Source: an unicellular cyanobacterium SU3 (GTDB taxonomy: Bacteria > Cyanobacteriota > Cyanobacteriia > Cyanobacteriales > Microcystaceae). From it: a stretch of 59,803 nt of DNA. This document shows positions 1-59,803 of this stretch, in pieces. Below the pieces are notes generated by a model, which was not told the DNA's origin, made no database searches, and saw only the letters and a list, made by a program, of their open reading frames with translations. The translations under genes were made by a program, and so were the position numbers. The number at the start of each line of letters is the position of its first letter. Position 1 is the stretch's first letter. The stretch lies in the NCBI GenBank assembly GCA_002172675.1, contig NETF01000163.1, positions 1 to 59,803 on the forward strand, written 5' to 3'.

Positions 1-2
1 GT

Positions 3-134
3 GCAGCTATAAAAGTGTTAGAAGTTTTTACAGAGAGTTATTCTCTGCGTGACCGCAAGATAAGACTGGGTTCTGGAACTAAAAGAACGCCTTACATAAC
101 CTTACGTTTGGTTGAAGTGAAGTCGGGTTCCTGA
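3..134 (+). CDS. 3' end of an unidentified ORF cut by the window edge
   Basis: The reading frame is open from the window edge to a TGA and gives 43 residues rich in basic amino acids, ending in EVKSGS. I do not recognise the family. It could be the C-terminus of a real gene beginning outside the window or a chance open frame. A hairpin about 130 bases downstream, followed by a T-rich run, would suit the end of a plus-strand transcript. Confidence 0.3.
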   Translation, partial: AAIKVLEVFTESYSLRDRKIRLGSGTKRTPYITLRLVEVKSGS

Positions 135-264
135 AAAACAACGGAATAGTCCTGAGTTTTTCTTTTCAGCTAAATCTCTAACTTACGCCTAAATATCTTA
201 ACCAGAAAAATCTTTAGTATTACTATCAATTATAAAGCTAAAGAAAGAGAGTTTTAAGATTTTT

Positions 265-296
265 GTTAGCGGACAGCATACGCTAACTTTTCTCTT
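265..296 (+). terminator. Hairpin with T-rich tail
   Basis: A perfect 7-bp stem, GTTAGCG (265-271) and CGCTAAC (281-287), with a 9-base loop, is followed by TTTTCTCTT. The T-run on the plus-strand side suggests a weak intrinsic terminator for whatever is transcribed from the left edge. The rest of 135-363 holds nothing I can identify. Confidence 0.4.
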
Positions 297-363
297 CCGT
301 TTCTAGGTAACTTTTGAAATTAAAGTTGTAAGGCAAAACTCCCTTGACATCTGACTTACAGCC

Positions 364-1572
364 TTAAGTTGTCACGAATGCCCAAATTCCTAACTCTTTT
401 AACCCATTACGTAAATTTTCGGCTGCCACTTGGTTGTCTTGAGCTTCATAAAGGCTAACCGCTTTTTTAAACGCTTCGGAACTTTCAGGTAGTTTCTTCA
501 ACTTAAATAAAACAACCCCTAAATTTTGATAAGCTGCTGCATAATTAGGACTTAAAGAGATTAATTTTTCATAAATAGCTACCGAGTCAGCTAACTTTCC
601 CATAGCACTTAATGTCATGGCAAAGTTATAATAACCAGTGATAAAACTAGGATCAATTTTCAGGGTAGTTTCGTAAGCTTGGGCTGCGTTTTTATAGTCT
701 CCCATACTTTGTAAAACTACACCAATATTATTATAAGCTCCTAACTTTAAAGGGGCCATAATCGGCTGATCAATGGCTTTTTGAAAATGTTTAATTGCCT
801 TTTCTTTCTCTTCTTGTTTACTGAGGAGGTTTCCTAAGTGATAATGAAGTTCATACAAAACATGAGTATCGGCTTTATTGGATTTTAAACCTTGTTTAAA
901 TAATTTGATGGCTTGTTTTTCTTTGCCTATTTGAGCGTATAAAGCCCCTAGTTTACTACAAGTATAGGGATCATTCGGATGTTCTTTAATGAAGTTTTCC
1001 ATCGCTTGTTGAGCGCGATTATACTTATCTAAAGAGGCGATCGCCCCTGGAGTATAACCGTAATGAAACACCGTAATGGCAGGCAGATCAACAATTTTCC
1101 AATGACTTTCTTTTTTTAATATTTCACTGACACTATCGTCAATAATAGCGTGATAAGGTCGAGAAAAATTGACCTCTGGATGTTTCCGAAATAAACGAGA
1201 GACTAAGGAATAGGGAGACTGAGAAGAACCAATTTCATGACGAACTAAATTGACCACTAAATTTTCATCTTTGTCAATAGCTTCTTTAATTTGCGGTGCC
1301 ACCTTTTTGTTTAAAACTTCATCAGCATCAAGCACTAAAACCCAATCACCTGTTACATATTTTAATGCCTCATTTCTGGCCTCTGCAAAATCATTACCCC
1401 ATTCAAATGTCGGTATATTCGCCCCAAACTTTTGAGCAATTTCTACGGTTTTATCCGTTGATCCTGTGTCCAAAACTACCATTTCGTCCACAATATCATG
1501 GACACTTTCTAAACATTTTGATAGGGTTGCTTCTTCATTTTTGACAATCATGCAGAGGCTAAGTTTTGTCAT
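364..1572 (-). CDS. Family 2 glycosyltransferase with C-terminal TPR repeats
   Basis: The N-terminal part (about residues 1-190) is a GT-A fold glycosyltransferase: it begins TKLSLCMIVKNEEATL, has the nucleotide-binding VVLDTGSTDKT stretch and the metal-binding motif VLDADE. From about residue 200 there are at least four tetratricopeptide repeats (for example AYNNIGVVLQSMGDYKNAAQAYE). This combination is usual for bacterial enzymes adding sugars to surface glycans or proteins; the substrate cannot be told. I place the start at the ATG at 1572 because GGAG lies five bases upstream; the frame extends to a TTG at 1584, which is less likely. The LmeA-like gene ends 17 bases upstream on the same strand, so the two are probably co-transcribed. 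Confidence 0.85.
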   Translation of the reverse strand: MTKLSLCMIVKNEEATLSKCLESVHDIVDEMVVLDTGSTDKTVEIAQKFGANIPTFEWGNDFAEARNEALKYVTGDWVLVLDADEVLNKKVAPQIKEAIDKDENLVVNLVRHEIGSSQSPYSLVSRLFRKHPEVNFSRPYHAIIDDSVSEILKKESHWKIVDLPAITVFHYGYTPGAIASLDKYNRAQQAMENFIKEHPNDPYTCSKLGALYAQIGKEKQAIKLFKQGLKSNKADTHVLYELHYHLGNLLSKQEEKEKAIKHFQKAIDQPIMAPLKLGAYNNIGVVLQSMGDYKNAAQAYETTLKIDPSFITGYYNFAMTLSAMGKLADSVAIYEKLISLSPNYAAAYQNLGVVLFKLKKLPESSEAFKKAVSLYEAQDNQVAAENLRNGLKELGIWAFVTT

Positions 1573-1589
1573 GATGACTCCCAATATTT

Positions 1590-2345
1590 CTACTTCTTGC
1601 GTTGAGGAAAGTGATCAATTTTGGCCACACCATAAAAAATAAGTTCATTTTTACGGATACGAACCCGATCCACTTTCAATTGTGTCCCATCGAGGGCAAA
1701 TTTATCTAAGTCTAGCAAGTTATTTACATGATCAATCAAAGCTTTTCCTAAATTTTTCGCTTTGTCATCCCCTTTATAGGTGACGTTGACGAATTGAATT
1801 TTGCGTCGGTCTAATACTTCAATTTCTGAAGTCATATCTAGGTCAACGGTTTCCCCTGTTTTCCCTAGTTGAATTTGACTTCTGAGGGTCAATGATTTAT
1901 CTTCATTGACTAGCATTTCTGTTTTCTTGAAGTTTAACGGCTGTCCTTCGTACTGTAAGCGTTGCAGCTTTTCTACCACAAAGGGAGTGTTAAAAGACGT
2001 GGTTAAGTCTTCTTCGGTGAGAACCACTCGCATGGTTGCTTGAGTGGGTTGTCTTAGTTTGACCTGACCTTTGAAAATGGCACTAAAATCAATGGACACT
2101 GCTTGTACATAGAGTTCCATTCCGTCTATGCGTAGGCCGTTGTACATCAGCATTCCGTTACCGATGAAGTCAAAACCGTCCACACTGCCTTGTAATAACT
2201 TGGCAACGGGTTCGGCCCTCACCATGGCTTCTATCTTACCGGTTCGTTTGAATAAAGCCGCGATCGCGGTACTAACGGCTTTACTGACGATCTGATCGCC
2301 ACCTTGATTGGGAAAAGGAAGGGTTCCAAACACAACTGCTGTCAT
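1590..2345 (-). CDS. DUF2993 / LmeA-like lipid-binding protein
   Basis: A 251-residue protein of the DUF2993 type, common in cyanobacteria. It contains the family-like segments GGDQIVSKAVSTAIAALF near the N-terminus and beta-rich repeats such as YNGLRIDGMELYVQAVSIDF, consistent with the lipid-binding (BPI/TULIP-like) fold proposed for mycobacterial LmeA. No signal peptide or membrane segment is obvious. Its ATG is well defined, and the downstream glycosyltransferase gene follows after 17 bases, which suggests a two-gene unit linked to envelope biogenesis (inference). Confidence 0.7.
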   Translation of the reverse strand: MTAVVFGTLPFPNQGGDQIVSKAVSTAIAALFKRTGKIEAMVRAEPVAKLLQGSVDGFDFIGNGMLMYNGLRIDGMELYVQAVSIDFSAIFKGQVKLRQPTQATMRVVLTEEDLTTSFNTPFVVEKLQRLQYEGQPLNFKKTEMLVNEDKSLTLRSQIQLGKTGETVDLDMTSEIEVLDRRKIQFVNVTYKGDDKAKNLGKALIDHVNNLLDLDKFALDGTQLKVDRVRIRKNELIFYGVAKIDHFPQRKK

Positions 2346-2614
2346 TATCCATTACTGGGTTGTACGTTGTTTGATCTTAACATTACGAAATATTAAATGC
2401 TGTAACTTTTCTTTATGTTTTGCATTAGAGATTTAAAACCATAGATTTAAGTCAATTAATACAATTTACCCATACCTTGGTTAAGGTTAAAATTAGTTAA
2501 TGTCATCGATTACCTTAAATCTATCCTAAATTTGACCTTGGATAACAAAAATGAACGTTAAGATTGTACCCGAAAGAAAAAATCTTAGACATTAAAAGAA
2601 AAGGATCATTAACA

Positions 2615-2974
2615 ATGAAAAATTTAAGACTGAGTCAATCAATTATCTTGTTAGCAGCAATGTTAGCCGGTGGCAGTATTGCTTCGGATGCTTATGCACA
2701 AGCTGGTTCACAAGAGGAAATTAGCTATGTTAAAAAGGCTGTCGAATATTTGTATGAAGAAGCTCCCAATCAATCATTTACAGTGCGAGAATTGTTAGAT
2801 GATGGTTACGAAATGTGTAAAAAAATTGCTGATAATTCTAATAGAGATCCTTTAGAAAGTTTAGCAGAAGATGCTATTCGCTCCGGGTTAGGTTTAGGCG
2901 GTGGGAATTCTCAAGAATCTCAAGATGATGCTGAAATGATGAGACTTGCTGAACGCTATCTTTGCGAAAGTTAG
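2615..2974 (+). CDS. Small secreted protein, two-cysteine, DUF732-like layout
   Basis: The frame could begin at 2564, but the ATG at 2615 is better: AAGGA lies nine bases upstream and the protein then begins with a clean signal peptide (MKNLRLSQSIILLAAMLAGG, cleavage probably after the AYA near residue 29). The mature part is about 90 residues and acidic, with two cysteines in the contexts DDGYEMCKK and AERYLCES. The spacing of a glycine-x2-cysteine and a final YLC resembles small secreted DUF732 proteins, but the match is by eye. Function unknown; probably periplasmic with one disulfide. Confidence 0.6.
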   Translation: MKNLRLSQSIILLAAMLAGGSIASDAYAQAGSQEEISYVKKAVEYLYEEAPNQSFTVRELLDDGYEMCKKIADNSNRDPLESLAEDAIRSGLGLGGGNSQESQDDAEMMRLAERYLCES

Positions 2975-3352
2975 TTAATTTGATCTTATTAGTAAATGTA
3001 CTGGCCTCAGCTTTTTTCGGTACTAATACTGAATTTAGTTGAGGCTTTGATCTGAGTAATTTTAGTGACAATATGTTATCTCTTTTCTTTTTAATCGACT
3101 CTTTTTAATCGACTCTTAAAAATATTTACTGAGAGATCAAACCCTAAAAACCTGTAATTTTACTTTTGATTTTTGTATAACAGCGTTATTATTTTTTATA
3201 TCTTTAATATAATCACTGAGTGCTTCATAAAAACTTTAAAAAGTTACTAACTTAAACATGGAATATTGAGTGAGTAAATACTGGCAACAATAAAAAAATA
3301 ATGATAAATTGTTATTTGCAAATACTCAAATAACTGTGAATGAATTACTCTT
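2975..3352. other. Intergenic region with a 14-bp tandem duplication
   Basis: No gene is evident. The 14-mer CTTTTTAATCGACT occurs twice in tandem at 3087-3100 and 3101-3114. GCCTCA near 3005 and TGAGGC near 3045 could pair over a long loop. The promoter of the pilin-like gene should lie at the right end, but I see no convincing -10/-35 pair. Confidence 0.5.
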
Positions 3353-4589
3353 ATGAATCTTATAAAACTCTTACATTTTATCAAAAAAAAATAACCATAA
3401 TTCTGGTTTAACTTTAGTAGAAATTTTACTAGGAAGTGCTTTAATGTCCTTCGTTGTTGGCATAGCAGGATGGGGATTAGTATATATTCTAGCAGTGGAG
3501 CAAAAAGCATCAGCAAAACAGACTATCCAATATAATTCCAATCGAGCTTTAGAATTTCTCACAGATGAGATAAGATTAGGAAGAAAAATAGACTCTGATG
3601 CGGTTGTAGCCTTAGATGAAGCTCCTGATTTTACTCTTCCTAGTGGAGCCAAACCTATTGTTGTTTTTCAGGTTCCTGATGTACCTCAACGAATCATTTA
3701 CTATACAAGACCAATCGAAGAGGGAGAGGTTTGGGAAGGGCCAGATGTTATTGAACGATGGGGGCCTCGCTTTAATGAGGAAGGTCAATATGATGAAACC
3801 GAAATTAATAATCCTGAAAATTGGGAGGCTTCTATTTTAATTGATAGTATTGATAACACCGCACACACCCCTAGTTGTGAGACAGGTTGGCAAGCTAGTA
3901 ACACTGATTCAACTGAAGGATTTAACGCTTGTGTTAATCCTGACGAAAAATTAGTCAAGCTTAATTTAGCAACGACTACCAGTAATAAAACTTGGCGCGA
4001 AGATGTTGATTATCAGGTTGAAAATATGGCTTTTGCGAAGAGTAATATAGTCCAAGGTTTTACTGAAGATACGCCTGTATTCACGCTTAATAATAAACAG
4101 CTAATCCTTGCACAATCAGCAAATGTAAAGTTTGAAGTATTAGGGGGTGCGATCACTTGCGGTGCTGGAGGAGTAAATATTCCTGTAACCACCTATCTTT
4201 ATAAAGATGAAACCAAACAAACTTGGGATACAAGTTCTCCCTTAACTTTACCTAATCAACCAGCAGGAACCACCTTTGACGTAAAATCTGTAAAGGATGA
4301 AAATAAGGAATTCTGTAGCAAAAAAGATTTAGCTGTTTCTAGCACTGATTCTGATAATCCAAGGGTTAGAGTGTTAGTTAACGGAGATCCCGTCCCTGAT
4401 GTTACCCCATTTGACAATCAAACTACCATTGATGTCTTTTTATGGGATTATATCGAGGATGGAAAAATTAGTCTAGCTGAGAATCAAGCAATTTATCTAT
4501 TTGAGTTAGGAAGTAATGATGATACTGGTAGTGCGACTTTCGATCTACAAGATAATGTTGTCCTAACAACCGTTGACAAGACTGACTAA
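3353..4589 (+). CDS. PilW/HpsC-like minor pilin, leader out of frame across an A9 tract
   Basis: The continuous frame has its first ATG at 3444, but its coding sense extends upstream through G-LTLVEILLGSALMSF, the hallmark prepilin cleavage site with Glu at +5. No ATG, GTG or TTG starts that frame before its stop at 3363. A suitable leader is present in another frame: ATG at 3353 gives MNLIKLLHFIKKK and then hits TAA (3392) right after nine A residues (3383-3391). Removing one A, or adding two, joins the frames into a 411-residue prepilin with an 18-residue basic leader. The body resembles the PilW/HpsC pseudopilins of cyanobacteria (VPQRIIYYTRP, RWGPRFNEEGQY). It may be expressed by slippage, be a recent pseudogene, or reflect a sequencing error. 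Confidence 0.65.
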
Positions 4590-4811
4590 TCCTCTTCTCC
4601 TGCATGATTAGGAACTACGAATCAATAGACCAGAACGAACATGAGAAAAACCCCTAATGACGCAAGAGATAGTTACTTAAGGTTAAGATAACGATCTCAG
4701 AGGTTGATCAAAAGGGGTATATAGGGATTTTTAGTGACAAGAGCATTCCCTACAAGGAGTAGGAAACCTCCTTACAAAATAGAAGTAAATTTAGGGTTGA
4801 GAGTTCCTCTT

Positions 4812-7292
4812 TTAACTGTTGTTATCAAAATAATTTAGTAAACTGACTCTAATTTGTGGAAAGTGATCTAAGGTATTAGATAATTTTTCAATATCGAACA
4901 GACGAACATTACTAACTAATATTTCACTATATTGTACGAGTATTTGACAATGATAAGTCTGTCCTAAATTTTTGAGTTCATGACAAAATTGTTGAATTTC
5001 TGATAGGATCATTCTTCGACGGATTAAGTTCCAGGAATTGTCTTCTATTTCTTGTAATTCTTGTAATAAATCAGATAGATTATTGATGCTTTCATAATCT
5101 GATGCTGTTAGAGAAAACTCTATTTTAGTTTTTTGTTCTTCTTTTTTACCTAAAATATTACTAAGAACTTCTACAAGCTGAGCGTAGTTAATCGGGTATT
5201 CAAGAAATCCTTGAAAAAGACTGTTATTATTTTCTTCTATCTTAATAGAGATATCAGTTATGGCAATGATAGGAATAGTTTTATTTTGTTTTTGTAAAAG
5301 TTTTGATGTTTTTAAGTCATTATCAATATTATTAAGCGTTAAGTGAATTAATATCGTATCAATACAATAATTATTAAGTAGATTAACCGCCATTTCCTCA
5401 TTATCAGCAAAGAATAAATGATGTTCAGTCTCAGCAAAATAACCCTTAATTACATTACAATCATCAAGAACATTGTCAATGACTAAAATATTCACAGTAT
5501 CAAAGTCATATAGGGTTTTCTGATAAGAAGTTTCTTCTAAATCTTGCCTTGAATCAAGAATTTCTACATTAGGAAAAACTACAGTAAAAGTAGAACCTTT
5601 TCCCCATTCACTTTCCAATGTTATGGTTCCTCCTAAACATTCTGTAATTTTGTGAGTAATAAATAAACCTAATCCATTACCTCCATATCGATAGGAATTT
5701 TGTCTTTTACTTTGGGTAAATGCTTGAAAAATTCGCTCTTTATCTTCATCTTTAATGCCAATTCCTGTATCTTCTACAACGATTTTTAAGGAACAACAAT
5801 TGGCAGATAACTCTTCAATACTAATAATAATTTTAATATGACCTTCTGTGGTAAATTTCAAAGCATTACCAATAAGATTAACTAAAATTTGACGTAATCG
5901 TAGAGAATCAAAATTGAGAAATTCAGGAACATTATCTTTAATATCTATTAAAAAACGCGCTGGTGTTTTGAATAATTGACTAGAAAAAAGTTTTGTGGTT
6001 TCCCTAAAAAAATTTCTAACGGAAAAACAAGAATAATTTAATTCTATTTTTCCAGCTTCAACTTGATTAATATCCAGTAATTCGTTAATCAAAGATAAAA
6101 GAATGTTACTATTATTATAAATCATATCAACATATTCATAAATAAGAGGATCGTCAACCTTTAATTTTGACTTGAGAAGTTCAGAGAATCCCAAGATTGC
6201 ATTCATAGGAGTGCGAAGTTCATGACTAATACTTGTTAAAAATTCGGTCTTTGCTTGATTGGCTAAATCTGCTTCGGTCTTCGCTTTAATAATTGCTCCT
6301 TCTGCTTTTTTTCTGTCCGTAATTTCCCTAAAAGAAACTAAATAAACTGATTCATTTTCCCATTCTGTCACAGTAACATTCATTTCAACTATACCTGTTT
6401 TATTATTAGCTTTGATAATTTCTACTTCTACGGGTTTATCTTTAATAATAGGAATGCCGAACTCATAATCTAATAAAGTTTGTAATGGTTGCTCAAAAAT
6501 CGTTAAAGCAACAGGATTCGCAAATTTGATTTTCCCTTCTTTATTAACAACAAGAATTCCATTTTCAATATTATAAACCAAATCCCGAAATTTCTTTTCT
6601 TGCTTGACTAATTGTGATTGAAATTTTTTATTTCGTTTAATTTCTTCTCGTAAGTTATCGTTACTCTTCTCTAATTGATCAGTTCTTTCTCTTACTAATT
6701 TTTCTAAATTTTTATTGATTTTTTCTAGTTTCTTTTCGGTTCGCATTTTTTCTAATTCTCTAGCTGCACTGATAGCAAAAATATCAATAATTTTAGGTAA
6801 TAGTTTTTTGTTTCTTAAAGGAGAACTATTCATCACACACAGTAACCCTATTATTTCCTTTTTTTGATCATATAAAGCTATACCTATATAGCTTTCAATA
6901 TTATTCTTTTGGATCAAATCATCATTTACAAAAATTTTTTTTACATTATCATAACAAATATATTTACCTTCTTTTAAAACAATTTCATAAGGAGTATTAC
7001 TTAATTGATAAACACGGTCATCACATTTTTTTCCTCTAAAAGAACCAGCTAAAGTTATGGCAGAATTTTCATTTTCTAATTGACTAACAAAAGCATAGTC
7101 AATTTCTAAAACTTGAGTTAAATGAAAGACTAATGATTGAAAAAAATCTTCTCTTTGAGTTGAGGATATTCCTAAGAAAATATTCTGTAAAATATCGGAA
7201 AAACTTTGAACATTATTGAGCTTATTGACATTAATTATGGTCTTCTTGGTTTGGTTAGAAAGTTGGGAATGAATGGGAGAATCACTTGACAT
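4812..7292 (-). CDS. Hybrid sensor histidine kinase (GAF-PAS-HisKA-HATPase-degenerate receiver)
   Basis: About 826 residues with no membrane segment. In order, using numbering from the TTG at 7310: a GAF domain (about 40-185), a coiled coil (185-240), a PAS domain (about 240-335), the phospho-acceptor H-box SISHELRTPMNAIL with His near 363, the N-box NLIGNALKF, G-boxes VEDTGIGIKDED and GGNGLGLF, then a receiver-like domain (about 610-735) and a helical tail. The receiver is degenerate: the usual phosphorylated Asp is His in TILIHLTLN and the conserved Lys before Pro is Tyr in FLEYPI. It may therefore regulate the kinase without accepting phosphate. The start is the ATG at 7292 or the upstream TTG at 7310; neither has a good ribosome binding site. 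Confidence 0.85.
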   Translation of the reverse strand: MSSDSPIHSQLSNQTKKTIINVNKLNNVQSFSDILQNIFLGISSTQREDFFQSLVFHLTQVLEIDYAFVSQLENENSAITLAGSFRGKKCDDRVYQLSNTPYEIVLKEGKYICYDNVKKIFVNDDLIQKNNIESYIGIALYDQKKEIIGLLCVMNSSPLRNKKLLPKIIDIFAISAARELEKMRTEKKLEKINKNLEKLVRERTDQLEKSNDNLREEIKRNKKFQSQLVKQEKKFRDLVYNIENGILVVNKEGKIKFANPVALTIFEQPLQTLLDYEFGIPIIKDKPVEVEIIKANNKTGIVEMNVTVTEWENESVYLVSFREITDRKKAEGAIIKAKTEADLANQAKTEFLTSISHELRTPMNAILGFSELLKSKLKVDDPLIYEYVDMIYNNSNILLSLINELLDINQVEAGKIELNYSCFSVRNFFRETTKLFSSQLFKTPARFLIDIKDNVPEFLNFDSLRLRQILVNLIGNALKFTTEGHIKIIISIEELSANCCSLKIVVEDTGIGIKDEDKERIFQAFTQSKRQNSYRYGGNGLGLFITHKITECLGGTITLESEWGKGSTFTVVFPNVEILDSRQDLEETSYQKTLYDFDTVNILVIDNVLDDCNVIKGYFAETEHHLFFADNEEMAVNLLNNYCIDTILIHLTLNNIDNDLKTSKLLQKQNKTIPIIAITDISIKIEENNNSLFQGFLEYPINYAQLVEVLSNILGKKEEQKTKIEFSLTASDYESINNLSDLLQELQEIEDNSWNLIRRRMILSEIQQFCHELKNLGQTYHCQILVQYSEILVSNVRLFDIEKLSNTLDHFPQIRVSLLNYFDNNS

Positions 7293-7455
7293 GGCTGAAA
7301 CAGTAATCAAGAGGATAATTAAGAATAGCTAACTTTTGGGGAAAAAAGGCGATCGCCATTATAAAATTTTCATAATTTCCTCAAATGGACTTTAAGATAA
7401 GGATAAATAGGGGTTACTCCTTTAATATAGACGATTTTCAATCACAGAAAGAGTA

Positions 7456-8031
7456 ATGAATAAACAATTAATTGTGGCCACCAGTAATCCTGGAAAATTA
7501 CAGGAAATGCAAGATTATCTAATGGAATTTGATTGGGACTTGCAACTGAAACCACCAGAAATAGACATAGAAGAGACAGGGCAGACCTTTATGGAAAATG
7601 CTATATTAAAGGCATCTCAAACCGCTAAACGTTTAGGAAAATGGGCGATCGCCGACGATTCGGGTTTAGCAGTTGAAGCCCTGAATGGTGCGCCAGGACT
7701 CTATTCTGCCCGATATGGTAACAGCGATCAAGAAAGAATTGAACGATTATTAAACGAGTTAGAAAATAATGACAATCGCAAAGCTCAATTTGTGTGTGCG
7801 ATCGCTATTGCCAAGCCCGATGGTTCTATTGCCCTACAAAGTGAAGGGATTTGTCAAGGGGAAATCCTCAAAACCCCTCAAGGAACTGAAGGATTTGGTT
7901 ATGATCCTATTTTTTATGTTCCTCAATACCAGCAAACCTTTGCCCAGATGACACCGGAACTAAAACGGGATGTTTCCCATCGAGGTCAAGCATTTGCCCT
8001 TCTTTTGCCGAAATTAAAAGAATTACGATAA
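7456..8031 (+). CDS. rdgB: XTP/dITP diphosphatase (RdgB/HAM1 family)
   Basis: A 191-residue protein that hydrolyses non-canonical purine triphosphates (ITP, dITP, XTP) to the monophosphate and so cleans the nucleotide pool. The sequence shows the family start ATSNPGKLQEM, the catalytic region AIADDSGLAVEALNGAPGLYSARY, and the C-terminal GYDPIFYVP and SHRGQAF segments. Length is normal for the family. It has its own upstream region and converges on glnB, 46 bases away. Confidence 0.93.
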   Translation: MNKQLIVATSNPGKLQEMQDYLMEFDWDLQLKPPEIDIEETGQTFMENAILKASQTAKRLGKWAIADDSGLAVEALNGAPGLYSARYGNSDQERIERLLNELENNDNRKAQFVCAIAIAKPDGSIALQSEGICQGEILKTPQGTEGFGYDPIFYVPQYQQTFAQMTPELKRDVSHRGQAFALLLPKLKELR

Positions 8032-8077
8032 TTATTGCTTCATCAGGGACTCAGGACTCCCCAAGTCCCCATCAAGC

Positions 8078-8422
<345 letters not shown>

Positions 8423-8543
8423 TTACTCCTCATAATCTAGCGTTATTCGTTGTCTACTATAGATAGAAATGATGGCAGACTTTACCATAAACCCTAAGAT
8501 TTTTAAGCATTGGTCAGATTTAGTATCACGTCTAAGAAACAGG

Positions 8544-9440
8544 TTAACCTTCAAGAGTAAAAAAAGTGAGTTCTGGGGGACAAAATAAGCGGATTGGTGC
8601 CATACTCATGCCAATACCAGGGTTAACATAAAGCTGATTACCCGATGTTCCAAAGCCTCTGGCCCAACCATCAGCATAGACTTTATCTTTTTGAGTAAAC
8701 CTCAACCAAGACCATTGAGGGAACCCTGGGACACGCACTTGTCCCCCGTGAGTATGGCCAACAACGGCAAAGGGTGCTGAATTGGCAGGGAACTGCTCAA
8801 AGGTATCCGGGTTGTGCATGATCACAATTCTGGGACTATTATTATCGATCGCATTGAGTGCTTGCTTGACATTATCTCGACTGGCCCACAAAGAACCCAC
8901 ACCCACTAAATATAAAGGCTCATTGCTATTGGGGAGTTCTAGTTTAACGGTTTCATTTTCTAATACTTGGATACCAGCCTTTTCTAAAGCTATTTCTAAT
9001 TGTTCTGCTTGTTCGGTTGAGGGTTGGGCTTTTCTGCTACTCATACCATAGTCGTGATTCCCTAACACTGCATAAGTGGGAATACCAGCATCTACTAAAG
9101 GACGAACGATATTGACTGCAGTTTCGATCTCAGATTCAATGTTAGAACCTGGATGATAGAGAAAATCACCACTAATTAAAGCGATCGCTGGTTTAGCTTC
9201 TATTATCTTAGCAATGCTGCGCCTTGCCGTACCGCGATTATCTCCCCAGAGTCCAATTTGAAAGTCCGTCAGTTGTGCTATTTGCTGACCTGACCAAGAT
9301 TGAGGCAAATTAGGAATGGTTGCCGTTTCATTTTCTATATTAAGAATACGCGGCTCGATAAAACTCCAGATAATCAATAAAAGGATGATGCCAACTATTC
9401 CTAAAGTTGTATATTTAGCTTTATAAAGAAGATTTTTCAT
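8544..9440 (-). CDS. Membrane-anchored metallophosphoesterase
   Basis: About 298 residues: an N-terminal membrane anchor (residues about 12-28, TLGIVGIILLLIIWSF) followed by a calcineurin-like phosphoesterase domain. Metal-ligand motifs are LISGDFLYH, LGNHDYG, IVIMHNPD and VVGHTHGGQ. The first motif, normally DxH, reads LTDFQIG, so the His ligand is Gln; this may alter the metal site or be a subgroup trait. The family includes phosphodiesterases and lipid pyrophosphatases; substrate unknown. The active domain should face the periplasm or the membrane surface. Confidence 0.85.
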   Translation of the reverse strand: MKNLLYKAKYTTLGIVGIILLLIIWSFIEPRILNIENETATIPNLPQSWSGQQIAQLTDFQIGLWGDNRGTARRSIAKIIEAKPAIALISGDFLYHPGSNIESEIETAVNIVRPLVDAGIPTYAVLGNHDYGMSSRKAQPSTEQAEQLEIALEKAGIQVLENETVKLELPNSNEPLYLVGVGSLWASRDNVKQALNAIDNNSPRIVIMHNPDTFEQFPANSAPFAVVGHTHGGQVRVPGFPQWSWLRFTQKDKVYADGWARGFGTSGNQLYVNPGIGMSMAPIRLFCPPELTFFTLEG

Positions 9441-9502
9441 AATTTCAAAAGTTAGTAGTGATTAGTAGTCCGATCAAAAAACTAGAAAGTTATAATCTGT
9501 TC

Positions 9503-9525
9503 CTTATTCCCTGTTCCCTAGAACT
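9503..9525. repeat. Short TTCCCTG-type tandem repeat
   Basis: Imperfect heptamer repeats related to GTTCCCT lie just before the birA start. The same heptamer is found at 29461-29494, where it encodes the C-terminus of the GH57 gene. Such heptamer repeats are widespread in cyanobacterial genomes. Confidence 0.6.
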
Positions 9526-9532
9526 CAAAATA

Positions 9533-10300
9533 ATGAAACTTGATCCCAGGAAAATTAACGCTCATTTAACTTCTTCTTATTCTTTGCATATTTTCGATAC
9601 TGTTACCTCTACCAATGAAGTGATTTGGCAGTTGTTAGCAGAAGGGAATCGGTTTCCGGTCGTTGCGATCGCTTCTCAACAAACCGCAGGACGAGGACAA
9701 TGGGGCAGAAACTGGGTTTCTCGTCCTGGAGGTCTTTATTTATCAATTGGCTTAAATGTTAACCTTGAAGCTCAAAATGCGCCCCATCTGACCCTTTTTA
9801 GTGCTTGGGGTATAGCCCAAAACTTACGTCGTTATGGACTCCCCGTCCAATTAAAATGGCCCAATGATCTTATCTTAGAGAAACGAAAATTAGGGGGAAT
9901 TAAAAGCGAAACCCGCATTCACAATCAGATGATTACCCACAGTGTTATTGGTGTCGGGATTAATTGGGATAATCAAGTTCCTGAACCTGGAATTACCATT
10001 AAATCTTATGCTAACCCCCACGACATCGACAGCTTAGAAACCCTGTCCGCTATTACGATTAATGGAATATTCGAGGGTTATGACGATTATCTGAGAGAGG
10101 GTGTAGATAATTTAGTGAGAAATTATGTAGAAATATTGGATAGTGTCGGGCGTAAAGTTATCATTGAAGGTATGACAGGCACTATCGTTGGTGTTAGCAC
10201 TCAAGGAGAATTAAAAGTTTCTTTGCAGTCCCCAGGAGCAAAAACTACCATTACCCTACCCCCAGGAACCCTATCTCTTGGTTATCCACAAGAGGAGTGA
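9533..10300 (+). CDS. birA: Biotin--[acetyl-CoA-carboxylase] ligase
   Basis: About 255 residues. It joins biotin to the carrier protein of acetyl-CoA carboxylase via biotinyl-AMP. The biotin-binding loop GRGQWGRNW, the strand LKWPNDLIL and KLGGIKSE are all present, as is the C-terminal SH3-like domain. There is no N-terminal DNA-binding domain, so it is a ligase only. The frame is open from an ATG at 9458, but that extra segment crosses a TTCCCTG repeat and does not look like protein; I prefer the ATG at 9533. The next gene (YceD family) follows after 44 bases on the same strand. Confidence 0.92.
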   Translation: MKLDPRKINAHLTSSYSLHIFDTVTSTNEVIWQLLAEGNRFPVVAIASQQTAGRGQWGRNWVSRPGGLYLSIGLNVNLEAQNAPHLTLFSAWGIAQNLRRYGLPVQLKWPNDLILEKRKLGGIKSETRIHNQMITHSVIGVGINWDNQVPEPGITIKSYANPHDIDSLETLSAITINGIFEGYDDYLREGVDNLVRNYVEILDSVGRKVIIEGMTGTIVGVSTQGELKVSLQSPGAKTTITLPPGTLSLGYPQEE

Positions 10301-10344
10301 ATACCTTGGCTAAATGAAACGTAAAAAGAGGAAGACGTAAGAGT

Positions 10345-10848
10345 ATGCAAGCAATTTATATTCCCCATTTACTAACTGCCACCAATAGAACCCAAAGCGT
10401 TATCCTGGATGATTTTATCCCAGAATTGGAAACCTTAACCCCCTTTCGAGGCAAAATGATGATCCGTCATGGGGGAACTTTTTTGGAAGTGGGTGTTAAA
10501 GGCGAAACCATTATTACGTTAACTTGCGATCGCTGTTTACAACAGTATAATCGTCGTCTGAGTCTCGATACCTCGGAAATTATTTGGTTAAATAAAGATG
10601 CAGATTTAGGGGAGAATTATCCGCAAGAAAGAGAAGTCGCTTGGGAAGATTTATCAGAAAGTTTATCCCCAAACGGTCATTTTGATCCTCAAAGTTGGCT
10701 TTATGAACAATTATCTTTAGCCATTCCTTTAAGACAATTATGCGGTAAAGATTGTCAACCACCAACCACAAAAACTGATGACAATCAACCGACAATTGAT
10801 AGTCGATGGTCAGGTTTAGAAGCGTTGAAACGACAATTACCAAAGTAG
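10345..10848 (+). CDS. YceD / DUF177 family protein
   Basis: A 167-residue protein of the YceD (DUF177) family, which in bacteria and plastids is linked to 23S rRNA or ribosome accumulation and often lies upstream of rpmF. The family feature LTCDRCLQQY is visible at about residue 60, and a second Cys pair follows in LRQLCGKDCQP, suggesting a metal site. No rpmF follows here. It is co-directional with birA and may share its transcript. Confidence 0.85.
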   Translation: MQAIYIPHLLTATNRTQSVILDDFIPELETLTPFRGKMMIRHGGTFLEVGVKGETIITLTCDRCLQQYNRRLSLDTSEIIWLNKDADLGENYPQEREVAWEDLSESLSPNGHFDPQSWLYEQLSLAIPLRQLCGKDCQPPTTKTDDNQPTIDSRWSGLEALKRQLPK

Positions 10849-10982
10849 GAATTTAAAGTAATTTGTTGTCAATTGATGTAAGGTTAGGCAAGAGGTAATA
10901 GGCAATAGAAAAATGATTAATATAAAATCAGAAATAAGATTGAAACTTCATTTTTCTACCGCTTCTATTCCCTTTACTCTTA

Positions 10983-11139
10983 ATAGCAATTCTCAAAAGT
11001 AACTGGAGACTTAACTGGTCATTGCGAGGGGTAATATAAACAGTAAGCTTGCACTTTTATTGAACTAGACCCCGAAGCCGAAGCCGCGAGGAGCAATAGC
11101 GACGTGGCGGACTCTCTAGCTATTTCTGAGAACTGGTAT
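10983..11139. mobile_element. 157-bp inverted-repeat element (MITE-like), family A, full copy
   Basis: The left end (10983-11001) and the right end (11121-11139) are imperfect inverted repeats matching at 15 of 19 positions around TTCTCA. No coding capacity. The inner right part includes a 50-bp block (11087-11136) that recurs without a mismatch at 28285-28334, and the left end recurs at 19315-19333. The rest of the 340-base gap 10849-11188 shows nothing else I can name. Confidence 0.65.
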
Positions 11140-11188
11140 AAAATACCATTTTTAGTTAACTGTTAATAAGTTTAATTTAGGGGATTCT

Positions 11189-12067
11189 ATGGTAAAACCA
11201 ATCGAAAACGTTGCTATTTTTGGGGGAACTCACGGCAACGAAATGACGGGCATTTATTTGGTTAAAAAGTTCCTAAAAAATCCCCATTTACTTGAGCGAA
11301 AAACCCTGAAAGTCTTTCCTTTTTTATCTAATCCCAAAGCAATAGAATTAAGTGTTAGATATACAGAGATTGATCTCAATCGCTGTTTTGCTCTGGAAGA
11401 TATTGAGAATTTAGATAATATTTTATATGAGCAACTTTTAGCTAAAACCATTCATCAAAAACTCAGAAACAATCAGATTAATTTTTTGATTGATATTCAT
11501 AGTACAACCTCTGCTATGGGATTAACCATTATTCTTTCTGATCAAAATGATTTTCATTTAAAATTATGTAGTTATTTAAGTTTAATTTATCCTGAACTTA
11601 AAATTTTATACTATGATTCACCAGAAAAAAATAAGTTATTGAGAAGTAACACAGACTTAGGACTAACCCTTGAAGTTGGGGCTATTCCTCAAGGGGTTTT
11701 AGAGGCAGACTTATTGATGAAAACTGAACAAGTTATTTATAGTTTATTAGATTATTTAGATAAATATAATCAAAACAAAATTGAGAAAAAAAGTCATAAT
11801 TTATTTATTTATGAAGTCTTTGAAAGAATCGATTATCCTAGAAAGGAAGAAGAAATTACAGCAATGATTCATCCTAATTTACAATCAAAAGATTATCAAC
11901 CCATTAATTTTGGCGATCCTTTATTTATGACATTTGAGGGAGAAACTATAAATTACAAAGGAGATTCAACGGTTTATCCTGTCTTTATTAATGAGTCTGC
12001 TTATTATGAAAAAGGGATTGCTATGTGTTTAACAAGACGACAAGAGATGACCGTAAACTTAGGATAA
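11189..12067 (+). CDS. Aspartoacylase (AstE/AspA family zinc carboxypeptidase-like)
   Basis: About 292 residues. Aspartoacylases hydrolyse N-acetyl-aspartate and related N-acyl amino acids. The sequence has the zinc motif GGTHGNEMTG (His and Glu ligands), the substrate-binding segment TEIDLNRCF, the third zinc ligand in IDIHSTTSAMG, and LEVGAIPQGVL near the C-terminal third with the catalytic Glu. Length matches the family. It stands alone between a MITE-like element and a convergent gene. Substrate could be another acyl-amino acid. Confidence 0.88.
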   Translation: MVKPIENVAIFGGTHGNEMTGIYLVKKFLKNPHLLERKTLKVFPFLSNPKAIELSVRYTEIDLNRCFALEDIENLDNILYEQLLAKTIHQKLRNNQINFLIDIHSTTSAMGLTIILSDQNDFHLKLCSYLSLIYPELKILYYDSPEKNKLLRSNTDLGLTLEVGAIPQGVLEADLLMKTEQVIYSLLDYLDKYNQNKIEKKSHNLFIYEVFERIDYPRKEEEITAMIHPNLQSKDYQPINFGDPLFMTFEGETINYKGDSTVYPVFINESAYYEKGIAMCLTRRQEMTVNLG

Positions 12068-12124
12068 AATAAGAGGAGTAGCTACAACAAACTCACTCCT
12101 CCCAATAAAATTTTTCTGTTTCGG

Positions 12125-12625
12125 CTAAATTTTCAACAGTAGAATGATTAACAGAATCGATGTCAAGCAAGCAAAAAATGTCCTAATCATATTCCATCGA
12201 TTCCAAGGGCTTTCAAAGTGTAAACGTGCTGCTTTTAAAGTTGTTTCATTCATATTAATAACATCCCAAGTTTGTAATTTATTATTCAAGGGAATATTAA
12301 TAGTGAAAGTCGGTAATTGAACACCAAAAATGTAAATAAGCAGACCCGCAATAAGCAGAGATAAAAATTCATTTAATTGCCCGATACTAAGTATGGCAGA
12401 AGTAATGAAAAATATAACTGAACCCACCCAAACTAATACAAAAATCGGTTGATTGTTTTGAATAATACCATCTATCACCTGAAAAGTACGAATAAATTCT
12501 TTATCATTTAAACGTTGTATTCCCGGCATGACAACTAAACCAAAAGCAAACAAAAATCCAGCGACTAAAGAACATAAAAGCGTGGCTATACTCAAAGAAA
12601 TTGGTAATATTACTTCTGTTAACAT
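12125..12625 (-). CDS. DUF1772 integral membrane protein
   Basis: A 166-residue protein with four predicted membrane helices: about 5-30, 58-80, 84-105 and 147-165. The pattern FAFGLVVMPGIQRL near the N-terminus and RLHFESPWNRWNMIRT before the last helix is typical of DUF1772 (anthrone-oxygenase-like) proteins. AAAGGAG lies just upstream of its ATG. It follows the NAD(P)-binding gene by 20 bases, so the two are probably one operon, divergent from the AraC regulator. Confidence 0.8.
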   Translation of the reverse strand: MLTEVILPISLSIATLLCSLVAGFLFAFGLVVMPGIQRLNDKEFIRTFQVIDGIIQNNQPIFVLVWVGSVIFFITSAILSIGQLNEFLSLLIAGLLIYIFGVQLPTFTINIPLNNKLQTWDVINMNETTLKAARLHFESPWNRWNMIRTFFACLTSILLIILLLKI

Positions 12626-12645
12626 GAAAAACTCCTTTTATTAAT

Positions 12646-13278
12646 TTAATAAGATAAACTTGGTGATTGGTGGAGATAGACATCATCAAGTAATTGCTTC
12701 AAGATAAAATCAGCCACATCACCATGAGTAATTTTCAGTTTTGAGGTCTTATCTGTTCCTGGAAAACCGTGACGATATTGGCCGGTACGTTCCCCTCGTA
12801 TAAATGCACCCGGCCGAATAATTATCCAATCTAAACCACTATTTTGTACTATCTCTTCTTGTCGTTGATGGTCCGTAAACACATTACGTAAAATCAAGCC
12901 AAACATAATATACTTCCAGTAAAAATTAAGACTTTCCCAACTCTCACCGACTCCTAACGTAGTTTGACAGATTAACCGTTTCATCCCACATTTTTTCATC
13001 GCTAGGATAATGTTTTGAGTGCCTTGTGAACGCACCATCCCCCTTAACTTTTTTCCAGAACCCAAGGTACAGACCACGATATCTTGCCCTTGTAGTGCTT
13101 GTTCTACCCTTGCGCTATCCATGACATCTCCTTGAAATAAGGTAAGTTTGGGGTGTTTTATATCGAGTTTGAGGGGGTTTCGTGCAAAAGCTGTCACCTC
13201 ATGGCCTTTTTCAAGTGCTTGTTTTACCACTTGCTGACCCACATTTCCAGTTGCGCCAAATACTACGAGTTTCATCAT
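12646..13278 (-). CDS. NAD(P)-binding atypical SDR (NmrA/BVR-B-like)
   Basis: About 210 residues with an N-terminal Rossmann motif, VVFGATGNVGQQV, and downstream SDR-type strands (FQGDVMD, DIVVCTLGSG, WIIIRPGAFI). This class includes flavin reductase/biliverdin reductase B-like and NmrA-like sensors; substrate unknown. I start it at the ATG pair 13278/13275, because the nine residues further upstream do not look coding. Its promoter region is shared with the divergent AraC-type gene, which may regulate it together with the DUF1772 gene. Confidence 0.82.
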   Translation of the reverse strand: MMKLVVFGATGNVGQQVVKQALEKGHEVTAFARNPLKLDIKHPKLTLFQGDVMDSARVEQALQGQDIVVCTLGSGKKLRGMVRSQGTQNIILAMKKCGMKRLICQTTLGVGESWESLNFYWKYIMFGLILRNVFTDHQRQEEIVQNSGLDWIIIRPGAFIRGERTGQYRHGFPGTDKTSKLKITHGDVADFILKQLLDDVYLHQSPSLSY

Positions 13279-13415
13279 TAATATCTTATTTCGTAACAAC
13301 ACTGTCAGCTTAGAGATTTTCTTATTAGGAAACTATCGAGTTCTTGCTTTACTTGAATAATCTTGCGGTCAATTTTCATTTTCTTGCCTATAATTTAGCC
13401 AAAACCTATAAAAGT

Positions 13416-14255
13416 ATGAACCCAGTTCATTTACCAAAACACAGACAACGACCTGAAAATATCCGAGTTGAACACCTTCAAAACCCCCCTGGAGAAGGTA
13501 ACTATCTTTGTGAGGATAAACATACTATATTTATCTCCCTCGCACCCCATCCCCTTGAGTATTTACAGATTCAGGATAGTGTGAGTTATAACGGATTATA
13601 TCGTCCTGGGGATATACTGATTACACCGGCTAATGTCCCTTTATTTGTTCGCTGGAAGGGTCAAGAAAATTGTTTACAAATTCAAATTAAAACCGATTTT
13701 TTGCAGAATATTGCTCAAGAAACCCTCGATTATGAGAGTAATTTTTTTGAACTGATTCCTCAATTTCAGGTGCATGATTCCCATATTCAAGGAATTACGA
13801 TTATGCTGCTTGAAGAATGTCAAAAAGAAGTCTCCAACAATCAACTTTATCTAGACTCTCTAGCTAATGTGTTAGCGGTTAATCTCATCCGAAATCATGG
13901 TACAACTCAGCCTATATTATCGGTTTATCAAGGAGGATTATCCCCTTATCAACTTAGGCAAGTTTTTGATTATATTGATGCTCATCTTGACGAAAATATT
14001 AAACTAGAAAACTTAGCTCAATTACTTGATATTAGTCAATTTCATTTTAGTCGTTTATTCAAGCAATCTGTTGGTTTATCTCCTTATCAATACTTAATCG
14101 AGCAACGAATAGAACGCGCTAAACAATTATTAAAGCAAACTAATCAATCTATTCTAGATATTGCTTTAAATTGTGGATTTAGTAGTCATAGTCATTTAAG
14201 TAAACAGTTTCGACAAGTAACGGGGATGAGTCCTAAAGCTTATCGTATGAATTAG
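13416..14255 (+). CDS. AraC-family transcriptional regulator
   Basis: About 280 residues from the ATG at 13416; the frame opens at a TTG (13344) that I consider too far upstream. The C-terminal 100 residues form the double helix-turn-helix domain: QLRQVFDYIDAHLDENIKLENLA...LDISQFHFSRLFKQ, then LDIALNCGFSSHSHLSKQFRQ and the final TGMSPKAYR. The N-terminal part is a cupin-like sensing domain. It faces the NAD(P)-binding/DUF1772 pair and is a candidate regulator of both. The methylase gene starts 11 bases after its stop. Confidence 0.9.
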   Translation: MNPVHLPKHRQRPENIRVEHLQNPPGEGNYLCEDKHTIFISLAPHPLEYLQIQDSVSYNGLYRPGDILITPANVPLFVRWKGQENCLQIQIKTDFLQNIAQETLDYESNFFELIPQFQVHDSHIQGITIMLLEECQKEVSNNQLYLDSLANVLAVNLIRNHGTTQPILSVYQGGLSPYQLRQVFDYIDAHLDENIKLENLAQLLDISQFHFSRLFKQSVGLSPYQYLIEQRIERAKQLLKQTNQSILDIALNCGFSSHSHLSKQFRQVTGMSPKAYRMN

Positions 14256-14266
14256 GTCAAAATGTA

Positions 14267-15799
14267 ATGCGTCAATCTGATTATATTCTAGAGACTCCTA
14301 TTAATTATAGAAAAGACTATGGACAGTTTTTTACACCGTCTTTAGTTGCTTCTATTATGGCTAAATGGGTAACAGAAAACAAGCCTAGAAAAATACTTGA
14401 TCCTGCTTTTGGTTTAGGAATTTTTTATCAAGAAATTCGTCAGCTAAATTTAGCTTATCAATGGCATTTTACCGCTTACGAAATTGACAACAATATACTT
14501 AGTTATTTAGATAGTATTGAAAACCATAATAATCTTATTATTTTTAATCAAGACTATTTAGTATCAGATATAAACTATTATGACGCAATTATTTGTAACC
14601 CTCCTTATATGCGGTTTCAGAAATTTATAAATAGACATGAAATATTGCCAAAAATAGAACAACAAATCTGTAAAAAATTAGGTGGATATTCTAACATTGC
14701 GTCAATTTTTCTTATTAAAGCATTACAAGAACTCAAGAGTAATGGAAGACTTGCTTTTATCCTTCCCTTTGAATTTTTTAATACAGGATATGGAAAAGAA
14801 ATCAAAAAAATGCTTATCGAAAAACATCTATTAAAACAGATTATTATTTTTGCTAACGAAAAAGATATTTTCCCTGATGCAACTACCACCATTTGTATTT
14901 TGTTGTGTCAAAATGATCACCTCAAACAAGATATTAAAATAACCAATATCAATAATACTCAAGAAATCAAAGAAATATCTAATATTAGTGATTATTATCA
15001 TCATCAATTAAATCATACTCAATTACCTCCTCAAAAGAAATGGACACCCATTATTTTATCCTTACTTTCAGAGCAAAAACTTCCTGAAGGTTTCTGTAAA
15101 CTGTCAGAATATGGTACATTCAAACGAGGTATTGCCACCGGTGCCAATGATTTCTTTGCGTTAAATAAAAGTAAAATTGAACAATTACAACTTAATGATA
15201 ATAATGTTTGTTTATGTATCACTAAAAGTAATTTAATTAAGAAAGCTATTTTTACAGATAAAGACATAGAATTATTGATTAAACAAGATAAACCGATTTA
15301 CTGTTTGAATATCAAAGAAACTAATAATCAAGCAATCCTAAATTATCTTAAACTGGGAGAAGAAAAAGGTTATCACGAAAGATATTTAACCAAAAATAGA
15401 CAACCTTGGTATAAACTAGAAAAACGAGAACCTGCGCCTATTTTATTCGGCGTTTTTAATCGAGGAAGATTGAAAGTTATTCGGAATTTTACCAATATCA
15501 TTAATTTTACTTGCTATCATGGTTTTTATCCTAATCTATTTGGCAATAATCTAATTGACAAATTGTTTATTTATTTAATCAGTGATATTGGACAGGATAT
15601 TATTAAAATGAATAAAAGAAGCTATGGTAATAACTTAGATAAATTTGAACCCGGCGACTTAAATGATAGTTATTGTCCTAATATTGAGCAATTTAATGCT
15701 ATGAATCAACAAAAAGTTAATGAAATTATTGAAATAGTAAAAAGAGATGAAAAAGAGGCCATTTTAATGAGCAATAAATTAATTAAAAAAATAATATAG
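14267..15799 (+). CDS. N6-adenine DNA methyltransferase (TaqI/Eco57I-like)
   Basis: A 510-residue protein. The S-adenosylmethionine-binding motif is in ILDPAFGLGIFYQEI, and the catalytic motif NPPYMRF marks an amino-methyltransferase of the N12/gamma class. The C-terminal half (from about residue 275, with RGIATGANDFFAL) looks like the target-recognition domain of M.TaqI-like enzymes. No restriction endonuclease gene lies next to it and no obvious nuclease domain is fused, so it is either a solitary methylase or a type IIG-like enzyme with a nuclease I cannot see. It is AT-rich. Its stop codon is inside the left end of a 108-bp repeat element. Confidence 0.85.
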   Translation: MRQSDYILETPINYRKDYGQFFTPSLVASIMAKWVTENKPRKILDPAFGLGIFYQEIRQLNLAYQWHFTAYEIDNNILSYLDSIENHNNLIIFNQDYLVSDINYYDAIICNPPYMRFQKFINRHEILPKIEQQICKKLGGYSNIASIFLIKALQELKSNGRLAFILPFEFFNTGYGKEIKKMLIEKHLLKQIIIFANEKDIFPDATTTICILLCQNDHLKQDIKITNINNTQEIKEISNISDYYHHQLNHTQLPPQKKWTPIILSLLSEQKLPEGFCKLSEYGTFKRGIATGANDFFALNKSKIEQLQLNDNNVCLCITKSNLIKKAIFTDKDIELLIKQDKPIYCLNIKETNNQAILNYLKLGEEKGYHERYLTKNRQPWYKLEKREPAPILFGVFNRGRLKVIRNFTNIINFTCYHGFYPNLFGNNLIDKLFIYLISDIGQDIIKMNKRSYGNNLDKFEPGDLNDSYCPNIEQFNAMNQQKVNEIIEIVKRDEKEAILMSNKLIKKII

Positions 15800-15902
15800 C
15801 AGTTCCCATACTTGTGAGGTACAAAGGTAATCGCTTTGAGGCAGGAGGCAGAAGGCAGAAGGCAGGAGTTAAGTGTACCTAATGAGTCCGAAAAACGCTA
15901 TA
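15795..15902. mobile_element. 108-bp inverted-repeat element, family B, copy 1
   Basis: Left end TATAGCAGTT and right end AACGCTATA form decayed inverted repeats. The centre (15838-15868) is a tandem of GGCAGGA/GGCAGAA heptamers. A second element of exactly the same length and layout is at 55342-55449 with better preserved ends. The left end of this copy supplies the stop codon of the methylase gene. Confidence 0.6.
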
Positions 15903-15917
15903 TAAAAATAAATTATT

Positions 15918-16559
15918 ATGTTAAATCATCAATCAACATACATTTACATACATGGATTTGCTTCTAGTCCTCAATCTATCAAAGCTCAAAAATTCAAGGA
16001 TTTTTTTGCTGCTAAAAATATTCCTTTAATTATTCCTAATTTGAACAAAAATGATTTTTATCATTTAACCTTAACTCGACAAATTCAACAAATATCAACT
16101 TATTTAGAAAATGAGCAAAATTCTGTTACTTTAATTGGATCAAGTTTAGGAGGATTAACTGCAACTTGGACAGCAGAAAAATGTAAAAAAGTCAAGCAAT
16201 TAATTTTATTAGCACCTGCCTTTAATTTTTTCACACATTGGTTAAAAAGTATTGATAAAAATACCCTAAATACTTGGAAGAAGCAAGGAGAATTATCAAT
16301 TTATCATTATAAATATGATCAAGAATTACCCTTAAGCTATCAATTTATTGAAGATGGACAAACCTATGACGAAACTAAATTAAAGCGTTCTGTACCCACA
16401 TTAATTTTTCATGGTAAACATGATGAAGTTATACCCATTGAATTGAGTTATCACTATACTAAAAAAAGAGAATGGGTTAAATTAATAGAACTGGATAGTG
16501 ATCATGGATTAACAGATATGATCCCTAAGATTTGGAAACAAATTAAAGACAATATATGA
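15918..16559 (+). CDS. YqiA/YcfP-like alpha/beta hydrolase
   Basis: About 213 residues. The start YIHGFASSPQSIKAQKF, the nucleophile elbow LIGSSLGGLTA (Ser in GSSLGG), the acid in FHGKHDEVIP and the His near the end in SDHGL make an intact Ser-Asp-His esterase. YqiA-type proteins hydrolyse small esters; natural substrate unknown. Its stop overlaps the start of the next gene by four bases (ATGA), so the two are translationally coupled. Confidence 0.85.
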   Translation: MLNHQSTYIYIHGFASSPQSIKAQKFKDFFAAKNIPLIIPNLNKNDFYHLTLTRQIQQISTYLENEQNSVTLIGSSLGGLTATWTAEKCKKVKQLILLAPAFNFFTHWLKSIDKNTLNTWKKQGELSIYHYKYDQELPLSYQFIEDGQTYDETKLKRSVPTLIFHGKHDEVIPIELSYHYTKKREWVKLIELDSDHGLTDMIPKIWKQIKDNI

Positions 16560-17356
16560 CTGAAATTCGTGATAAAATCGTCTGGCTTACCGGCGCATCT
16601 TCTGGTATTGGGGAAGCCTTAGCCTATCAATTAGCAGCGAATCAAGCTAAACTAATTTTGTCCGCTCGTAGAGAACAAGAATTACAACGAGTTGCTCAAC
16701 AGTGTCAGAATAAATATCAAACAGAAGTCAAAATATTATCCCTTGATTTAGCCAAACCTGAAACCTTAACAGAAAAAGCTCAACAAGCCTTAGATTTTTA
16801 TGGAAAGATTGATATTTTGATTCACGGAAGCGGAATAACTCAACGCTCAACTGTAACAGAAACCCAAATAGATGTAGAAAGATATATTATGGAGGTCAAC
16901 TTTTTCGGAGCGATCGCTTTAACTAAATTTATCTTACCCCAATGGCAACAAGAAAAATCAGGCCATGTCGTTATTATTAGTAGTTTAGTGGGAAAATTTG
17001 GCACGCCTTTAAGATCCACTTATGCGGCATCTAAACACGCTTTACACGGTTATTTTGACTCGTTGCGAGCAGAAGTGTGGCAAGATAACATCAAAGTGAC
17101 TCTCATTTGTCCAGGGTATATTAACACCACTATTTCCCTAAATGCCTTAACGGCAACCGGACAAAAATGGAACAAAAAAGACGAAAATCAGGCACAAGGT
17201 ATTACCCCCGAAAAATGCGCTCAAAGTATTATTAAAGCCATTCAAAACAATAAAGCAGAAGTTTATATCGGCAAAACCGAAATTTTAGCCATTTATGTTA
17301 AACGGTTTTTTCCTGGTATTTTTAGACAGTTAATCAGAAATTTTACGCCCAAGTAA
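16556..17356 (+). CDS. Short-chain dehydrogenase/reductase
   Basis: A 266-residue classical SDR: cofactor motif TGASSGIGEAL, NxxG-like region LIHGSGI, catalytic Ser in VIISSLVGKFG and YAASKHALHGY (Tyr-x3-Lys). The Arg after the third strand (LSARREQE) suggests NADP(H). It resembles DHRS7-type enzymes. Substrate unknown. It is co-translated with the esterase upstream. Confidence 0.9.
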   Translation: MTEIRDKIVWLTGASSGIGEALAYQLAANQAKLILSARREQELQRVAQQCQNKYQTEVKILSLDLAKPETLTEKAQQALDFYGKIDILIHGSGITQRSTVTETQIDVERYIMEVNFFGAIALTKFILPQWQQEKSGHVVIISSLVGKFGTPLRSTYAASKHALHGYFDSLRAEVWQDNIKVTLICPGYINTTISLNALTATGQKWNKKDENQAQGITPEKCAQSIIKAIQNNKAEVYIGKTEILAIYVKRFFPGIFRQLIRNFTPK

Positions 17357-17498
17357 ACTCCTAAACCTGACACTCTAAACCCCACACCCAAAAGCAAAGC
17401 GACCATAAAACACACTTTCTTAGGGTTATTTTTGTAGAGTTTACGGTTTAATAGAGATTAGGAAAATTTAGAACATCGAGAGGAGTTAATCAAAAACA

Positions 17499-17861
17499 GT
17501 GTTTGTACTCAATGGTTACGAATATGTCTTGGGTTTTCTACTCGCTTGTAGTTTAATCCCCATTCTCGCCTTAACCGCCTCAAAAATTTTACGACCCAGT
17601 GGCGGTGGACCAGAAAGACGCACCACTTACGAGTCAGGAATGGAACCCATTGGCGGCGCTTGGATTCAATTCAATATCCGTTATTATATGTTTGCCCTGG
17701 TATTCGTAGTATTCGACGTAGAAACCGTCTTTCTCTACCCCTGGGCCGTTGCTTTTAGTCGCTTAGGTTTATTAGCCTTTGTCGAAGCTTTGATCTTTAT
17801 TGCCATTTTAGTCGTTGCCCTGGTTTATGCCTGGCGGAAAGGCGCGTTAGAATGGTCATAA
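17499..17861 (+). CDS. ndhC: NAD(P)H-quinone oxidoreductase subunit 3
   Basis: A 120-residue membrane subunit of NDH-1 with three helices. The loop [22 protein letters not shown], next to the quinone chamber, is intact. The start codon is GTG, chosen because the protein then begins [13 protein letters not shown] as in other cyanobacteria; AGGAG lies 13 bases upstream. It heads the ndhC-ndhK-ndhJ operon of the thylakoid NDH-1 complex, which serves respiration and cyclic electron flow. Confidence 0.97.
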
Positions 17862-17911
17862 AACTTAGCAATTATTATCAATCGACGATTGTAGTTAATC
17901 ATTAATCTCTT

Positions 17912-18655
17912 ATGAGTCCGAACCCAACCTCCGATCTATCCGCCTTAGAGCAGTTACAAAAAGAAAAAATTCTTAATCCGGCTGCCCGTGGCCAAGTTAC
18001 TCAAGATTTGTCAGAAAATATAATCTTAACCACTGTAGACGATCTGCACAACTGGGCAAGATTATCTAGTTTGTGGCCTTTGTTATACGGAACCGCTTGC
18101 TGTTTCATCGAATTTGCAGCCCTCATCGGCTCTCGCTTTGATTTTGACCGTTTTGGTCTCGTTCCCCGTTCTAGCCCTAGGCAAGCTGATTTAATCATCA
18201 CAGCAGGAACGATTACTATGAAGATGGCTCCTGCTTTAGTCCGTCTTTATGAAGAAATGCCTGACCCTAAATATGTCATTGCAATGGGTGCTTGTACCAT
18301 CACTGGGGGAATGTTTAGCAGCGACTCGACAACCGCCGTTAGAGGTGTCGACAAACTAATTCCTGTTGATGTTTATATTCCGGGTTGTCCTCCCCGTCCC
18401 GAAGCCATTTTTGACGCTATTATCAAACTGCGGAAAAAAGTCTCTAATGAGACCATCCAAGAACGGTCTAAGGTGATGGAACAAACCCACCGTTACTATA
18501 GTACCCCCCACAACATGAAAGCGGTTTCTCCCATTTTGACAGGGAAATATTTAGCTACTTCTACCCGTCAAGCTCCTCCCAAAGAATTGACAGAAGCGAT
18601 CGGTATGGAAGTTCCCCCCGCGTTAGCATCCCAAAAACAGAAAGAGGAAGCATAA
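17912..18655 (+). CDS. ndhK: NAD(P)H-quinone oxidoreductase subunit K
   Basis: A 247-residue subunit of the peripheral arm that holds iron-sulfur cluster N2. The cluster ligands are visible: the tandem Cys pair in [11 protein letters not shown], Cys in MGACTITGG and Cys in [11 protein letters not shown]. The C-terminal 60 residues are the variable tail found in cyanobacteria. It is 50 bases after ndhC and one base before ndhJ. Confidence 0.98.
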
Positions 18656-18656
18656 T

Positions 18657-19193
18657 ATGGTTGATGAAAAGTCACAAGATAATGCACCAGAACAAGAAGA
18701 AGAAAGTGCGATCATAGAAGCAGGTCCGGTGTCCAGTTGGTTAACGGAAAATGGCTTTGATCATGACTTACTCGAACCGGATCATCTGGGGATAGAATTG
18801 ATTAAAGTCTCCCCTGACTTTTTGATCCCCTTATCCACTGCATTGTATGCCTACGGGTTTAATTATTTACAATGTCAAGGAGCTTATGATCTAGGCCCAG
18901 GAAAAGAACTGGTTAGCTTTTATCATTTGATCAAAGTGGGTGATAATTGTGACCAAGCTGAAGAAGTTCGCCTTAAAGTGTTTTTACCTAGAGATAACCC
19001 TCATGTTCCTTCTGTCTATTGGATCTGGAAATCGGCAGATTGGCAAGAACGGGAAAGTTATGATATGTATGGCATTATCTACGATGGCCATCCTGATCTT
19101 AAACGGATTTTGATGCCCGAAGATTGGGTCGGTTGGCCATTACGAAAAGATTATGTTTCCCCCGATTTTTATGAGTTACAAGACGCTTATTAA
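18657..19193 (+). CDS. ndhJ: NAD(P)H-quinone oxidoreductase subunit J
   Basis: A 178-residue peripheral-arm subunit (30-kDa subunit family). The signature [20 protein letters not shown] and the end GWPLRKDYV are intact. It follows ndhK with one base between stop and start, so translation is coupled. The N-terminal acidic extension before the conserved domain is common in cyanobacteria. Inverted CAGTGA/TCACTG (19195-19220) just after the stop could fold but has no T-run. Confidence 0.97.
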
Positions 19194-19314
19194 ACAGTGA
19201 ACAGTTATCAGTTATCACTGACCGAAAACTGAGCAGCGATTTCTAAACACTCCGTAATATTTTCCTCCAATTTTGATTAGGTTGGGGGAAATTTTTATAT
19301 TAAGATTAAGTTTA

Positions 19315-19333
19315 ATACCAATTCTCAAAAGTA
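19315..19333. repeat. Isolated left end of the family A element
   Basis: This 19-mer matches the left end of the 157-bp element at 10983 with one mismatch and pairs with that element's right end at 16 of 19 positions. No right end is found nearby, so it is a decayed or partial copy. The surrounding gap 19194-19481 contains nothing else recognisable. Confidence 0.5.
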
Positions 19334-19481
19334 ACCAGTAACTTGATAGGTTGGGTAAAATGATAGCTTATGGGTGTTGGGTTTTGTGCCTCAACCGAAC
19401 CTACACTTTAAACTTCCTCTTACTAATCGATTCTAACGTGTAGTAAAATAAAAATTCTGCTAAAAAGTTTTCTTAACAGAT

Positions 19482-20180
19482 TTATCTATCAATTTCTACT
19501 GTTTGATGAAGACTTGCCTCCACAGTCTCGGCAGCAATCAGGATGTCAACTCCCCAAACAAAATTTAGGTAGAAGTATTTATTCCAATCAATACCAGAAG
19601 TTGACTCCTCGTTATATTTACCATCTGGACTTACTGCATTTCTCTCTATCATTTCTTGTTCTACCTGAAGTGCTATTTCAGGTTTCGGGTTCATGCTACC
19701 TACACGTCTTATTTTTTCAAAACATACATTTGTCTCATCTAATGATTCATCTTGAATACGTAAGAAACTGACATTTCTAAAAATAAACTTCAAATCAGCT
19801 TTAACTTTATTGTCAGCATTTTGAGAACAATAACGGATATCACCATAGAAAGCGAGTTCAAAAATACGCTTTTGCGTTTTATACGTGTAACCCTGGAGCT
19901 TAAAATGATTATGTAAATCAAATATTTGGCCTCCAAAATGTAGATAAATACTCTCTATGTAAAAATTAAGAAATTCATCATTTATATTTTTAGAGTAGTC
20001 ATAGAACTTCTCAGGATTCTTTGCCCTTAATTTATTTTCTAGATCGTCAACAAATTCTTTAGAACGCTTCAAGCTCGCACCCGAAGCTTCTTGATAGGCT
20101 AATAAAGCTTCTACTTTATTCATGCCATAAATTAAATCTGATATTCTTTTTTCTAGATTTTTTTCTGGTATTATGGACAT
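19482..20180 (-). CDS. Conserved hypothetical with L7/L12-like N-terminal helix pair
   Basis: A 232-residue soluble protein of no family I recognise. Residues about 20-45 (KVEALLAYQEASGASLKRSK) resemble the helix-turn-helix pair of the ribosomal L7/L12 C-terminal domain, a motif also present in unrelated cyanobacterial proteins. The remainder is mixed helix and strand without catalytic motifs. It is flanked by AT-rich gaps on both sides and has no operon partner. Codon use looks like its neighbours, so I take it as a real gene. Confidence 0.6.
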   Translation of the reverse strand: MSIIPEKNLEKRISDLIYGMNKVEALLAYQEASGASLKRSKEFVDDLENKLRAKNPEKFYDYSKNINDEFLNFYIESIYLHFGGQIFDLHNHFKLQGYTYKTQKRIFELAFYGDIRYCSQNADNKVKADLKFIFRNVSFLRIQDESLDETNVCFEKIRRVGSMNPKPEIALQVEQEMIERNAVSPDGKYNEESTSGIDWNKYFYLNFVWGVDILIAAETVEASLHQTVEIDR

Positions 20181-20480
20181 TTTAGATACCTCAAAAGTTC
20201 AGAATTCAGCATTTATTCAACTACCAAGTTTACGCAAGATTTGCATTAGGAATTTATAAAAATTAGTGAATAGAAATTCATTATTATCTTAATATATTTA
20301 AAGTAGATAGTGATAATAACAATTTTGGTAATCTTCTAGCGTTAAGCCAGTTTAGCTTCTATTAGAGAAGGTTTTTAGACTCTCTAGTTTCTTATTGAAC
20401 CAAGATTAAGGTCACTTCTCAGAATACTCTTTAGTGTTCCTATGGGTAAATCTCGATTATTACTTATAGAAGTTTAACTA
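20181..20480. other. Intergenic gap
   Basis: Three hundred AT-rich bases between two minus-strand genes. I see no open frame of note, no RNA gene and no repeat shared with the rest of the window. The promoter of the 19482-20180 gene should be at the left end. Confidence 0.5.
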
Positions 20481-21236
20481 TTATACACAATCTCTTGTTA
20501 TCAAGTCTTTTGCTAATTCTAAATCAAAATAACCTTTATTTTTAATATTACCCTTGATCATTGTAAAAGTATTATTCAGTTCTCCTAAATGATTTAAAAC
20601 TAAACTAGCTAAAGAAAAATCTTGATTTTTTGTATAATCATGTAAAGTAATAACGGTTTTTAAACCAGCCTCAGAAGCAGCTTGTAACCCATGAAAAGAA
20701 TCCTCAAATACGAGACATTCATCAGGGGATAAATTCATCTCATTTAACACATATTTATAAATATCAGAAGCAGGTTTTTTATTCGGAACAATATCCCCGG
20801 CAGCAATCACTTCAAACCACTGAGGATTTAAGTGTTTTTCGATTAAAGCTAAGGCATTTGGTAACGCGCTAGTGGTGGCGATCGCTAATCTGATACCCTC
20901 TTTGTAAGCTTCTTCAATTAACCGTTTCACCCCCGGACGTAATTGAATCTCTCCTAATGATAACAACTGACGATAATGATTCGTTTTTGCTTGATGAAGT
21001 TGAGGAATTAATCTATCTAAATCTTCTGTTCTCTCGGGATAATATTGTTGTAAATAATATCTAATTCTTTCTTTTCCCCCAGAAATTTCTAACAATTCCC
21101 CATAAAGACTTTCTGACCAGTTCCAGTCTAAATTCGCCTCAGCAAAAGCACGATTAAAAGCAATTCGGTGGCCATCCCTTTCGGTTTCTGCTAAGGTTCC
21201 ATCCACATCAAAAATTAAAGCCTTTAACTCTGTCAT
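20481..21236 (-). CDS. HAD hydrolase, CbbY/beta-phosphoglucomutase-like
   Basis: About 251 residues. HAD motif I is FDVDGTLAETE (two catalytic Asp), motif II IATTSA, motif III Lys in VPNKKPASDIY, and motif IV VFEDSFHGLQAA. A cap domain lies between motifs I and II. The sequence resembles CbbY, which removes phosphate from xylulose-1,5-bisphosphate, an inhibitor of Rubisco; other sugar phosphatases of this class are possible. Confidence 0.85.
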   Translation of the reverse strand: MTELKALIFDVDGTLAETERDGHRIAFNRAFAEANLDWNWSESLYGELLEISGGKERIRYYLQQYYPERTEDLDRLIPQLHQAKTNHYRQLLSLGEIQLRPGVKRLIEEAYKEGIRLAIATTSALPNALALIEKHLNPQWFEVIAAGDIVPNKKPASDIYKYVLNEMNLSPDECLVFEDSFHGLQAASEAGLKTVITLHDYTKNQDFSLASLVLNHLGELNNTFTMIKGNIKNKGYFDLELAKDLITRDCV

Positions 21237-21302
21237 AATTCATAAAATTGAATTTATTAAACGAATTAATTTTATCCCCACCCCCTACCATCTACTCCCA
21301 AC

Positions 21303-22409
21303 TTAACCCAATCCTTCAACCACTGGATGGAAATAAAACGCTAAACCAATTACCGCATAGGTAGCTAATAATAAAGTCCCTTCTAACCAATTAGAACGAC
21401 CATCGGAACTAATAGAATTCGTAATTAAAACAGCCACAGCCACAGATACTAATTCAAAAGGATTAAAATCTAAATCCATCGGTTGTCCTAATAACCAACC
21501 GGCAATGACTAAAACAGGGGCAACAAATAAAGCAATTTGTAAACTTGAACCCACTGCCACCGACAGCGATAAATCCATTTTATTTTTCATCGCAACCGTA
21601 ACCGCCGTAGCGTGTTCTGCGGCGTTGCCGATAATAGGTAATAAAATCACACCCGTAAACAAAGCAGTTAATCCTAAAGAGGAGGTGGCTTCTTCTAAAG
21701 AATTGACCAATAATTCAGATTCAATTGCAACCCCAATGGTAACTAATAAAAGGATAATAATCCATTTTGTCAAATTAACGTTTGCTCCATCTTCTTCGGC
21801 GGACTCATCTTCTGCAGCCATCCCCACTTCATATAAATAAGCATGGGTTTTCATCGAAAACAATAAGGTTAACCCATAGACCAAGATTAAAACAACCGCC
21901 ACAGCAACAGATAAATTCTGTAACGTTTGTTCTTCAATTCCACTCGACGTATATTGCACTGCCGTCGGTAATAAAATAGCAATCACCGCTAAATTCATTA
22001 AAGACGCATTAACATTAGCTGCTAGTGATTGAAATTCTTGTTCTTTGTAGCGTAAACCCCCCAATAACATAGCAAAGCCCATGACTAACAATAAATTACC
22101 GATGATTGAGCCGGTAATGGTTGCTTTAACTACACCAATTAACCCTTTGTTTAACGCTACCAAAGCTAAAATTAATTCTGTGGCATTACCAAAGGTTGCA
22201 TTTAATAACCCCCCTAAGTTCGGACCGACGACCACAGCAATTTCTTCTGTCGCCTGACCCATAAAAGCAGCTAACGGCACAATCGCTAAACCGGCTGTGA
22301 TAAAGGTAATCGATGCCCCCCATTCCAAGTATTCAGAGGCTAGAGATAAAGGAATAAAAATTAATAAAATCGACAGAATCGCACTTTTATTGAACATGAT
22401 AATACTCAT
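21303..22409 (-). CDS. cax: Calcium/proton exchanger (CaCA family, Cax type)
   Basis: About 368 residues with roughly eleven membrane helices. The two alpha-repeats that line the ion path are present: FGNATELILALVALNKG in the N-terminal half and IGNAAEHATAVTVAMKN in the C-terminal half, with an acidic loop (EDESAEEDGA) between them. This fits cyanobacterial Ca2+/H+ antiporters. The frame opens at a TTG (22412); I use the ATG at 22409, and the ATG at 22397 is also possible. Confidence 0.92.
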   Translation of the reverse strand: MSIIMFNKSAILSILLIFIPLSLASEYLEWGASITFITAGLAIVPLAAFMGQATEEIAVVVGPNLGGLLNATFGNATELILALVALNKGLIGVVKATITGSIIGNLLLVMGFAMLLGGLRYKEQEFQSLAANVNASLMNLAVIAILLPTAVQYTSSGIEEQTLQNLSVAVAVVLILVYGLTLLFSMKTHAYLYEVGMAAEDESAEEDGANVNLTKWIIILLLVTIGVAIESELLVNSLEEATSSLGLTALFTGVILLPIIGNAAEHATAVTVAMKNKMDLSLSVAVGSSLQIALFVAPVLVIAGWLLGQPMDLDFNPFELVSVAVAVLITNSISSDGRSNWLEGTLLLATYAVIGLAFYFHPVVEGLG

Positions 22410-22533
22410 CAATGGGTTAACGTTCTCAAATCCCTTTTTTAGTTTAGGTAATTAATGAACTTGACATATTCTCGTAGTGTAAAGTTATATGATAAAACCA
22501 TTACAATGCTTTACGAGTATCTAGAGTTTAATC

Positions 22534-23415
22534 ATGAGTCAAGCCAACCGCCAGCATACCCGAAATCAAGGCAAAAAACTACCTGTTGTCGTGTACGAAC
22601 CAAACAGTCGTGTTAGGCACCCTATCAAGTTATTACAGGAAATGTGGTACGATTTGCTCGCTTCGCGTGAATTAGCGTGGCAATTATTTCAACGAGACAT
22701 TCAATCTCAATATCGTCAGTCCATACTCGGTGTACTTTGGATTTTTATTCCCCCTTTAGTTACCGCAGTGGGTTTAACCTTCCTTAGAGAAGCCAAAGTC
22801 TTGAACTTAGGAGACACTCCTATTCCTTACCCTGTTTATGTTGCTCTGAGTATGACCCTTTGGCAAACTTTTATCCAGACTTTTAATAATACTATGGGAG
22901 CAGCTCGAAGTGCGAAATCAATGTTAATGAAACTAAATGTACCCCCCGAAGCGTTTGTTATCTCAAAAATCGCACAAACTTTATTTAATTTTCTCATTCA
23001 ACTAATTCCCATTTTTTTCTTGTTTGTCTGGTTTAAAGTAGGGGTAACTTGGACAATTATTATAGCTCCCGTTGCCTTCATTCATTTGATTTTATTTGGG
23101 ACAGGAATGGGATTACTTTTAAGTCCATTTTCTTGCCTCTATGGTGATGTGAATAAAGCAATTAGTTTTGTGACTCGCATCTGGTTATTTGTAACTCCTG
23201 TAATTTATCCTCAACCTCGGGAAGGGTTCTGGGCAATTTTGGTAAAGATTAATCCTGTGACTCCTCTATTAGTCACCACAAGAGATTTAGCGACCACCGG
23301 AGAAATTTCTAACCCAACCGGTTTTTGGCTCGCTAGTGCTGTGGCTATTCTCATGACATTGGTCGGATGGGCGTTTTATCGCTTATCTTTACCGTTTTTA
23401 GTCGAAAGGGCTTAA
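22534..23415 (+). CDS. ABC-2 type polysaccharide export permease
   Basis: A 293-residue membrane protein with about six helices. The amphipathic segment LFQRDIQSQYRQSILGVLWIFIPP before the first helix and the conserved pattern of ABC-2 permeases (Wzm/KpsM type) point to export of a polysaccharide or O-antigen-like chain. An ATPase partner (Wzt type) normally follows but is missing here: the next gene is gltX. The permease must use an ATPase encoded elsewhere or be non-functional. Confidence 0.88.
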   Translation: MSQANRQHTRNQGKKLPVVVYEPNSRVRHPIKLLQEMWYDLLASRELAWQLFQRDIQSQYRQSILGVLWIFIPPLVTAVGLTFLREAKVLNLGDTPIPYPVYVALSMTLWQTFIQTFNNTMGAARSAKSMLMKLNVPPEAFVISKIAQTLFNFLIQLIPIFFLFVWFKVGVTWTIIIAPVAFIHLILFGTGMGLLLSPFSCLYGDVNKAISFVTRIWLFVTPVIYPQPREGFWAILVKINPVTPLLVTTRDLATTGEISNPTGFWLASAVAILMTLVGWAFYRLSLPFLVERA

Positions 23416-23452
23416 TTATTATTGAGAGAATGTCTCATGATTATAATGTCAC

Positions 23453-23566
23453 TTGAATCAGAAAAAAATTGCGAAACAACTTGAAAAAAACTCAAACTCA
23501 AAAAGCCTATTTTTAATAGAATTGCTTGATGAGTTGACCGAAAATCAATTATTATTAAGAAGCTAA
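23453..23566 (+). CDS. Possible 37-residue protein
   Basis: From a TTG (23453) the frame encodes 37 residues, hydrophilic at first and ending in LFLIELLDELTENQLLLRS. An ATG-started frame (23446, beginning MSLESEK) joins it only if one A is removed from the A7 tract at 23462-23468. The amphipathic end looks protein-like but I recognise no family. It may be a real small protein, a remnant, or chance. Confidence 0.25.
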   Translation: MNQKKIAKQLEKNSNSKSLFLIELLDELTENQLLLRS

Positions 23567-23577
23567 AAACAAAGCAT

Positions 23578-23655
23578 CACACCATTAACTCGGTGAGATG
23601 TTAAAAATGAAGTCTAAAAAATCCTGCCTCTAAACGTAGTAAGGTCAGGATATCA
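23578..23655. other. Two consecutive hairpins upstream of gltX
   Basis: CATCACACC can pair with GGTGAGATG (about 23577-23602) and ATCCTGCCT with AGGTCAGGAT (about 23630-23653), each with one mismatch or bulge. No T-run follows. They may end the upstream transcript or form a leader for gltX; the sequence alone does not decide. Confidence 0.3.
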
Positions 23656-23687
23656 ATTAACCTAATATTGACTACAGGAAAAATTTT

Positions 23688-25139
23688 GTGACAGTCAGAG
23701 TTCGTATCGCCCCAAGTCCAACAGGGAATTTACACATAGGAACCGCTAGAACCGCCGTTTTTAACTGGTTATTTGCTCATCATTACCAAGGCCAGTTTAT
23801 CCTTAGAGTCGAAGATACCGATCAAGAGCGATCGCGTCAAGAATATACGGACAATATTCAATCAGGGTTGGCCTGGTTGGGCTTAACCTGGGATGAAGGC
23901 CCCTTTTTTCAAACCCAACGCCTCGATTTATATCGTCAAGGGATTCAAACCTTATTAGACAAGGGATTTGCCTATCGTTGTTATTGTACCCCAGCAGAAT
24001 TAGAAGAGATGCGAGAAGCCCAAAAAGCCAAAAATCAAGCCCCTCGCTATGATAACCGTCATCGTCATCTCACCGAAGAACAACGCCAAGCTTTTGAAGC
24101 AGAAGGAAGAAAACCAGTCATCCGTTTTATCATCGATGATGATCGCGAAATTGTTTGGCATGATCTCATTCGAGATAAAATGACCTGGAAAGGTAACGAT
24201 CTCGGTGGAGATATGGTCATCGCTCGTATGGCCGATAGTCCTGATCAACCTTTCGGACAACCTCTCTACAATTTAGCTGTGGTGGTTGATGACATGGATA
24301 TGAAAATTACTCACGTCATCCGTGGCGAAGATCATATCGCTAATACCGCTAAACAAATTCTTTTATACGAAGCTCTCGGCGAAACAGTACCAGAGTTTGC
24401 CCACACCCCCCTAATTTTGAACCAGGAAGGACGGAAATTGTCAAAACGGGATGGAGTGACCTCTATCGATGACTTTCGTAAAATGGGCTTTTTACCTGAA
24501 GCTCTGGCTAACTATATGACCCTGTTGGGATGGACTCCCCCAGACTCGACTCAAGAAATTTTTACCTTGAGTGAAGCCGCGCAACAGTTTAGCTTAGAAC
24601 GGGTCAATAAGGCCGGTGCTAAGTTTGATTGGGATAAACTCGATTGGATTAATAGCCAATATTTACATAAGCTGTCAGGGGCCGAATTAGTGGATTTATT
24701 GGTTCCCTATTGGCAGGAGGCAGGTTATCCGATCAATGTAGACAGCGATCGCCCTTGGTTAGAAAAAATGGCCACCCTCATAGGACCTAGTCTTACCCGC
24801 TTAAGTGACGCAGCTAAAGAAAGTGTCTTATTATTCGGGGAAACAGTAGAATACAGTGAAGAAGCCATAGCCCAAATGAAACAAGAAGGGGTTAAAGAAG
24901 TATTACAAGCTGTTTTAGAAAAGATTGAAGGATCTTCTCAGTTAAGCGAAGATGAGGCGAAAGATACCATTAAACAAGTGACGAAAACCTTTAAAGTCAA
25001 AAAAGGGTTAGTGATGCGATCGCTTCGTGCCGGTTTAATGGGAGAATTACACGGGCCCGATTTAATTCAATCTTGGTTCTTATTAAATGAAAAAGGATGG
25101 GATAAAAGTCGTTTGAGTCACGGCTTAAGTTTATTGTAA
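23688..25139 (+). CDS. gltX: Glutamyl-tRNA synthetase
   Basis: A 483-residue class I synthetase. The HIGH motif is in [20 protein letters not shown] and the KMSKS equivalent is KLSKRDG; the VIRGEDH segment of the active site is also present. The start is GTG, since [12 protein letters not shown] is the family N-terminus. In cyanobacteria this enzyme also charges tRNA-Glu for tetrapyrrole synthesis and often mischarges tRNA-Gln for the amidotransferase route. Confidence 0.98.
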
Positions 25140-25148
25140 ATATGTTAC

Positions 25149-25176
25149 GGTGGGCAAACTACCATATTTGCTCACC
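25149..25176. terminator. Hairpin between convergent genes
   Basis: GGTGGGCAA and TTGCTCACC form a 9-bp stem with one G-U pair and a 10-base loop, placed between the ends of gltX and the convergent glycosyltransferase gene. It lacks a clear T-run, so termination is plausible but not certain. Confidence 0.4.
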
Positions 25177-25206
25177 CTCAAAAACTGATGACAATCACCT
25201 CTTATA

Positions 25207-26163
25207 TTAGAATTGATTAGAAAATGGTATGAGTTTAGCTAACTTATCTTTTCCTGATTTAATCCTAACTAAATTTTTGAGACTGGCTAATACTAAATTC
25301 CAAAAATATCCATATTGAGGATATAATTTCACGAGTAAACACTCTGCTAAAACATAGCGTCTATTGGTGGTTTTATATCGAAATTCAGGGGGATTGTTTT
25401 CTGTCCGAAATTGCTCAGGGAAAGGTAAAATATGTCCGATAATATCCCCTTTTTTTGCAAGACCTTTAGTATACAATTTAGCTTGCATTGATAACCCTAG
25501 TAATCTATCAGAACACCAAAAAGGAACATATTTAAAAGGTCCTAAAAGGGTGAATAATTTAACAATATCATTGAGTTGCTCTTGAACTAAACTATTTTTC
25601 CATACTTTTTTGTCAAAATTCTCTTGATGAGGACCATGATGATCTTTGCGGTCTTTAATAAGACAAAGTAAGTTAACTTTATTTTCTAAAGGACAGATCG
25701 GAATTTCTTGAAGGGTTTCTATGGGGTTTAAATGGTGATCTTCTCCTCTTCTAACTTGAATCTTTTCAAGATTAGTAAAAGTCTCCCATTCTTCTAATAA
25801 CTTTTCTTGATTACCATAAGGATAAAATTTTTGTCTTAACTTAAATAAATGACTATTAGGAAATCTATTAAAATACTCAATTATAACTTCTTCTATTTTG
25901 GGATATAAGTATTCATCACAATTAATAGATAAAACATAAGTTCCCGACGCATTTAATAACGCAGTAATTCTTTGTATTACTTCTCCCCTCAAAGCACTAA
26001 TAATCTGACGAATTCGAGGATCATCATTATTAAGTAAAGGAACTTCGGGAGGATAAACTAAAATAAATTCTACATTACCCTCAACTTTTGATAATGCTTC
26101 TATCCATACTTGAGGAACATTATCCCGCATAGGAATAATAACTGATAAAATTGGTTTTTTCAT
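25207..26163 (-). CDS. Glycosyltransferase, family 2-like
   Basis: About 318 residues. The start PILSVIIPMRDNVPQVW is that of a GT-A fold, and YVLSINCDEYLYP provides the acidic metal-binding motif (CDEY in place of DxD). The C-terminal third (KGDIIGHILPFPEQFRTEN onwards) is unfamiliar. Sugar donor and acceptor are unknown. No other glycan genes adjoin it. Confidence 0.7.
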   Translation of the reverse strand: MKKPILSVIIPMRDNVPQVWIEALSKVEGNVEFILVYPPEVPLLNNDDPRIRQIISALRGEVIQRITALLNASGTYVLSINCDEYLYPKIEEVIIEYFNRFPNSHLFKLRQKFYPYGNQEKLLEEWETFTNLEKIQVRRGEDHHLNPIETLQEIPICPLENKVNLLCLIKDRKDHHGPHQENFDKKVWKNSLVQEQLNDIVKLFTLLGPFKYVPFWCSDRLLGLSMQAKLYTKGLAKKGDIIGHILPFPEQFRTENNPPEFRYKTTNRRYVLAECLLVKLYPQYGYFWNLVLASLKNLVRIKSGKDKLAKLIPFSNQF

Positions 26164-26422
26164 ATTAGCTAATAGATAATCCTAGTTTTTTTTGCTGTCA
26201 AAGCATAACAAATTGTTTCTGATATTAACCTGATTGAAGGACAAATGTAATGAAATTTTTAATAGTGTTTATAGATTTTATACATTATCATTATTCTTTT
26301 GTCAACCATTTAAACCCTTGATTATTATCTTGTCTTAATCTTTTACAACTTGTCTATGGAAAAATTTTGAGATTTTTTCTAGCATTATCTTAAGTCAGTT
26401 GATCCCTTATGTTAAAAATTAA

Positions 26423-27346
26423 ATGATGAATCATCTCCTTAAGGATTTCTTTAAGTTTTTTGTCTTAATTGTAGCCGTTTTATTTTGTTTAGGCTTTTCT
26501 GCGCCAAGTTCAGAAAATAGGCCAATTTCTCCTGATTTTTCCCAGGGAGTCTATCATCTCAATCAACAAAATTATCAAGAAGCTATCCTCAAATTCACTC
26601 AAGTTATTAACAATAAGAATCCAAAAATTGCCTCTGCTTATAGTAATCGTTGTCTTGCTTATTTACAAATTAATAATAATCAAGCAGCTAAAAGAGACTG
26701 TGAACAAGCATTAGGAATGAACTCAGATAATATTGAAGCTTATCTTAATAAAGGATTAGCTGATTATCGACTCGAAAATTATACTCAATCTTTAGCTGCT
26801 TACCAAGAAGTGATTAAACGCCATAAAAATGATTATCGTGCTTATTATAATCAAGGATTAGTCCATTTTAAATTAGGAAATTATCAGCAAGCTTTAGACA
26901 ATTATCAGCAAGCTTTAGAAACCCGTCAAGATCATTCTTTAGAAGATAAAACTTTCATTTATTATGATCGTGCTTTAGCTTATCTGAAATTAGAAAATTT
27001 TACTCAAGCGATCGCTAATTTTACCCATGTTCTTATTTTAAATCCCAACAACGAACAAGCTTATTATCGTCGGGGTTATGCGTATCAAAAATCAGGTAAT
27101 TATCAGGCAGCTTTTAAAGATTTTACAGAAGTTATTACCTTAAATCCTCAGTTAACTGGTGCGTATATTAATCGAGGAATTGTTGCTGGAATTTTAGGAT
27201 TACAAGATATTGCTTGGCAAAATTTTAAAATCGCCCTCCATCAATTTCAGCAACAAAATAACACTATAGGCTACAATAAAACACTTAATTTAATCCGTAA
27301 GTTTAAACAAATTACTTCGGATATCTATCAAACCCCTATCGGTTAA
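26423..27346 (+). CDS. TPR-repeat protein, secreted or membrane-anchored
   Basis: About 307 residues. A hydrophobic N-terminal segment (FFKFFVLIVAVLFCLGFSAP) is a signal peptide or anchor. From residue about 40 the protein consists of at least six tetratricopeptide repeats, for example AYYNQGLVHFKLGNYQQALDNY and QAYYRRGYAYQKSGNYQAAF. Such proteins are scaffolds, so partner and function cannot be told. Starts at 26423 and 26426 are equally possible. Confidence 0.8.
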   Translation: MMNHLLKDFFKFFVLIVAVLFCLGFSAPSSENRPISPDFSQGVYHLNQQNYQEAILKFTQVINNKNPKIASAYSNRCLAYLQINNNQAAKRDCEQALGMNSDNIEAYLNKGLADYRLENYTQSLAAYQEVIKRHKNDYRAYYNQGLVHFKLGNYQQALDNYQQALETRQDHSLEDKTFIYYDRALAYLKLENFTQAIANFTHVLILNPNNEQAYYRRGYAYQKSGNYQAAFKDFTEVITLNPQLTGAYINRGIVAGILGLQDIAWQNFKIALHQFQQQNNTIGYNKTLNLIRKFKQITSDIYQTPIG

Positions 27347-27353
27347 AAAAGCT

Positions 27354-27983
27354 TTACTCTTTCCCTTCTAATCCAGGTTTACCAAATTCTAACCATAATG
27401 TCATTCCTACCCATGCAATAACACCCAGTAAAGCTAAAATACCAAATTGAGTGATCCAATGAATTAATTGAGGCAAAGGGACTAATCTTCCTACAAAAAA
27501 GGATAACGTTACCATAATAAATGCCCAAACTGTCGCCCCTCCTAAATTACATAATAGAAATCGATAATAAGGCATTTGGGCAATTCCTGCGATGGGTCCG
27601 GCAAACACCCTTAATAAAGTGACAAAACGTCCAAAAAACACCGCTTTGGCTGCATTTTTACTAAACTTGTTCCTAACTTCTTCTAGTTGTCTCGTAGAGA
27701 TGTTAAAAAAGCTACCTACTTTTATTAATAATGGCCATCCTCCCCAACGGCCAATCCAATAACCAAAATTATCGCCGATCACTGCACCTGCGATCGCACT
27801 TCCCAAAACAATCCAGTAGCCTAATTCTCCGCTTCCAGCTAAAAAACCACCTACAATGGTAATGGTTTCCCCAGGAATGGGTATTCCAGTATTTTCTAAG
27901 GCAATGCCAATAAATACTGCCCAATACCCGTATTGACGTGCTATTTCTTGAATGTTATCTAATGACAGAAATTCGATTGACAT
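27354..27983 (-). CDS. DedA family membrane protein
   Basis: A 209-residue protein with the DedA/SNARE-associated signature: ENTGIPIPGETI in the first re-entrant region, GDNFGYWIGRWGG, and FGRFVTLLRVFAGPIAGIAQM. DedA proteins are thought to move lipids such as undecaprenyl phosphate or phosphatidylethanolamine across membranes. The conserved Glu and Arg residues are present. It converges on the TPR gene with seven bases between the stops. Confidence 0.92.
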   Translation of the reverse strand: MSIEFLSLDNIQEIARQYGYWAVFIGIALENTGIPIPGETITIVGGFLAGSGELGYWIVLGSAIAGAVIGDNFGYWIGRWGGWPLLIKVGSFFNISTRQLEEVRNKFSKNAAKAVFFGRFVTLLRVFAGPIAGIAQMPYYRFLLCNLGGATVWAFIMVTLSFFVGRLVPLPQLIHWITQFGILALLGVIAWVGMTLWLEFGKPGLEGKE

Positions 27984-28120
27984 TTAGGCAAAACTTTACA
28001 AAGATTTACGTTATATTCATATCTTGACTTATTTTGCTAAGAACTGTCAATTATTATCGGGGACGGAGTGTCCTAAAATGTCTAATGATCTTTAATTTGT
28101 TACTCAATATTTAATATTAA

Positions 28121-28261
28121 TTAAGGATAAGCAACAAAAATAATAAAATTATTGTCTAAAAACTCTTTGATAATGAAAGAAGTATAAGCAAGAAGAGCAT
28201 CTTTTCCTGTTAACTCAGAAAGATTAAAATCTGCAAGGGTTTTTTGAACATAATGACTCAC
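28121..28261 (-). pseudogene. 46-residue ORF, probably a gene remnant
   Basis: A GTG directly after an in-frame TAA opens 46 codons with a protein-like composition (TLADFNLSELTGKDALLAYT and KEFLDNNFIIFVAYP). The upstream side is replaced by a copy of the family A repeat. This looks like the C-terminal remnant of a gene cut by the element, though a true small protein is possible. The rest of the gap 27984-28391 holds only that repeat. Confidence 0.3.
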
Positions 28262-28270
28262 TTAGCAAAA

Positions 28271-28340
28271 ATATTCCGAAGCCACGAGGAGCAATAGCGA
28301 CGTGGCGGACTCTCTAGCTATTTCTGAGAACTGGCATAAT
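28271..28340. repeat. Right half of the family A element
   Basis: Bases 28285-28334 are identical to 11087-11136. Within it GCCACG (28281-28286) pairs with CGTGGC (28301-28306); in the other copy the same arm reads GCCGCG, keeping pairing through G-U. The left half of the element is absent here. Confidence 0.6.
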
Positions 28341-28391
28341 AGCCATTTTAAGATAAAATAAGAATAAAAAGTAGAGAAAATATCTAGCTAA

Positions 28392-29006
28392 ATGTCTCCA
28401 GCAAACTCTAACGAATTAATTATCCCTCAATTAATTGTAGGATTAGGAAATCCTGAACCTAAATATAATAAAACTCGTCACAATATTGGTTTTGAAATAG
28501 TCGATCTTTTAGCTGAAACTTGGGGACTATCCTGGAAAGAAAACCGCCGTTTTCAAGGAGTAATAGCAGAAGGAAACAGTAGAAATAACCAAAAAATTTA
28601 TCTACTCAAACCTTTAACTTACATGAATCGTTCCGGTCAATCTGTTCGGGCTGTGGTAGATTGGTATAAATTAACATCCAAAGATGTTTTAGTCATTTAC
28701 GACGATATGGATCTGCCCATTGGTCGCATGAGAATGCGTTTATCAGGATCAGCCGGTGGTCATAATGGCATGAAATCGATGATTTCCCATTTGGGAGGAC
28801 AAGATTTTCCTCGTTTACGGATTGGAATTGGTAAATCTAATCAATTAGATAATACAGTTTCCCATGTTTTAGGGCGATTTAGTCCCGAAGAAAGAAAAAT
28901 TATTGATAAAGCCTTTCCTTTAGTGGTTGATGCTATTGAAACCAGCTTAACAGAAGGCATTGAAAAAGCCATGAGCCTATTTAATAGTCAAACAGTGACT
29001 AAATAG
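28392..29006 (+). CDS. pth: Peptidyl-tRNA hydrolase
   Basis: About 204 residues. The catalytic His lies in NKTRHNIGF, after the family start IVGLGNPEPKY. Further signatures are KPLTYMNRSGQSV, the Asp in VIYDDMDLPIGRMR and GGHNGMKS. It recycles tRNA from peptidyl-tRNAs that drop off the ribosome. The PSRP-3 gene follows 49 bases later on the same strand, another translation gene. Confidence 0.96.
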   Translation: MSPANSNELIIPQLIVGLGNPEPKYNKTRHNIGFEIVDLLAETWGLSWKENRRFQGVIAEGNSRNNQKIYLLKPLTYMNRSGQSVRAVVDWYKLTSKDVLVIYDDMDLPIGRMRMRLSGSAGGHNGMKSMISHLGGQDFPRLRIGIGKSNQLDNTVSHVLGRFSPEERKIIDKAFPLVVDAIETSLTEGIEKAMSLFNSQTVTK

Positions 29007-29055
29007 GGTATGATATTCTGTTGTATATTATTAAATATAGTCGTCGTTTATTCAA

Positions 29056-29379
29056 ATGGAGGGGCAATTGGAGCCTAGATTTATTTTAAAAGTGCTATGG
29101 TTAGATGCCAATGTAGCGATCGCTGTTGATCAAGTGGTAGGAAAAGGAACCAGTCCCTTAACCGCTTATTTTTTCTGGCCACGTAACGATGCTTGGCAAC
29201 AGTTAAAAGAAGAATTAGAAGCGAAACACTGGATTTTAGAAGCAGAAAGAATTGAAGTATTAAATAAAGCCACAGAAGTGATTAATTATTGGCAGGATCT
29301 GAAGAATCAAGGTAAAAGTATTACTATGAAGGAAGCTCAAAATAAGTTTCCAGAAGTTACTTTTAGCGGAAGTAATTAA
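29056..29379 (+). CDS. ycf65: Ribosomal protein PSRP-3 (Ycf65-like)
   Basis: About 107 residues with the PSRP-3 pattern [20 protein letters not shown]...[21 protein letters not shown]. This protein is a small-subunit ribosomal component known from chloroplasts and cyanobacteria. Its presence is strong evidence for the cyanobacterial origin. A weak GAGG-like sequence lies within the start region, so the exact start could be a few codons later. Confidence 0.93.
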
Positions 29380-29383
29380 ATCA

Positions 29384-29417
29384 AGGCAGGAGTTGAAAGG
29401 CAGGAGGCAGGAGTTTA
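29384..29417. repeat. GGCAGGA heptamer repeat
   Basis: Tandem GGCAGGA-type units follow the PSRP-3 gene. They match the centres of the two 108-bp family B elements (15795 and 55342), but here I cannot find paired ends, so this may be a decayed third copy. Confidence 0.5.
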
Positions 29418-29460
29418 GATAACTGTTAGGTGTCTCTAACTGCAAAGAGGCAATTATTTT

Positions 29461-29494
29461 CTATTCCCTGTTCCCTGTTCCTTGTTCCTTGTTT
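29461..29494. repeat. TTCCCTG heptamer repeat inside the GH57 3' end
   Basis: About four and a half imperfect heptamers of the GTTCCCT type supply the stop codon and last residues of the GH57 gene. The same unit occurs near 9503-9525. Confidence 0.7.
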
Positions 29495-31083
29495 CCGGAG
29501 AAACGATAAACCCGATAATCAAGATTCGGGAAAATATTATCCATTTCCTCAACGCTGTCTAAGAAAGTAGCGTTGATGGTTCCTAGTTGGAAATCATCAT
29601 AAATCTGATTAAACCGTAAAAGATGGGTTTTGGTTCTTTCAACCGCATAGGGAACCATCGTACCCGTACGCATAATAAAAGCCCAATCCGAAGATTGTGC
29701 CAATAATAACTCTCGTGCAGCTTGATTTAAAGCCCTTTCTTCCAACTCATCAGCCGGTTCTATGTTACTTAATTCAATCATCCGTTCCGTCGCTTCATGG
29801 AGATGAGGATAAATCCAAGTATTAGAATCATTTAGCCAAAACTCATGAAACCCTTTATAACCCCAACTCGACTGAGAAATACGACATAACTGCTGAGTGG
29901 GGTTAAAGCGTAAATAATCAGCCAAATGAACCATATCAAAGGTACTTTGGTCATACCAAGCTTTGCGGAATAAATAATCAATAAACCAAGGGCCTTCATA
30001 CCACCAATGACCAAATAATTCAGCGTCATAAGGAGCTACCACTATCGGAGAACGCTGCATCATGTTAGCTAAATGGGCAATTTGTTGCTCACGATTGTAC
30101 ATAAAATTCCCTGCGTGTTCGGCAGCCTTTTCCTTAGCCCAATAGGGGTCATAAAAAGCCTTATCCCCCATATCGCCCTGAACATTGGTAATTTTATGGT
30201 ATTTAATTCCCGTATTTTTCCGTTGACCATTGGGCATAATATAGGGCTTAATGTAATCATAGTCAGCTTCCCAACCCAAATCCTTATAAAATTCTCGATA
30301 TTCAGGATCACTCGGATAGCCCATTTTAGAAGACCAAACCTGACTAGACGACTCATGGTCTCGACCAAAAGCAGCCACCCCTGATTCTGTAAAGACAGGG
30401 GCATAGGTTCCATAACGGGGGCGAGGGTGGGCGTACAAAATCCCATGACCATCGATAATAAAATAACGCAAGCCCGCCTGAGCCAGCATCGTTTCTAACC
30501 CTTCATAATAGGCACATTCGGGCAACCAGATGCCTTTAGGAGGCCGGCCAAAGGTTTCTTGATAATGGTCACAGGCCACTTTGATTTGTGACCACACTGC
30601 TTGAGGATACATTTTCATCAACGGGAGATAACCGTGAGTCGCCCCAGAGGTCATGATTTCAAGATTATTGCTTTCTAGGAATTGTTTAAAACCAGAAATT
30701 AAATCTCCCTTGTATTGTTGCCAAGTTTGGCGAATTTTTGTAAATTCTTGGTGATAAAACTCAGCTAAATAGCGAATGTGACCATTCTGTTGATTATTCT
30801 CGATTTCTTTAACAATCAGTTCTTCTAATTGACCCAGATGATGAGCATAGCGTTCTTGTAATAAAGGATCTCGCAACATTGAGATTAGAGGAGGCGTTAA
30901 ACTCATTGTCAGTTTAAAATCAATGCCATCTCGTTGTAGTCCTTCAAAAACTCGCAGTAAAGGAATATAAGTTTCTGTAATAGCTTCATACAGCCATTCT
31001 TCCTCTAGGACATAGTCCCGTTCAGGGTGTCGTACAAACGGTAAATGAGCATGAAGAACCAGGGCAACATAGCCAAGAGCCAT
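29461..31083 (-). CDS. GH57 1,4-alpha-glucan branching enzyme
   Basis: About 540 residues. GH57 motifs are visible: VLHAHLPFVRHPE (motif 1), GIWLPECAYY with the catalytic Glu, and APYDAELFGHWWYEGP with the catalytic Asp. This sub-type is the 1,4-alpha-glucan branching enzyme acting on glycogen-like polymers in the cytoplasm. The start is the ATG at 31083; the frame extends to a TTG at 31095. The last ten or so residues (NKEQGTGNRE) are encoded by TTCCCTG heptamer repeats, so the original C-terminus appears to have been replaced or extended by a repeat. Confidence 0.92.
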   Translation of the reverse strand: MALGYVALVLHAHLPFVRHPERDYVLEEEWLYEAITETYIPLLRVFEGLQRDGIDFKLTMSLTPPLISMLRDPLLQERYAHHLGQLEELIVKEIENNQQNGHIRYLAEFYHQEFTKIRQTWQQYKGDLISGFKQFLESNNLEIMTSGATHGYLPLMKMYPQAVWSQIKVACDHYQETFGRPPKGIWLPECAYYEGLETMLAQAGLRYFIIDGHGILYAHPRPRYGTYAPVFTESGVAAFGRDHESSSQVWSSKMGYPSDPEYREFYKDLGWEADYDYIKPYIMPNGQRKNTGIKYHKITNVQGDMGDKAFYDPYWAKEKAAEHAGNFMYNREQQIAHLANMMQRSPIVVAPYDAELFGHWWYEGPWFIDYLFRKAWYDQSTFDMVHLADYLRFNPTQQLCRISQSSWGYKGFHEFWLNDSNTWIYPHLHEATERMIELSNIEPADELEERALNQAARELLLAQSSDWAFIMRTGTMVPYAVERTKTHLLRFNQIYDDFQLGTINATFLDSVEEMDNIFPNLDYRVYRFSGNKEQGTGNRE

Positions 31084-31235
31084 AATCGTTTTCAACCATT
31101 ACAGTAAAATTTTTACAATTAAGCTATAAGATTAAGTGTAGTTGATTTTATACTATCTTAAGAATCTAGAATAGAATAGATAGGAAAAATCTCTTATTCA
31201 AAGAACCTTCCTTATTTGTCAGTATATAGTATTGA

Positions 31236-32390
31236 GTGGCAGTGCTAGAACCCCCCAACCATCAAACAACCGCTAAAACTGATCAGACTGCATCGATGTC
31301 GATTCAGTTATTGTTGTTTGTCGATGAGCGTCCCAGTTCCCATGAATATATTCAACCCATCCGAGACTACGTCAAAACCGTCAGCGAACATTGTTCTTGC
31401 CAGTTAGAAGTCATTGAAATTCATGAACAACCCCACCTAGTGGAGTATTTTCGCCTAGTAGCGACTCCGGCCTTAGTCAAAGTGGTACCCGAACCCAGAC
31501 AAACCCTAGCAGGCAGTAATCTCGTCAATCAACTGAAAAAATGGTGGCCAAAATGGCTATCATCCCTAGAAGAAAATCACAATGACTCATCAGTAGAAAA
31601 ATCTAGCAATGTTAGTTATTCAGGGGAACTCATGCGCCTTTCTGATGAAATCTTTCGTCTTAAGAAAGATAAAGAAAACTTACTTGAACAAATAAAGTTC
31701 AAAGATCAAGTTTTAGCCATGTTAGCCCATGATTTACGGAGTCCTTTAACGGCCGCTTCTATTGCAGTAGAAACCCTAGAACTAGCACAAAATCAAGCTC
31801 CTACTGAGAAAAAACAAAAATTAACCCTACAACTATTTCAACAAACCCGTAACCAATTTCGGGTGATGAATCGTCTGATTACAGACATTTTACAAGCATC
31901 CAAAAGCATGAATGCTCAACTGCAAGTTCACCAGACAGAAGTTTTCTTACCTCGCTTATCAAAGGAGATTGTAGAACAATATAACGATTTGTTAACAGAA
32001 AAATCCTTAAAATTAATCCAAGATGTTCCTCAAGACGTACCTGGGGTGTATGCCGATGAAGAATTAATCCGTCAGGTGATTGTCAACCTGATCGATAATG
32101 CGATTAAATATACACCAGAAGGAGGAGAAATTACCCTATCGATTCTCCACCGCACCAGTCAAAAAGTACAAGTCAGTGTTTGTGATACCGGGCCTGGGAT
32201 TCCTGAAGAAAAACAGGAGCGGATTTTTGAAGGTCACTTCCGCTTGCAAAGAGACCAAGGAAAAGAAGGTTATGGATTAGGGTTATCCTTATGTCGTAAA
32301 ATTATTCGTGTCCACTACGGCCAAATTTGGGTTGATAGTGTACCAGAACAGGGTAGTTGTTTTCATTTTACATTGCCTGTTTATCGTTAA
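31236..32390 (+). CDS. sasA: Circadian output histidine kinase SasA
   Basis: About 384 residues. The N-terminal part (about 21-110) is the KaiB-like thioredoxin-fold sensor (IQLLLFVDERPSSHEYIQ, LVEYFRLVATPALVKVVP) that binds KaiC. It is followed by a coiled coil and the H-box AMLAHDLRSPLTAA (His165 from the GTG start), N-box NLIDNAIKYTPEGG, and G-boxes CDTGPGIP and GYGLGLSLC. SasA passes KaiC state to the regulator RpaA. The start is a GTG at 31236; the ATG at 31296 would remove only 20 poorly conserved residues. Confidence 0.96.
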   Translation: MAVLEPPNHQTTAKTDQTASMSIQLLLFVDERPSSHEYIQPIRDYVKTVSEHCSCQLEVIEIHEQPHLVEYFRLVATPALVKVVPEPRQTLAGSNLVNQLKKWWPKWLSSLEENHNDSSVEKSSNVSYSGELMRLSDEIFRLKKDKENLLEQIKFKDQVLAMLAHDLRSPLTAASIAVETLELAQNQAPTEKKQKLTLQLFQQTRNQFRVMNRLITDILQASKSMNAQLQVHQTEVFLPRLSKEIVEQYNDLLTEKSLKLIQDVPQDVPGVYADEELIRQVIVNLIDNAIKYTPEGGEITLSILHRTSQKVQVSVCDTGPGIPEEKQERIFEGHFRLQRDQGKEGYGLGLSLCRKIIRVHYGQIWVDSVPEQGSCFHFTLPVYR

Positions 32391-32478
32391 CGATTAATAT
32401 GGGTAATCTCTGTATAGAGGTATGTTAAATTTCCCCACTGACTAGAAAACACAAGACTCGCTCAATCATTCAACCGAT

Positions 32479-33180
32479 ATGCGTAAAGCTTTAATTATCG
32501 TCAATGCTGAGGTGAAAGCTGAAGGAACCACCTATTTAGCTTCCCCTGCAACCGAAAAAATGGTTATGGCACTTGAAACAGCCATCTATGCTGATTCTCC
32601 CTCAACTCAGGTTGAAGTGATAGCAACAGCCACATTATGGTCAAAAAACCCCCAGCTTCCCAAAGCTGATGAAGATACTGTCTATTTTCCCTTGACCATA
32701 GAAATCCCGACTTGGCTATCTTTTCCTGAACAAAAAATTTACCAAGATTGCAAAGATATCAAAGGACGCAGACAATGGGTAGAAAAAACCTTAGGGTATA
32801 AAACCAGTATTGGGGATTTGGGGTTAGGGGATTTATGGTTACCTATTGCCCTGACTTCCGCAGAATTAATTTATGGAGAGATTATCGGGGAAGGGGCATT
32901 CCCTAATTCCTATGAACAACCGATTACCTTGGATAACTCATTACGTCGTCCTCTTTATGAGTTAGCAGAAGGGTTACTAGAGTCCTTAGATGCCCCTCCA
33001 TCATTGTACTTGTTACAGTTTCGTCTCAAAGGTCAACAGATTGTTTTTGACCGCTTATGGCCTTTTCCAGCAGCCCCTGCCATCGCTTCTTTAAACTATC
33101 CTCACCCCAATTTATTTACTTGTTATTGGCAATGTTTAACTCATCAACCCCTTCCTAGTTTGACCGGAAGCCCTTCTTAA
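32479..33180 (+). CDS. Conserved cyanobacterial protein of unknown function
   Basis: A 233-residue soluble protein beginning MRKALIIVNAEVKAEGTTYL. I recognise no enzyme motif. It has Trp-rich patches (WLSFPEQKIYQDC, DRLWPFPAAPAIASL) and no signal peptide. It is co-directional with sasA, 88 bases downstream. The codon usage and sensible length argue that it is a real gene. Confidence 0.7.
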   Translation: MRKALIIVNAEVKAEGTTYLASPATEKMVMALETAIYADSPSTQVEVIATATLWSKNPQLPKADEDTVYFPLTIEIPTWLSFPEQKIYQDCKDIKGRRQWVEKTLGYKTSIGDLGLGDLWLPIALTSAELIYGEIIGEGAFPNSYEQPITLDNSLRRPLYELAEGLLESLDAPPSLYLLQFRLKGQQIVFDRLWPFPAAPAIASLNYPHPNLFTCYWQCLTHQPLPSLTGSPS

Positions 33181-33310
33181 TGAGTTAGTCACCAAGTATG
33201 ATGGATTGTTAACTGTAGTATGAATTAACTTGACGTATTTTGAACATTAAGTTGGTATTTCGTTATATTAAAACCGAAAATATACCGCTTGATTTTTCAA
33301 AGGTTATATC

Positions 33311-34972
33311 ATGACTACGTTAACCCACTGGTTTCTGGCACAAGAAACCCCAATTGTCGATCCGTCTTTATTAAATCAACTCTTTTCCGATGGTTGGACT
33401 TTGTTACAAGGTCTGATTATCCTCTTAGTTGGTTGGATTATTGCCGCCATTGTGAGAGGCGTTGTTAAAAAAGTTCTCCAAAGTACGGACGTTGATAATC
33501 AAATCGCTGCTTGGATTGCCGGAGAAGATTCTTCCGATAGTTCAATTCCTATTGAAAAATGGGTCTCTGATTTTGCCTATTGGGTAATTATTCTCTTCGC
33601 TGTTGTTGCTTTCTTAAACACCCTACAACTTGAAGCGGTTTATGAACCGCTCAATGGTCTCCTTGGAGAAATTACCAATTTCTTACCCAAACTCTTAGGG
33701 GCTGGAATTCTGGTAGCTATTGCTTGGGTCTTAGCGGCCTTATCAAAGACACTCATTACCCGTGTTTTAGGTACGTTTAATCTTGAACAACGGTTAGGAG
33801 GAGACACTGATCAAATCTCTGTATCCCAAACCATCGGTAATGCAGTTTACTGGTTGGTTATCCTCCTGTTTTTACCGTCGATTCTTAGTACCCTTCAGTT
33901 AGAGGGAACTTTAGCGCCGGTACAAGGACTCTTAAATGAAATTTTAGCCATTATTCCCAATATTCTCGCTGCTATTATTATTGCAGCCGTGGGCTGGGTT
34001 GTGGCTAAAATTGTGCAACGGGTAGTTAGCAGTTTATTAGCCACAACACCCCTAAATCAAGTTGGGGAAAAATTTGGTTTATCCAGTGACCCTACTGGTA
34101 ACTCCTTATCCAATATCATTGGCACGGTTGTTAATGTCCTCATTTTAATTCCTGTTGCCATTACTGCTCTAGACGCGCTGCAAATTGACGCGATTTCCGA
34201 GCCAGCAACGGCAATGCTCAATCAAATTTTAAATCTTTTGCCGAAATTATTTGCAGCCACAGTGGTCTTAGGTTTAGCTTATGTTGGGGGGCAATATCTC
34301 TCAGATTTAGTCACTAATGTGTTAAGAAGCGTCGGTTTCAATAACATTTTTCAATGGTTGGGTATTGCTCAAACTCCCACAACTCCTACGACTCCTACGA
34401 CTCCTACGACTCCTACGACTCCGACAACTCCAACTGATACGACTCCAGTTCCTCCCACTGTACCTCCTGGGACTTCAACTGATACAACTCCAATTTCAAC
34501 TGCTAAAACTGCAACTTCGACGACTCCGACTAGAACCCCCTCAGAAATCGCTGGGATTGTTGTTTTAGTAGTCGTCATGTTACTTGCGTCTTTGACGGCG
34601 GTAGACATTCTGAAAATTGAAGCTTTAAAAGTCGTAGTTGGCGCGTTGTTAGCTATTGCTGGTCAAGTTTTAGTAGGACTAGCGGTTTTAGCGTTGGGAC
34701 TTTATTTAGCTAATCTTTGCTTTAATCTAATTACCAACTCAGGCACTCGTCAAGCTAAATTTTTAGGACATACGGCTCGCATTGCTATTATCATCTTTGT
34801 AGTGGCCATGGCCTTGCAACAAATGGGAATTGCTCCAAATATCGTTAACTTAGCCTTTGGCTTATTAGTGGGTGGCATTGCTGCGGCCATTGCTTTAGCC
34901 TTTGGGTTAGGAGGACGAGAAGTAGCTGGCGAACAACTACGAGAATGGTTAAATAATATCAAACAAAACTAG
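33311..34972 (+). CDS. Small-conductance mechanosensitive-channel-like protein (conserved TM helix repeats)
   Basis: A 553-residue membrane protein with three or four copies of the 'conserved TM helix' unit (ILLVGWIIAAIVRGVVKKVLQ, ILVAIAWVLAALSKTLITRVL, IIIAAVGWVVAKIVQRVVSSLL, TVVLGLAYVGGQYLSDLVTNVL). This is the CmpX/MscS-related family of predicted mechanosensitive channels. Between repeats lies a Thr/Pro linker (about residues 355-410) built from the 9-bp unit ACTCCTACG repeated about four times at 34382-34417. The final helix pair contains AFGLLVGGIAAAIALAFGLGG, like the MscS pore helix. Confidence 0.85.
   Translation: MTTLTHWFLAQETPIVDPSLLNQLFSDGWTLLQGLIILLVGWIIAAIVRGVVKKVLQSTDVDNQIAAWIAGEDSSDSSIPIEKWVSDFAYWVIILFAVVAFLNTLQLEAVYEPLNGLLGEITNFLPKLLGAGILVAIAWVLAALSKTLITRVLGTFNLEQRLGGDTDQISVSQTIGNAVYWLVILLFLPSILSTLQLEGTLAPVQGLLNEILAIIPNILAAIIIAAVGWVVAKIVQRVVSSLLATTPLNQVGEKFGLSSDPTGNSLSNIIGTVVNVLILIPVAITALDALQIDAISEPATAMLNQILNLLPKLFAATVVLGLAYVGGQYLSDLVTNVLRSVGFNNIFQWLGIAQTPTTPTTPTTPTTPTTPTTPTDTTPVPPTVPPGTSTDTTPISTAKTATSTTPTRTPSEIAGIVVLVVVMLLASLTAVDILKIEALKVVVGALLAIAGQVLVGLAVLALGLYLANLCFNLITNSGTRQAKFLGHTARIAIIIFVVAMALQQMGIAPNIVNLAFGLLVGGIAAAIALAFGLGGREVAGEQLREWLNNIKQN
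34382..34417 (+). repeat. 9-bp tandem repeat coding Thr-Pro-Thr
   Basis: Four copies of ACTCCTACG in tandem inside the channel gene encode the (TPT)n linker. Because the unit is a multiple of three, changes in copy number would alter linker length without breaking the frame. Confidence 0.85.
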
Positions 34973-34987
34973 AAAATAAATGTTACA

Positions 34988-35011
34988 GGGGTCAACCGTT
35001 GTTGACCCCTA
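34988..35011. repeat. Palindromic repeat GGGGTCAAC..GTTGACCCC
   Basis: GGGGTCAAC (34988-34996), loop CGTT, GTTGACCCC (35001-35009). It lies between two convergent genes and could act as a bidirectional terminator. A related palindrome with the same core is at 56127-56154. Confidence 0.7.
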
Positions 35012-35061
35012 CGAAAATGGTAAAAATTATATTATTGAATTTAAACAAACCTCAGTAAAGG

Positions 35062-35325
35062 TTAGCCACGATTAATTAAACCCCAGAGCCAAATAGCAAT
35101 AATTGCCCCTAACACAGCAATAACAACTCCTGGAATGCTGAGAGAGGCTCCAACCAATTGTAGGCTTCCTGTGCGAATGAAAGTCATTAGGGTTCCGCCA
35201 ATAAATGCCCCAATGATTCCGAGAAACATTGTCGCGATAAAGCCACCTCCCTGATGACCCGGAAAAATCCATTTAGCGATCGCCCCTGCTAATAAACCCA
35301 AAATAATCCAAGCAATAACATTCAT
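35062..35325 (-). CDS. GlsB/YeaQ/YmgE family membrane protein
   Basis: An 87-residue protein with three hydrophobic segments and the family pattern AWIILGLLAGAIAKWIFPG...IATMFLGIIGAFIGG. Members are small stress-associated inner-membrane proteins of unknown mechanism. It is monocistronic here. Confidence 0.9.
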   Translation of the reverse strand: MNVIAWIILGLLAGAIAKWIFPGHQGGGFIATMFLGIIGAFIGGTLMTFIRTGSLQLVGASLSIPGVVIAVLGAIIAIWLWGLINRG

Positions 35326-35466
35326 GATAATTAATGTCTCCTATAATTTATTCTTAAGTCCCCTCAATCTTATCGTTGGTCTCTAATTTCCTACATCTCC
35401 CCTAAGAATTATCTAAAAAAAATTAACTATCTTGTAATATTCTTTAATGATCGAAGAAATAGATAA

Positions 35467-35497
35467 CCCCACCCTAATCAAAGATGATGAGGTGGGG
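35467..35497 (-). terminator. Terminator after psaC
   Basis: CCCCACC (35467-35473) and GGTGGGG (35491-35497) form a 7-bp GC-only stem about 40 bases after the psaC stop. On the minus strand it is followed by the T-rich TTATCTATTTCTT, as expected for an intrinsic terminator. Confidence 0.6.
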
Positions 35498-35534
35498 AAA
35501 ATGTCATAAATGACAAGTTTAATTGCAGGTTTTT

Positions 35535-35810
<276 letters not shown>

Positions 35811-35988
35811 TTAGTCAAGCACTCCAACTAAAATGAATTCTAGTTGAGGTTTCCCAACTGAACAAAGACCTAAGAGTATCTTATCTGTCTGTTGTAAAAA
35901 TAGTCAGGATTAAGGGCTAGTTTACCGCAGTGGCAGAATCTCCTCATAAAAATTGTTGTAGAACTTTAAATTATGTAACAATCGAGGC

Positions 35989-36375
35989 TTAATCGGGATC
36001 ATCAAATTGTTTGACTGAAACATCAACCACATCTACATCAATGGTTCCTGGAGGAGTCACCCGTTTAAACTTACCCTCTTCAATTTCTAGTGCTTCACCA
36101 CAACTAGGACAGCGCGTGTCTACCCCATTAAACCCCGTAAATTCGTAGCTACACACAGGACATTGATCTTCGACTAAGTTACGCTGAACCCACCATCGTA
36201 ATATCCATAATCCAATCACGGGAGTAATTAAAATCACCCCCAATAAAATCAAAAACCCATTAACTACCCATCCCAAGCCAACAGAGACTAATAAAATGGC
36301 CAGTAAAAGTAAATTTAATAAACACCCTAACCCAGAATTATTGAGCCATAGTAGTTTTGGAGAATAATTATTCAC
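35989..36375 (-). CDS. Membrane protein with zinc ribbon
   Basis: About 128 residues: two hydrophobic helices (about 18-36 and 38-60), then a zinc ribbon CPVC-x13-CPSC and an acidic tail. The start is GTG, supported by AGGAG seven bases upstream. Function unknown; conserved-looking. The 319-base gap 36376-36694 upstream serves this gene and the divergent hup gene, and I see no other feature in it. Confidence 0.75.
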   Translation of the reverse strand: MNNYSPKLLWLNNSGLGCLLNLLLLAILLVSVGLGWVVNGFLILLGVILITPVIGLWILRWWVQRNLVEDQCPVCSYEFTGFNGVDTRCPSCGEALEIEEGKFKRVTPPGTIDVDVVDVSVKQFDDPD

Positions 36376-36694
36376 AATCTCTCTCCTAGGTTGCTTTGTT
36401 TCGCGACTGATGTCTCTCTATGTTATCGTTATCGTCTAGCTCATTGGCCAAAAATACTGAAACTTTCCTTCTGTGAACCTGATTTATTGGAACCGAAATG
36501 CAAAAAATCTATATAAATTACTATTTTAGGGGATCGATTGGGGACAATTCGGCTTAGAATAATGCAGTGAAACATTTAGCCTATGGGGATTTTGGCGATT
36601 TATGTCTATAAATATTACTTATAATTCATCCTTTTTTTACTAGGATGGGCCAACAACCCATAGGACATAACACACAATATAAGGAGATTATTCA

Positions 36695-36976
36695 ATGAAT
36701 AAAGGTGAATTAATTGATGCAGTAGCCAATAAGGCTGAAGTCACCAAAAAACAAGCAGAAACCGTAATTAGTGCCACCATAGAAACGATTATGGAAGCCG
36801 TTGCCGGAGATGATAAAGTCACTTTAGTGGGCTTTGGTTCCTTTGAAGCTCGCGATCGCAAAGCTCGTGAAGGCCGTAACCCCAAAACCAATGAAAAAAT
36901 GAGTATTCCTGCGACTAAAGTCCCTGCTTTTTCGGCCGGGAAGTTGTTCAAAGAACGGGTTGCACCGAAAAAGTAG
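36695..36976 (+). CDS. hup: DNA-binding protein HU
   Basis: A 93-residue HU protein: MNKGELIDAVANKAEVTKKQAE at the start and the DNA-binding arm segment GFGSFEARDRKAREGRNPKT. It bends and compacts DNA as a dimer. AAGGAG lies ten bases before the ATG. The following gene begins ten bases after its stop. Confidence 0.97.
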   Translation: MNKGELIDAVANKAEVTKKQAETVISATIETIMEAVAGDDKVTLVGFGSFEARDRKAREGRNPKTNEKMSIPATKVPAFSAGKLFKERVAPKK

Positions 36977-36986
36977 TTTTCGGCAG

Positions 36987-38051
36987 ATGAGACAACCCGT
37001 TCACGGTGGTAATTTAGTCTGGGCAGCTGCTCAAATCGGCTGTCCAGTTTCTTCTATTGTAGATTTTTCTGCCAGTATTAATCCCCTCGGTCCTCCTGAA
37101 TCTGTTCTAGGAGCTATTCAAACGGCTTTAGACAGCCTAAAACATTATCCCGACCCCCAATATATAAAACTAAGACAATCTGTCTCGCAATGGCATCAAT
37201 TGCCCTCTGAGTGGATTTTGCCGGGTAATGGGGCAGCAGAGTTATTAACCTGGGTTGGCCGTGAATTGGCACAAGAAAAACTAACGTATGTCATGATTCC
37301 TGGATTTAGGGATTATTGGCGAGGGTTACAAGCTTTTGGGGCAACCATTACCCCCATTTCTTTTCCTTGGCAAACCTCTGAGTCTTTTAACTTTTTAGAT
37401 CACTGTCCCGAAACCGATGTCGGTATTATTATTAATAATCCTCACAATCCTACTGGTAAATTATTCACCACAGAAACGTTATTACCCCTGTTAGAACGCT
37501 TTAACTTAGTGGTGGTGGATGAAGCGTTTATGGACTTTGTTACCCCGTCTCAACAACAGAGTTTGATTTCTGTCATTGAAGATTATCCGAATTTAGTGAT
37601 TCTGCGATCGCTGACTAAATTTTATAGTCTTCCGGGTCTACGTTTAGGTTATGCGATCGCTCATCCTCACCGTTTACAACAATGGCAACATTGGCGTGAT
37701 CCTTGGCCCGTCAATAGTTTAGCGGTTAATGCTGGTATCGCAGCCATACAAGATGAAGCGTTTACGCAACAAACCAGACAATGGCTATTATCAGCTTATC
37801 AAGAATTATTCACAGGATTATCTCAGATTAACGGTTTAGAACCAATTCCTAGTTCTGTTAATTTTATTTTAGTTAAAACTCAAATTCCGAGTTCTCAATT
37901 ACAACTAGAATTATTAAAAAAGTATCGTATATTAATCCGAGATTGTTTAAGTTTTGAAACCTTAGGCGATCGTTATTTTCGTGTTGCTGTTCGTACCGTT
38001 GAAGATAATAATAAATTACTTGAGGGTTTAGCAACTATTTTCAATCAGTGA
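36987..38051 (+). CDS. cobD: Threonine-phosphate decarboxylase-like PLP enzyme (CobD)
   Basis: About 354 residues of the class I aminotransferase fold. The start RQPVHGGNLVWAAAQIG and DFSASINPLGPP are typical of CobD/CobC, which makes (R)-1-aminopropan-2-yl phosphate for the cobalamin side chain. IINNPHNPTGKLF, VVDEAFMDF and the PLP-lysine segment RSLTKFYSLPGLRLGYA are present. A histidinol-phosphate aminotransferase is the main alternative. I use the ATG at 36987, just after the hup stop; the frame extends to a TTG (36960) inside hup. No other cobalamin genes are nearby. Confidence 0.85.
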   Translation: MRQPVHGGNLVWAAAQIGCPVSSIVDFSASINPLGPPESVLGAIQTALDSLKHYPDPQYIKLRQSVSQWHQLPSEWILPGNGAAELLTWVGRELAQEKLTYVMIPGFRDYWRGLQAFGATITPISFPWQTSESFNFLDHCPETDVGIIINNPHNPTGKLFTTETLLPLLERFNLVVVDEAFMDFVTPSQQQSLISVIEDYPNLVILRSLTKFYSLPGLRLGYAIAHPHRLQQWQHWRDPWPVNSLAVNAGIAAIQDEAFTQQTRQWLLSAYQELFTGLSQINGLEPIPSSVNFILVKTQIPSSQLQLELLKKYRILIRDCLSFETLGDRYFRVAVRTVEDNNKLLEGLATIFNQ

Positions 38052-38214
38052 TCAGTCGTCAGTTATCAGTGGAGTGCAAGCATCCTAGTTGCTATTTTTG
38101 GAGTAAGTTCATTCTCAAATATTTCAAAATCCTAAGATAATAATTTTATTTTAATTTTAGTCAGTTGATAGCTACAGTTATAATAACTAATAATATAGTT
38201 AAAATTGATAATAT

Positions 38215-38700
38215 ATGTTAACAGTTATTGGTTGCGGTAATCTAAATCGATCTGATGATGCAGTGGGAGTTATTATTGCTCAAAAGTTGCAGAATATTTT
38301 TAAGGATAAAAAGTTAGCTAATTTACAAATTTATGATTGTGGAACCGCAGGAATGGAAGTGATGTTTCAAGCAAGAGGAAGTAAAAAATTAATTATTATT
38401 GATGCTTGTTCAACCGATTCAGAACCAGGAACTATTTATAGAGTACCAGGAGAAGAATTAGAAGAATTACCAGAAGCTAGTTATAGTTTACACGACTTTC
38501 GTTGGGATCACGCTTTAGCAGCCGGAAGAAAGATTTTCAAAGAAGAGTTTCCTAATGATGTTACGGTTTATTTAATTGAAGCAGAAAACTTAAGATTAGG
38601 ATTAAAAATTAGTCCAAGTTTAGAAACTTCTGTTGAAAAAGTAATTGAATCTATAGAAGAAGAAATTAATGATTTTTACCTGGAGGGAAACAGGAAATAG
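38215..38700 (+). CDS. hupW: Hydrogenase maturation protease, HupW-like
   Basis: About 161 residues. The N-terminus VIGCGNLNRSDDAVGV, the Asp in IIIDACSTDSEP and His in HDFRWDHALAAGRKIF correspond to nickel-binding residues of the endopeptidase that trims the large subunit of [NiFe] hydrogenase. The sequence is far closer in pattern to HupW of uptake hydrogenase than to HoxW. It implies hupSL elsewhere and so a likely nitrogen fixer. The flanking gap 38052-38214 has a short TCAGTTATCAG repeat. Confidence 0.82.
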   Translation: MLTVIGCGNLNRSDDAVGVIIAQKLQNIFKDKKLANLQIYDCGTAGMEVMFQARGSKKLIIIDACSTDSEPGTIYRVPGEELEELPEASYSLHDFRWDHALAAGRKIFKEEFPNDVTVYLIEAENLRLGLKISPSLETSVEKVIESIEEEINDFYLEGNRK

Positions 38701-38749
38701 GAACAGTAATTAAAATAATTTTAAATCGATAAGAAGCATATTTAAGTTG

Positions 38750-39346
38750 CTAAGATAGCCCATTTACAGATTGTTCTAAGTTTTCTTGCAAGATATCTAA
38801 AACAACTTGAGGATCGGTGGATTCTTTCATCATTTCAGCTTCTTGATCATAGCGTTTAGGCACTTTTGGTAAGTCTTTACGTAATTCTTCCATTAAATCA
38901 ATTAGTTTAGCGATTTTTTGTTCATTCAGCAGATTAATTTGTAAAATTAAATGAGAACGCTCTTCAGCTAGTTTATTTTGACGAGTTTGTTGTACCAATA
39001 CTCCAGTCGCGATTAATAGCGCGGCGATATCTATTCCCATGTTAGACAAGTCGAAAGCAGGTAAACCTAAAGGTAATTGTTCCGGTGCGAAATAAGTCCA
39101 CAAAGCCCAGGTTATAAAAAATAATAACTGCCAATATAAAAACATTGACTGACTCATAAAAGTGGCAGTTTTTTCGATAAGGCGTTGGTGAATCGGTAAA
39201 TTTTTTTCTTGTTTAATTTGAAATCCAATAATAGTTTCAATGTTTTTAATCACTTGTTCAGATAGAGGATACTTTTTACCATGAATGTAAACAGATTTTC
39301 CCGATGTTAAAATCATCCTAGATGAAGGCTCAGAATCAGAAACCAT
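38750..39346 (-). CDS. DUF1003 membrane protein
   Basis: About 198 residues: a soluble N-terminal part, two membrane helices (about 74-90 and 105-122), and the DUF1003-type segment RSHLILQINLLNEQKIAKLIDLMEEL. Function unknown. It is downstream of the toxin and the motor-like operon on the same strand, but a gap of about 180 bases containing duplicated sequence separates them. Confidence 0.8.
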   Translation of the reverse strand: MVSDSEPSSRMILTSGKSVYIHGKKYPLSEQVIKNIETIIGFQIKQEKNLPIHQRLIEKTATFMSQSMFLYWQLLFFITWALWTYFAPEQLPLGLPAFDLSNMGIDIAALLIATGVLVQQTRQNKLAEERSHLILQINLLNEQKIAKLIDLMEELRKDLPKVPKRYDQEAEMMKESTDPQVVLDILQENLEQSVNGLS

Positions 39347-39460
39347 TGGCTCAAAATCCTCGTTGTTAATTGGACTAAGTTTTTTATATTGTTTGATTAC
39401 CTCGCTAATTCTAATTTTTAAAATTCATTTCAGCATCCGTCTTAGGTTTGAGTATACTGT

Positions 39461-39532
39461 ACTCCGACACTTCTTCCATTAGAACCAAAAATAATGGGAG
39501 TGTCTTCTTTTAATGGTTCCCACCCGACATTA
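39461..39532. repeat. Direct repeat, copy A (72 bp) flanking the toxin
   Basis: These 72 bases match 39889-39960 at 64 positions in the same orientation, without gaps. Copy B is the genuine 3' end of the ExbD-like gene; copy A, read on the minus strand, still encodes NVGWEPLKEDTPIIFGSNG and so is a detached duplicate of that gene end. Its last three bases are the stop codon of the toxin. Confidence 0.85.
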
Positions 39533-39814
39533 ATAAACTTCATCATGTGAACCGATCGCTAACAGTACAATTTCTTCAGTTTTTAGTTCGACATTGTCCA
39601 TAAACTGAAAAACGATACGATTACTATAGTCAATTGAACATGACCATTTATTAGCAAGTTTACCCTTAAACTTATGGGTTTTTAAACTAGGATCAAAGGG
39701 CTCATTAGCTAATTTTTCTAAGGTTTGTTCAATCATCTTTTTAATTGGTGGGTTTTGACGGACTAAACGTTTAAGTTGACGGATAAAATTAGCACTCCAA
39801 ACTAATTCTTCCAT
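39530..39814 (-). CDS. RelE/YafQ-type mRNA interferase toxin
   Basis: A 94-residue toxin of the Txe/RelE superfamily: LVWSANFIRQLKRLVRQNP at the start, LANEPFDPSLKTHKFKGKL, then WSCSIDYSNRIVFQF and LAIGSHDEVY. Such toxins cut mRNA on the ribosome. The ORF is intact, but the antitoxin that should overlap its start is reduced to 22 codons (39802-39870). The toxin lies between 72-bp direct repeats and interrupts the region after the ExbD-like gene. It may be silent or neutralised by an antitoxin from elsewhere. Confidence 0.88.
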   Translation of the reverse strand: MEELVWSANFIRQLKRLVRQNPPIKKMIEQTLEKLANEPFDPSLKTHKFKGKLANKWSCSIDYSNRIVFQFMDNVELKTEEIVLLAIGSHDEVY

Positions 39815-39870
39815 TGTTCTAAAGCTTTCATCAAATCATTAACTGATCCTCGATAAACATTCCCTTCTGC
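39802..39870 (-). pseudogene. C-terminal remnant of the antitoxin gene
   Basis: In the frame expected for a cognate antitoxin, 22 codons read AEGNVYRGSVNDLMKALEQW and two more before a TAG that overlaps the toxin start. A stop codon (TAA, 39871-39873) immediately precedes them and no start codon suits them. The sequence before the stop belongs to the duplicated gene end, so the antitoxin N-terminus was lost at the junction. Confidence 0.75.
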
Positions 39871-39881
39871 TTAGAGTATTT

Positions 39882-40583
39882 TTATTGGACTCCGACGCTT
39901 CTTCCATTAGAGCCAAAAACAATAGGAGTTTCTTTTTTTAAAGGTTCCCATCCGACATTATAACCAGCTTTCCATGCTTGTTTTCTCGCTGCTCTAAATG
40001 CAGAAAAACTATCAGGACGAACTAAAAACGCTAAATAATCTGTATTTGAATCAAATTTTTCTAAGGTTTTATTGAACTCTGAATCGGTTTGAGCAATGGT
40101 TTTATAAGATTCTCCTGTATCGGGAGTTAAAGGTTCATAAATTAGTGCATCTAGGTCATAAAATGATACTTTATAATGTTCAGTTTGTCCTTTAAATTGT
40201 TGAAAACTTTTAATAGTTTGCGCTCGACAATTTTCATATTCTTGAAGACGATTGATATAAAATTGATAAGTGTAAGTATCTAAGTTCTCGGGAAGTTCAG
40301 GAACAGAACATTCGGGTAAATTTTTCATTAAAAGGGCAATTTGACGATCAACTTCTTCATCATTAAGATAAGAGATTTTATTATTTCTAACTTCAAAAAA
40401 GCGCGGTTTTTTCTCAGTATTAGATACTAAAGGCGTTGTCACAATGGTACTGGATTCGACTGCGACAACGGTAATAAATAAACTAATAAACATTAATACA
40501 CCGACGGTATTAGTGAGAATATCTAAAAAAGAATCTAGATTTTGACTGGGTGAGTTTAGCTTACGATATCTTCTAGTTCTCAT
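39882..40583 (-). CDS. ExbD/TolR-like subunit B2 of a putative ion-driven motor
   Basis: A 233-residue bitopic protein: basic N-terminus, one membrane helix (about 20-43) with SFLDILTNTVGVL, and a periplasmic part ending in the module YLAFLVRPDSFSAFRAARKQ..GYNVGWEPL. The Asp in FLD aligns with the proton-carrying Asp of ExbD (FID) and MotB (FAD). A similar end module occurs in the preceding gene's product. Its start overlaps that gene's stop by 11 bases, so they are co-translated. No peptidoglycan-binding OmpA domain is seen. Function unknown. Confidence 0.7.
   Translation of the reverse strand: MRTRRYRKLNSPSQNLDSFLDILTNTVGVLMFISLFITVVAVESSTIVTTPLVSNTEKKPRFFEVRNNKISYLNDEEVDRQIALLMKNLPECSVPELPENLDTYTYQFYINRLQEYENCRAQTIKSFQQFKGQTEHYKVSFYDLDALIYEPLTPDTGESYKTIAQTDSEFNKTLEKFDSNTDYLAFLVRPDSFSAFRAARKQAWKAGYNVGWEPLKKETPIVFGSNGRSVGVQ
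39889..39960. repeat. Direct repeat, copy B (72 bp)
   Basis: This copy lies within the 3' end of the ExbD-like B2 gene and is 64/72 identical to 39461-39532. Confidence 0.85.
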
Positions 40584-41049
40584 TGTTGTTTCCTTCTTCT
40601 ATTTTTAATTTCCAATCTTGATCAATGGGTTCATATCCAATATCAATCCCCTTTTCTTCTACTATGTCTCTCACTTGTTGAAAGACATCAATTCCTTGGG
40701 GACGAAGGACAACAATTAAATATTGTCTATCTTTGTTTTTTTGTACCTCTCTAATTAATTGATTTAGGGGTGATCGCCGATTATCAATTTCAGATTTAGG
40801 AACAAAGACTTGACTGGGATGTAATAAAACACCATCCTCTCTACATTCTATATATTTCGGTATTTTACCTTGATTTTCTCCTGTGGTTTCTTGTTTAGCA
40901 ATAATGGTAATTTCCCGTTCATTTTTTAAGAGTTGGGTAGTTAAAACAATAATCAATAAAATGAGTGTACCAATGGTACAAGCTAATATAGAAAGAAAGG
41001 GAAATAACTCCACTTCTAGGGAATTTTTAGCAACAGAACGACGACGCAT
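40573..41049 (-). CDS. ExbD-like subunit B1, lacking the membrane Asp
   Basis: A 158-residue bitopic protein: membrane helix about 17-38 within LFPFLSILACTIGTLILLI and a periplasmic domain ending YLIVVLRPQGIDVFQQVRDI..GIDIGYEP. Helix and end domain both align with those of B2, but the position of the ion-binding Asp is Ser (FLS against FLD). Glu residues precede the helix (LEVELF) and might substitute. The gene lies three bases after the channel gene and overlaps the B2 gene, making a tight three-gene unit. Confidence 0.7.
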   Translation of the reverse strand: MRRRSVAKNSLEVELFPFLSILACTIGTLILLIIVLTTQLLKNEREITIIAKQETTGENQGKIPKYIECREDGVLLHPSQVFVPKSEIDNRRSPLNQLIREVQKNKDRQYLIVVLRPQGIDVFQQVRDIVEEKGIDIGYEPIDQDWKLKIEEGNNNEN

Positions 41050-41052
41050 AGA

Positions 41053-42231
41053 TTAAATTTCTTCTGAGTCAGTAAAGGTAATTAAACGAGGTTTGCTTAA
41101 TTTTTCTAAGATGGGTTGAATGTGTTTAATTTCTGTAATCATAGACTGAGAAAGTTCTCGGTTAACATTTAATTGCTGATTTAATGTTTCTAAAAATTTA
41201 CTTTTTTCTTCAATACTCATATTATTAATTTGTTCAATTTGTTCAATTAAATTACCGCTTAAATTTTGTAATTTTTCAATTTCTAAAATAAAGCTTTGAG
41301 AAAAGGTTTCGGCTGCTTGTTGGGCATAGATTTCTGCAGGTTTAATTAAGGCTTCAGGATTGGGTAAATAGTCTTGAAATGCTTGACGAATGGATTGATT
41401 AATGCCATTGTAATCTAAGTTTTCACTCTTTTCTTTGAGACGAGGTAAGACTAAATCATTGACATAAATATCAATTCTTAGAAGTAAGCGCGATTCCATT
41501 CTTTCCACTAAAACTAAGGGAATCATTACCAAAACACTTAATAGTAAAGCTAATAAAGTGGTATCAAATGCCACTGCTAAACCACTGGTAACAGTGCCAA
41601 TTCCTTCTTTAATTTGTTCAATTTCCCCTGCTTGTTCTAGGAAACTAGAAAACCCATTTACTGCTTGACTAATACCAATAACAGTTCCAATAAATCCTAA
41701 TAATGGAATTGCCCAAACTAAGACACGAGGAAAACTATAAGAAGTATCAGTCGCACTTAAATAAAACGTAGAATCATCTAGGGCTAATTCTGAGGCAATT
41801 TTACGACTTCCTGATTGAATATAAGCGGATAAAATGCGACTACACCGAATGGGAAGAAGTTGATTGTGTTTGGTTAAATTGTTTTGTAATGTTAGTAAAT
41901 CTCGCGACCTGGGATTATCAAAAGTGACAGTTTGGGGAACCCAAGAACGCCGTAAGGCTAAAGCTTCTTGTTGTAATTTAATCAGTTTAAGAACTGTCAA
42001 CGAAACCACAAAACAAGCTAAATAAATGACCAAAAATTGGGTAAATCCTCTTTCGTATAAAAGAACTCCAATAAAAGTAGCTCTTAAAAATAATAAAGTC
42101 AGGGTATAAATAGCAATAAATAATAATAAAGCTATCACAGACACTAACCAGAAATTAACTTCTAATTTCTTCCGTTCAGCATCCCCTGATAATAATAGAT
42201 ATTGATTGGTTTCTTTGGTTGTTGTGTTCAT
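41053..42231 (-). CDS. MotA/TolQ/ExbB-family channel subunit with coiled-coil tail
   Basis: About 392 residues. Four membrane helices: about 25-47 and 60-80 near the N-terminus, then about 165-188 (PLLGFIGTVIGISQAV) and 205-235 (SGLAVAFDTTLLALLLSVL). The last two carry the MotA/TolQ/ExbB signature including the GTVxGI turn and Thr residues lining the ion path. The final 100 residues are a predicted cytoplasmic coiled coil, unusual for ExbB but reminiscent of ZorA. The start is the ATG at 42231 with GAGG just before; the frame opens at a TTG (42237). First gene of the unit with B1 and B2. Confidence 0.85.
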   Translation of the reverse strand: MNTTTKETNQYLLLSGDAERKKLEVNFWLVSVIALLLFIAIYTLTLLFLRATFIGVLLYERGFTQFLVIYLACFVVSLTVLKLIKLQQEALALRRSWVPQTVTFDNPRSRDLLTLQNNLTKHNQLLPIRCSRILSAYIQSGSRKIASELALDDSTFYLSATDTSYSFPRVLVWAIPLLGFIGTVIGISQAVNGFSSFLEQAGEIEQIKEGIGTVTSGLAVAFDTTLLALLLSVLVMIPLVLVERMESRLLLRIDIYVNDLVLPRLKEKSENLDYNGINQSIRQAFQDYLPNPEALIKPAEIYAQQAAETFSQSFILEIEKLQNLSGNLIEQIEQINNMSIEEKSKFLETLNQQLNVNRELSQSMITEIKHIQPILEKLSKPRLITFTDSEEI

Positions 42232-42301
42232 CCTCAATTAATTATGAAAATAGGAAATAATCACGCCTTACACCTTCGACAAAATTAGCTAGTTTTTAAG
42301 C

Positions 42302-42332
42302 GTTCAGCTATCAGTAGTCAGCTATCAGCTTA
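42302..42332. repeat. TCAGCTATCAG short repeat
   Basis: Imperfect units of TCAGCTATCAG or TCAGTTATCAG occur here, at 19196-19224 and at 38047-38071, always between genes. They are typical low-complexity intergenic repeats of cyanobacteria. Confidence 0.5.
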
Positions 42333-42393
42333 AAAAATGCTGAATGCTTACGTTATTTAGTTTTTTTGTTCTGGTGCAAGATGTAGGTAATAC

Positions 42394-43815
42394 TTAAGAT
42401 AAGGGTAACAGAATGGTGAAGGTTGTGCCTTGATTGGGTTGAGAAATAACATAAATGGTTCCCCCCATCCCTTCTACTAAAGTTTTGACGATAGATAAAC
42501 CCAATCCGGTTCCCCCAACATTGCGACTTCTGGCTTCATCTATCCGATAAAATCGCTCAAAAATGCGAGTTTGATCTGCTAAAGGAATACCCACACCGCG
42601 ATCGCACACTTCTATTTTGGCCTGTTGTTTATTATTATTCAATTTAATCAGAATTGGCTCCGAAGAATGGGAGTATTTAACTGCATTGTCAATTAAGTTT
42701 AAAAATACTTGTTTAAGACGATTTTTATCCCCTTTGACTTTGATCAATTGATCAGGAAGAAAAAGGTTCACAGAAATCGGATATTGATGCACCATTCCCT
42801 CAATTTCGGTTAATAACTCATTCAGGATAATGGTTTCGAGGTTAAAATACATCCCTCCATGTTCAGCCCTAGCTAAATCTAACAAATCCTGTAATAATTG
42901 AACGGTGCGATCGGCTTCTGAGGAAGCGGTTTCTAAGGCTTCGCGTTGGATATCTGTTAAATTATGACCCCGTCGTAGGGTACTTTGTAAATAGCCAGAA
43001 ACCACCGTTAATGGGGTGCGTAACTCATGGGAAACGTTGCTGACTAACTGACGTTGATCTTCCCAAGCGTTAGACAGACGAGTTAAGGTCGTTTGTAGGG
43101 TTTGGGCTAATTCTTTGACCTCACTGGGAGCATTTTCTAGTTCAAGTTGTACCTTTCCCAAGGTTTCCGGGGCAATATCTTTTGTCATCTGACTCATACG
43201 TTTAAGGGGTGTCAAAGACGTTTGGATGTACCAAGCGATCGCCATTGTCATCAGAATCGTTGCAATAACACTAATGATTAACAGACTACGCATCACACCC
43301 CAAAACATCATTTGATCTTTGGTAATATCTTGAGCAAGATAAAACTGTCCGAGATTAACCCCTTTTACCACTAATTTTGTCGAACATAACAACCAATAAC
43401 GATTATTAACCTTTTGCAATTCTGGTTGTGGGGAAATATCAGTTAAAGAGACTAAATTGCTTCCTGTCATTCCCATTTGTAAAGCTTGAGACTGGGCAAA
43501 AATTTCCCCTTGAGGAGTTTTTACCCATAGTAAGGTTTGAGGATTAGATAGGTTATCGATGGCTTTTTGGGTTCCTTCTTCTAGGGAAACCATATCGCTA
43601 TAGATTTCTACATCAGAAGGAAAACGATCTGCAATGTAGCGTGTATTATTTTTATGGGTGACAACCAAAATACTCTGCATCTGCCAACTAATCCAAAGTA
43701 CCACGCCACTTAATCCTAAAATCGATACGGCAGCAATACCTACGGTTAGTCGAAGTCGCAGAGAAGTCAGCTTAGAAACTTGTTTCACATTAGGGAACGA
43801 TTTGATGAGGAACAT
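42394..43815 (-). CDS. Membrane sensor histidine kinase
   Basis: About 473 residues from the ATG at 43815. Two helices (about 26-48 and 178-200) enclose a periplasmic sensing region of some 130 residues. A HAMP linker follows (SLTPLKRMSQMTKDIAPETL), then the H-box LVSNVSHELRTPLTVV (His263), N-box NLIDNAVKYS and G-boxes CDRGVGIP and GGTGLGLSIV. The stimulus is unknown. No regulator adjoins it; the OmpR-type regulator at 54546 is one candidate partner only by proximity. The domain set is the common EnvZ/PhoR type. Confidence 0.93.
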   Translation of the reverse strand: MFLIKSFPNVKQVSKLTSLRLRLTVGIAAVSILGLSGVVLWISWQMQSILVVTHKNNTRYIADRFPSDVEIYSDMVSLEEGTQKAIDNLSNPQTLLWVKTPQGEIFAQSQALQMGMTGSNLVSLTDISPQPELQKVNNRYWLLCSTKLVVKGVNLGQFYLAQDITKDQMMFWGVMRSLLIISVIATILMTMAIAWYIQTSLTPLKRMSQMTKDIAPETLGKVQLELENAPSEVKELAQTLQTTLTRLSNAWEDQRQLVSNVSHELRTPLTVVSGYLQSTLRRGHNLTDIQREALETASSEADRTVQLLQDLLDLARAEHGGMYFNLETIILNELLTEIEGMVHQYPISVNLFLPDQLIKVKGDKNRLKQVFLNLIDNAVKYSHSSEPILIKLNNNKQQAKIEVCDRGVGIPLADQTRIFERFYRIDEARSRNVGGTGLGLSIVKTLVEGMGGTIYVISQPNQGTTFTILLPLS

Positions 43816-44024
43816 TGCCAGCAATGTAAGAGTAAGTTATCCTCATACTCTCACAATTGACTAAACTCTAAATGATAGAAAGCTGAGTTTTAGCTGAAAG
43901 AAAGATTTATCATGATAATCTTTCCCCTAACTATTGGATGATAGCGTAGAGGTGAGGCTTTTTGATAGTATCTTGAGGAGAGAGTGTATCTTCTCAATTA
44001 TTGTTATACATTACAAAAGAAACC

Positions 44025-44768
44025 ATGCCAGAACCCTTTAGATTTAGCAGTGGTCATCTCGCTTATAGCGTACAAGATTTAATCGGAGTCTGCCATCAGT
44101 CTCCTCAAGAAGTCATATATTATTTGAAACGTGGAGATTTTGAGAACTGGTTAAACTATCTAGGTGAGACAGAAATCGCGAAAAAAGTCGAAGAAGTTCG
44201 TCATCTCTCCGTCACAGAAGAAGAACAATTAAAGCAGTTTATCAAAGTTCTACAACCACCTGAACCAGAAGAAACCACCCCAACTTCTCCCCCTGAAATG
44301 ACAACTTCCGAATCACCTGCTACAATAACACCATCAAATCAGGACACTTCTACACAAGAAGTGGACAATATAGATTCAACCGATAAAAACAAAGAATCAG
44401 AAGAATCGAATCCTATGACACAATTAAAAGATAAAACTCTAGAAACCCCTGAAGCGAAAAAGCCAACAGAAACCCCTCCTAGTTCCCAACTTAAAGAACC
44501 AACAACTAAGGAAACTAAAACTGAGGCGAAAAAGCCAACAGAAACCCCTCCTAGTTCCCAACTTAAAGAACCAACAACCAAGGAAACTACAACTGAAGCG
44601 AAAAAGCCAACAGAAACCCCTGCTCAACCTAAAGTGACTGAGAAGCCTAAAGAATCTAAAAAACCTGTTGTTCCAGTTGATGAGTCTTCCGATGAAGGAC
44701 CAGAAGCGAGAAGTTCCTTTGCTAAAGCTTTCAAAGACTTCATTTCTCAATATATTAGCAAAGAATAA
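44025..44768 (+). CDS. Repeat-rich acidic protein with conserved N-terminal domain
   Basis: About 247 residues from the ATG at 44025 (the frame opens at a TTG, 44001). Residues 1-75 form a compact domain (AYSVQDLIGVCHQSPQEVIYYLK, FENWLNYLGETEIAKKVEE) found, by memory, at the ends of various cyanobacterial proteins. The middle is a Thr/Pro/Glu/Lys-rich tract with a 22-residue unit (EAKKPTETPPSSQLKEPTTK..) repeated twice and a third time partially. The end SFAKAFKDFISQYISKE is helical. No signal peptide. Function unknown. Confidence 0.7.
   Translation: MPEPFRFSSGHLAYSVQDLIGVCHQSPQEVIYYLKRGDFENWLNYLGETEIAKKVEEVRHLSVTEEEQLKQFIKVLQPPEPEETTPTSPPEMTTSESPATITPSNQDTSTQEVDNIDSTDKNKESEESNPMTQLKDKTLETPEAKKPTETPPSSQLKEPTTKETKTEAKKPTETPPSSQLKEPTTKETTTEAKKPTETPAQPKVTEKPKESKKPVVPVDESSDEGPEARSSFAKAFKDFISQYISKE
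44454..44620 (+). repeat. 66-bp coding tandem repeat
   Basis: Two nearly identical 66-bp units and a partial third code for the EAKKPTETPPSSQLKEPTTK repeat. The unit keeps the frame, so copy number can change freely by recombination. Confidence 0.85.
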
Positions 44769-44803
44769 TTAGTTTTGATAAGTAGTTAGGGGATTATTAT
44801 CTC

Positions 44804-45718
44804 CTAACGCTTAAATCCTAAATAACCTAGTCCTGCTCCTATTACTTCAGCTAGAATACTAATAATTCTGAAAATAGCGATCGTTGTTAAAATGATTTCA
44901 ATCGGTAAAGATGATGTTTCTAATAAAGCAATAATCGTCGCTTCAAAAACCCCTAAACCTCCAGGCGCACCAGGAATCACTAAACCCAGTAACCAAGCAA
45001 AACTAAAGGCACTAATAATAATTGGTATTTGTTGAAAAGAGATAGACATAAAGGCCATTACAGCTAAAATAAATCCCAATCCCCTTAATAATAAAAAAAT
45101 AATTTCTCCTATTAAAATAATACCAGGATATTTCTGTAAATAAACTGTTTCTGTTTCCTCGTTTTTCTTAGATTTTATCTTTTTAACAAAGCGAAGAAGT
45201 CTATTAATAATAATAGGATGAATCCCCACTAAAAGACTAATTAATAAAAAACATTGTAAGAATAATATATTAATATTTCTTGTGGTTTCAATGATGCCGA
45301 TACTATGACTTAATAAGGCAATAAATAAAGCAGCAGCAGCCATTAATAAGGGTTCTAACAACACACTTAGACTAGCAACCGATAAGGAAACCCCTTGTTT
45401 TGACACAGCATTAATACGACCATAAAAATGACCAACATTCCCAGGTAAATACTTATAAATATTGGTCACTAAATAAACGTTTAATCCCCATTGATAGGAA
45501 CAAGACTGTTGAAACAAGTAGAGAATTTTTATCCAGACAAAAGCTGACCAAATATGAGCTAATAAAGTGACAATTAAGGCTAAAAACAAAAAGAGCCATC
45601 CTTGAGGATTAATGGTAATTTCTGTGACAGCTTGCCAATGATTTCTAAAGGTAGAAATAATGAAAAATAATGTTATGCCTAATATTAACCATTTTAAATA
45701 AGCTTTAAGTAATGACAT
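44804..45718 (-). CDS. Lysylphosphatidylglycerol synthase-type integral membrane protein
   Basis: A 304-residue protein with about eight membrane helices. The motif YLPGNVGHFYGRINAV and IPGAPGGLGVFEATIIALL identify the LPG-synthase transmembrane/AglD2 family (UPF0104), whose members flip lipids or are glycan-related. No synthase domain is attached, so only the membrane part is present. Function in this organism unknown. Confidence 0.85.
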   Translation of the reverse strand: MSLLKAYLKWLILGITLFFIISTFRNHWQAVTEITINPQGWLFLFLALIVTLLAHIWSAFVWIKILYLFQQSCSYQWGLNVYLVTNIYKYLPGNVGHFYGRINAVSKQGVSLSVASLSVLLEPLLMAAAALFIALLSHSIGIIETTRNINILFLQCFLLISLLVGIHPIIINRLLRFVKKIKSKKNEETETVYLQKYPGIILIGEIIFLLLRGLGFILAVMAFMSISFQQIPIIISAFSFAWLLGLVIPGAPGGLGVFEATIIALLETSSLPIEIILTTIAIFRIISILAEVIGAGLGYLGFKR

Positions 45719-45822
45719 AATAACTTAGTTTTCTACAGGCATTTGTGTTGATATAATCCTACGCCTCTCAAGAGGGGTAGGGGTAGGTAGGATTCTCAGA
45801 GATAGTCAGACTCAACCTCCAA

Positions 45823-47094
45823 TTAAAGTCTCTTCATCGTCGATGACATTAGGGACTTCATGTTACTAAGATGGGCTGGATCTATGGCAGCACTGACAAC
45901 TTGATCCCTTTCTGAAGGACAAGCACTTGGATCAATACAAGGGCGAGGTGTTTGATTAGGTTCAGTGGTAGGAACCCCGATCGCCGCTAAGGCAATCTGA
46001 AATTTTTGGGTAATTTGGGACCCAAACATAATTGGGACTCCATCAATGGTGATATCCCCAACACAAAAGCCTAGATCCTCTGGTACTTCATAAACAGCAT
46101 GAAGGATAAAATCGGGTTCGTTAGGGTCACTGCGTCGATGACCTCGGACAATTTTCCAGTAGTCTGAGGGAAGAGCTTCCACAGGGGCCTCTGGAGGTAA
46201 TTGCCATGTCTGATCGAAGGTAGGTTCTTGAATATACAAACCAACAGGATCATTAAGTGTTACCTTAACCCCTCCTTGTCGAACAATACTGTTAACAGAA
46301 CCACCAATAAAGGGATCACTATTACGTCCTGGAGTACCATATTCACTACATTGAATTAATTGAGACTGGTTCGTGACCACCTGACCGTTGCATTCCCGTA
46401 CAATGGTGGCCGCAGCAGCTAGATAAATTTCAGCACTCAAACTATTGGGTCGACTAACCAAATGAACCGGACCCATTTGAGTATTATTGTTCCACTTATT
46501 CAGGAAATTATAACCAGGCTTTCCAGTGTCGGGTTCAATCTCTCCTTCGAGATCGGAAAGTTGCACATCAGGACTAACTAACTCTCGATAAAGTTCAAGG
46601 ACTCGATTGGTGTCAATTAGCCATAAGGCATTCCAATATTCACGATTCTCGCAGGTAAAGTTGACTTTGGTAATTTTGTTATCACTGGGTCGTCGGGTCA
46701 CACTCCATTCACAGTATTCATCCTGATAACCCCGTGGTCCAGCAGGTTGATATCCTCGTCGTGAATTGTAATCATTTATCCAGCCTGGAGGACTTTCATC
46801 TGCATATCGTAATTGCTGTCCTCGCGATGCGTTAGGAAAGGTTAGTAAAATTCGGTTGGGAAAAGCAGTCCAAGCAACAGGAGGTGGCGTAATCACTCCT
46901 GCTAGATCAGTGGTTAAAGGATTAAAATAGACAGTCCGATCATTATCTAGAGGAGCTGATCCTCCTTTAATTGATGATTCGGTAAAAGCGTTAAGAGATT
47001 GATTCCAGAGTGCATCTAATTGAGCTTGTTTCTCTGGTTCAGCAGCGAAGTCTTTAAGCCCTGCTGGTGTGTTAAATCGTGGTAGCGTTGCCAT
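45823..47094 (-). CDS. Uncharacterised protein paired with a CxxCH protein
   Basis: A 423-residue protein of no family that I can name. It begins without a signal peptide. Segments such as DEYCEWSVTRRPSDNKITKV, NFTCENREYWNALWLIDTNR and ELYRELVSPDVQL suggest a specific conserved fold. About seven Cys residues are spread through it, more than expected for a cytoplasmic protein. It is 61 bases downstream of the gene for a secreted CxxCH protein on the same strand and is probably co-transcribed, so the two may act together. Confidence 0.6.
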   Translation of the reverse strand: MATLPRFNTPAGLKDFAAEPEKQAQLDALWNQSLNAFTESSIKGGSAPLDNDRTVYFNPLTTDLAGVITPPPVAWTAFPNRILLTFPNASRGQQLRYADESPPGWINDYNSRRGYQPAGPRGYQDEYCEWSVTRRPSDNKITKVNFTCENREYWNALWLIDTNRVLELYRELVSPDVQLSDLEGEIEPDTGKPGYNFLNKWNNNTQMGPVHLVSRPNSLSAEIYLAAAATIVRECNGQVVTNQSQLIQCSEYGTPGRNSDPFIGGSVNSIVRQGGVKVTLNDPVGLYIQEPTFDQTWQLPPEAPVEALPSDYWKIVRGHRRSDPNEPDFILHAVYEVPEDLGFCVGDITIDGVPIMFGSQITQKFQIALAAIGVPTTEPNQTPRPCIDPSACPSERDQVVSAAIDPAHLSNMKSLMSSTMKRL

Positions 47095-47155
47095 AATTGT
47101 GCCTCTTCTAATTTAATTGTTTTGGGTCAAGAAAGAATGAGGTTGTACAGACAAA

Positions 47156-48940
47156 TTAATTAACGGGTTGGACTTTGCCATTCCTTTGCATCCTTAATAA
47201 AGGAGCATTTGCTGGTAGATTAGTTTGAGGAAGTAAAAGACTAAACTCAAACAGGTTACTAATGGGTTTGATCGTGGCAAATTGTCGTCTGCGTGAGATA
47301 CTAAGGTCTAAATAATCTGATAATCCACTACCATTGGTAATCTGTTGAGCCACTGCATCGAGATAAGCTTGAACTCGTTGGTTAACTTCAGCTTTCCAAG
47401 TTGCATCAGGTAAATTCCAAGTATGAAGAAACTGCTGTTCAGCAGTACAACTATCCAGATTTTGCTGCTGACAAGGGGGTTGGTTTTTAACGGTTGCTTC
47501 AATCTCAGCAACAAACAAAGCAGGAATATTACTCACACCTTGATCATTAATCGTTGCCGTATCTAGCTTTTCACTATAAGATTGTAGGCTACTACGCACT
47601 GGTGAAAAGATAGGATTTGGGAAATCCACCATCAAAACAGCGGCCGCAAACTTATTAGAAACAAATTTGATGTTTTTGCGCTGGTTATCTCGTATAACCT
47701 GAAAATTTCCGTTCCACAAATTTGTGATCACAAAAGTGTCTTCATTGGACGGTACGGGAATGAAAAAAGGATGAAAAGTCGTCCCTTTTTGTTCATAATC
47801 GACAGTCCCTGGACGACACTCGTTAGTGTTAACCATTTTGTTACATTGACGCAAAATAAACCCTTTACTCTCAATGGTTTGCCTAAATTGATTGGTATTA
47901 AAGCTAATGGTATTGGGAAAGTTATAACCAGCGTCGCCAAATACATCTCCAGTTACTTGACTTAGAGCATCATCAAAGAGGAAAAAGTTTTTTGGGGGTG
48001 TCACTACTGAACCCAAAGCTTCTATATTAGCCAAGTTCGATTCAAAATTAACTGAAGTAGTCGTTGTCAGGTGTCTTAACAGTTCGGGGACTTCAGTTAC
48101 TGTTGTGAGGTCTTCACTAACATGACTATCGAGCCAGGCTTTATAAGATTGGGTCACTCCACCCCCAATATCTTGTTCTAATACCTCTGCACCAATTAAT
48201 TGAGACAAGTTCGGGTCTTGTGCAACCATTTCTGGCAACACAGATAAATCAATAGTGGCTAACTGACTTTGCCAGTTGTTCCAAGGTCGTTTCAGTTCTT
48301 TCATAATGACTGAACCATTATGGTGACAGTCAAAACAGCCTTTGCCAATAAACTGCGGTTGACGAGCATGACTTGAATCCCCAGCCCAAGTCCAGTTACG
48401 CTCATCATTAAGTTCGTAATAGTTGAACTTTTTCTTTTGGGAGTCCCAAGCAATTATTTGCAAAAAACCCGTTGTTAGGCCAGGACTTGCACTGAGCAAT
48501 GTTGATAGGATACCATCACCTTCCCAAGTAATAGCTAATCTAGGATCACGATCTTGATCCCGTGAGGCCACTGAGAGGGGAATTTGACTTCCTTCGGCTA
48601 CAAGATAAATCTTCTCGGTTAGATTGGGGTCAGCCTGAGCAATCGCTTCTTGGGAATCCTTGACTTCTTGGGGAAACTTACCCTGACGTAGAATCCCTTT
48701 CCCCCACAAGTCATTAAGCTCTTTTTTCTGTTCGTCTAAGGACATTTGTTGACCAACTTGGCCAGGGGTACAACCAATACATTTCCAGATGTTGGGGACA
48801 TTGTCTAAAGGGTTTGAAATCTCATCGGCTAGCACTGTATCGATAGGCATTAGGCTCATGACAAGTATTACAGATATTATTAGAGGAGCTAAATATCTGT
48901 TCAAGAAAATCAATAAGTTTCTAAGCCTTATTTGCCTCAT
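47156..48940 (-). CDS. Secreted protein with one c-type heme motif
   Basis: About 594 residues from the ATG at 48940, with GGAG ten bases upstream; an ATG at 48973 is also in frame. The signal peptide is about RLRNLLIFLNRYLAPLIISV...MPIDTVLADE. Near residue 210 lies KGCFDCHHNGSV: CxxCH, the covalent heme c motif, with a further His beside it. An extra Cys pair is in WKCIGCTPGQ near the mature N-terminus. The rest matches no cytochrome I know; much longer than ordinary cytochrome c. A periplasmic redox enzyme is likely (inference). Confidence 0.65.
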   Translation of the reverse strand: MRQIRLRNLLIFLNRYLAPLIISVILVMSLMPIDTVLADEISNPLDNVPNIWKCIGCTPGQVGQQMSLDEQKKELNDLWGKGILRQGKFPQEVKDSQEAIAQADPNLTEKIYLVAEGSQIPLSVASRDQDRDPRLAITWEGDGILSTLLSASPGLTTGFLQIIAWDSQKKKFNYYELNDERNWTWAGDSSHARQPQFIGKGCFDCHHNGSVIMKELKRPWNNWQSQLATIDLSVLPEMVAQDPNLSQLIGAEVLEQDIGGGVTQSYKAWLDSHVSEDLTTVTEVPELLRHLTTTTSVNFESNLANIEALGSVVTPPKNFFLFDDALSQVTGDVFGDAGYNFPNTISFNTNQFRQTIESKGFILRQCNKMVNTNECRPGTVDYEQKGTTFHPFFIPVPSNEDTFVITNLWNGNFQVIRDNQRKNIKFVSNKFAAAVLMVDFPNPIFSPVRSSLQSYSEKLDTATINDQGVSNIPALFVAEIEATVKNQPPCQQQNLDSCTAEQQFLHTWNLPDATWKAEVNQRVQAYLDAVAQQITNGSGLSDYLDLSISRRRQFATIKPISNLFEFSLLLPQTNLPANAPLLRMQRNGKVQPVN

Positions 48941-49089
48941 AGGTGAACTTCTCCAATCCGAATCTACAACCATAGTTAGTGATTATGGCTAGTTTTGTTA
49001 ATAAGTTTTTTTAAGAAGATTGTTCTAATAAAGAGGTTAGTCTTCCTATCCTAGAAAATAGTTTTATAATTTTAGTCTTTTTTAGCGGA

Positions 49090-49266
49090 ATGACTAAAGT
49101 GTCAGAGATTATTGAGCCTGAAGATGGGAAAATTTGGAGATGGAAAATTAGTCTAGTTAACCTGAGTTCGGGTTTAGGAGGGCGACTTCTTAGAGCATTA
49201 TGGCGGATGGAACCCAACCGCCGTGCGACAGCGGTTGGAAAGCGCACCAAGCAGACGAGACAATAG
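49090..49266 (+). other. GC-rich palindromic island with a possible 58-residue ORF
   Basis: The stretch 49160-49262 is clearly richer in GC than its surroundings and holds a perfect 8-bp stem, CCAACCGC (49214-49221) and GCGGTTGG (49231-49238). An ATG at 49090 opens a 58-codon frame through it, ending in many Arg residues (RMEPNRRATAVGKRTKQTRQ). Arginine richness follows from the base composition, so I read it as a repeat element remnant rather than a gene. It fills most of the 397-base gap 48941-49337. Confidence 0.4.
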
Positions 49267-49337
49267 GTGTTTCAGACAACGATAGAATTGACCAAGACTT
49301 GTGCTTATCCCAAACTTACGTTAGTTAATTAAATCAT

Positions 49338-50641
49338 TTAATCATTAAAATAAGTATCCAAAACTATCTTTTGAATACTTGTTAAAGGTTGACTAAACTT
49401 TCTCGCTATAGTCGCACAATCTTCATATTCTGGTTGTACATTAATAATGGTTTTATTCTCTCCTTTTCCTTGAGTTGCTATCTTGATCCTAACGTCTCCA
49501 TACTTGGTATTAACTGTTTTAATTTCTCGGTCTAAAATTGAACGTTTTTGAATGGTTTGACGAATACCTAACGTGGTGGTTTCCTTAAAAATAATCTGCT
49601 CACATACATCTATTTTATCAATAGGACAAATCACCGTTAATAAAACACCTGGTCGTGATTTTTTCATCATCACTGACTGAGTAAATACATCTAATGCACC
49701 AACATTCAATAAAACCTCAAATAAATAACCAAATATTTGCGGACTAAGATCATCTATTTGGGTTTCTAAAATGGCAACTATATCGACATTACTGTTTTTT
49801 TTTCTGTGATACTTGCCCCTATCCACAACCGTAAAATATTAGGCAAAGATAAGTCTTGTGAACCGGCACCTAACCCGACTTTTTCTAATATCATATTCGG
49901 AGGTTCACCAAAACGTTTAACCAATGTAACAGCGATCGCAGCTCCGGTAGGCGTGACCAATTCTTTCTCAATCTTGTTACTATAAATAGGAACTTGTCGG
50001 GACTCCCATAACTTCAATACCGCAGGAACTGGCACCGGTAAACGACCATGAGAAGCATAAACGGTTCCTCCGCCAGTGGGTAAGGCAGAACAATATAACT
50101 TATCTATGTCTAAATAATCTAGCCCCAGACAAGTGCCGACAATATCCACGATGGCATCTGTTGCCCCCACTTCATGAAAATGTACTTTTTCGGGTGAAAC
50201 GCCGTGTACAGCACCTTCTGCGATGGCTAACCGACGAAATACGTCTAGACTCCATTGTGTCACCCGTGACGGCAAGTTAGCCTCTTTAATCATCGTTTCA
50301 ATTTCAGGAAGATGACGGGCAGGGGTATGATGGTGATGATGGCTTTTAGGGGTTGTTTGGGTAGAAGTTTCAACACTATGATGATTTTTTCTCCCTCTGC
50401 TCCTCTGCTTCCCCTGCTCATCTATAGGATAATCTTGCTCTACCAAGTTAACATGAACCTTAGTAGCCTGTTGTCCCTTGCGTTGTACTTTTTCTTGACT
50501 TAACTCATATTCGTGGTCAATATTTAACCCTTTGAGTTGCTCAATCAAGTATTCTAAAGGAACACCGCCATCAACTAGGGCCCCTAAAAACATATCCCCG
50601 GCAATACCTGTCACACAGTCTAAATAAGCTATTTTGGTCAT
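49338..50641 (-). CDS. larC: Nickel-pincer cofactor protein LarC, in two frames joined at A9
   Basis: The first frame (50641-49778) encodes LarC1: [23 protein letters not shown], a His-rich run ([20 protein letters not shown]) and [13 protein letters not shown]. The second (ending 49338) encodes LarC2, continuing [19 protein letters not shown]. They meet at nine A residues (49803-49795 on the minus strand): GAA AAA AAA then a -1 step, or one extra A in the mRNA, gives a single protein of about 434 residues, the usual LarC length. In Lactobacillus plantarum larC is made by programmed frameshifting. LarC inserts nickel into the cofactor of lactate racemase-type enzymes. Its ATG lies four bases from that of the divergent Sua5-like gene. 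Confidence 0.85.
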
Positions 50642-50645
50642 AATT

Positions 50646-51299
50646 ATGGCTATTTTATACGATCTTCATCCCGAAAACCCTCAACCTCGTCGCATTGACG
50701 AAATCTGTGATTCCCTAAAGAAAGGGGCAATCATGTTATATCCTACCGATACAGTGTATGCAATCGGTTGCGATCTTAATAGTAAATCAGCCGTGCAACG
50801 GGTGCGACAATTAAAACAATTATCTAATGATAAACCCTTGACATTTTTATGTTCTTCTTTATCTAATATTTCCAAATATGCAGGGGTGACAGATGAAGCT
50901 TATCGTATTATGAAACGGGTGATTCCTGGCCCATACACTTTCTTGTTGCCAGCGACTAAAGCTGTGCCAAAATTAGTGATGAGTCCTAAGCGTAAAACGA
51001 CGGGTATTCGGGTTCCTGATCATCCCATTTGTCAAGCTATTTTAACTGAATTAAATAATCCGATTATTTCTACGTCTGCTCATTTACCCGATGAAGAGGG
51101 AGAGTTTCCTACGATTGGCGTAGAAAAAGCAAGATTGTTTGATATATTAGAAAGTCAAGTTGATCTAATTATTGATAACAGTTTAGAACCTGGTTTTGAT
51201 GTGTCCACTATTGTAGATATGACTTCTGATCCCCCTTCAATTATTCGTCAAGGTTTAGGATGGGAAGAATTACAAAATTGGGTGACAATAGAAGTTTAG
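50646..51299 (+). CDS. Sua5/YciO/YrdC-family protein (threonylcarbamoyl-AMP synthase-like)
   Basis: About 217 residues. Segments [42 protein letters not shown] and [10 protein letters not shown] match the YrdC fold that binds ATP and RNA; TsaC/Sua5 make threonylcarbamoyl-AMP for the t6A tRNA modification, while YciO is a related protein of less certain function. No C-terminal Sua5 domain. The start is the ATG at 50646, four bases from the divergent larC ATG; an in-frame TTG at 50634 would overlap larC. Confidence 0.88.
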
Positions 51300-51362
51300 A
51301 ATGTAGAATGTAGAATTTAAAATTAGGTTTCACTATCAATTATCAACTGTCAACTATTAACT

Positions 51363-51908
51363 ATGAATGTAATCCAAACAAAAATTCCTGATGTCGTAAT
51401 TATTGAACCCCGTGTATTTGGTGATGATCGTGGCTTTTTTTATGAAAGTTATAATCAAAAAGCTTTCACAGAAGCAACAGGAATCACTAAAAATTTTGTA
51501 CAAGATAATCATTCAAAATCACAAAAAAATGTCTTACGAGGACTTCATTATCAAATTCAACAACCTCAAGGCAAATTAGTTCGTGTTGTGGTGGGTGAAG
51601 TGTTAGATGTAGCGGTGGATATTCGTAAAAGTTCCCCAACTTTTGGCCAATGGGTAAGCTGTCTTTTAAGTGCAGAAAATAAGCGTCAATTTTGGGTTCC
51701 TGAAGGTTTTGCCCACGGGTTTGTTGTTTTATCAGATGCTGCTGAATTTCTCTATAAAACTACTAATTATTATGCTCCACAACATGAGAGAAGCATTTTA
51801 TGGAATGATCCCGATCTCGCCATCGACTGGCAATTAAAAGACGAGCCCAAATTATCTAAAAAAGATCAAGAAGGTTCTTCTTTTAAAGAAGCAGAAGTAT
51901 TTGAGTAA
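51363..51908 (+). CDS. rfbC: dTDP-4-dehydrorhamnose 3,5-epimerase
   Basis: A 181-residue cupin enzyme of dTDP-rhamnose synthesis. IIEPRVFGDDRGFFYESYN, the catalytic His in LRGLHYQ, and the Tyr region YKTTNYYAPQHERSI are present. Rhamnose made this way goes to cell-surface polysaccharides. The rfbABD genes are not in the window, so the pathway is encoded in pieces. Confidence 0.96.
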   Translation: MNVIQTKIPDVVIIEPRVFGDDRGFFYESYNQKAFTEATGITKNFVQDNHSKSQKNVLRGLHYQIQQPQGKLVRVVVGEVLDVAVDIRKSSPTFGQWVSCLLSAENKRQFWVPEGFAHGFVVLSDAAEFLYKTTNYYAPQHERSILWNDPDLAIDWQLKDEPKLSKKDQEGSSFKEAEVFE

Positions 51909-51916
51909 AATAGTCT

Positions 51917-52036
51917 ATGGACTCAGGTAAAAAGTTATGTCAACTATTAGATAAACCAGGAGTTATTGCAGCCCCTGCTGTTTATGATTTTAAAGATTTA
52001 ATTAAGCTTAACAAATACAAAAATTTGATAGATTAA
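51917..52036 (+). pseudogene. N-terminal fragment of an isocitrate lyase/PEP mutase-family gene
   Basis: An ATG opens 39 codons starting MDSGKKLCQLLDKPGVIAAP and AVYD, which is the usual N-terminus of the isocitrate lyase/phosphonomutase family (compare the family pattern K-LR-LL--PG----PGVYD). After about residue 25 the similarity stops and a stop codon follows, so only the beginning of the gene survives. It comes eight bases after rfbC. The remaining gap 52037-52282 is AT-rich with nothing recognisable. Confidence 0.6.
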
Positions 52037-52282
52037 AAATAATAAAATTTTATTTCAAAGTAAGGTACCTACTCTCTTGTTTTGATAACGACTTAATTTT
52101 TGCTCTTTGTCTTGTTATTATTTGAAATGATGATAAGTCTATATTTGCGGTGATAACCGTCACAGTCGAATAACTTGAAAGATTAGATAATTAAAGAGAG
52201 TTAATAATAATAATATAAATTTAATTATTATTAATTCAAGTATTTTCAACAACTCGGTAATATTAGATCACTCTATTTAGTT

Positions 52283-53698
52283 ATGGCGAAACAAGAAACA
52301 AAAAAACAAAAATTACTACAAGAATTAGTCGGTAAAGATCAAGAAACCAATCAAATTAATTTATCACCAGAAAAAATTGCCGATCCCATTAATAAAAACC
52401 TTAAAAATCGTTATCAAGGATTAATTGAAGAAGAAACAAAAGATACATTAAGTGTGTGGGAATCTAATGAAATTATCAAACAATTAGACGCAGAAAAATC
52501 AATTTCAGAAATCAATGTCGATCAACTGCTTATTAATGATCCTAACCAAAAAATTTTAGGCATATTATCCTCAAATAATCTTAGTTTTGCTGGTGAATCT
52601 CCTTCTCTGGAGTCTGTGATTGTTTCGCCTATTCCAGTTGCTTTACTAACTTTAGTATCTGGTGTTATTTTTCTTCAAAAAAAACAAGCGATCGCTTGTT
52701 TTTTATTTGATGAAGATGGACTAATAACACAAACAATGGAAAAGTTCGGATTAGTTAAACCTAAAGTTTCGGAAACCGCTATTTTTCTTCATAATCGTAC
52801 TTTAGAAAATGCTAGAAGTTTAGCGAAATTTGCTCAAACGGTAGACAATAATAAATTTAGTAAAAATGAATTTTTACTATTTGCTAAAATCAAATTTTGT
52901 CTTGAAAGTGGCCAAGCAGAATATGAGGGACTAAAACGTAGTATTGAACTGTTTAAGTCAGCAGCAAAAGCTCAGAAAAGTTATGTTATTATTAGTCAAA
53001 TTGAATCCATGTGTCAAGGAATAAAACAAAAAGAATTTTATGATTATGTTAACCGACAATTAGAGAAATTTGATGATTCCGAAACATTTAACAAAAACAT
53101 TAATCAAAAATTAATAAAAATATTACCCCAAGTTAAAACAGAAAAAGGAAAAGAAAAACTACAAACCTACGTTCAAGCAATAACACGTTTATCAGAAGAC
53201 ATCTTTAGTTTACAACTATTTTCATGGTTTAATAGAGAACAATTAAAAGAATTTTTAGTTATCAAATCTATTATTGAAATTATCAATAGCTTAAATGAAA
53301 CAGATGTTATCAATTTAAAAGCCCTAACTTGTTTAGTAATGGTTAATTATGATGATTTTGAAGTATTAGGAAATCTCATCGGGGTCACTGGTAAAAAAAG
53401 TAGTCCTGATACCTATGCACGAATCATTCAATATATTGCCCTAGAAGCAAGACATAAAAAGTCTTATGAACAGTTTGAACAATTAATTAATATTATGCGT
53501 CAATGGTATCCTCTTTACCACGCAATTAAAGGCATTCGTGATGAATACCCTGAAAAAGATTATAGAAAGCCTAAAGATTTTATCAAAGACATCCCAGGAA
53601 TAGATTTATACCATAAATATAGAAATTATTTGACCGATCAAAAAACAGGTCATACTTATATTGATTTTGGTGAAAACAGTGAAACAGAAACAGACTAG
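52283..53698 (+). CDS. Helix-rich protein of unknown function
   Basis: A 471-residue Lys/Glu-rich protein. One hydrophobic stretch (about 113-131, VSPIPVALLTLVSGVIFLQ) could be a membrane helix or a buried strand. The rest is helical, with repeated aromatic/Lys patterns, and no catalytic motif. The C-terminal part (KKSYEQFEQLINIMRQWYPLYHAIKGIR) looks conserved. It stands alone between a pseudogene fragment and a convergent Uma2 gene. AT-rich like its neighbours. I do not recognise the family. Confidence 0.6.
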   Translation: MAKQETKKQKLLQELVGKDQETNQINLSPEKIADPINKNLKNRYQGLIEEETKDTLSVWESNEIIKQLDAEKSISEINVDQLLINDPNQKILGILSSNNLSFAGESPSLESVIVSPIPVALLTLVSGVIFLQKKQAIACFLFDEDGLITQTMEKFGLVKPKVSETAIFLHNRTLENARSLAKFAQTVDNNKFSKNEFLLFAKIKFCLESGQAEYEGLKRSIELFKSAAKAQKSYVIISQIESMCQGIKQKEFYDYVNRQLEKFDDSETFNKNINQKLIKILPQVKTEKGKEKLQTYVQAITRLSEDIFSLQLFSWFNREQLKEFLVIKSIIEIINSLNETDVINLKALTCLVMVNYDDFEVLGNLIGVTGKKSSPDTYARIIQYIALEARHKKSYEQFEQLINIMRQWYPLYHAIKGIRDEYPEKDYRKPKDFIKDIPGIDLYHKYRNYLTDQKTGHTYIDFGENSETETD

Positions 53699-53741
53699 AA
53701 TTAAATCAATTTCTATTAATTTTATTGATTAGGGAACTCGG

Positions 53742-54473
53742 TTATATTTCATTGGGATCGATCCCTAACTCTCTTAACTTTTCCGCTAAAAGATCCGCCC
53801 TTTGGCATTCAGCTTCTGCCCGGTGACGTTCAGCGTTTGCCCGTTGGCGTTCCATTCCTGCCTCTTCTTTGGGTAATAAGACTAAATTTCCCTGTAAATC
53901 GTAAAATCGCAACCAAAAAGCTGACTCATTTAATACTTTACCTTCCCAAGTCCCTAAATATAACTGTAACGTCTCACACAATAACCATCCTCTTTGGTCT
54001 GCTATAATCTCACCATAGGTTTGTTGTCCATTTAATCGCCATCCTTGCAAAGATGTGGCATCATAAGGATCGTAAATATAGTATTCTCTTGTCTTAAAAA
54101 TTTGCTCGTATAGTTTTTTTTTGTCCGTTTTATCAATATTAGCTGTAGAATCAGACATCAATTCCACAATAACATCGGGATAACGTCCATTTTCTTGCCA
54201 AACAATCCAAGCTTTGCGGTCTACAGTACCATCTACATTCAACGTGACAAAAAAATCAGGTCCTCGAAAATCTCGATTCATCCGTTGCGTGGCACTATAA
54301 TAAACAAACATATTACCCCCTGCAAAAAAGTCCTCACGGGGCAATAATGCTTGATAGACCGAATCAATTAAAACATTCATCGCAATGCGGTGGCGGTTCG
54401 TTTCCAAGGGTTCTCCGTCATCATAAACTAATTCATCTTTGGGTAAATTAAGATAAGGGGAAAGGGTTTCCAT
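53742..54473 (-). CDS. Uma2-family PD-(D/E)XK nuclease-like protein
   Basis: About 243 residues of the Uma2 (DUF820) family, greatly expanded in cyanobacteria. GPDFFVTLNV, PDVIVELMSDSTANIDKTDK and REYYIYDPYD reproduce the restriction-nuclease-like core. A C-terminal Arg/Glu/Ala-rich coiled coil (ERQRANAERHRAEAECQR) is also typical. The role of these proteins is not settled. The Asp and Glu of the core are present, so it could be active. Confidence 0.9.
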   Translation of the reverse strand: METLSPYLNLPKDELVYDDGEPLETNRHRIAMNVLIDSVYQALLPREDFFAGGNMFVYYSATQRMNRDFRGPDFFVTLNVDGTVDRKAWIVWQENGRYPDVIVELMSDSTANIDKTDKKKLYEQIFKTREYYIYDPYDATSLQGWRLNGQQTYGEIIADQRGWLLCETLQLYLGTWEGKVLNESAFWLRFYDLQGNLVLLPKEEAGMERQRANAERHRAEAECQRADLLAEKLRELGIDPNEI

Positions 54474-54545
54474 AAAAATATTATCATTGCATCTTATAAT
54501 TATGATAGCAGAATCATTTATTGATAATTTAAAGTAAAAATATAG

Positions 54546-55253
54546 ATGAAAATATTAATTGTTGAAGACGAAATGGAAATTTCTAAGCTAATTCAAACGA
54601 CATTAGAAAGAGAATCTTTTGAATGTATTGTTGCTTACGATGGCTTAACCGCTTTAGATTTATTCCAACAACAAGCGCCGGATCTGATTGTTTTAGATTT
54701 AATGTTACCTAAACTCGATGGGTTAGAAGTTTGTACCCGAATTCGTCAAAAACTAACAGAAAAAGACCCTTATATTTTGATGTTGACGGCAAAAGGAGAA
54801 GAAATTGATCGAGTGATTGGCTTATCAACTGGTGCCGATGATTATTTAGTTAAACCTTTTAGTCCCATCGAATTAGTTGCCAGAGTTCGCGCTTTATTAA
54901 GACGGAGTTTAAGACATGGGGGAACTCAAAATAATGTTTATGAAACCCCCCATTTTCTGGTTGACTTAGATAAACATTCTGCTATAAAAAAAACGGATAA
55001 TAATACAGAAGAACCTTTAGAATTAACGACTTTAGAATTCAACCTTTTATCTACCTTTATGAGTTATCCAGGGAGAGTCTGGAGTCGAACCCAACTCATA
55101 GACAAATTATGGGGAAATGACTTTTTTGGAGATGAAAGAGTCGTCGATACTCATGTGAGAAGATTACGCAAAAAAATTGAACCCGATACTGCTAACCCTA
55201 CTTATATTAAAACTGTTGTGGGAGTCGGCTATAAATTTGAAGATGAAACTTAA
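54546..55253 (+). CDS. OmpR-type response regulator
   Basis: A 235-residue regulator. Receiver: acidic pair in VEDE, phospho-acceptor Asp51 in IVLDLMLPKLDG, Thr in MLTAKG and Lys in YLVKPF. DNA-binding winged helix: ELTTLEFNLLSTFMSYPGRVWSR and the recognition segment DERVVDTHVRRLRKKIE, ending YIKTVVGVGYKF. The paired kinase is not adjacent; the kinase at 42394 is one possibility. No target can be deduced. Confidence 0.93.
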   Translation: MKILIVEDEMEISKLIQTTLERESFECIVAYDGLTALDLFQQQAPDLIVLDLMLPKLDGLEVCTRIRQKLTEKDPYILMLTAKGEEIDRVIGLSTGADDYLVKPFSPIELVARVRALLRRSLRHGGTQNNVYETPHFLVDLDKHSAIKKTDNNTEEPLELTTLEFNLLSTFMSYPGRVWSRTQLIDKLWGNDFFGDERVVDTHVRRLRKKIEPDTANPTYIKTVVGVGYKFEDET

Positions 55254-55257
55254 ATAT

Positions 55258-55310
55258 AACAGGTTATAACAGGTTGTAAAAATGCTCAAGGCGACGCTAA
55301 TTAAACCCAT
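55258..55310. repeat. Dispersed repeat, left copy flanking brnTA
   Basis: AACAGGTTATA (55258-55268) and, further on, GCTAATTAAACCCAT (55296-55310) both recur in the same order and orientation at 56066-56123, on the far side of brnTA. The spacer between the two blocks differs. Confidence 0.55.
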
Positions 55311-55341
55311 TTTTGTCGGGTGGATTAGACGGCGATAATCT

Positions 55342-55449
55342 TACAGCAGTTTTCGACTTAGTGTGGTACAAGAAGTTAAGGCTTGAGGCAGAGGGCAGGA
55401 GGCAGGAGGCAGGTGTTAGATGTACTTTAATAACTCGCAAAGTGCTGTA
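55342..55449. mobile_element. 108-bp inverted-repeat element, family B, copy 2
   Basis: TACAGCAGTTTTCGA (55342-55356) and TCGCAAAGTGCTGTA (55435-55449) are inverted repeats matching at 13 of 15 positions. Between them lie GGCAGGA heptamers (55384-55413). Same length and arrangement as the copy at 15795-15902. No coding capacity. Confidence 0.7.
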
Positions 55450-55535
55450 GATTGTTACTAGAAAATACTAATCAGTCGTAACCAACCATTTTAGATAGAA
55501 TGTTGTGGCTACATTGTTAATATTCCCCGTTTTTC

Positions 55536-55772
55536 TTAAATATGTAATCGGGTTTTGGCATACTGATTAACCAATGCACTAATTATTTCTTGATAAGATA
55601 TTTGTTGTTTTGCTGCTTCTGCTTTCAAAAAGCGAATAGTTTCTTCAGTTAACTCTAGAGTAACGTTTACCTTGTTTTTTTTAGGAATTAACTCTTCAGG
55701 AGGGGGTAAAAAATCTTCAACCACTTCCCCTAATTCCATTGGTTCATCCGTGTAAATGATTTCGTTGTTCAT
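55536..55772 (-). CDS. brnA: BrnA-like ribbon-helix-helix antitoxin
   Basis: About 78 residues from the ATG at 55772; the frame opens further upstream at 55808. The C-terminal half, VNVTLELTEETIRFLKAEAAKQQISYQEI, is a ribbon-helix-helix DNA-binding fold as in BrnA. The start overlaps the end of the BrnT reading frame by 29 bases, the usual toxin-first order of this system. It remains intact although the toxin is broken. Confidence 0.8.
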   Translation of the reverse strand: MNNEIIYTDEPMELGEVVEDFLPPPEELIPKKNKVNVTLELTEETIRFLKAEAAKQQISYQEIISALVNQYAKTRLHI

Positions 55773-56031
55773 AAAATTTCCGTCCTTTTCGCCAATAACC
55801 TGCTCCAAAAATCCTAATTTTTTCGTTTCGATAGGTAAAACATACCGTTAAAATTCCCTGATTCACTTTACCTAAACAATAGAATCTTTGTTCTATGACA
55901 CTATGAGCTAAATCTTCTACAATAATGCGGTAGGAGTCAAAAAAAGCCAATTGGGCCAATTCAAAAGAAACACCATGTTTTTCTCAATTAGCTTGATTTT
56001 TGCTTTCATCCCACTCAAAATTGCTCTCCAT
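55744..56031 (-). pseudogene. brnT: BrnT toxin gene with a premature stop
   Basis: The gene should begin at the ATG at 56031: MESNFEWDESKNQAN, then TGA (codon 16, 55984-55986), then EKHGVSFELAQLAFFDSYRI and the rest of a BrnT ribonuclease to RKFYEQRN. In other BrnT proteins this position is inside the conserved pattern K-x-NxxKHGVSF, where an ordinary residue occurs. One in-frame stop thus splits an otherwise complete toxin. A shorter product could start after the stop but would lack the first strand and helix. Confidence 0.85.
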
Positions 56032-56065
56032 CGTTACAGACAATCTTATTTCATCTTAGCTTAAC

Positions 56066-56123
56066 AACAGGTTATAGGGCGATCTCGGAGAGATCCGCTT
56101 TGCGATGCGCTAATTAAACCCAT
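56066..56123. repeat. Dispersed repeat, right copy flanking brnTA
   Basis: AACAGGTTATA (56066-56076) and GCTAATTAAACCCAT (56109-56123) match the left copy at 55258-55310. A small hairpin, GATCTC-GGA-GAGATC (56081-56095), lies between them. Confidence 0.55.
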
Positions 56124-56126
56124 ATC

Positions 56127-56154
56127 GTAGGGGTCAATGGCTGTTGATCCCTAC
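56127..56154. repeat. Palindromic repeat GTAGGGGTCAA..TTGATCCCTAC
   Basis: GTAGGGGTCAA (56127-56137), six-base loop, TTGATCCCTAC (56144-56154), pairing with one G-U. It shares its core with the palindrome at 34988-35011 and ends immediately after the brnTA-flanking repeat. Confidence 0.65.
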
Positions 56155-56270
56155 AACATTTACATCTGTGGGAAGTGCCAACAAAAGCCCCGAAGTTTCC
56201 TACAAATGTTAAGATATCTCACAGATTCTTCAAAGTATCCTTTTATCTTTTCATCTTATTTAGTTATACC

Positions 56271-56879
56271 ATGTTAAAATCTCGCCTTTTGAGCCTTAGT
56301 TTACCTAGTATGATTACCGTCTCTTCTGTTCTGGGGATGGGTGCATTAGCTTCTGTTTCTGCCCAAATAGTAGCCCAGGAGGGTATGCCAGAAGCAACCG
56401 AAGTGCCTGACGATGATCCTTCTGATCCTAATAATCTTCGTCCTCTGACGCAAGGGGATAGTCTCTTGAGTTTGCAGGGAGGAGAAAAATTAATGAGCGA
56501 AGCGACAGAAGCCATTAACCAAGAAAATTATGACTTAGCCGTTAATAAGTTACAACAAGCTCGTAAAGTCTTCAACCAATTATCTAACTTTCATCTACAA
56601 TTAGCTAATAGCTTTTCTGGGATTAATACCGAGGTGTATGATGCTCAACGGTCTAGTGCCTTGAAAACAGGGGAAATGAGAGACACCGCTACCTATCAGT
56701 TAGCCTTAGTGCATCGGGCCCAAGATCAACCAGAATTGGCCGTTCCTCTACTGGTTCAGATTATTCGATCTCAGAATCCTACCACCGATTTAGGTAAAAA
56801 ATCTTATCAACAATTGTATGAATTAGGCTTTGTGGATGTTCCTTTTGCTGACGAGGCACAAGCAGCTACCTCTAATTAA
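56271..56879 (+). CDS. Secreted protein with TPR-like helices
   Basis: About 202 residues from the ATG at 56271, where a clean signal peptide begins (MLKSRLLSLSLPSMITVSSV..ASVSA). The frame extends upstream to a GTG at 56175, which I reject because the signal peptide would be internal. The mature part starts with an acidic, disordered stretch (TEVPDDDPSDPNN) and continues with helical pairs such as AINQENYDLAVNKLQQARKVF and TYQLALVHRAQDQPELAVPLL, resembling TPRs. Probably periplasmic; function unknown. Confidence 0.75.
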   Translation: MLKSRLLSLSLPSMITVSSVLGMGALASVSAQIVAQEGMPEATEVPDDDPSDPNNLRPLTQGDSLLSLQGGEKLMSEATEAINQENYDLAVNKLQQARKVFNQLSNFHLQLANSFSGINTEVYDAQRSSALKTGEMRDTATYQLALVHRAQDQPELAVPLLVQIIRSQNPTTDLGKKSYQQLYELGFVDVPFADEAQAATSN

Positions 56880-56895
56880 AGCTCCACTAATCGTT

Positions 56896-56911
56896 TGAGG
56901 CGATCGCCTCA
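56896..56911. terminator. 16-bp HIP1 palindrome between convergent genes
   Basis: TGAGGCGATCGCCTCA is a perfect palindrome built around the HIP1 octamer, followed by CATTTTCTT. A second HIP1 site follows about 15 bases later (from 56925). Placed between two convergent gene ends, it may help terminate transcription. Confidence 0.35.
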
Positions 56912-56953
56912 CATTTTCTTAAAAGCGATCGCCCTATTCTAAACCACCACAAC

Positions 56954-58579
56954 TTAGAGAATAAAATCCGTTGAGAGAAAGTTAGACTGATGTTCTCTAA
57001 CAATTTCAGTGATGAGTCGCTTATTAAGCGGAAGTTCTTTGGCTGCTACTAGGGTCCGAATAGAAAACGCTCGCAGGGCATCATGCACCGATAAGGTTCC
57101 TTCTGCTGAGTCTTTTCTGCCGGTAAAGGGAAAGGTATCGGGTCCCCGTTGGCACTGACTGTTGAGGTTAACGCGACAAACTTGATTGACTAATGGATCA
57201 ACCAATTGAGAAATGGCTTCTGTATTTTGTCCAAAAATGCTCACTTGTTGACCATAATCAGAATTAACCAAATAATTGATGGGCGTTTCGATATCGTCAA
57301 AGGGAACAATAGGAACCACCGGGCCAAATTGCTCAACGGAATAAATTTTCATTTTCTCATTAACAGGGTAAAGAATAGCAGGATAAAAGAAGGTTTCATT
57401 AATGGTGCCACCCCCTTCGTTAATCACTTCTGCACCATGATGTTTTGCGTCTTCTACTAATTCTTGAAGGTAGTTAGGTTTACCCGGTTCAGCAATGGGG
57501 GTTAAGAAAACATCGTCTTCCCAAGGCATTCCAAATTTAAGCTCACTAACGGCTGCGCTAAACTTGTCTAAAAACGTATCAATGACTGACCGATGAACAA
57601 AAATAATTTTAATGGCAGTACAACGTTGTCCATTATAAGAAAGGGTTCCTAAAATACATTCTTTGACCGTCAAATCTAAATCGGCGTGGGGTAAAACAAT
57701 CCCTGGATTTTTGGCTTCTAATCCTAAAATAGAACGCAAGCGATGGGATTTTGGATGTTGTTTTTTGAGGTTATTGGCTGCATGACTGCTACCAATAAAC
57801 GCTAAAGCATCAATTTTTCCTGATTCCATTAACGGTGGTGTAATGGTTCTTCCTTTACCGTAAACGGTATTAACAACCCCTGGGGGAAAAGAGTCTTTAA
57901 AGGCTTCTAATAAAGGATAATTTAATAACACACCGGGTCTAGGGGCTTTAACAATGACGGTATTGCCCATAATTAAAGCAGGAATTAAGGTGGTAAAGGT
58001 TTCATTTAAGGGATAATTAGCCGGTCCCATACTTAGCACTACCCCTAAAGGTGCGCGACGAATTTGCCCAATTACCCCTTGAGAAATTTCAAAACGAGAG
58101 GACACCCGATCAAGATTTTTTAAGGCATCAATGGTGTCTTGAATATAGTTAACGGTGCGATCAAATTCTTTACAAGAATCGGTGTAAGATTTGCCAATTT
58201 CCCACATTAATAACTTCACAACCATGCTACGCTTTTCTTTCATGCGGTAGGCAAATTCTTGGACACATTCAATCCGTTGACCCACTGGCATAGTCGGCCA
58301 TTTTCCTCGACCATTATTATAGGCTGTCACGGCTGCTTCTAGGGCAGATAAGGCTGCTTCTAGGTTTAGTGATGGAAATTTGCCAATTGTTTTACGGGTT
58401 AATTCTTGCTCTGTTTTCAGGTAAATCGGAGAAAGACTTTCTTCTGTGTCTCCTTCCCAAGTTTCCAATTTTCCATTCACTAAATATTCTGTTTGATTAA
58501 TAACATGATTGAGTTGAAATTCACTAGGAATAGAATCAAGGGAAGGGAAAATATTTCTAATTTTTGTGGTAATATTCAT
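56954..58579 (-). CDS. gapN: Non-phosphorylating NADP-dependent glyceraldehyde-3-phosphate dehydrogenase
   Basis: A 541-residue aldehyde dehydrogenase. The catalytic Cys is in YNGQRCTAIKII and the catalytic Glu in LGLEAKNPGIVL; GPANYPLNETFTTLIPALIMGN and the TFPFTGRKDS segment fit the GapN subgroup, which oxidises glyceraldehyde-3-phosphate directly to 3-phosphoglycerate with NADPH formation. Another ALDH of the same subgroup cannot be excluded. It lies 71 bases downstream of ldh on the same strand, a possible two-gene unit of sugar catabolism. Confidence 0.88.
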   Translation of the reverse strand: MNITTKIRNIFPSLDSIPSEFQLNHVINQTEYLVNGKLETWEGDTEESLSPIYLKTEQELTRKTIGKFPSLNLEAALSALEAAVTAYNNGRGKWPTMPVGQRIECVQEFAYRMKEKRSMVVKLLMWEIGKSYTDSCKEFDRTVNYIQDTIDALKNLDRVSSRFEISQGVIGQIRRAPLGVVLSMGPANYPLNETFTTLIPALIMGNTVIVKAPRPGVLLNYPLLEAFKDSFPPGVVNTVYGKGRTITPPLMESGKIDALAFIGSSHAANNLKKQHPKSHRLRSILGLEAKNPGIVLPHADLDLTVKECILGTLSYNGQRCTAIKIIFVHRSVIDTFLDKFSAAVSELKFGMPWEDDVFLTPIAEPGKPNYLQELVEDAKHHGAEVINEGGGTINETFFYPAILYPVNEKMKIYSVEQFGPVVPIVPFDDIETPINYLVNSDYGQQVSIFGQNTEAISQLVDPLVNQVCRVNLNSQCQRGPDTFPFTGRKDSAEGTLSVHDALRAFSIRTLVAAKELPLNKRLITEIVREHQSNFLSTDFIL

Positions 58580-58650
58580 GGTTAATGTGATCCAAACAAG
58601 TGGGTAAACAATACTACAACAGATAGACTTTATGAATTCTTATCTCAAGA

Positions 58651-59646
58651 TTAGAGATCAAGTTGCTCAGAGACTTCTTGTAGCACTTTAGCAGAATTAA
58701 CCAATTTATCTTTCTCGGTTTCGTTGAGAGATAAATTCACAGTTTTTAGGACACCCCGTTCATTAATAACAGTCGGAATACTTAAACAAATATCATTGAT
58801 ACCATACAGTCCTTTAATTAAGGTACTAACGGTTAAAATTCGCTCTTGAGAACGAATAATAGCTTTAACAATATCTGTCACAGCTAAACCAATGGCATAG
58901 GAAGTATAGCCTTTTAAGTGAATAATTTCATAGGCAGCATTTTTAACTTGACTAAACAGAGAATCTAATTCATTTTTGTCATTTTGGGATAAACTTTCCC
59001 AGGTATCAGGAATAATTTTTGTTCCCCCAATATTAGCCATACTCCACACAGGAAACTCACTATCTCCATGTTCTCCCATAATATAAGCATGAACACTTCG
59101 AGAATCAATATTCAGTTTTTTTCCAATTAAAGAACGAAATCTAGCTGTGTCTAAAACCGTTCCTGAACCCATCACTCGTGAACTGGGAAATCCCGTTATT
59201 TTTAAAGTAACATAGGTCATTATATCCACAGGATTACTAACAATTAATAGAATGGAATTAGGGCAGTATTTAACCACATCGTCTAAAATATGACGAAAAA
59301 TACTTACATTTTTACCCACTAAGTCTAAGCGAGTTTCTCCTGGTTTTTGGGCTGCCCCTGCGGTAATAATAACAACATCTGCATCTTTTCCTTCATCAGC
59401 TACCGTACCGGCTTTTAATTCTGTGGGAGGAAGAAAAGGCATTCCATGTAATAAGTCCATGATTTCCCCTTCAACCTTTTCTGTGGCAATATCTTGTAAA
59501 ACTAATTCATCGAAACAGTCTTGAATTAAAAGAGAATAAGCACAAGCCATTCCCACTTGTCCTACTCCAATAATGACCCCTTTTCGAGGACGAATGGGTG
59601 TGGGTTTTTCAGCTTCGGGGTTAGGGTTAAAAATTTCTTCAAACAC
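58651..59646 (-). CDS. ldh: L-lactate dehydrogenase
   Basis: About 331 residues. Rossmann motif GVGQVGMACAYSLL, substrate loop AAQKPGETRLDL (Gln at the specificity position, as in lactate rather than malate dehydrogenases), Arg in TVLDTARFR and catalytic His in MGEHGDSEFPVWS. The start is GTG with GAGG ten bases upstream. It converts pyruvate to lactate with NADH during dark fermentation. gapN lies directly downstream. Confidence 0.92.
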   Translation of the reverse strand: MFEEIFNPNPEAEKPTPIRPRKGVIIGVGQVGMACAYSLLIQDCFDELVLQDIATEKVEGEIMDLLHGMPFLPPTELKAGTVADEGKDADVVIITAGAAQKPGETRLDLVGKNVSIFRHILDDVVKYCPNSILLIVSNPVDIMTYVTLKITGFPSSRVMGSGTVLDTARFRSLIGKKLNIDSRSVHAYIMGEHGDSEFPVWSMANIGGTKIIPDTWESLSQNDKNELDSLFSQVKNAAYEIIHLKGYTSYAIGLAVTDIVKAIIRSQERILTVSTLIKGLYGINDICLSIPTVINERGVLKTVNLSLNETEKDKLVNSAKVLQEVSEQLDL

Positions 59647-59680
59647 GAAAAAAGTACCTCAATTTACATTAGTTTATTGA

Positions 59681-59707
59681 CGCTCTCCCGTTTACAAAAC
59701 GGGAGAT
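59681..59707. other. Hairpin upstream of ldh, possible end of an IS200/IS605-type element
   Basis: CTCCCGTTT and AAACGGGAG form a 9-bp stem with a very short loop (about 59683-59705). It directly follows the stop codon of the partial minus-strand frame that runs off the window. Subterminal hairpins just after the last ORF are characteristic of IS200/IS605-type elements. Confidence 0.45.
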
Positions 59708-59803
59708 TCATAACGAATCCCTGTCGGGATGGTTATTTTCTTGATTAAATAGACTTAACTGAATAGTCAATTCTTTCAAGTTCCCAGGCACATCACGTTT
59801 GCT
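59708..59803 (-). CDS. 3' end of an ORF cut by the window edge, possibly TnpB-like
   Basis: The frame is open from the window edge for 31 codons (including LKELTIQLSLFNQENNHP) and ends in TGA just before the hairpin. The layout, with a gene end followed at once by a GC-rich hairpin, resembles the right end of cyanobacterial IS605-type elements carrying tnpB, but the residues visible are too few to prove it. Confidence 0.35.
   Translation of the reverse strand, partial: SKRDVPGNLKELTIQLSLFNQENNHPDRDSL

Follow-up and report, generated by a model that had tools for sequence, protein, structure and literature searches.

The locus described here raises the question of whether a cyanobacterial ion-driven motor may be built around an axle of two unequal B chains, one with and one without the ion-site aspartate. 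It lies in a window of 59,803 nucleotides (the whole stretch of DNA analysed, contig NETF01000163.1 of the unicellular cyanobacterium SU3), which holds 46 open reading frames of at least 170 aa. The features under study are:

A, 41053..42231, reverse strand: MotA/TolQ/ExbB-type channel subunit, 392 aa
B1, 40573..41049, reverse strand: 158 aa with a single membrane helix, in which Ser takes the place of the ExbD Asp; the periplasmic domain is predicted to resemble TolR/ExbD
B2, 39882..40583, reverse strand: 233 aa; its one membrane helix has the Asp (NLDSFLD), and a larger periplasmic part follows
Histidine kinase (HAMP-HisKA-HATPase_c), 42394..43824, reverse strand: 162 bp upstream of A, same strand

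Gene organization and genomic neighbourhood

The boundaries of the open reading frames bear out a tight three-gene unit at 39882-42231, as first proposed in the sequence-only reading of this DNA. The A gene starts with an ATG at 42231 (an alternative TTG upstream would give 394 aa), its stop codon ends at 41053, the ATG of B1 follows at 41049 after a gap of 3 bp, and B2 starts inside the 3' end of B1 with an overlap of 11 bp. Named matches to short A peptides at 87-94% identity, obtained in a contig scan that reaches close relatives only, point to a relative of Crocosphaera/Cyanothece. The window neighbours scanned are ordinary genes (a SasA-like kinase, glycogen branching enzyme, peptidyl-tRNA hydrolase), and no TonB, TolA or Pal-like partner was found among the window neighbours scanned with Pfam.

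A kinase of the same sequence cluster is located 19-219 bp upstream of A in nine of the ten other Crocosphaera-lineage A loci (L004-L010, L012, L102), the sequence of the tenth (L011) beginning about 390 bp before A and being too short to show it. The kinase is possibly co-transcribed with A, B1 and B2. Its position, together with the lack of a TonB, TolA or Pal-like neighbour, would also fit an assembly that is no motor at all, but a static or sensing device (an ion channel or envelope sensor) perhaps coupled to the adjacent kinase in the Crocosphaera lineage. However, no such kinase is present directly upstream of A in the fetched loci beyond this lineage in which the upstream gene is visible, and the near-invariance of the B2 Asp and of polar residues in A (see below) speaks for a driven complex, which makes a purely static role improbable.

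The channel subunit A

The assignment of A to the MotA/TolQ/ExbB family was confirmed in Pfam, with a score of 29.7 bits to PF01618 (MotA_ExbB) and a curated cut-off of 22.9. Hydropathy analysis predicts four membrane segments for A and a single one for either B protein. The fourth segment of A is followed by a cytoplasmic tail of 127 aa with a hydrophobic period of 3.4-3.65 residues, which was equalled by 1 of 1000 shuffles, and a heptad-like period recurs in the tail of all nine A proteins tested (0 to 1.4% of 1000 shuffles each equalled it), in agreement with the coiled-coil-like tail recognized earlier. The fourth segment itself contains an Asp-Thr-Thr stretch in the motif AFDTT, which is retained in 31 of the 32 relatives that show letters in this part of one alignment (ALDTT in the remaining one, G080) and in 37 of 39 A proteins of a second set (GFDTT in two).

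The likeness of A to ZorA of the Zorya defence system, also noted earlier, proved to be weak. Two NCBIfam families matched A at E <= 0.1, ZorA being the sole MotA/TolQ/ExbB-type model among them, and the ZorA_2 score of 24.3 bits falls below the cut-off of 100, the corresponding PADLOC match being 19.4 bits. According to PMC11890865, ZorA has a cytoplasmic C-terminal bundle, and ZorB, a single protein that forms dimers, bears a peptidoglycan-binding domain. The bundle resembles the tail of A, whereas here two B proteins are found in place of a single ZorB, and Pfam detects no such (OmpA-like) domain in either of them. The lack of an OmpA-type domain therefore stands, as does the lack of ZorC, ZorD and ZorE: a PADLOC scan of 15 window proteins, which covered A, B1 and B2 as well, detected none of them. 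Searching PDB sequences with profiles of the three proteins yielded nothing meaningful.

Kinship and predicted folds of B1 and B2

Neither B1 nor B2 reaches any Pfam or NCBIfam family above cut-off, and in Pfam neither matches PF02472 (ExbD) at E <= 0.1. The C-terminal pattern common to the two proteins is nevertheless beyond chance, both in a profile-profile comparison (probability 95.4%, E 1.7e-8, 79 columns of the C-terminal domain) and in reciprocal searches of a local set of open reading frames, where the B1 profile retrieves B2 proteins and vice versa at E about 1e-12 to 1e-6. The membrane helices lie outside the profile-profile alignment; their pairing, as claimed in the sequence-only reading, is gapless by eye (ELFPFLSILACTIGTL over NLDSFLDILTNTVGVL), and in this by-eye alignment Ser20 of B1 and Asp21 of B2 both fall at the position of ExbD Asp25.

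The AlphaFold monomer model of B1 (mean pLDDT 69.7) consists of a single long helix and, after it, a beta-alpha domain. Its best Foldseek match is TolR (5by4, probability 0.99, E 0.014; no PDB match reached E 0.001), and the best five also include ExbD 8p9r (0.97) and 8vgd (0.93), the other two being ribosomal entries. On this model, B1 likely consists of one helix plus a periplasmic domain of the TolR/ExbD fold. The B2 monomer model (mean pLDDT 72.9) is good only outside the membrane helix, which scores under 50, and contains an extra predicted helical hairpin ahead of the domain common to B1 and B2; a Foldseek search gave nothing useful, with no ExbD or TolR among the 50 matches listed.

The ion-site residue and a natural helix swap

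Across relatives, the Asp of B2 hardly varies, and neither do the polar residues of A. The ion-site residue is Asp in 73 of 74 different B2 proteins and Ala in the remaining one, and at the same position of 70 different B1 proteins it is Ser in 63, Asp in four, Asn in one and Ala in one, the helix being lost in one further protein. The earlier claim that Asp is kept by B2 and replaced by Ser in B1 thus applies to the window and to most relatives, but not to the four B1 proteins with Asp or the few others that deviate. Likewise, the single ion site deduced from it is compatible with most members, but neither with these four nor with G080, in which both B helices are without their motifs, so that Asp is found in neither chain and A nevertheless persists. 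The joint loss of the motifs in G080 counts for a joint complex of B1 and B2 with A, and the missing Asp in both chains counts against a single ion site as a general rule. Judged from the residues present, one ion site per axle is the usual, not the universal, state.

In the four Asp-bearing B1 proteins (G471, G490, G357, G344) a B2-like N-terminus and helix are joined to a B1 periplasmic domain, for which the simplest reading of the sequences would be a segmental conversion from B2 to B1. The G357 protein, the only one of the four scanned, aligns in register with PF02472 ExbD at 14.5 bits, below the cut-off of 25.4. Such a natural helix swap implies that the helices of B1 and B2 are equivalent in position and that a second carboxylate can be tolerated; the single-carboxylate state is accordingly not obligatory, and the pairing persists without it. 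A common ExbD helix position of B1 and B2, as first proposed, is hence supported by the shared domain, the predicted B1 fold and the helix swap. The genomes with a swapped helix still keep a pair of different periplasmic domains.

One alternative is that the motor is an A5:(B2)2 homodimer with two Asp, and that B1 is a separate partner, for example a regulator, plug or periplasmic adaptor derived from a duplicated B. Indeed, B2 alone has all that a motor B chain needs (Asp in 73/74), and it is unlinked from A-B1 in some genomes, making a tight translational coupling unnecessary. However, the B2-type axle helix in B1 of the four swap genomes is easier to reconcile with a place in the axle than with an adaptor function, and B1 accompanies B2 in 82 of the 83 genomes of the order sample in which B2 was found (see below), the exception being a B2 remnant. 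A B2 homodimer with B1 at its side is on these grounds regarded as rather unlikely.

Co-occurrence and linkage of A, B1 and B2

The genome searches were confined to cyanobacteria and comprise an order sample (388 genomes from 149 genera; B1 and B2 searched at E <= 1e-6) and a phylum sample (292 genomes; B1 and B2 at E <= 0.001, A at E <= 1e-8), which overlap and include related, hence non-independent, genomes; absence of a gene here means that it was not found among the first-look candidates scored, whose number was capped in each genome search. In the order sample B1 and B2 were each found in 83 genomes and in 37 of the 149 genera, 82 genomes having both and 304 neither. The two single occurrences are fragments: a B2 remnant of 48 aa (G048) and a B1 fragment at a contig end in a genome that is 63% complete (G455). 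The phylum sample gave the same picture: of its 292 genomes, 23 have B2, 22 have B1 and 21 have A, and both B genes are present in all 21 genomes bearing A. The surplus B2 is again the G048 remnant, and the one B1-B2 pair beyond those 21 belongs to G174, in which A and the start of B1 are broken. Sets of A, B1 and B2 thus do co-occur in other cyanobacteria, with a near-strict pairing of B1 and B2 (82/388 and 22/292 genomes, respectively), and an obligate B1-B2 pairing is well supported.

The sequence-only reading had singled out frequent separation of the B1 and B2 homologues as evidence against a pair. The outcome on this point is mixed. Of the 22 genomes in the phylum sample that have the pair, nine carry B1 and B2 at distant sites or on different contigs, yet both genes are there. 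Four genomes (G089, G179, G247, G280) have A, B1 and B2 all separate from each other, and in five others (G109, G119, G145, G187, G080) A and B1 are adjacent with B2 elsewhere. That both B genes are kept despite this separation speaks for their interdependence, not against it. The adjacency of A and B1 where B2 lies elsewhere would also suit two alternative complexes around A, an active A5:(B2)2 and an inert or braking A5:(B1)2, whose balance sets the activity. Such an inert (B1)2 leaves unexplained why four B1 proteins have Asp with both B genes still kept, and this arrangement is considered a long shot. Co-occurrence alone would, in addition, fit B1 and B2 working in separate complexes of one pathway.

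With the pairing, the shared domain and the helix swap taken together, a mixed axle of B1 and B2 is the best-supported reading of the locus, and we infer such a heterodimer with a probability of roughly 0.55.

A few genomes with incomplete sets were considered as genuine partial systems (G174, G048, G393) and rejected, since their truncated or remnant genes are read as decay. In G174 only a 143-aa tail of A is left, with no other A in the genome, the start of B1 is broken and B2 is intact; G393 has kept B2 and a B1 lacking its N-terminus, with no A within the 3.5 kb fetched at the locus. An intact A without adjacent B1 and B2 (L009) was also rejected as a counter-example, as B1 and B2 are present on another contig of the same genome, which indicates a contig break or rearrangement rather than absence.

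Comparison with known motors

The statement that known motors use two identical B chains, made in the sequence-only reading, was too strong, and its remark on the lack of any described system of this composition is not borne out as worded either. AglRQS of Myxococcus consists of one A and two B-type proteins (PMC9389320, PMC3169522), and the 2022 review (PMC9389320) gives as open whether its B chains form homo- or heterodimers. Like A-B1-B2, AglRQS of Myxococcus xanthus (gliding/sporulation) combines one MotA/TolQ/ExbB protein with two B-type proteins in one cluster. In contrast to the present set, in which neither B reaches PF02472 and B1 is usually without Asp, both AglQ and AglS belong to PF02472 (PMC3169522), and the Asp is reported for each of them (PMC9389320). 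In E. coli, ExbBD and TolQR resemble B1 in its predicted periplasmic fold and B2 in the position of the Asp. The ExbBD structure (PMC6778125) contains two copies of one ExbD with both Asp25 near the ExbB threonine ring, whereas A here has four membrane segments plus a tail and two different B partners.

A parallel in composition is found within the cyanobacteria. The genome of the window has four canonical ExbD genes above the PF02472 cut-off, and on contig C12 (G000, loci L046/L047) two tandem ExbD genes follow one ExbB of 233 aa, one with the motif PMIDV and the other with PMLNV. Like A-B1-B2, this ExbB-ExbD-ExbD operon combines one A with two B chains, having Asp in one and Asn in the other, which again counts against a general rule of identical chains; unlike B1 and B2, its ExbD proteins are canonical members of PF02472 (74.3 and 71.0 bits). 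The operon presumably corresponds to sll0477-sll0479 of Synechocystis. A divergently oriented neighbour on C12 has, by eye, a long Pro-rich TonB-like stretch. In the cyanobacterial tandem ExbD pairs read, C12 included, the residues are Asp+Asn in 10 of 12 and Asp+Asp in two (G033 and G045, one genus), a sample that leans towards Asp+Asn because the Asn ExbD served as query and the best matches were fetched. Lone ExbD genes in the fetched stretches all have Asp (23 readable; three more were unreadable). The C12-type operons thus indicate an Asp-less second B chain also in a second, distinct motor family of the phylum.

Among the matches listed in literature searches over titles and abstract openings, with few subscription papers covered, there was no paper on an A-B1-B2 triplet or an Asp-less partner B chain and, within the same scope, no description of Asp+Asn tandem ExbD pairs. 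The novelty of the locus is narrowed by AglRQS, from which one A plus two B chains is already known; its distinctive features are a second B chain that is conserved and yet lacks the Asp, the helix swap that occurs in nature, and genes that almost always occur together although they often lie apart.

History, mobility and a possible role in defence

Trees of A, B1 and B2 (31 sets) have main groups in common, i.e. the Crocosphaera lineage, the families f8 and f24 and an Anabaena-like group, and four long rows (G181, G080, G014, G070) are placed differently between the three trees. Among 72,556 plasmid records two have any of the genes, and both have A, B1 and B2 side by side. The copy on the Microcystis plasmid is sister to G051 in all three trees (98/100 for A, 84/99 for B1 and 100/100 for B2), which suggests that the three genes were transferred together. 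The two probably belong to different families, G051 to f5 and Microcystis, by our assumption, to the window's family f1. No relative of B2 is encoded in the phage records searched with B2 as query, nor in the IMG/VR contigs covered by one scan with B2 peptides.

Both plasmid copies sit in defence regions. On the Anabaena cylindrica plasmid A-B1-B2 comes directly after the cas10-cmr genes of a type III-B system and a gene for a CARF-HEPN protein (845 bits to PADLOC CARF1--CARF_HEPN), with viperin downstream. On the Microcystis plasmid the set comes after an oligonucleotide cyclase of the CBASS type, a SLATT effector and a PLD-SNF2 helicase, the latter just upstream of A and with a 50-bit match to ZorD1. 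The order CARF-HEPN, A, B1, B2 recurs in G149 and G078, which represent two genera of family f5 and fall into the same tree group as Anabaena, and remnants of both CARF-HEPN and the set are found in G048. This suggests a defence role in some lineages, where the complex may act as a Zorya-like anti-phage module or as an accessory of type III-B CRISPR or CBASS loci, a role that would be compatible with a mixed-axle motor. The patchy distribution in the order sample (82/388) and the ZorA profile matches, weak as they are (24.3 bits in NCBIfam for the window A; 31.6 bits in PADLOC for the Anabaena A), point in the same direction. However, the window lacks any ZorC/D/E-like gene among the proteins scanned with PADLOC, its scanned neighbours are the ordinary genes listed above, and in family f24 the A-B1-B2 genes adjoin gatC and hisF (named by eye). 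Also, CARF-HEPN is not directly upstream in the three other f5 (Anabaena-like) loci that show this side (L104, L106, L107), and its linkage may be one inherited event. A function in defence is therefore a possibility to be held with some doubt.

A proposed half-sited motor and its meaning

In the preferred reading, that of a mixed B1-B2 axle, A, B1 and B2 would together make up an ion-driven complex in the inner membrane, belonging to the ExbBD/MotAB/ZorAB class, with an A pentamer surrounding two B helices, normally one B1 and one B2. The 5:2 stoichiometry is taken by analogy from the family, and ion flow and rotation are likewise put forward as presumed properties. B2 would supply a protonatable Asp, placed like Asp25 of ExbD, and B1 would take the second axle place with its Ser, leaving one carboxylate per axle in most species. 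Ions would pass a ring of polar residues in A (GTV in TM3 and DTT in TM4), upon which the axle would turn or shift relative to A, as extrapolated from known 5:2 motors, and a single carboxylate would imply about five ions per turn, not ten. As the periplasmic domains differ, B1 having a bare TolR/ExbD-like domain and B2 an added hairpin, the output side would be asymmetric too, and the cytoplasmic tail of A may provide a second output or a sensor, as in ZorA.

Known 5:2 motor structures have two identical axle chains with an Asp on each, to which a natural motor with one Asp would stand in contrast. The series provided by nature, with one Asp in most species, a second Asp through the helix swap and none in G080, would test the need for both carboxylates and would address how many ions drive one step, and it would be relevant, too, to a possible pairing of AglQ with AglS. 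More broadly, and as a tentative proposal that we hold to be somewhat less probable than its opposite, cyanobacteria may at least twice (A-B1-B2 and ExbB-ExbD-ExbD(Asn)) have evolved obligate two-chain axles with a single carboxylate, i.e. half-sited motors with about five ions per turn and an asymmetric output, and in one lineage the A-B1-B2 set would have become joined to type III-B CRISPR operons.

Genomic neighbourhood of the putative motor genes

Within the Anabaena-like group, three loci have a CARF-HEPN protein, part of a type III-B CRISPR locus, immediately before the set made up of a MotA/TolQ/ExbB-type channel gene (A) and two ExbD-like genes (B1 and B2). A fourth locus retains remnants of both.

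CARF-HEPN directly upstream of A-B1-B2, and remnants of both
L100, 8387-12577: CARF-HEPN followed by A-B1-B2
L103, 588-4808: CARF-HEPN followed by A-B1-B2
L105, 6987-11230: CARF-HEPN followed by A-B1-B2
L131, about 5600-5984: remnants of CARF-HEPN and A-B1-B2

In the window, the final 78 bp of B2 occur twice (39883-39960 and 39455-39532, 87%), the second copy lying downstream of a toxin ORF, as if the toxin gene had been inserted next to B2 together with a copy of the B2 end. By eye, the interval from B2 to this ORF resembles the terminal part of a truncated antitoxin gene.

Other genes of the window
39530-39814: ORF between the B2-end repeats, RelE/YafQ-type toxin of the toxin-antitoxin kind
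31236-32390: SasA-like histidine kinase with a KaiB domain

Variation among the ExbD-like chains

On another contig of the same genome (C12, 92927-93796; loci L046, L047 and L070), ExbB is followed by two canonical ExbD genes, with Asp at the ion site of one and Asn in the other. This combination recurs in 10 of the 12 tandem cyanobacterial ExbD pairs read, a sample retrieved with the Asn protein. In genome G080 (L120, L121) A is retained, B1 and B2 lie on separate contigs, and the conserved motifs are gone from the helices of both, B2 being devoid of the Asp. The B1 genes of four further genomes (L139-L142, from G471, G490, G357 and G344) combine a B2-like Asp helix with a B1 periplasmic domain and represent a natural helix swap between the paralogues B1 and B2.
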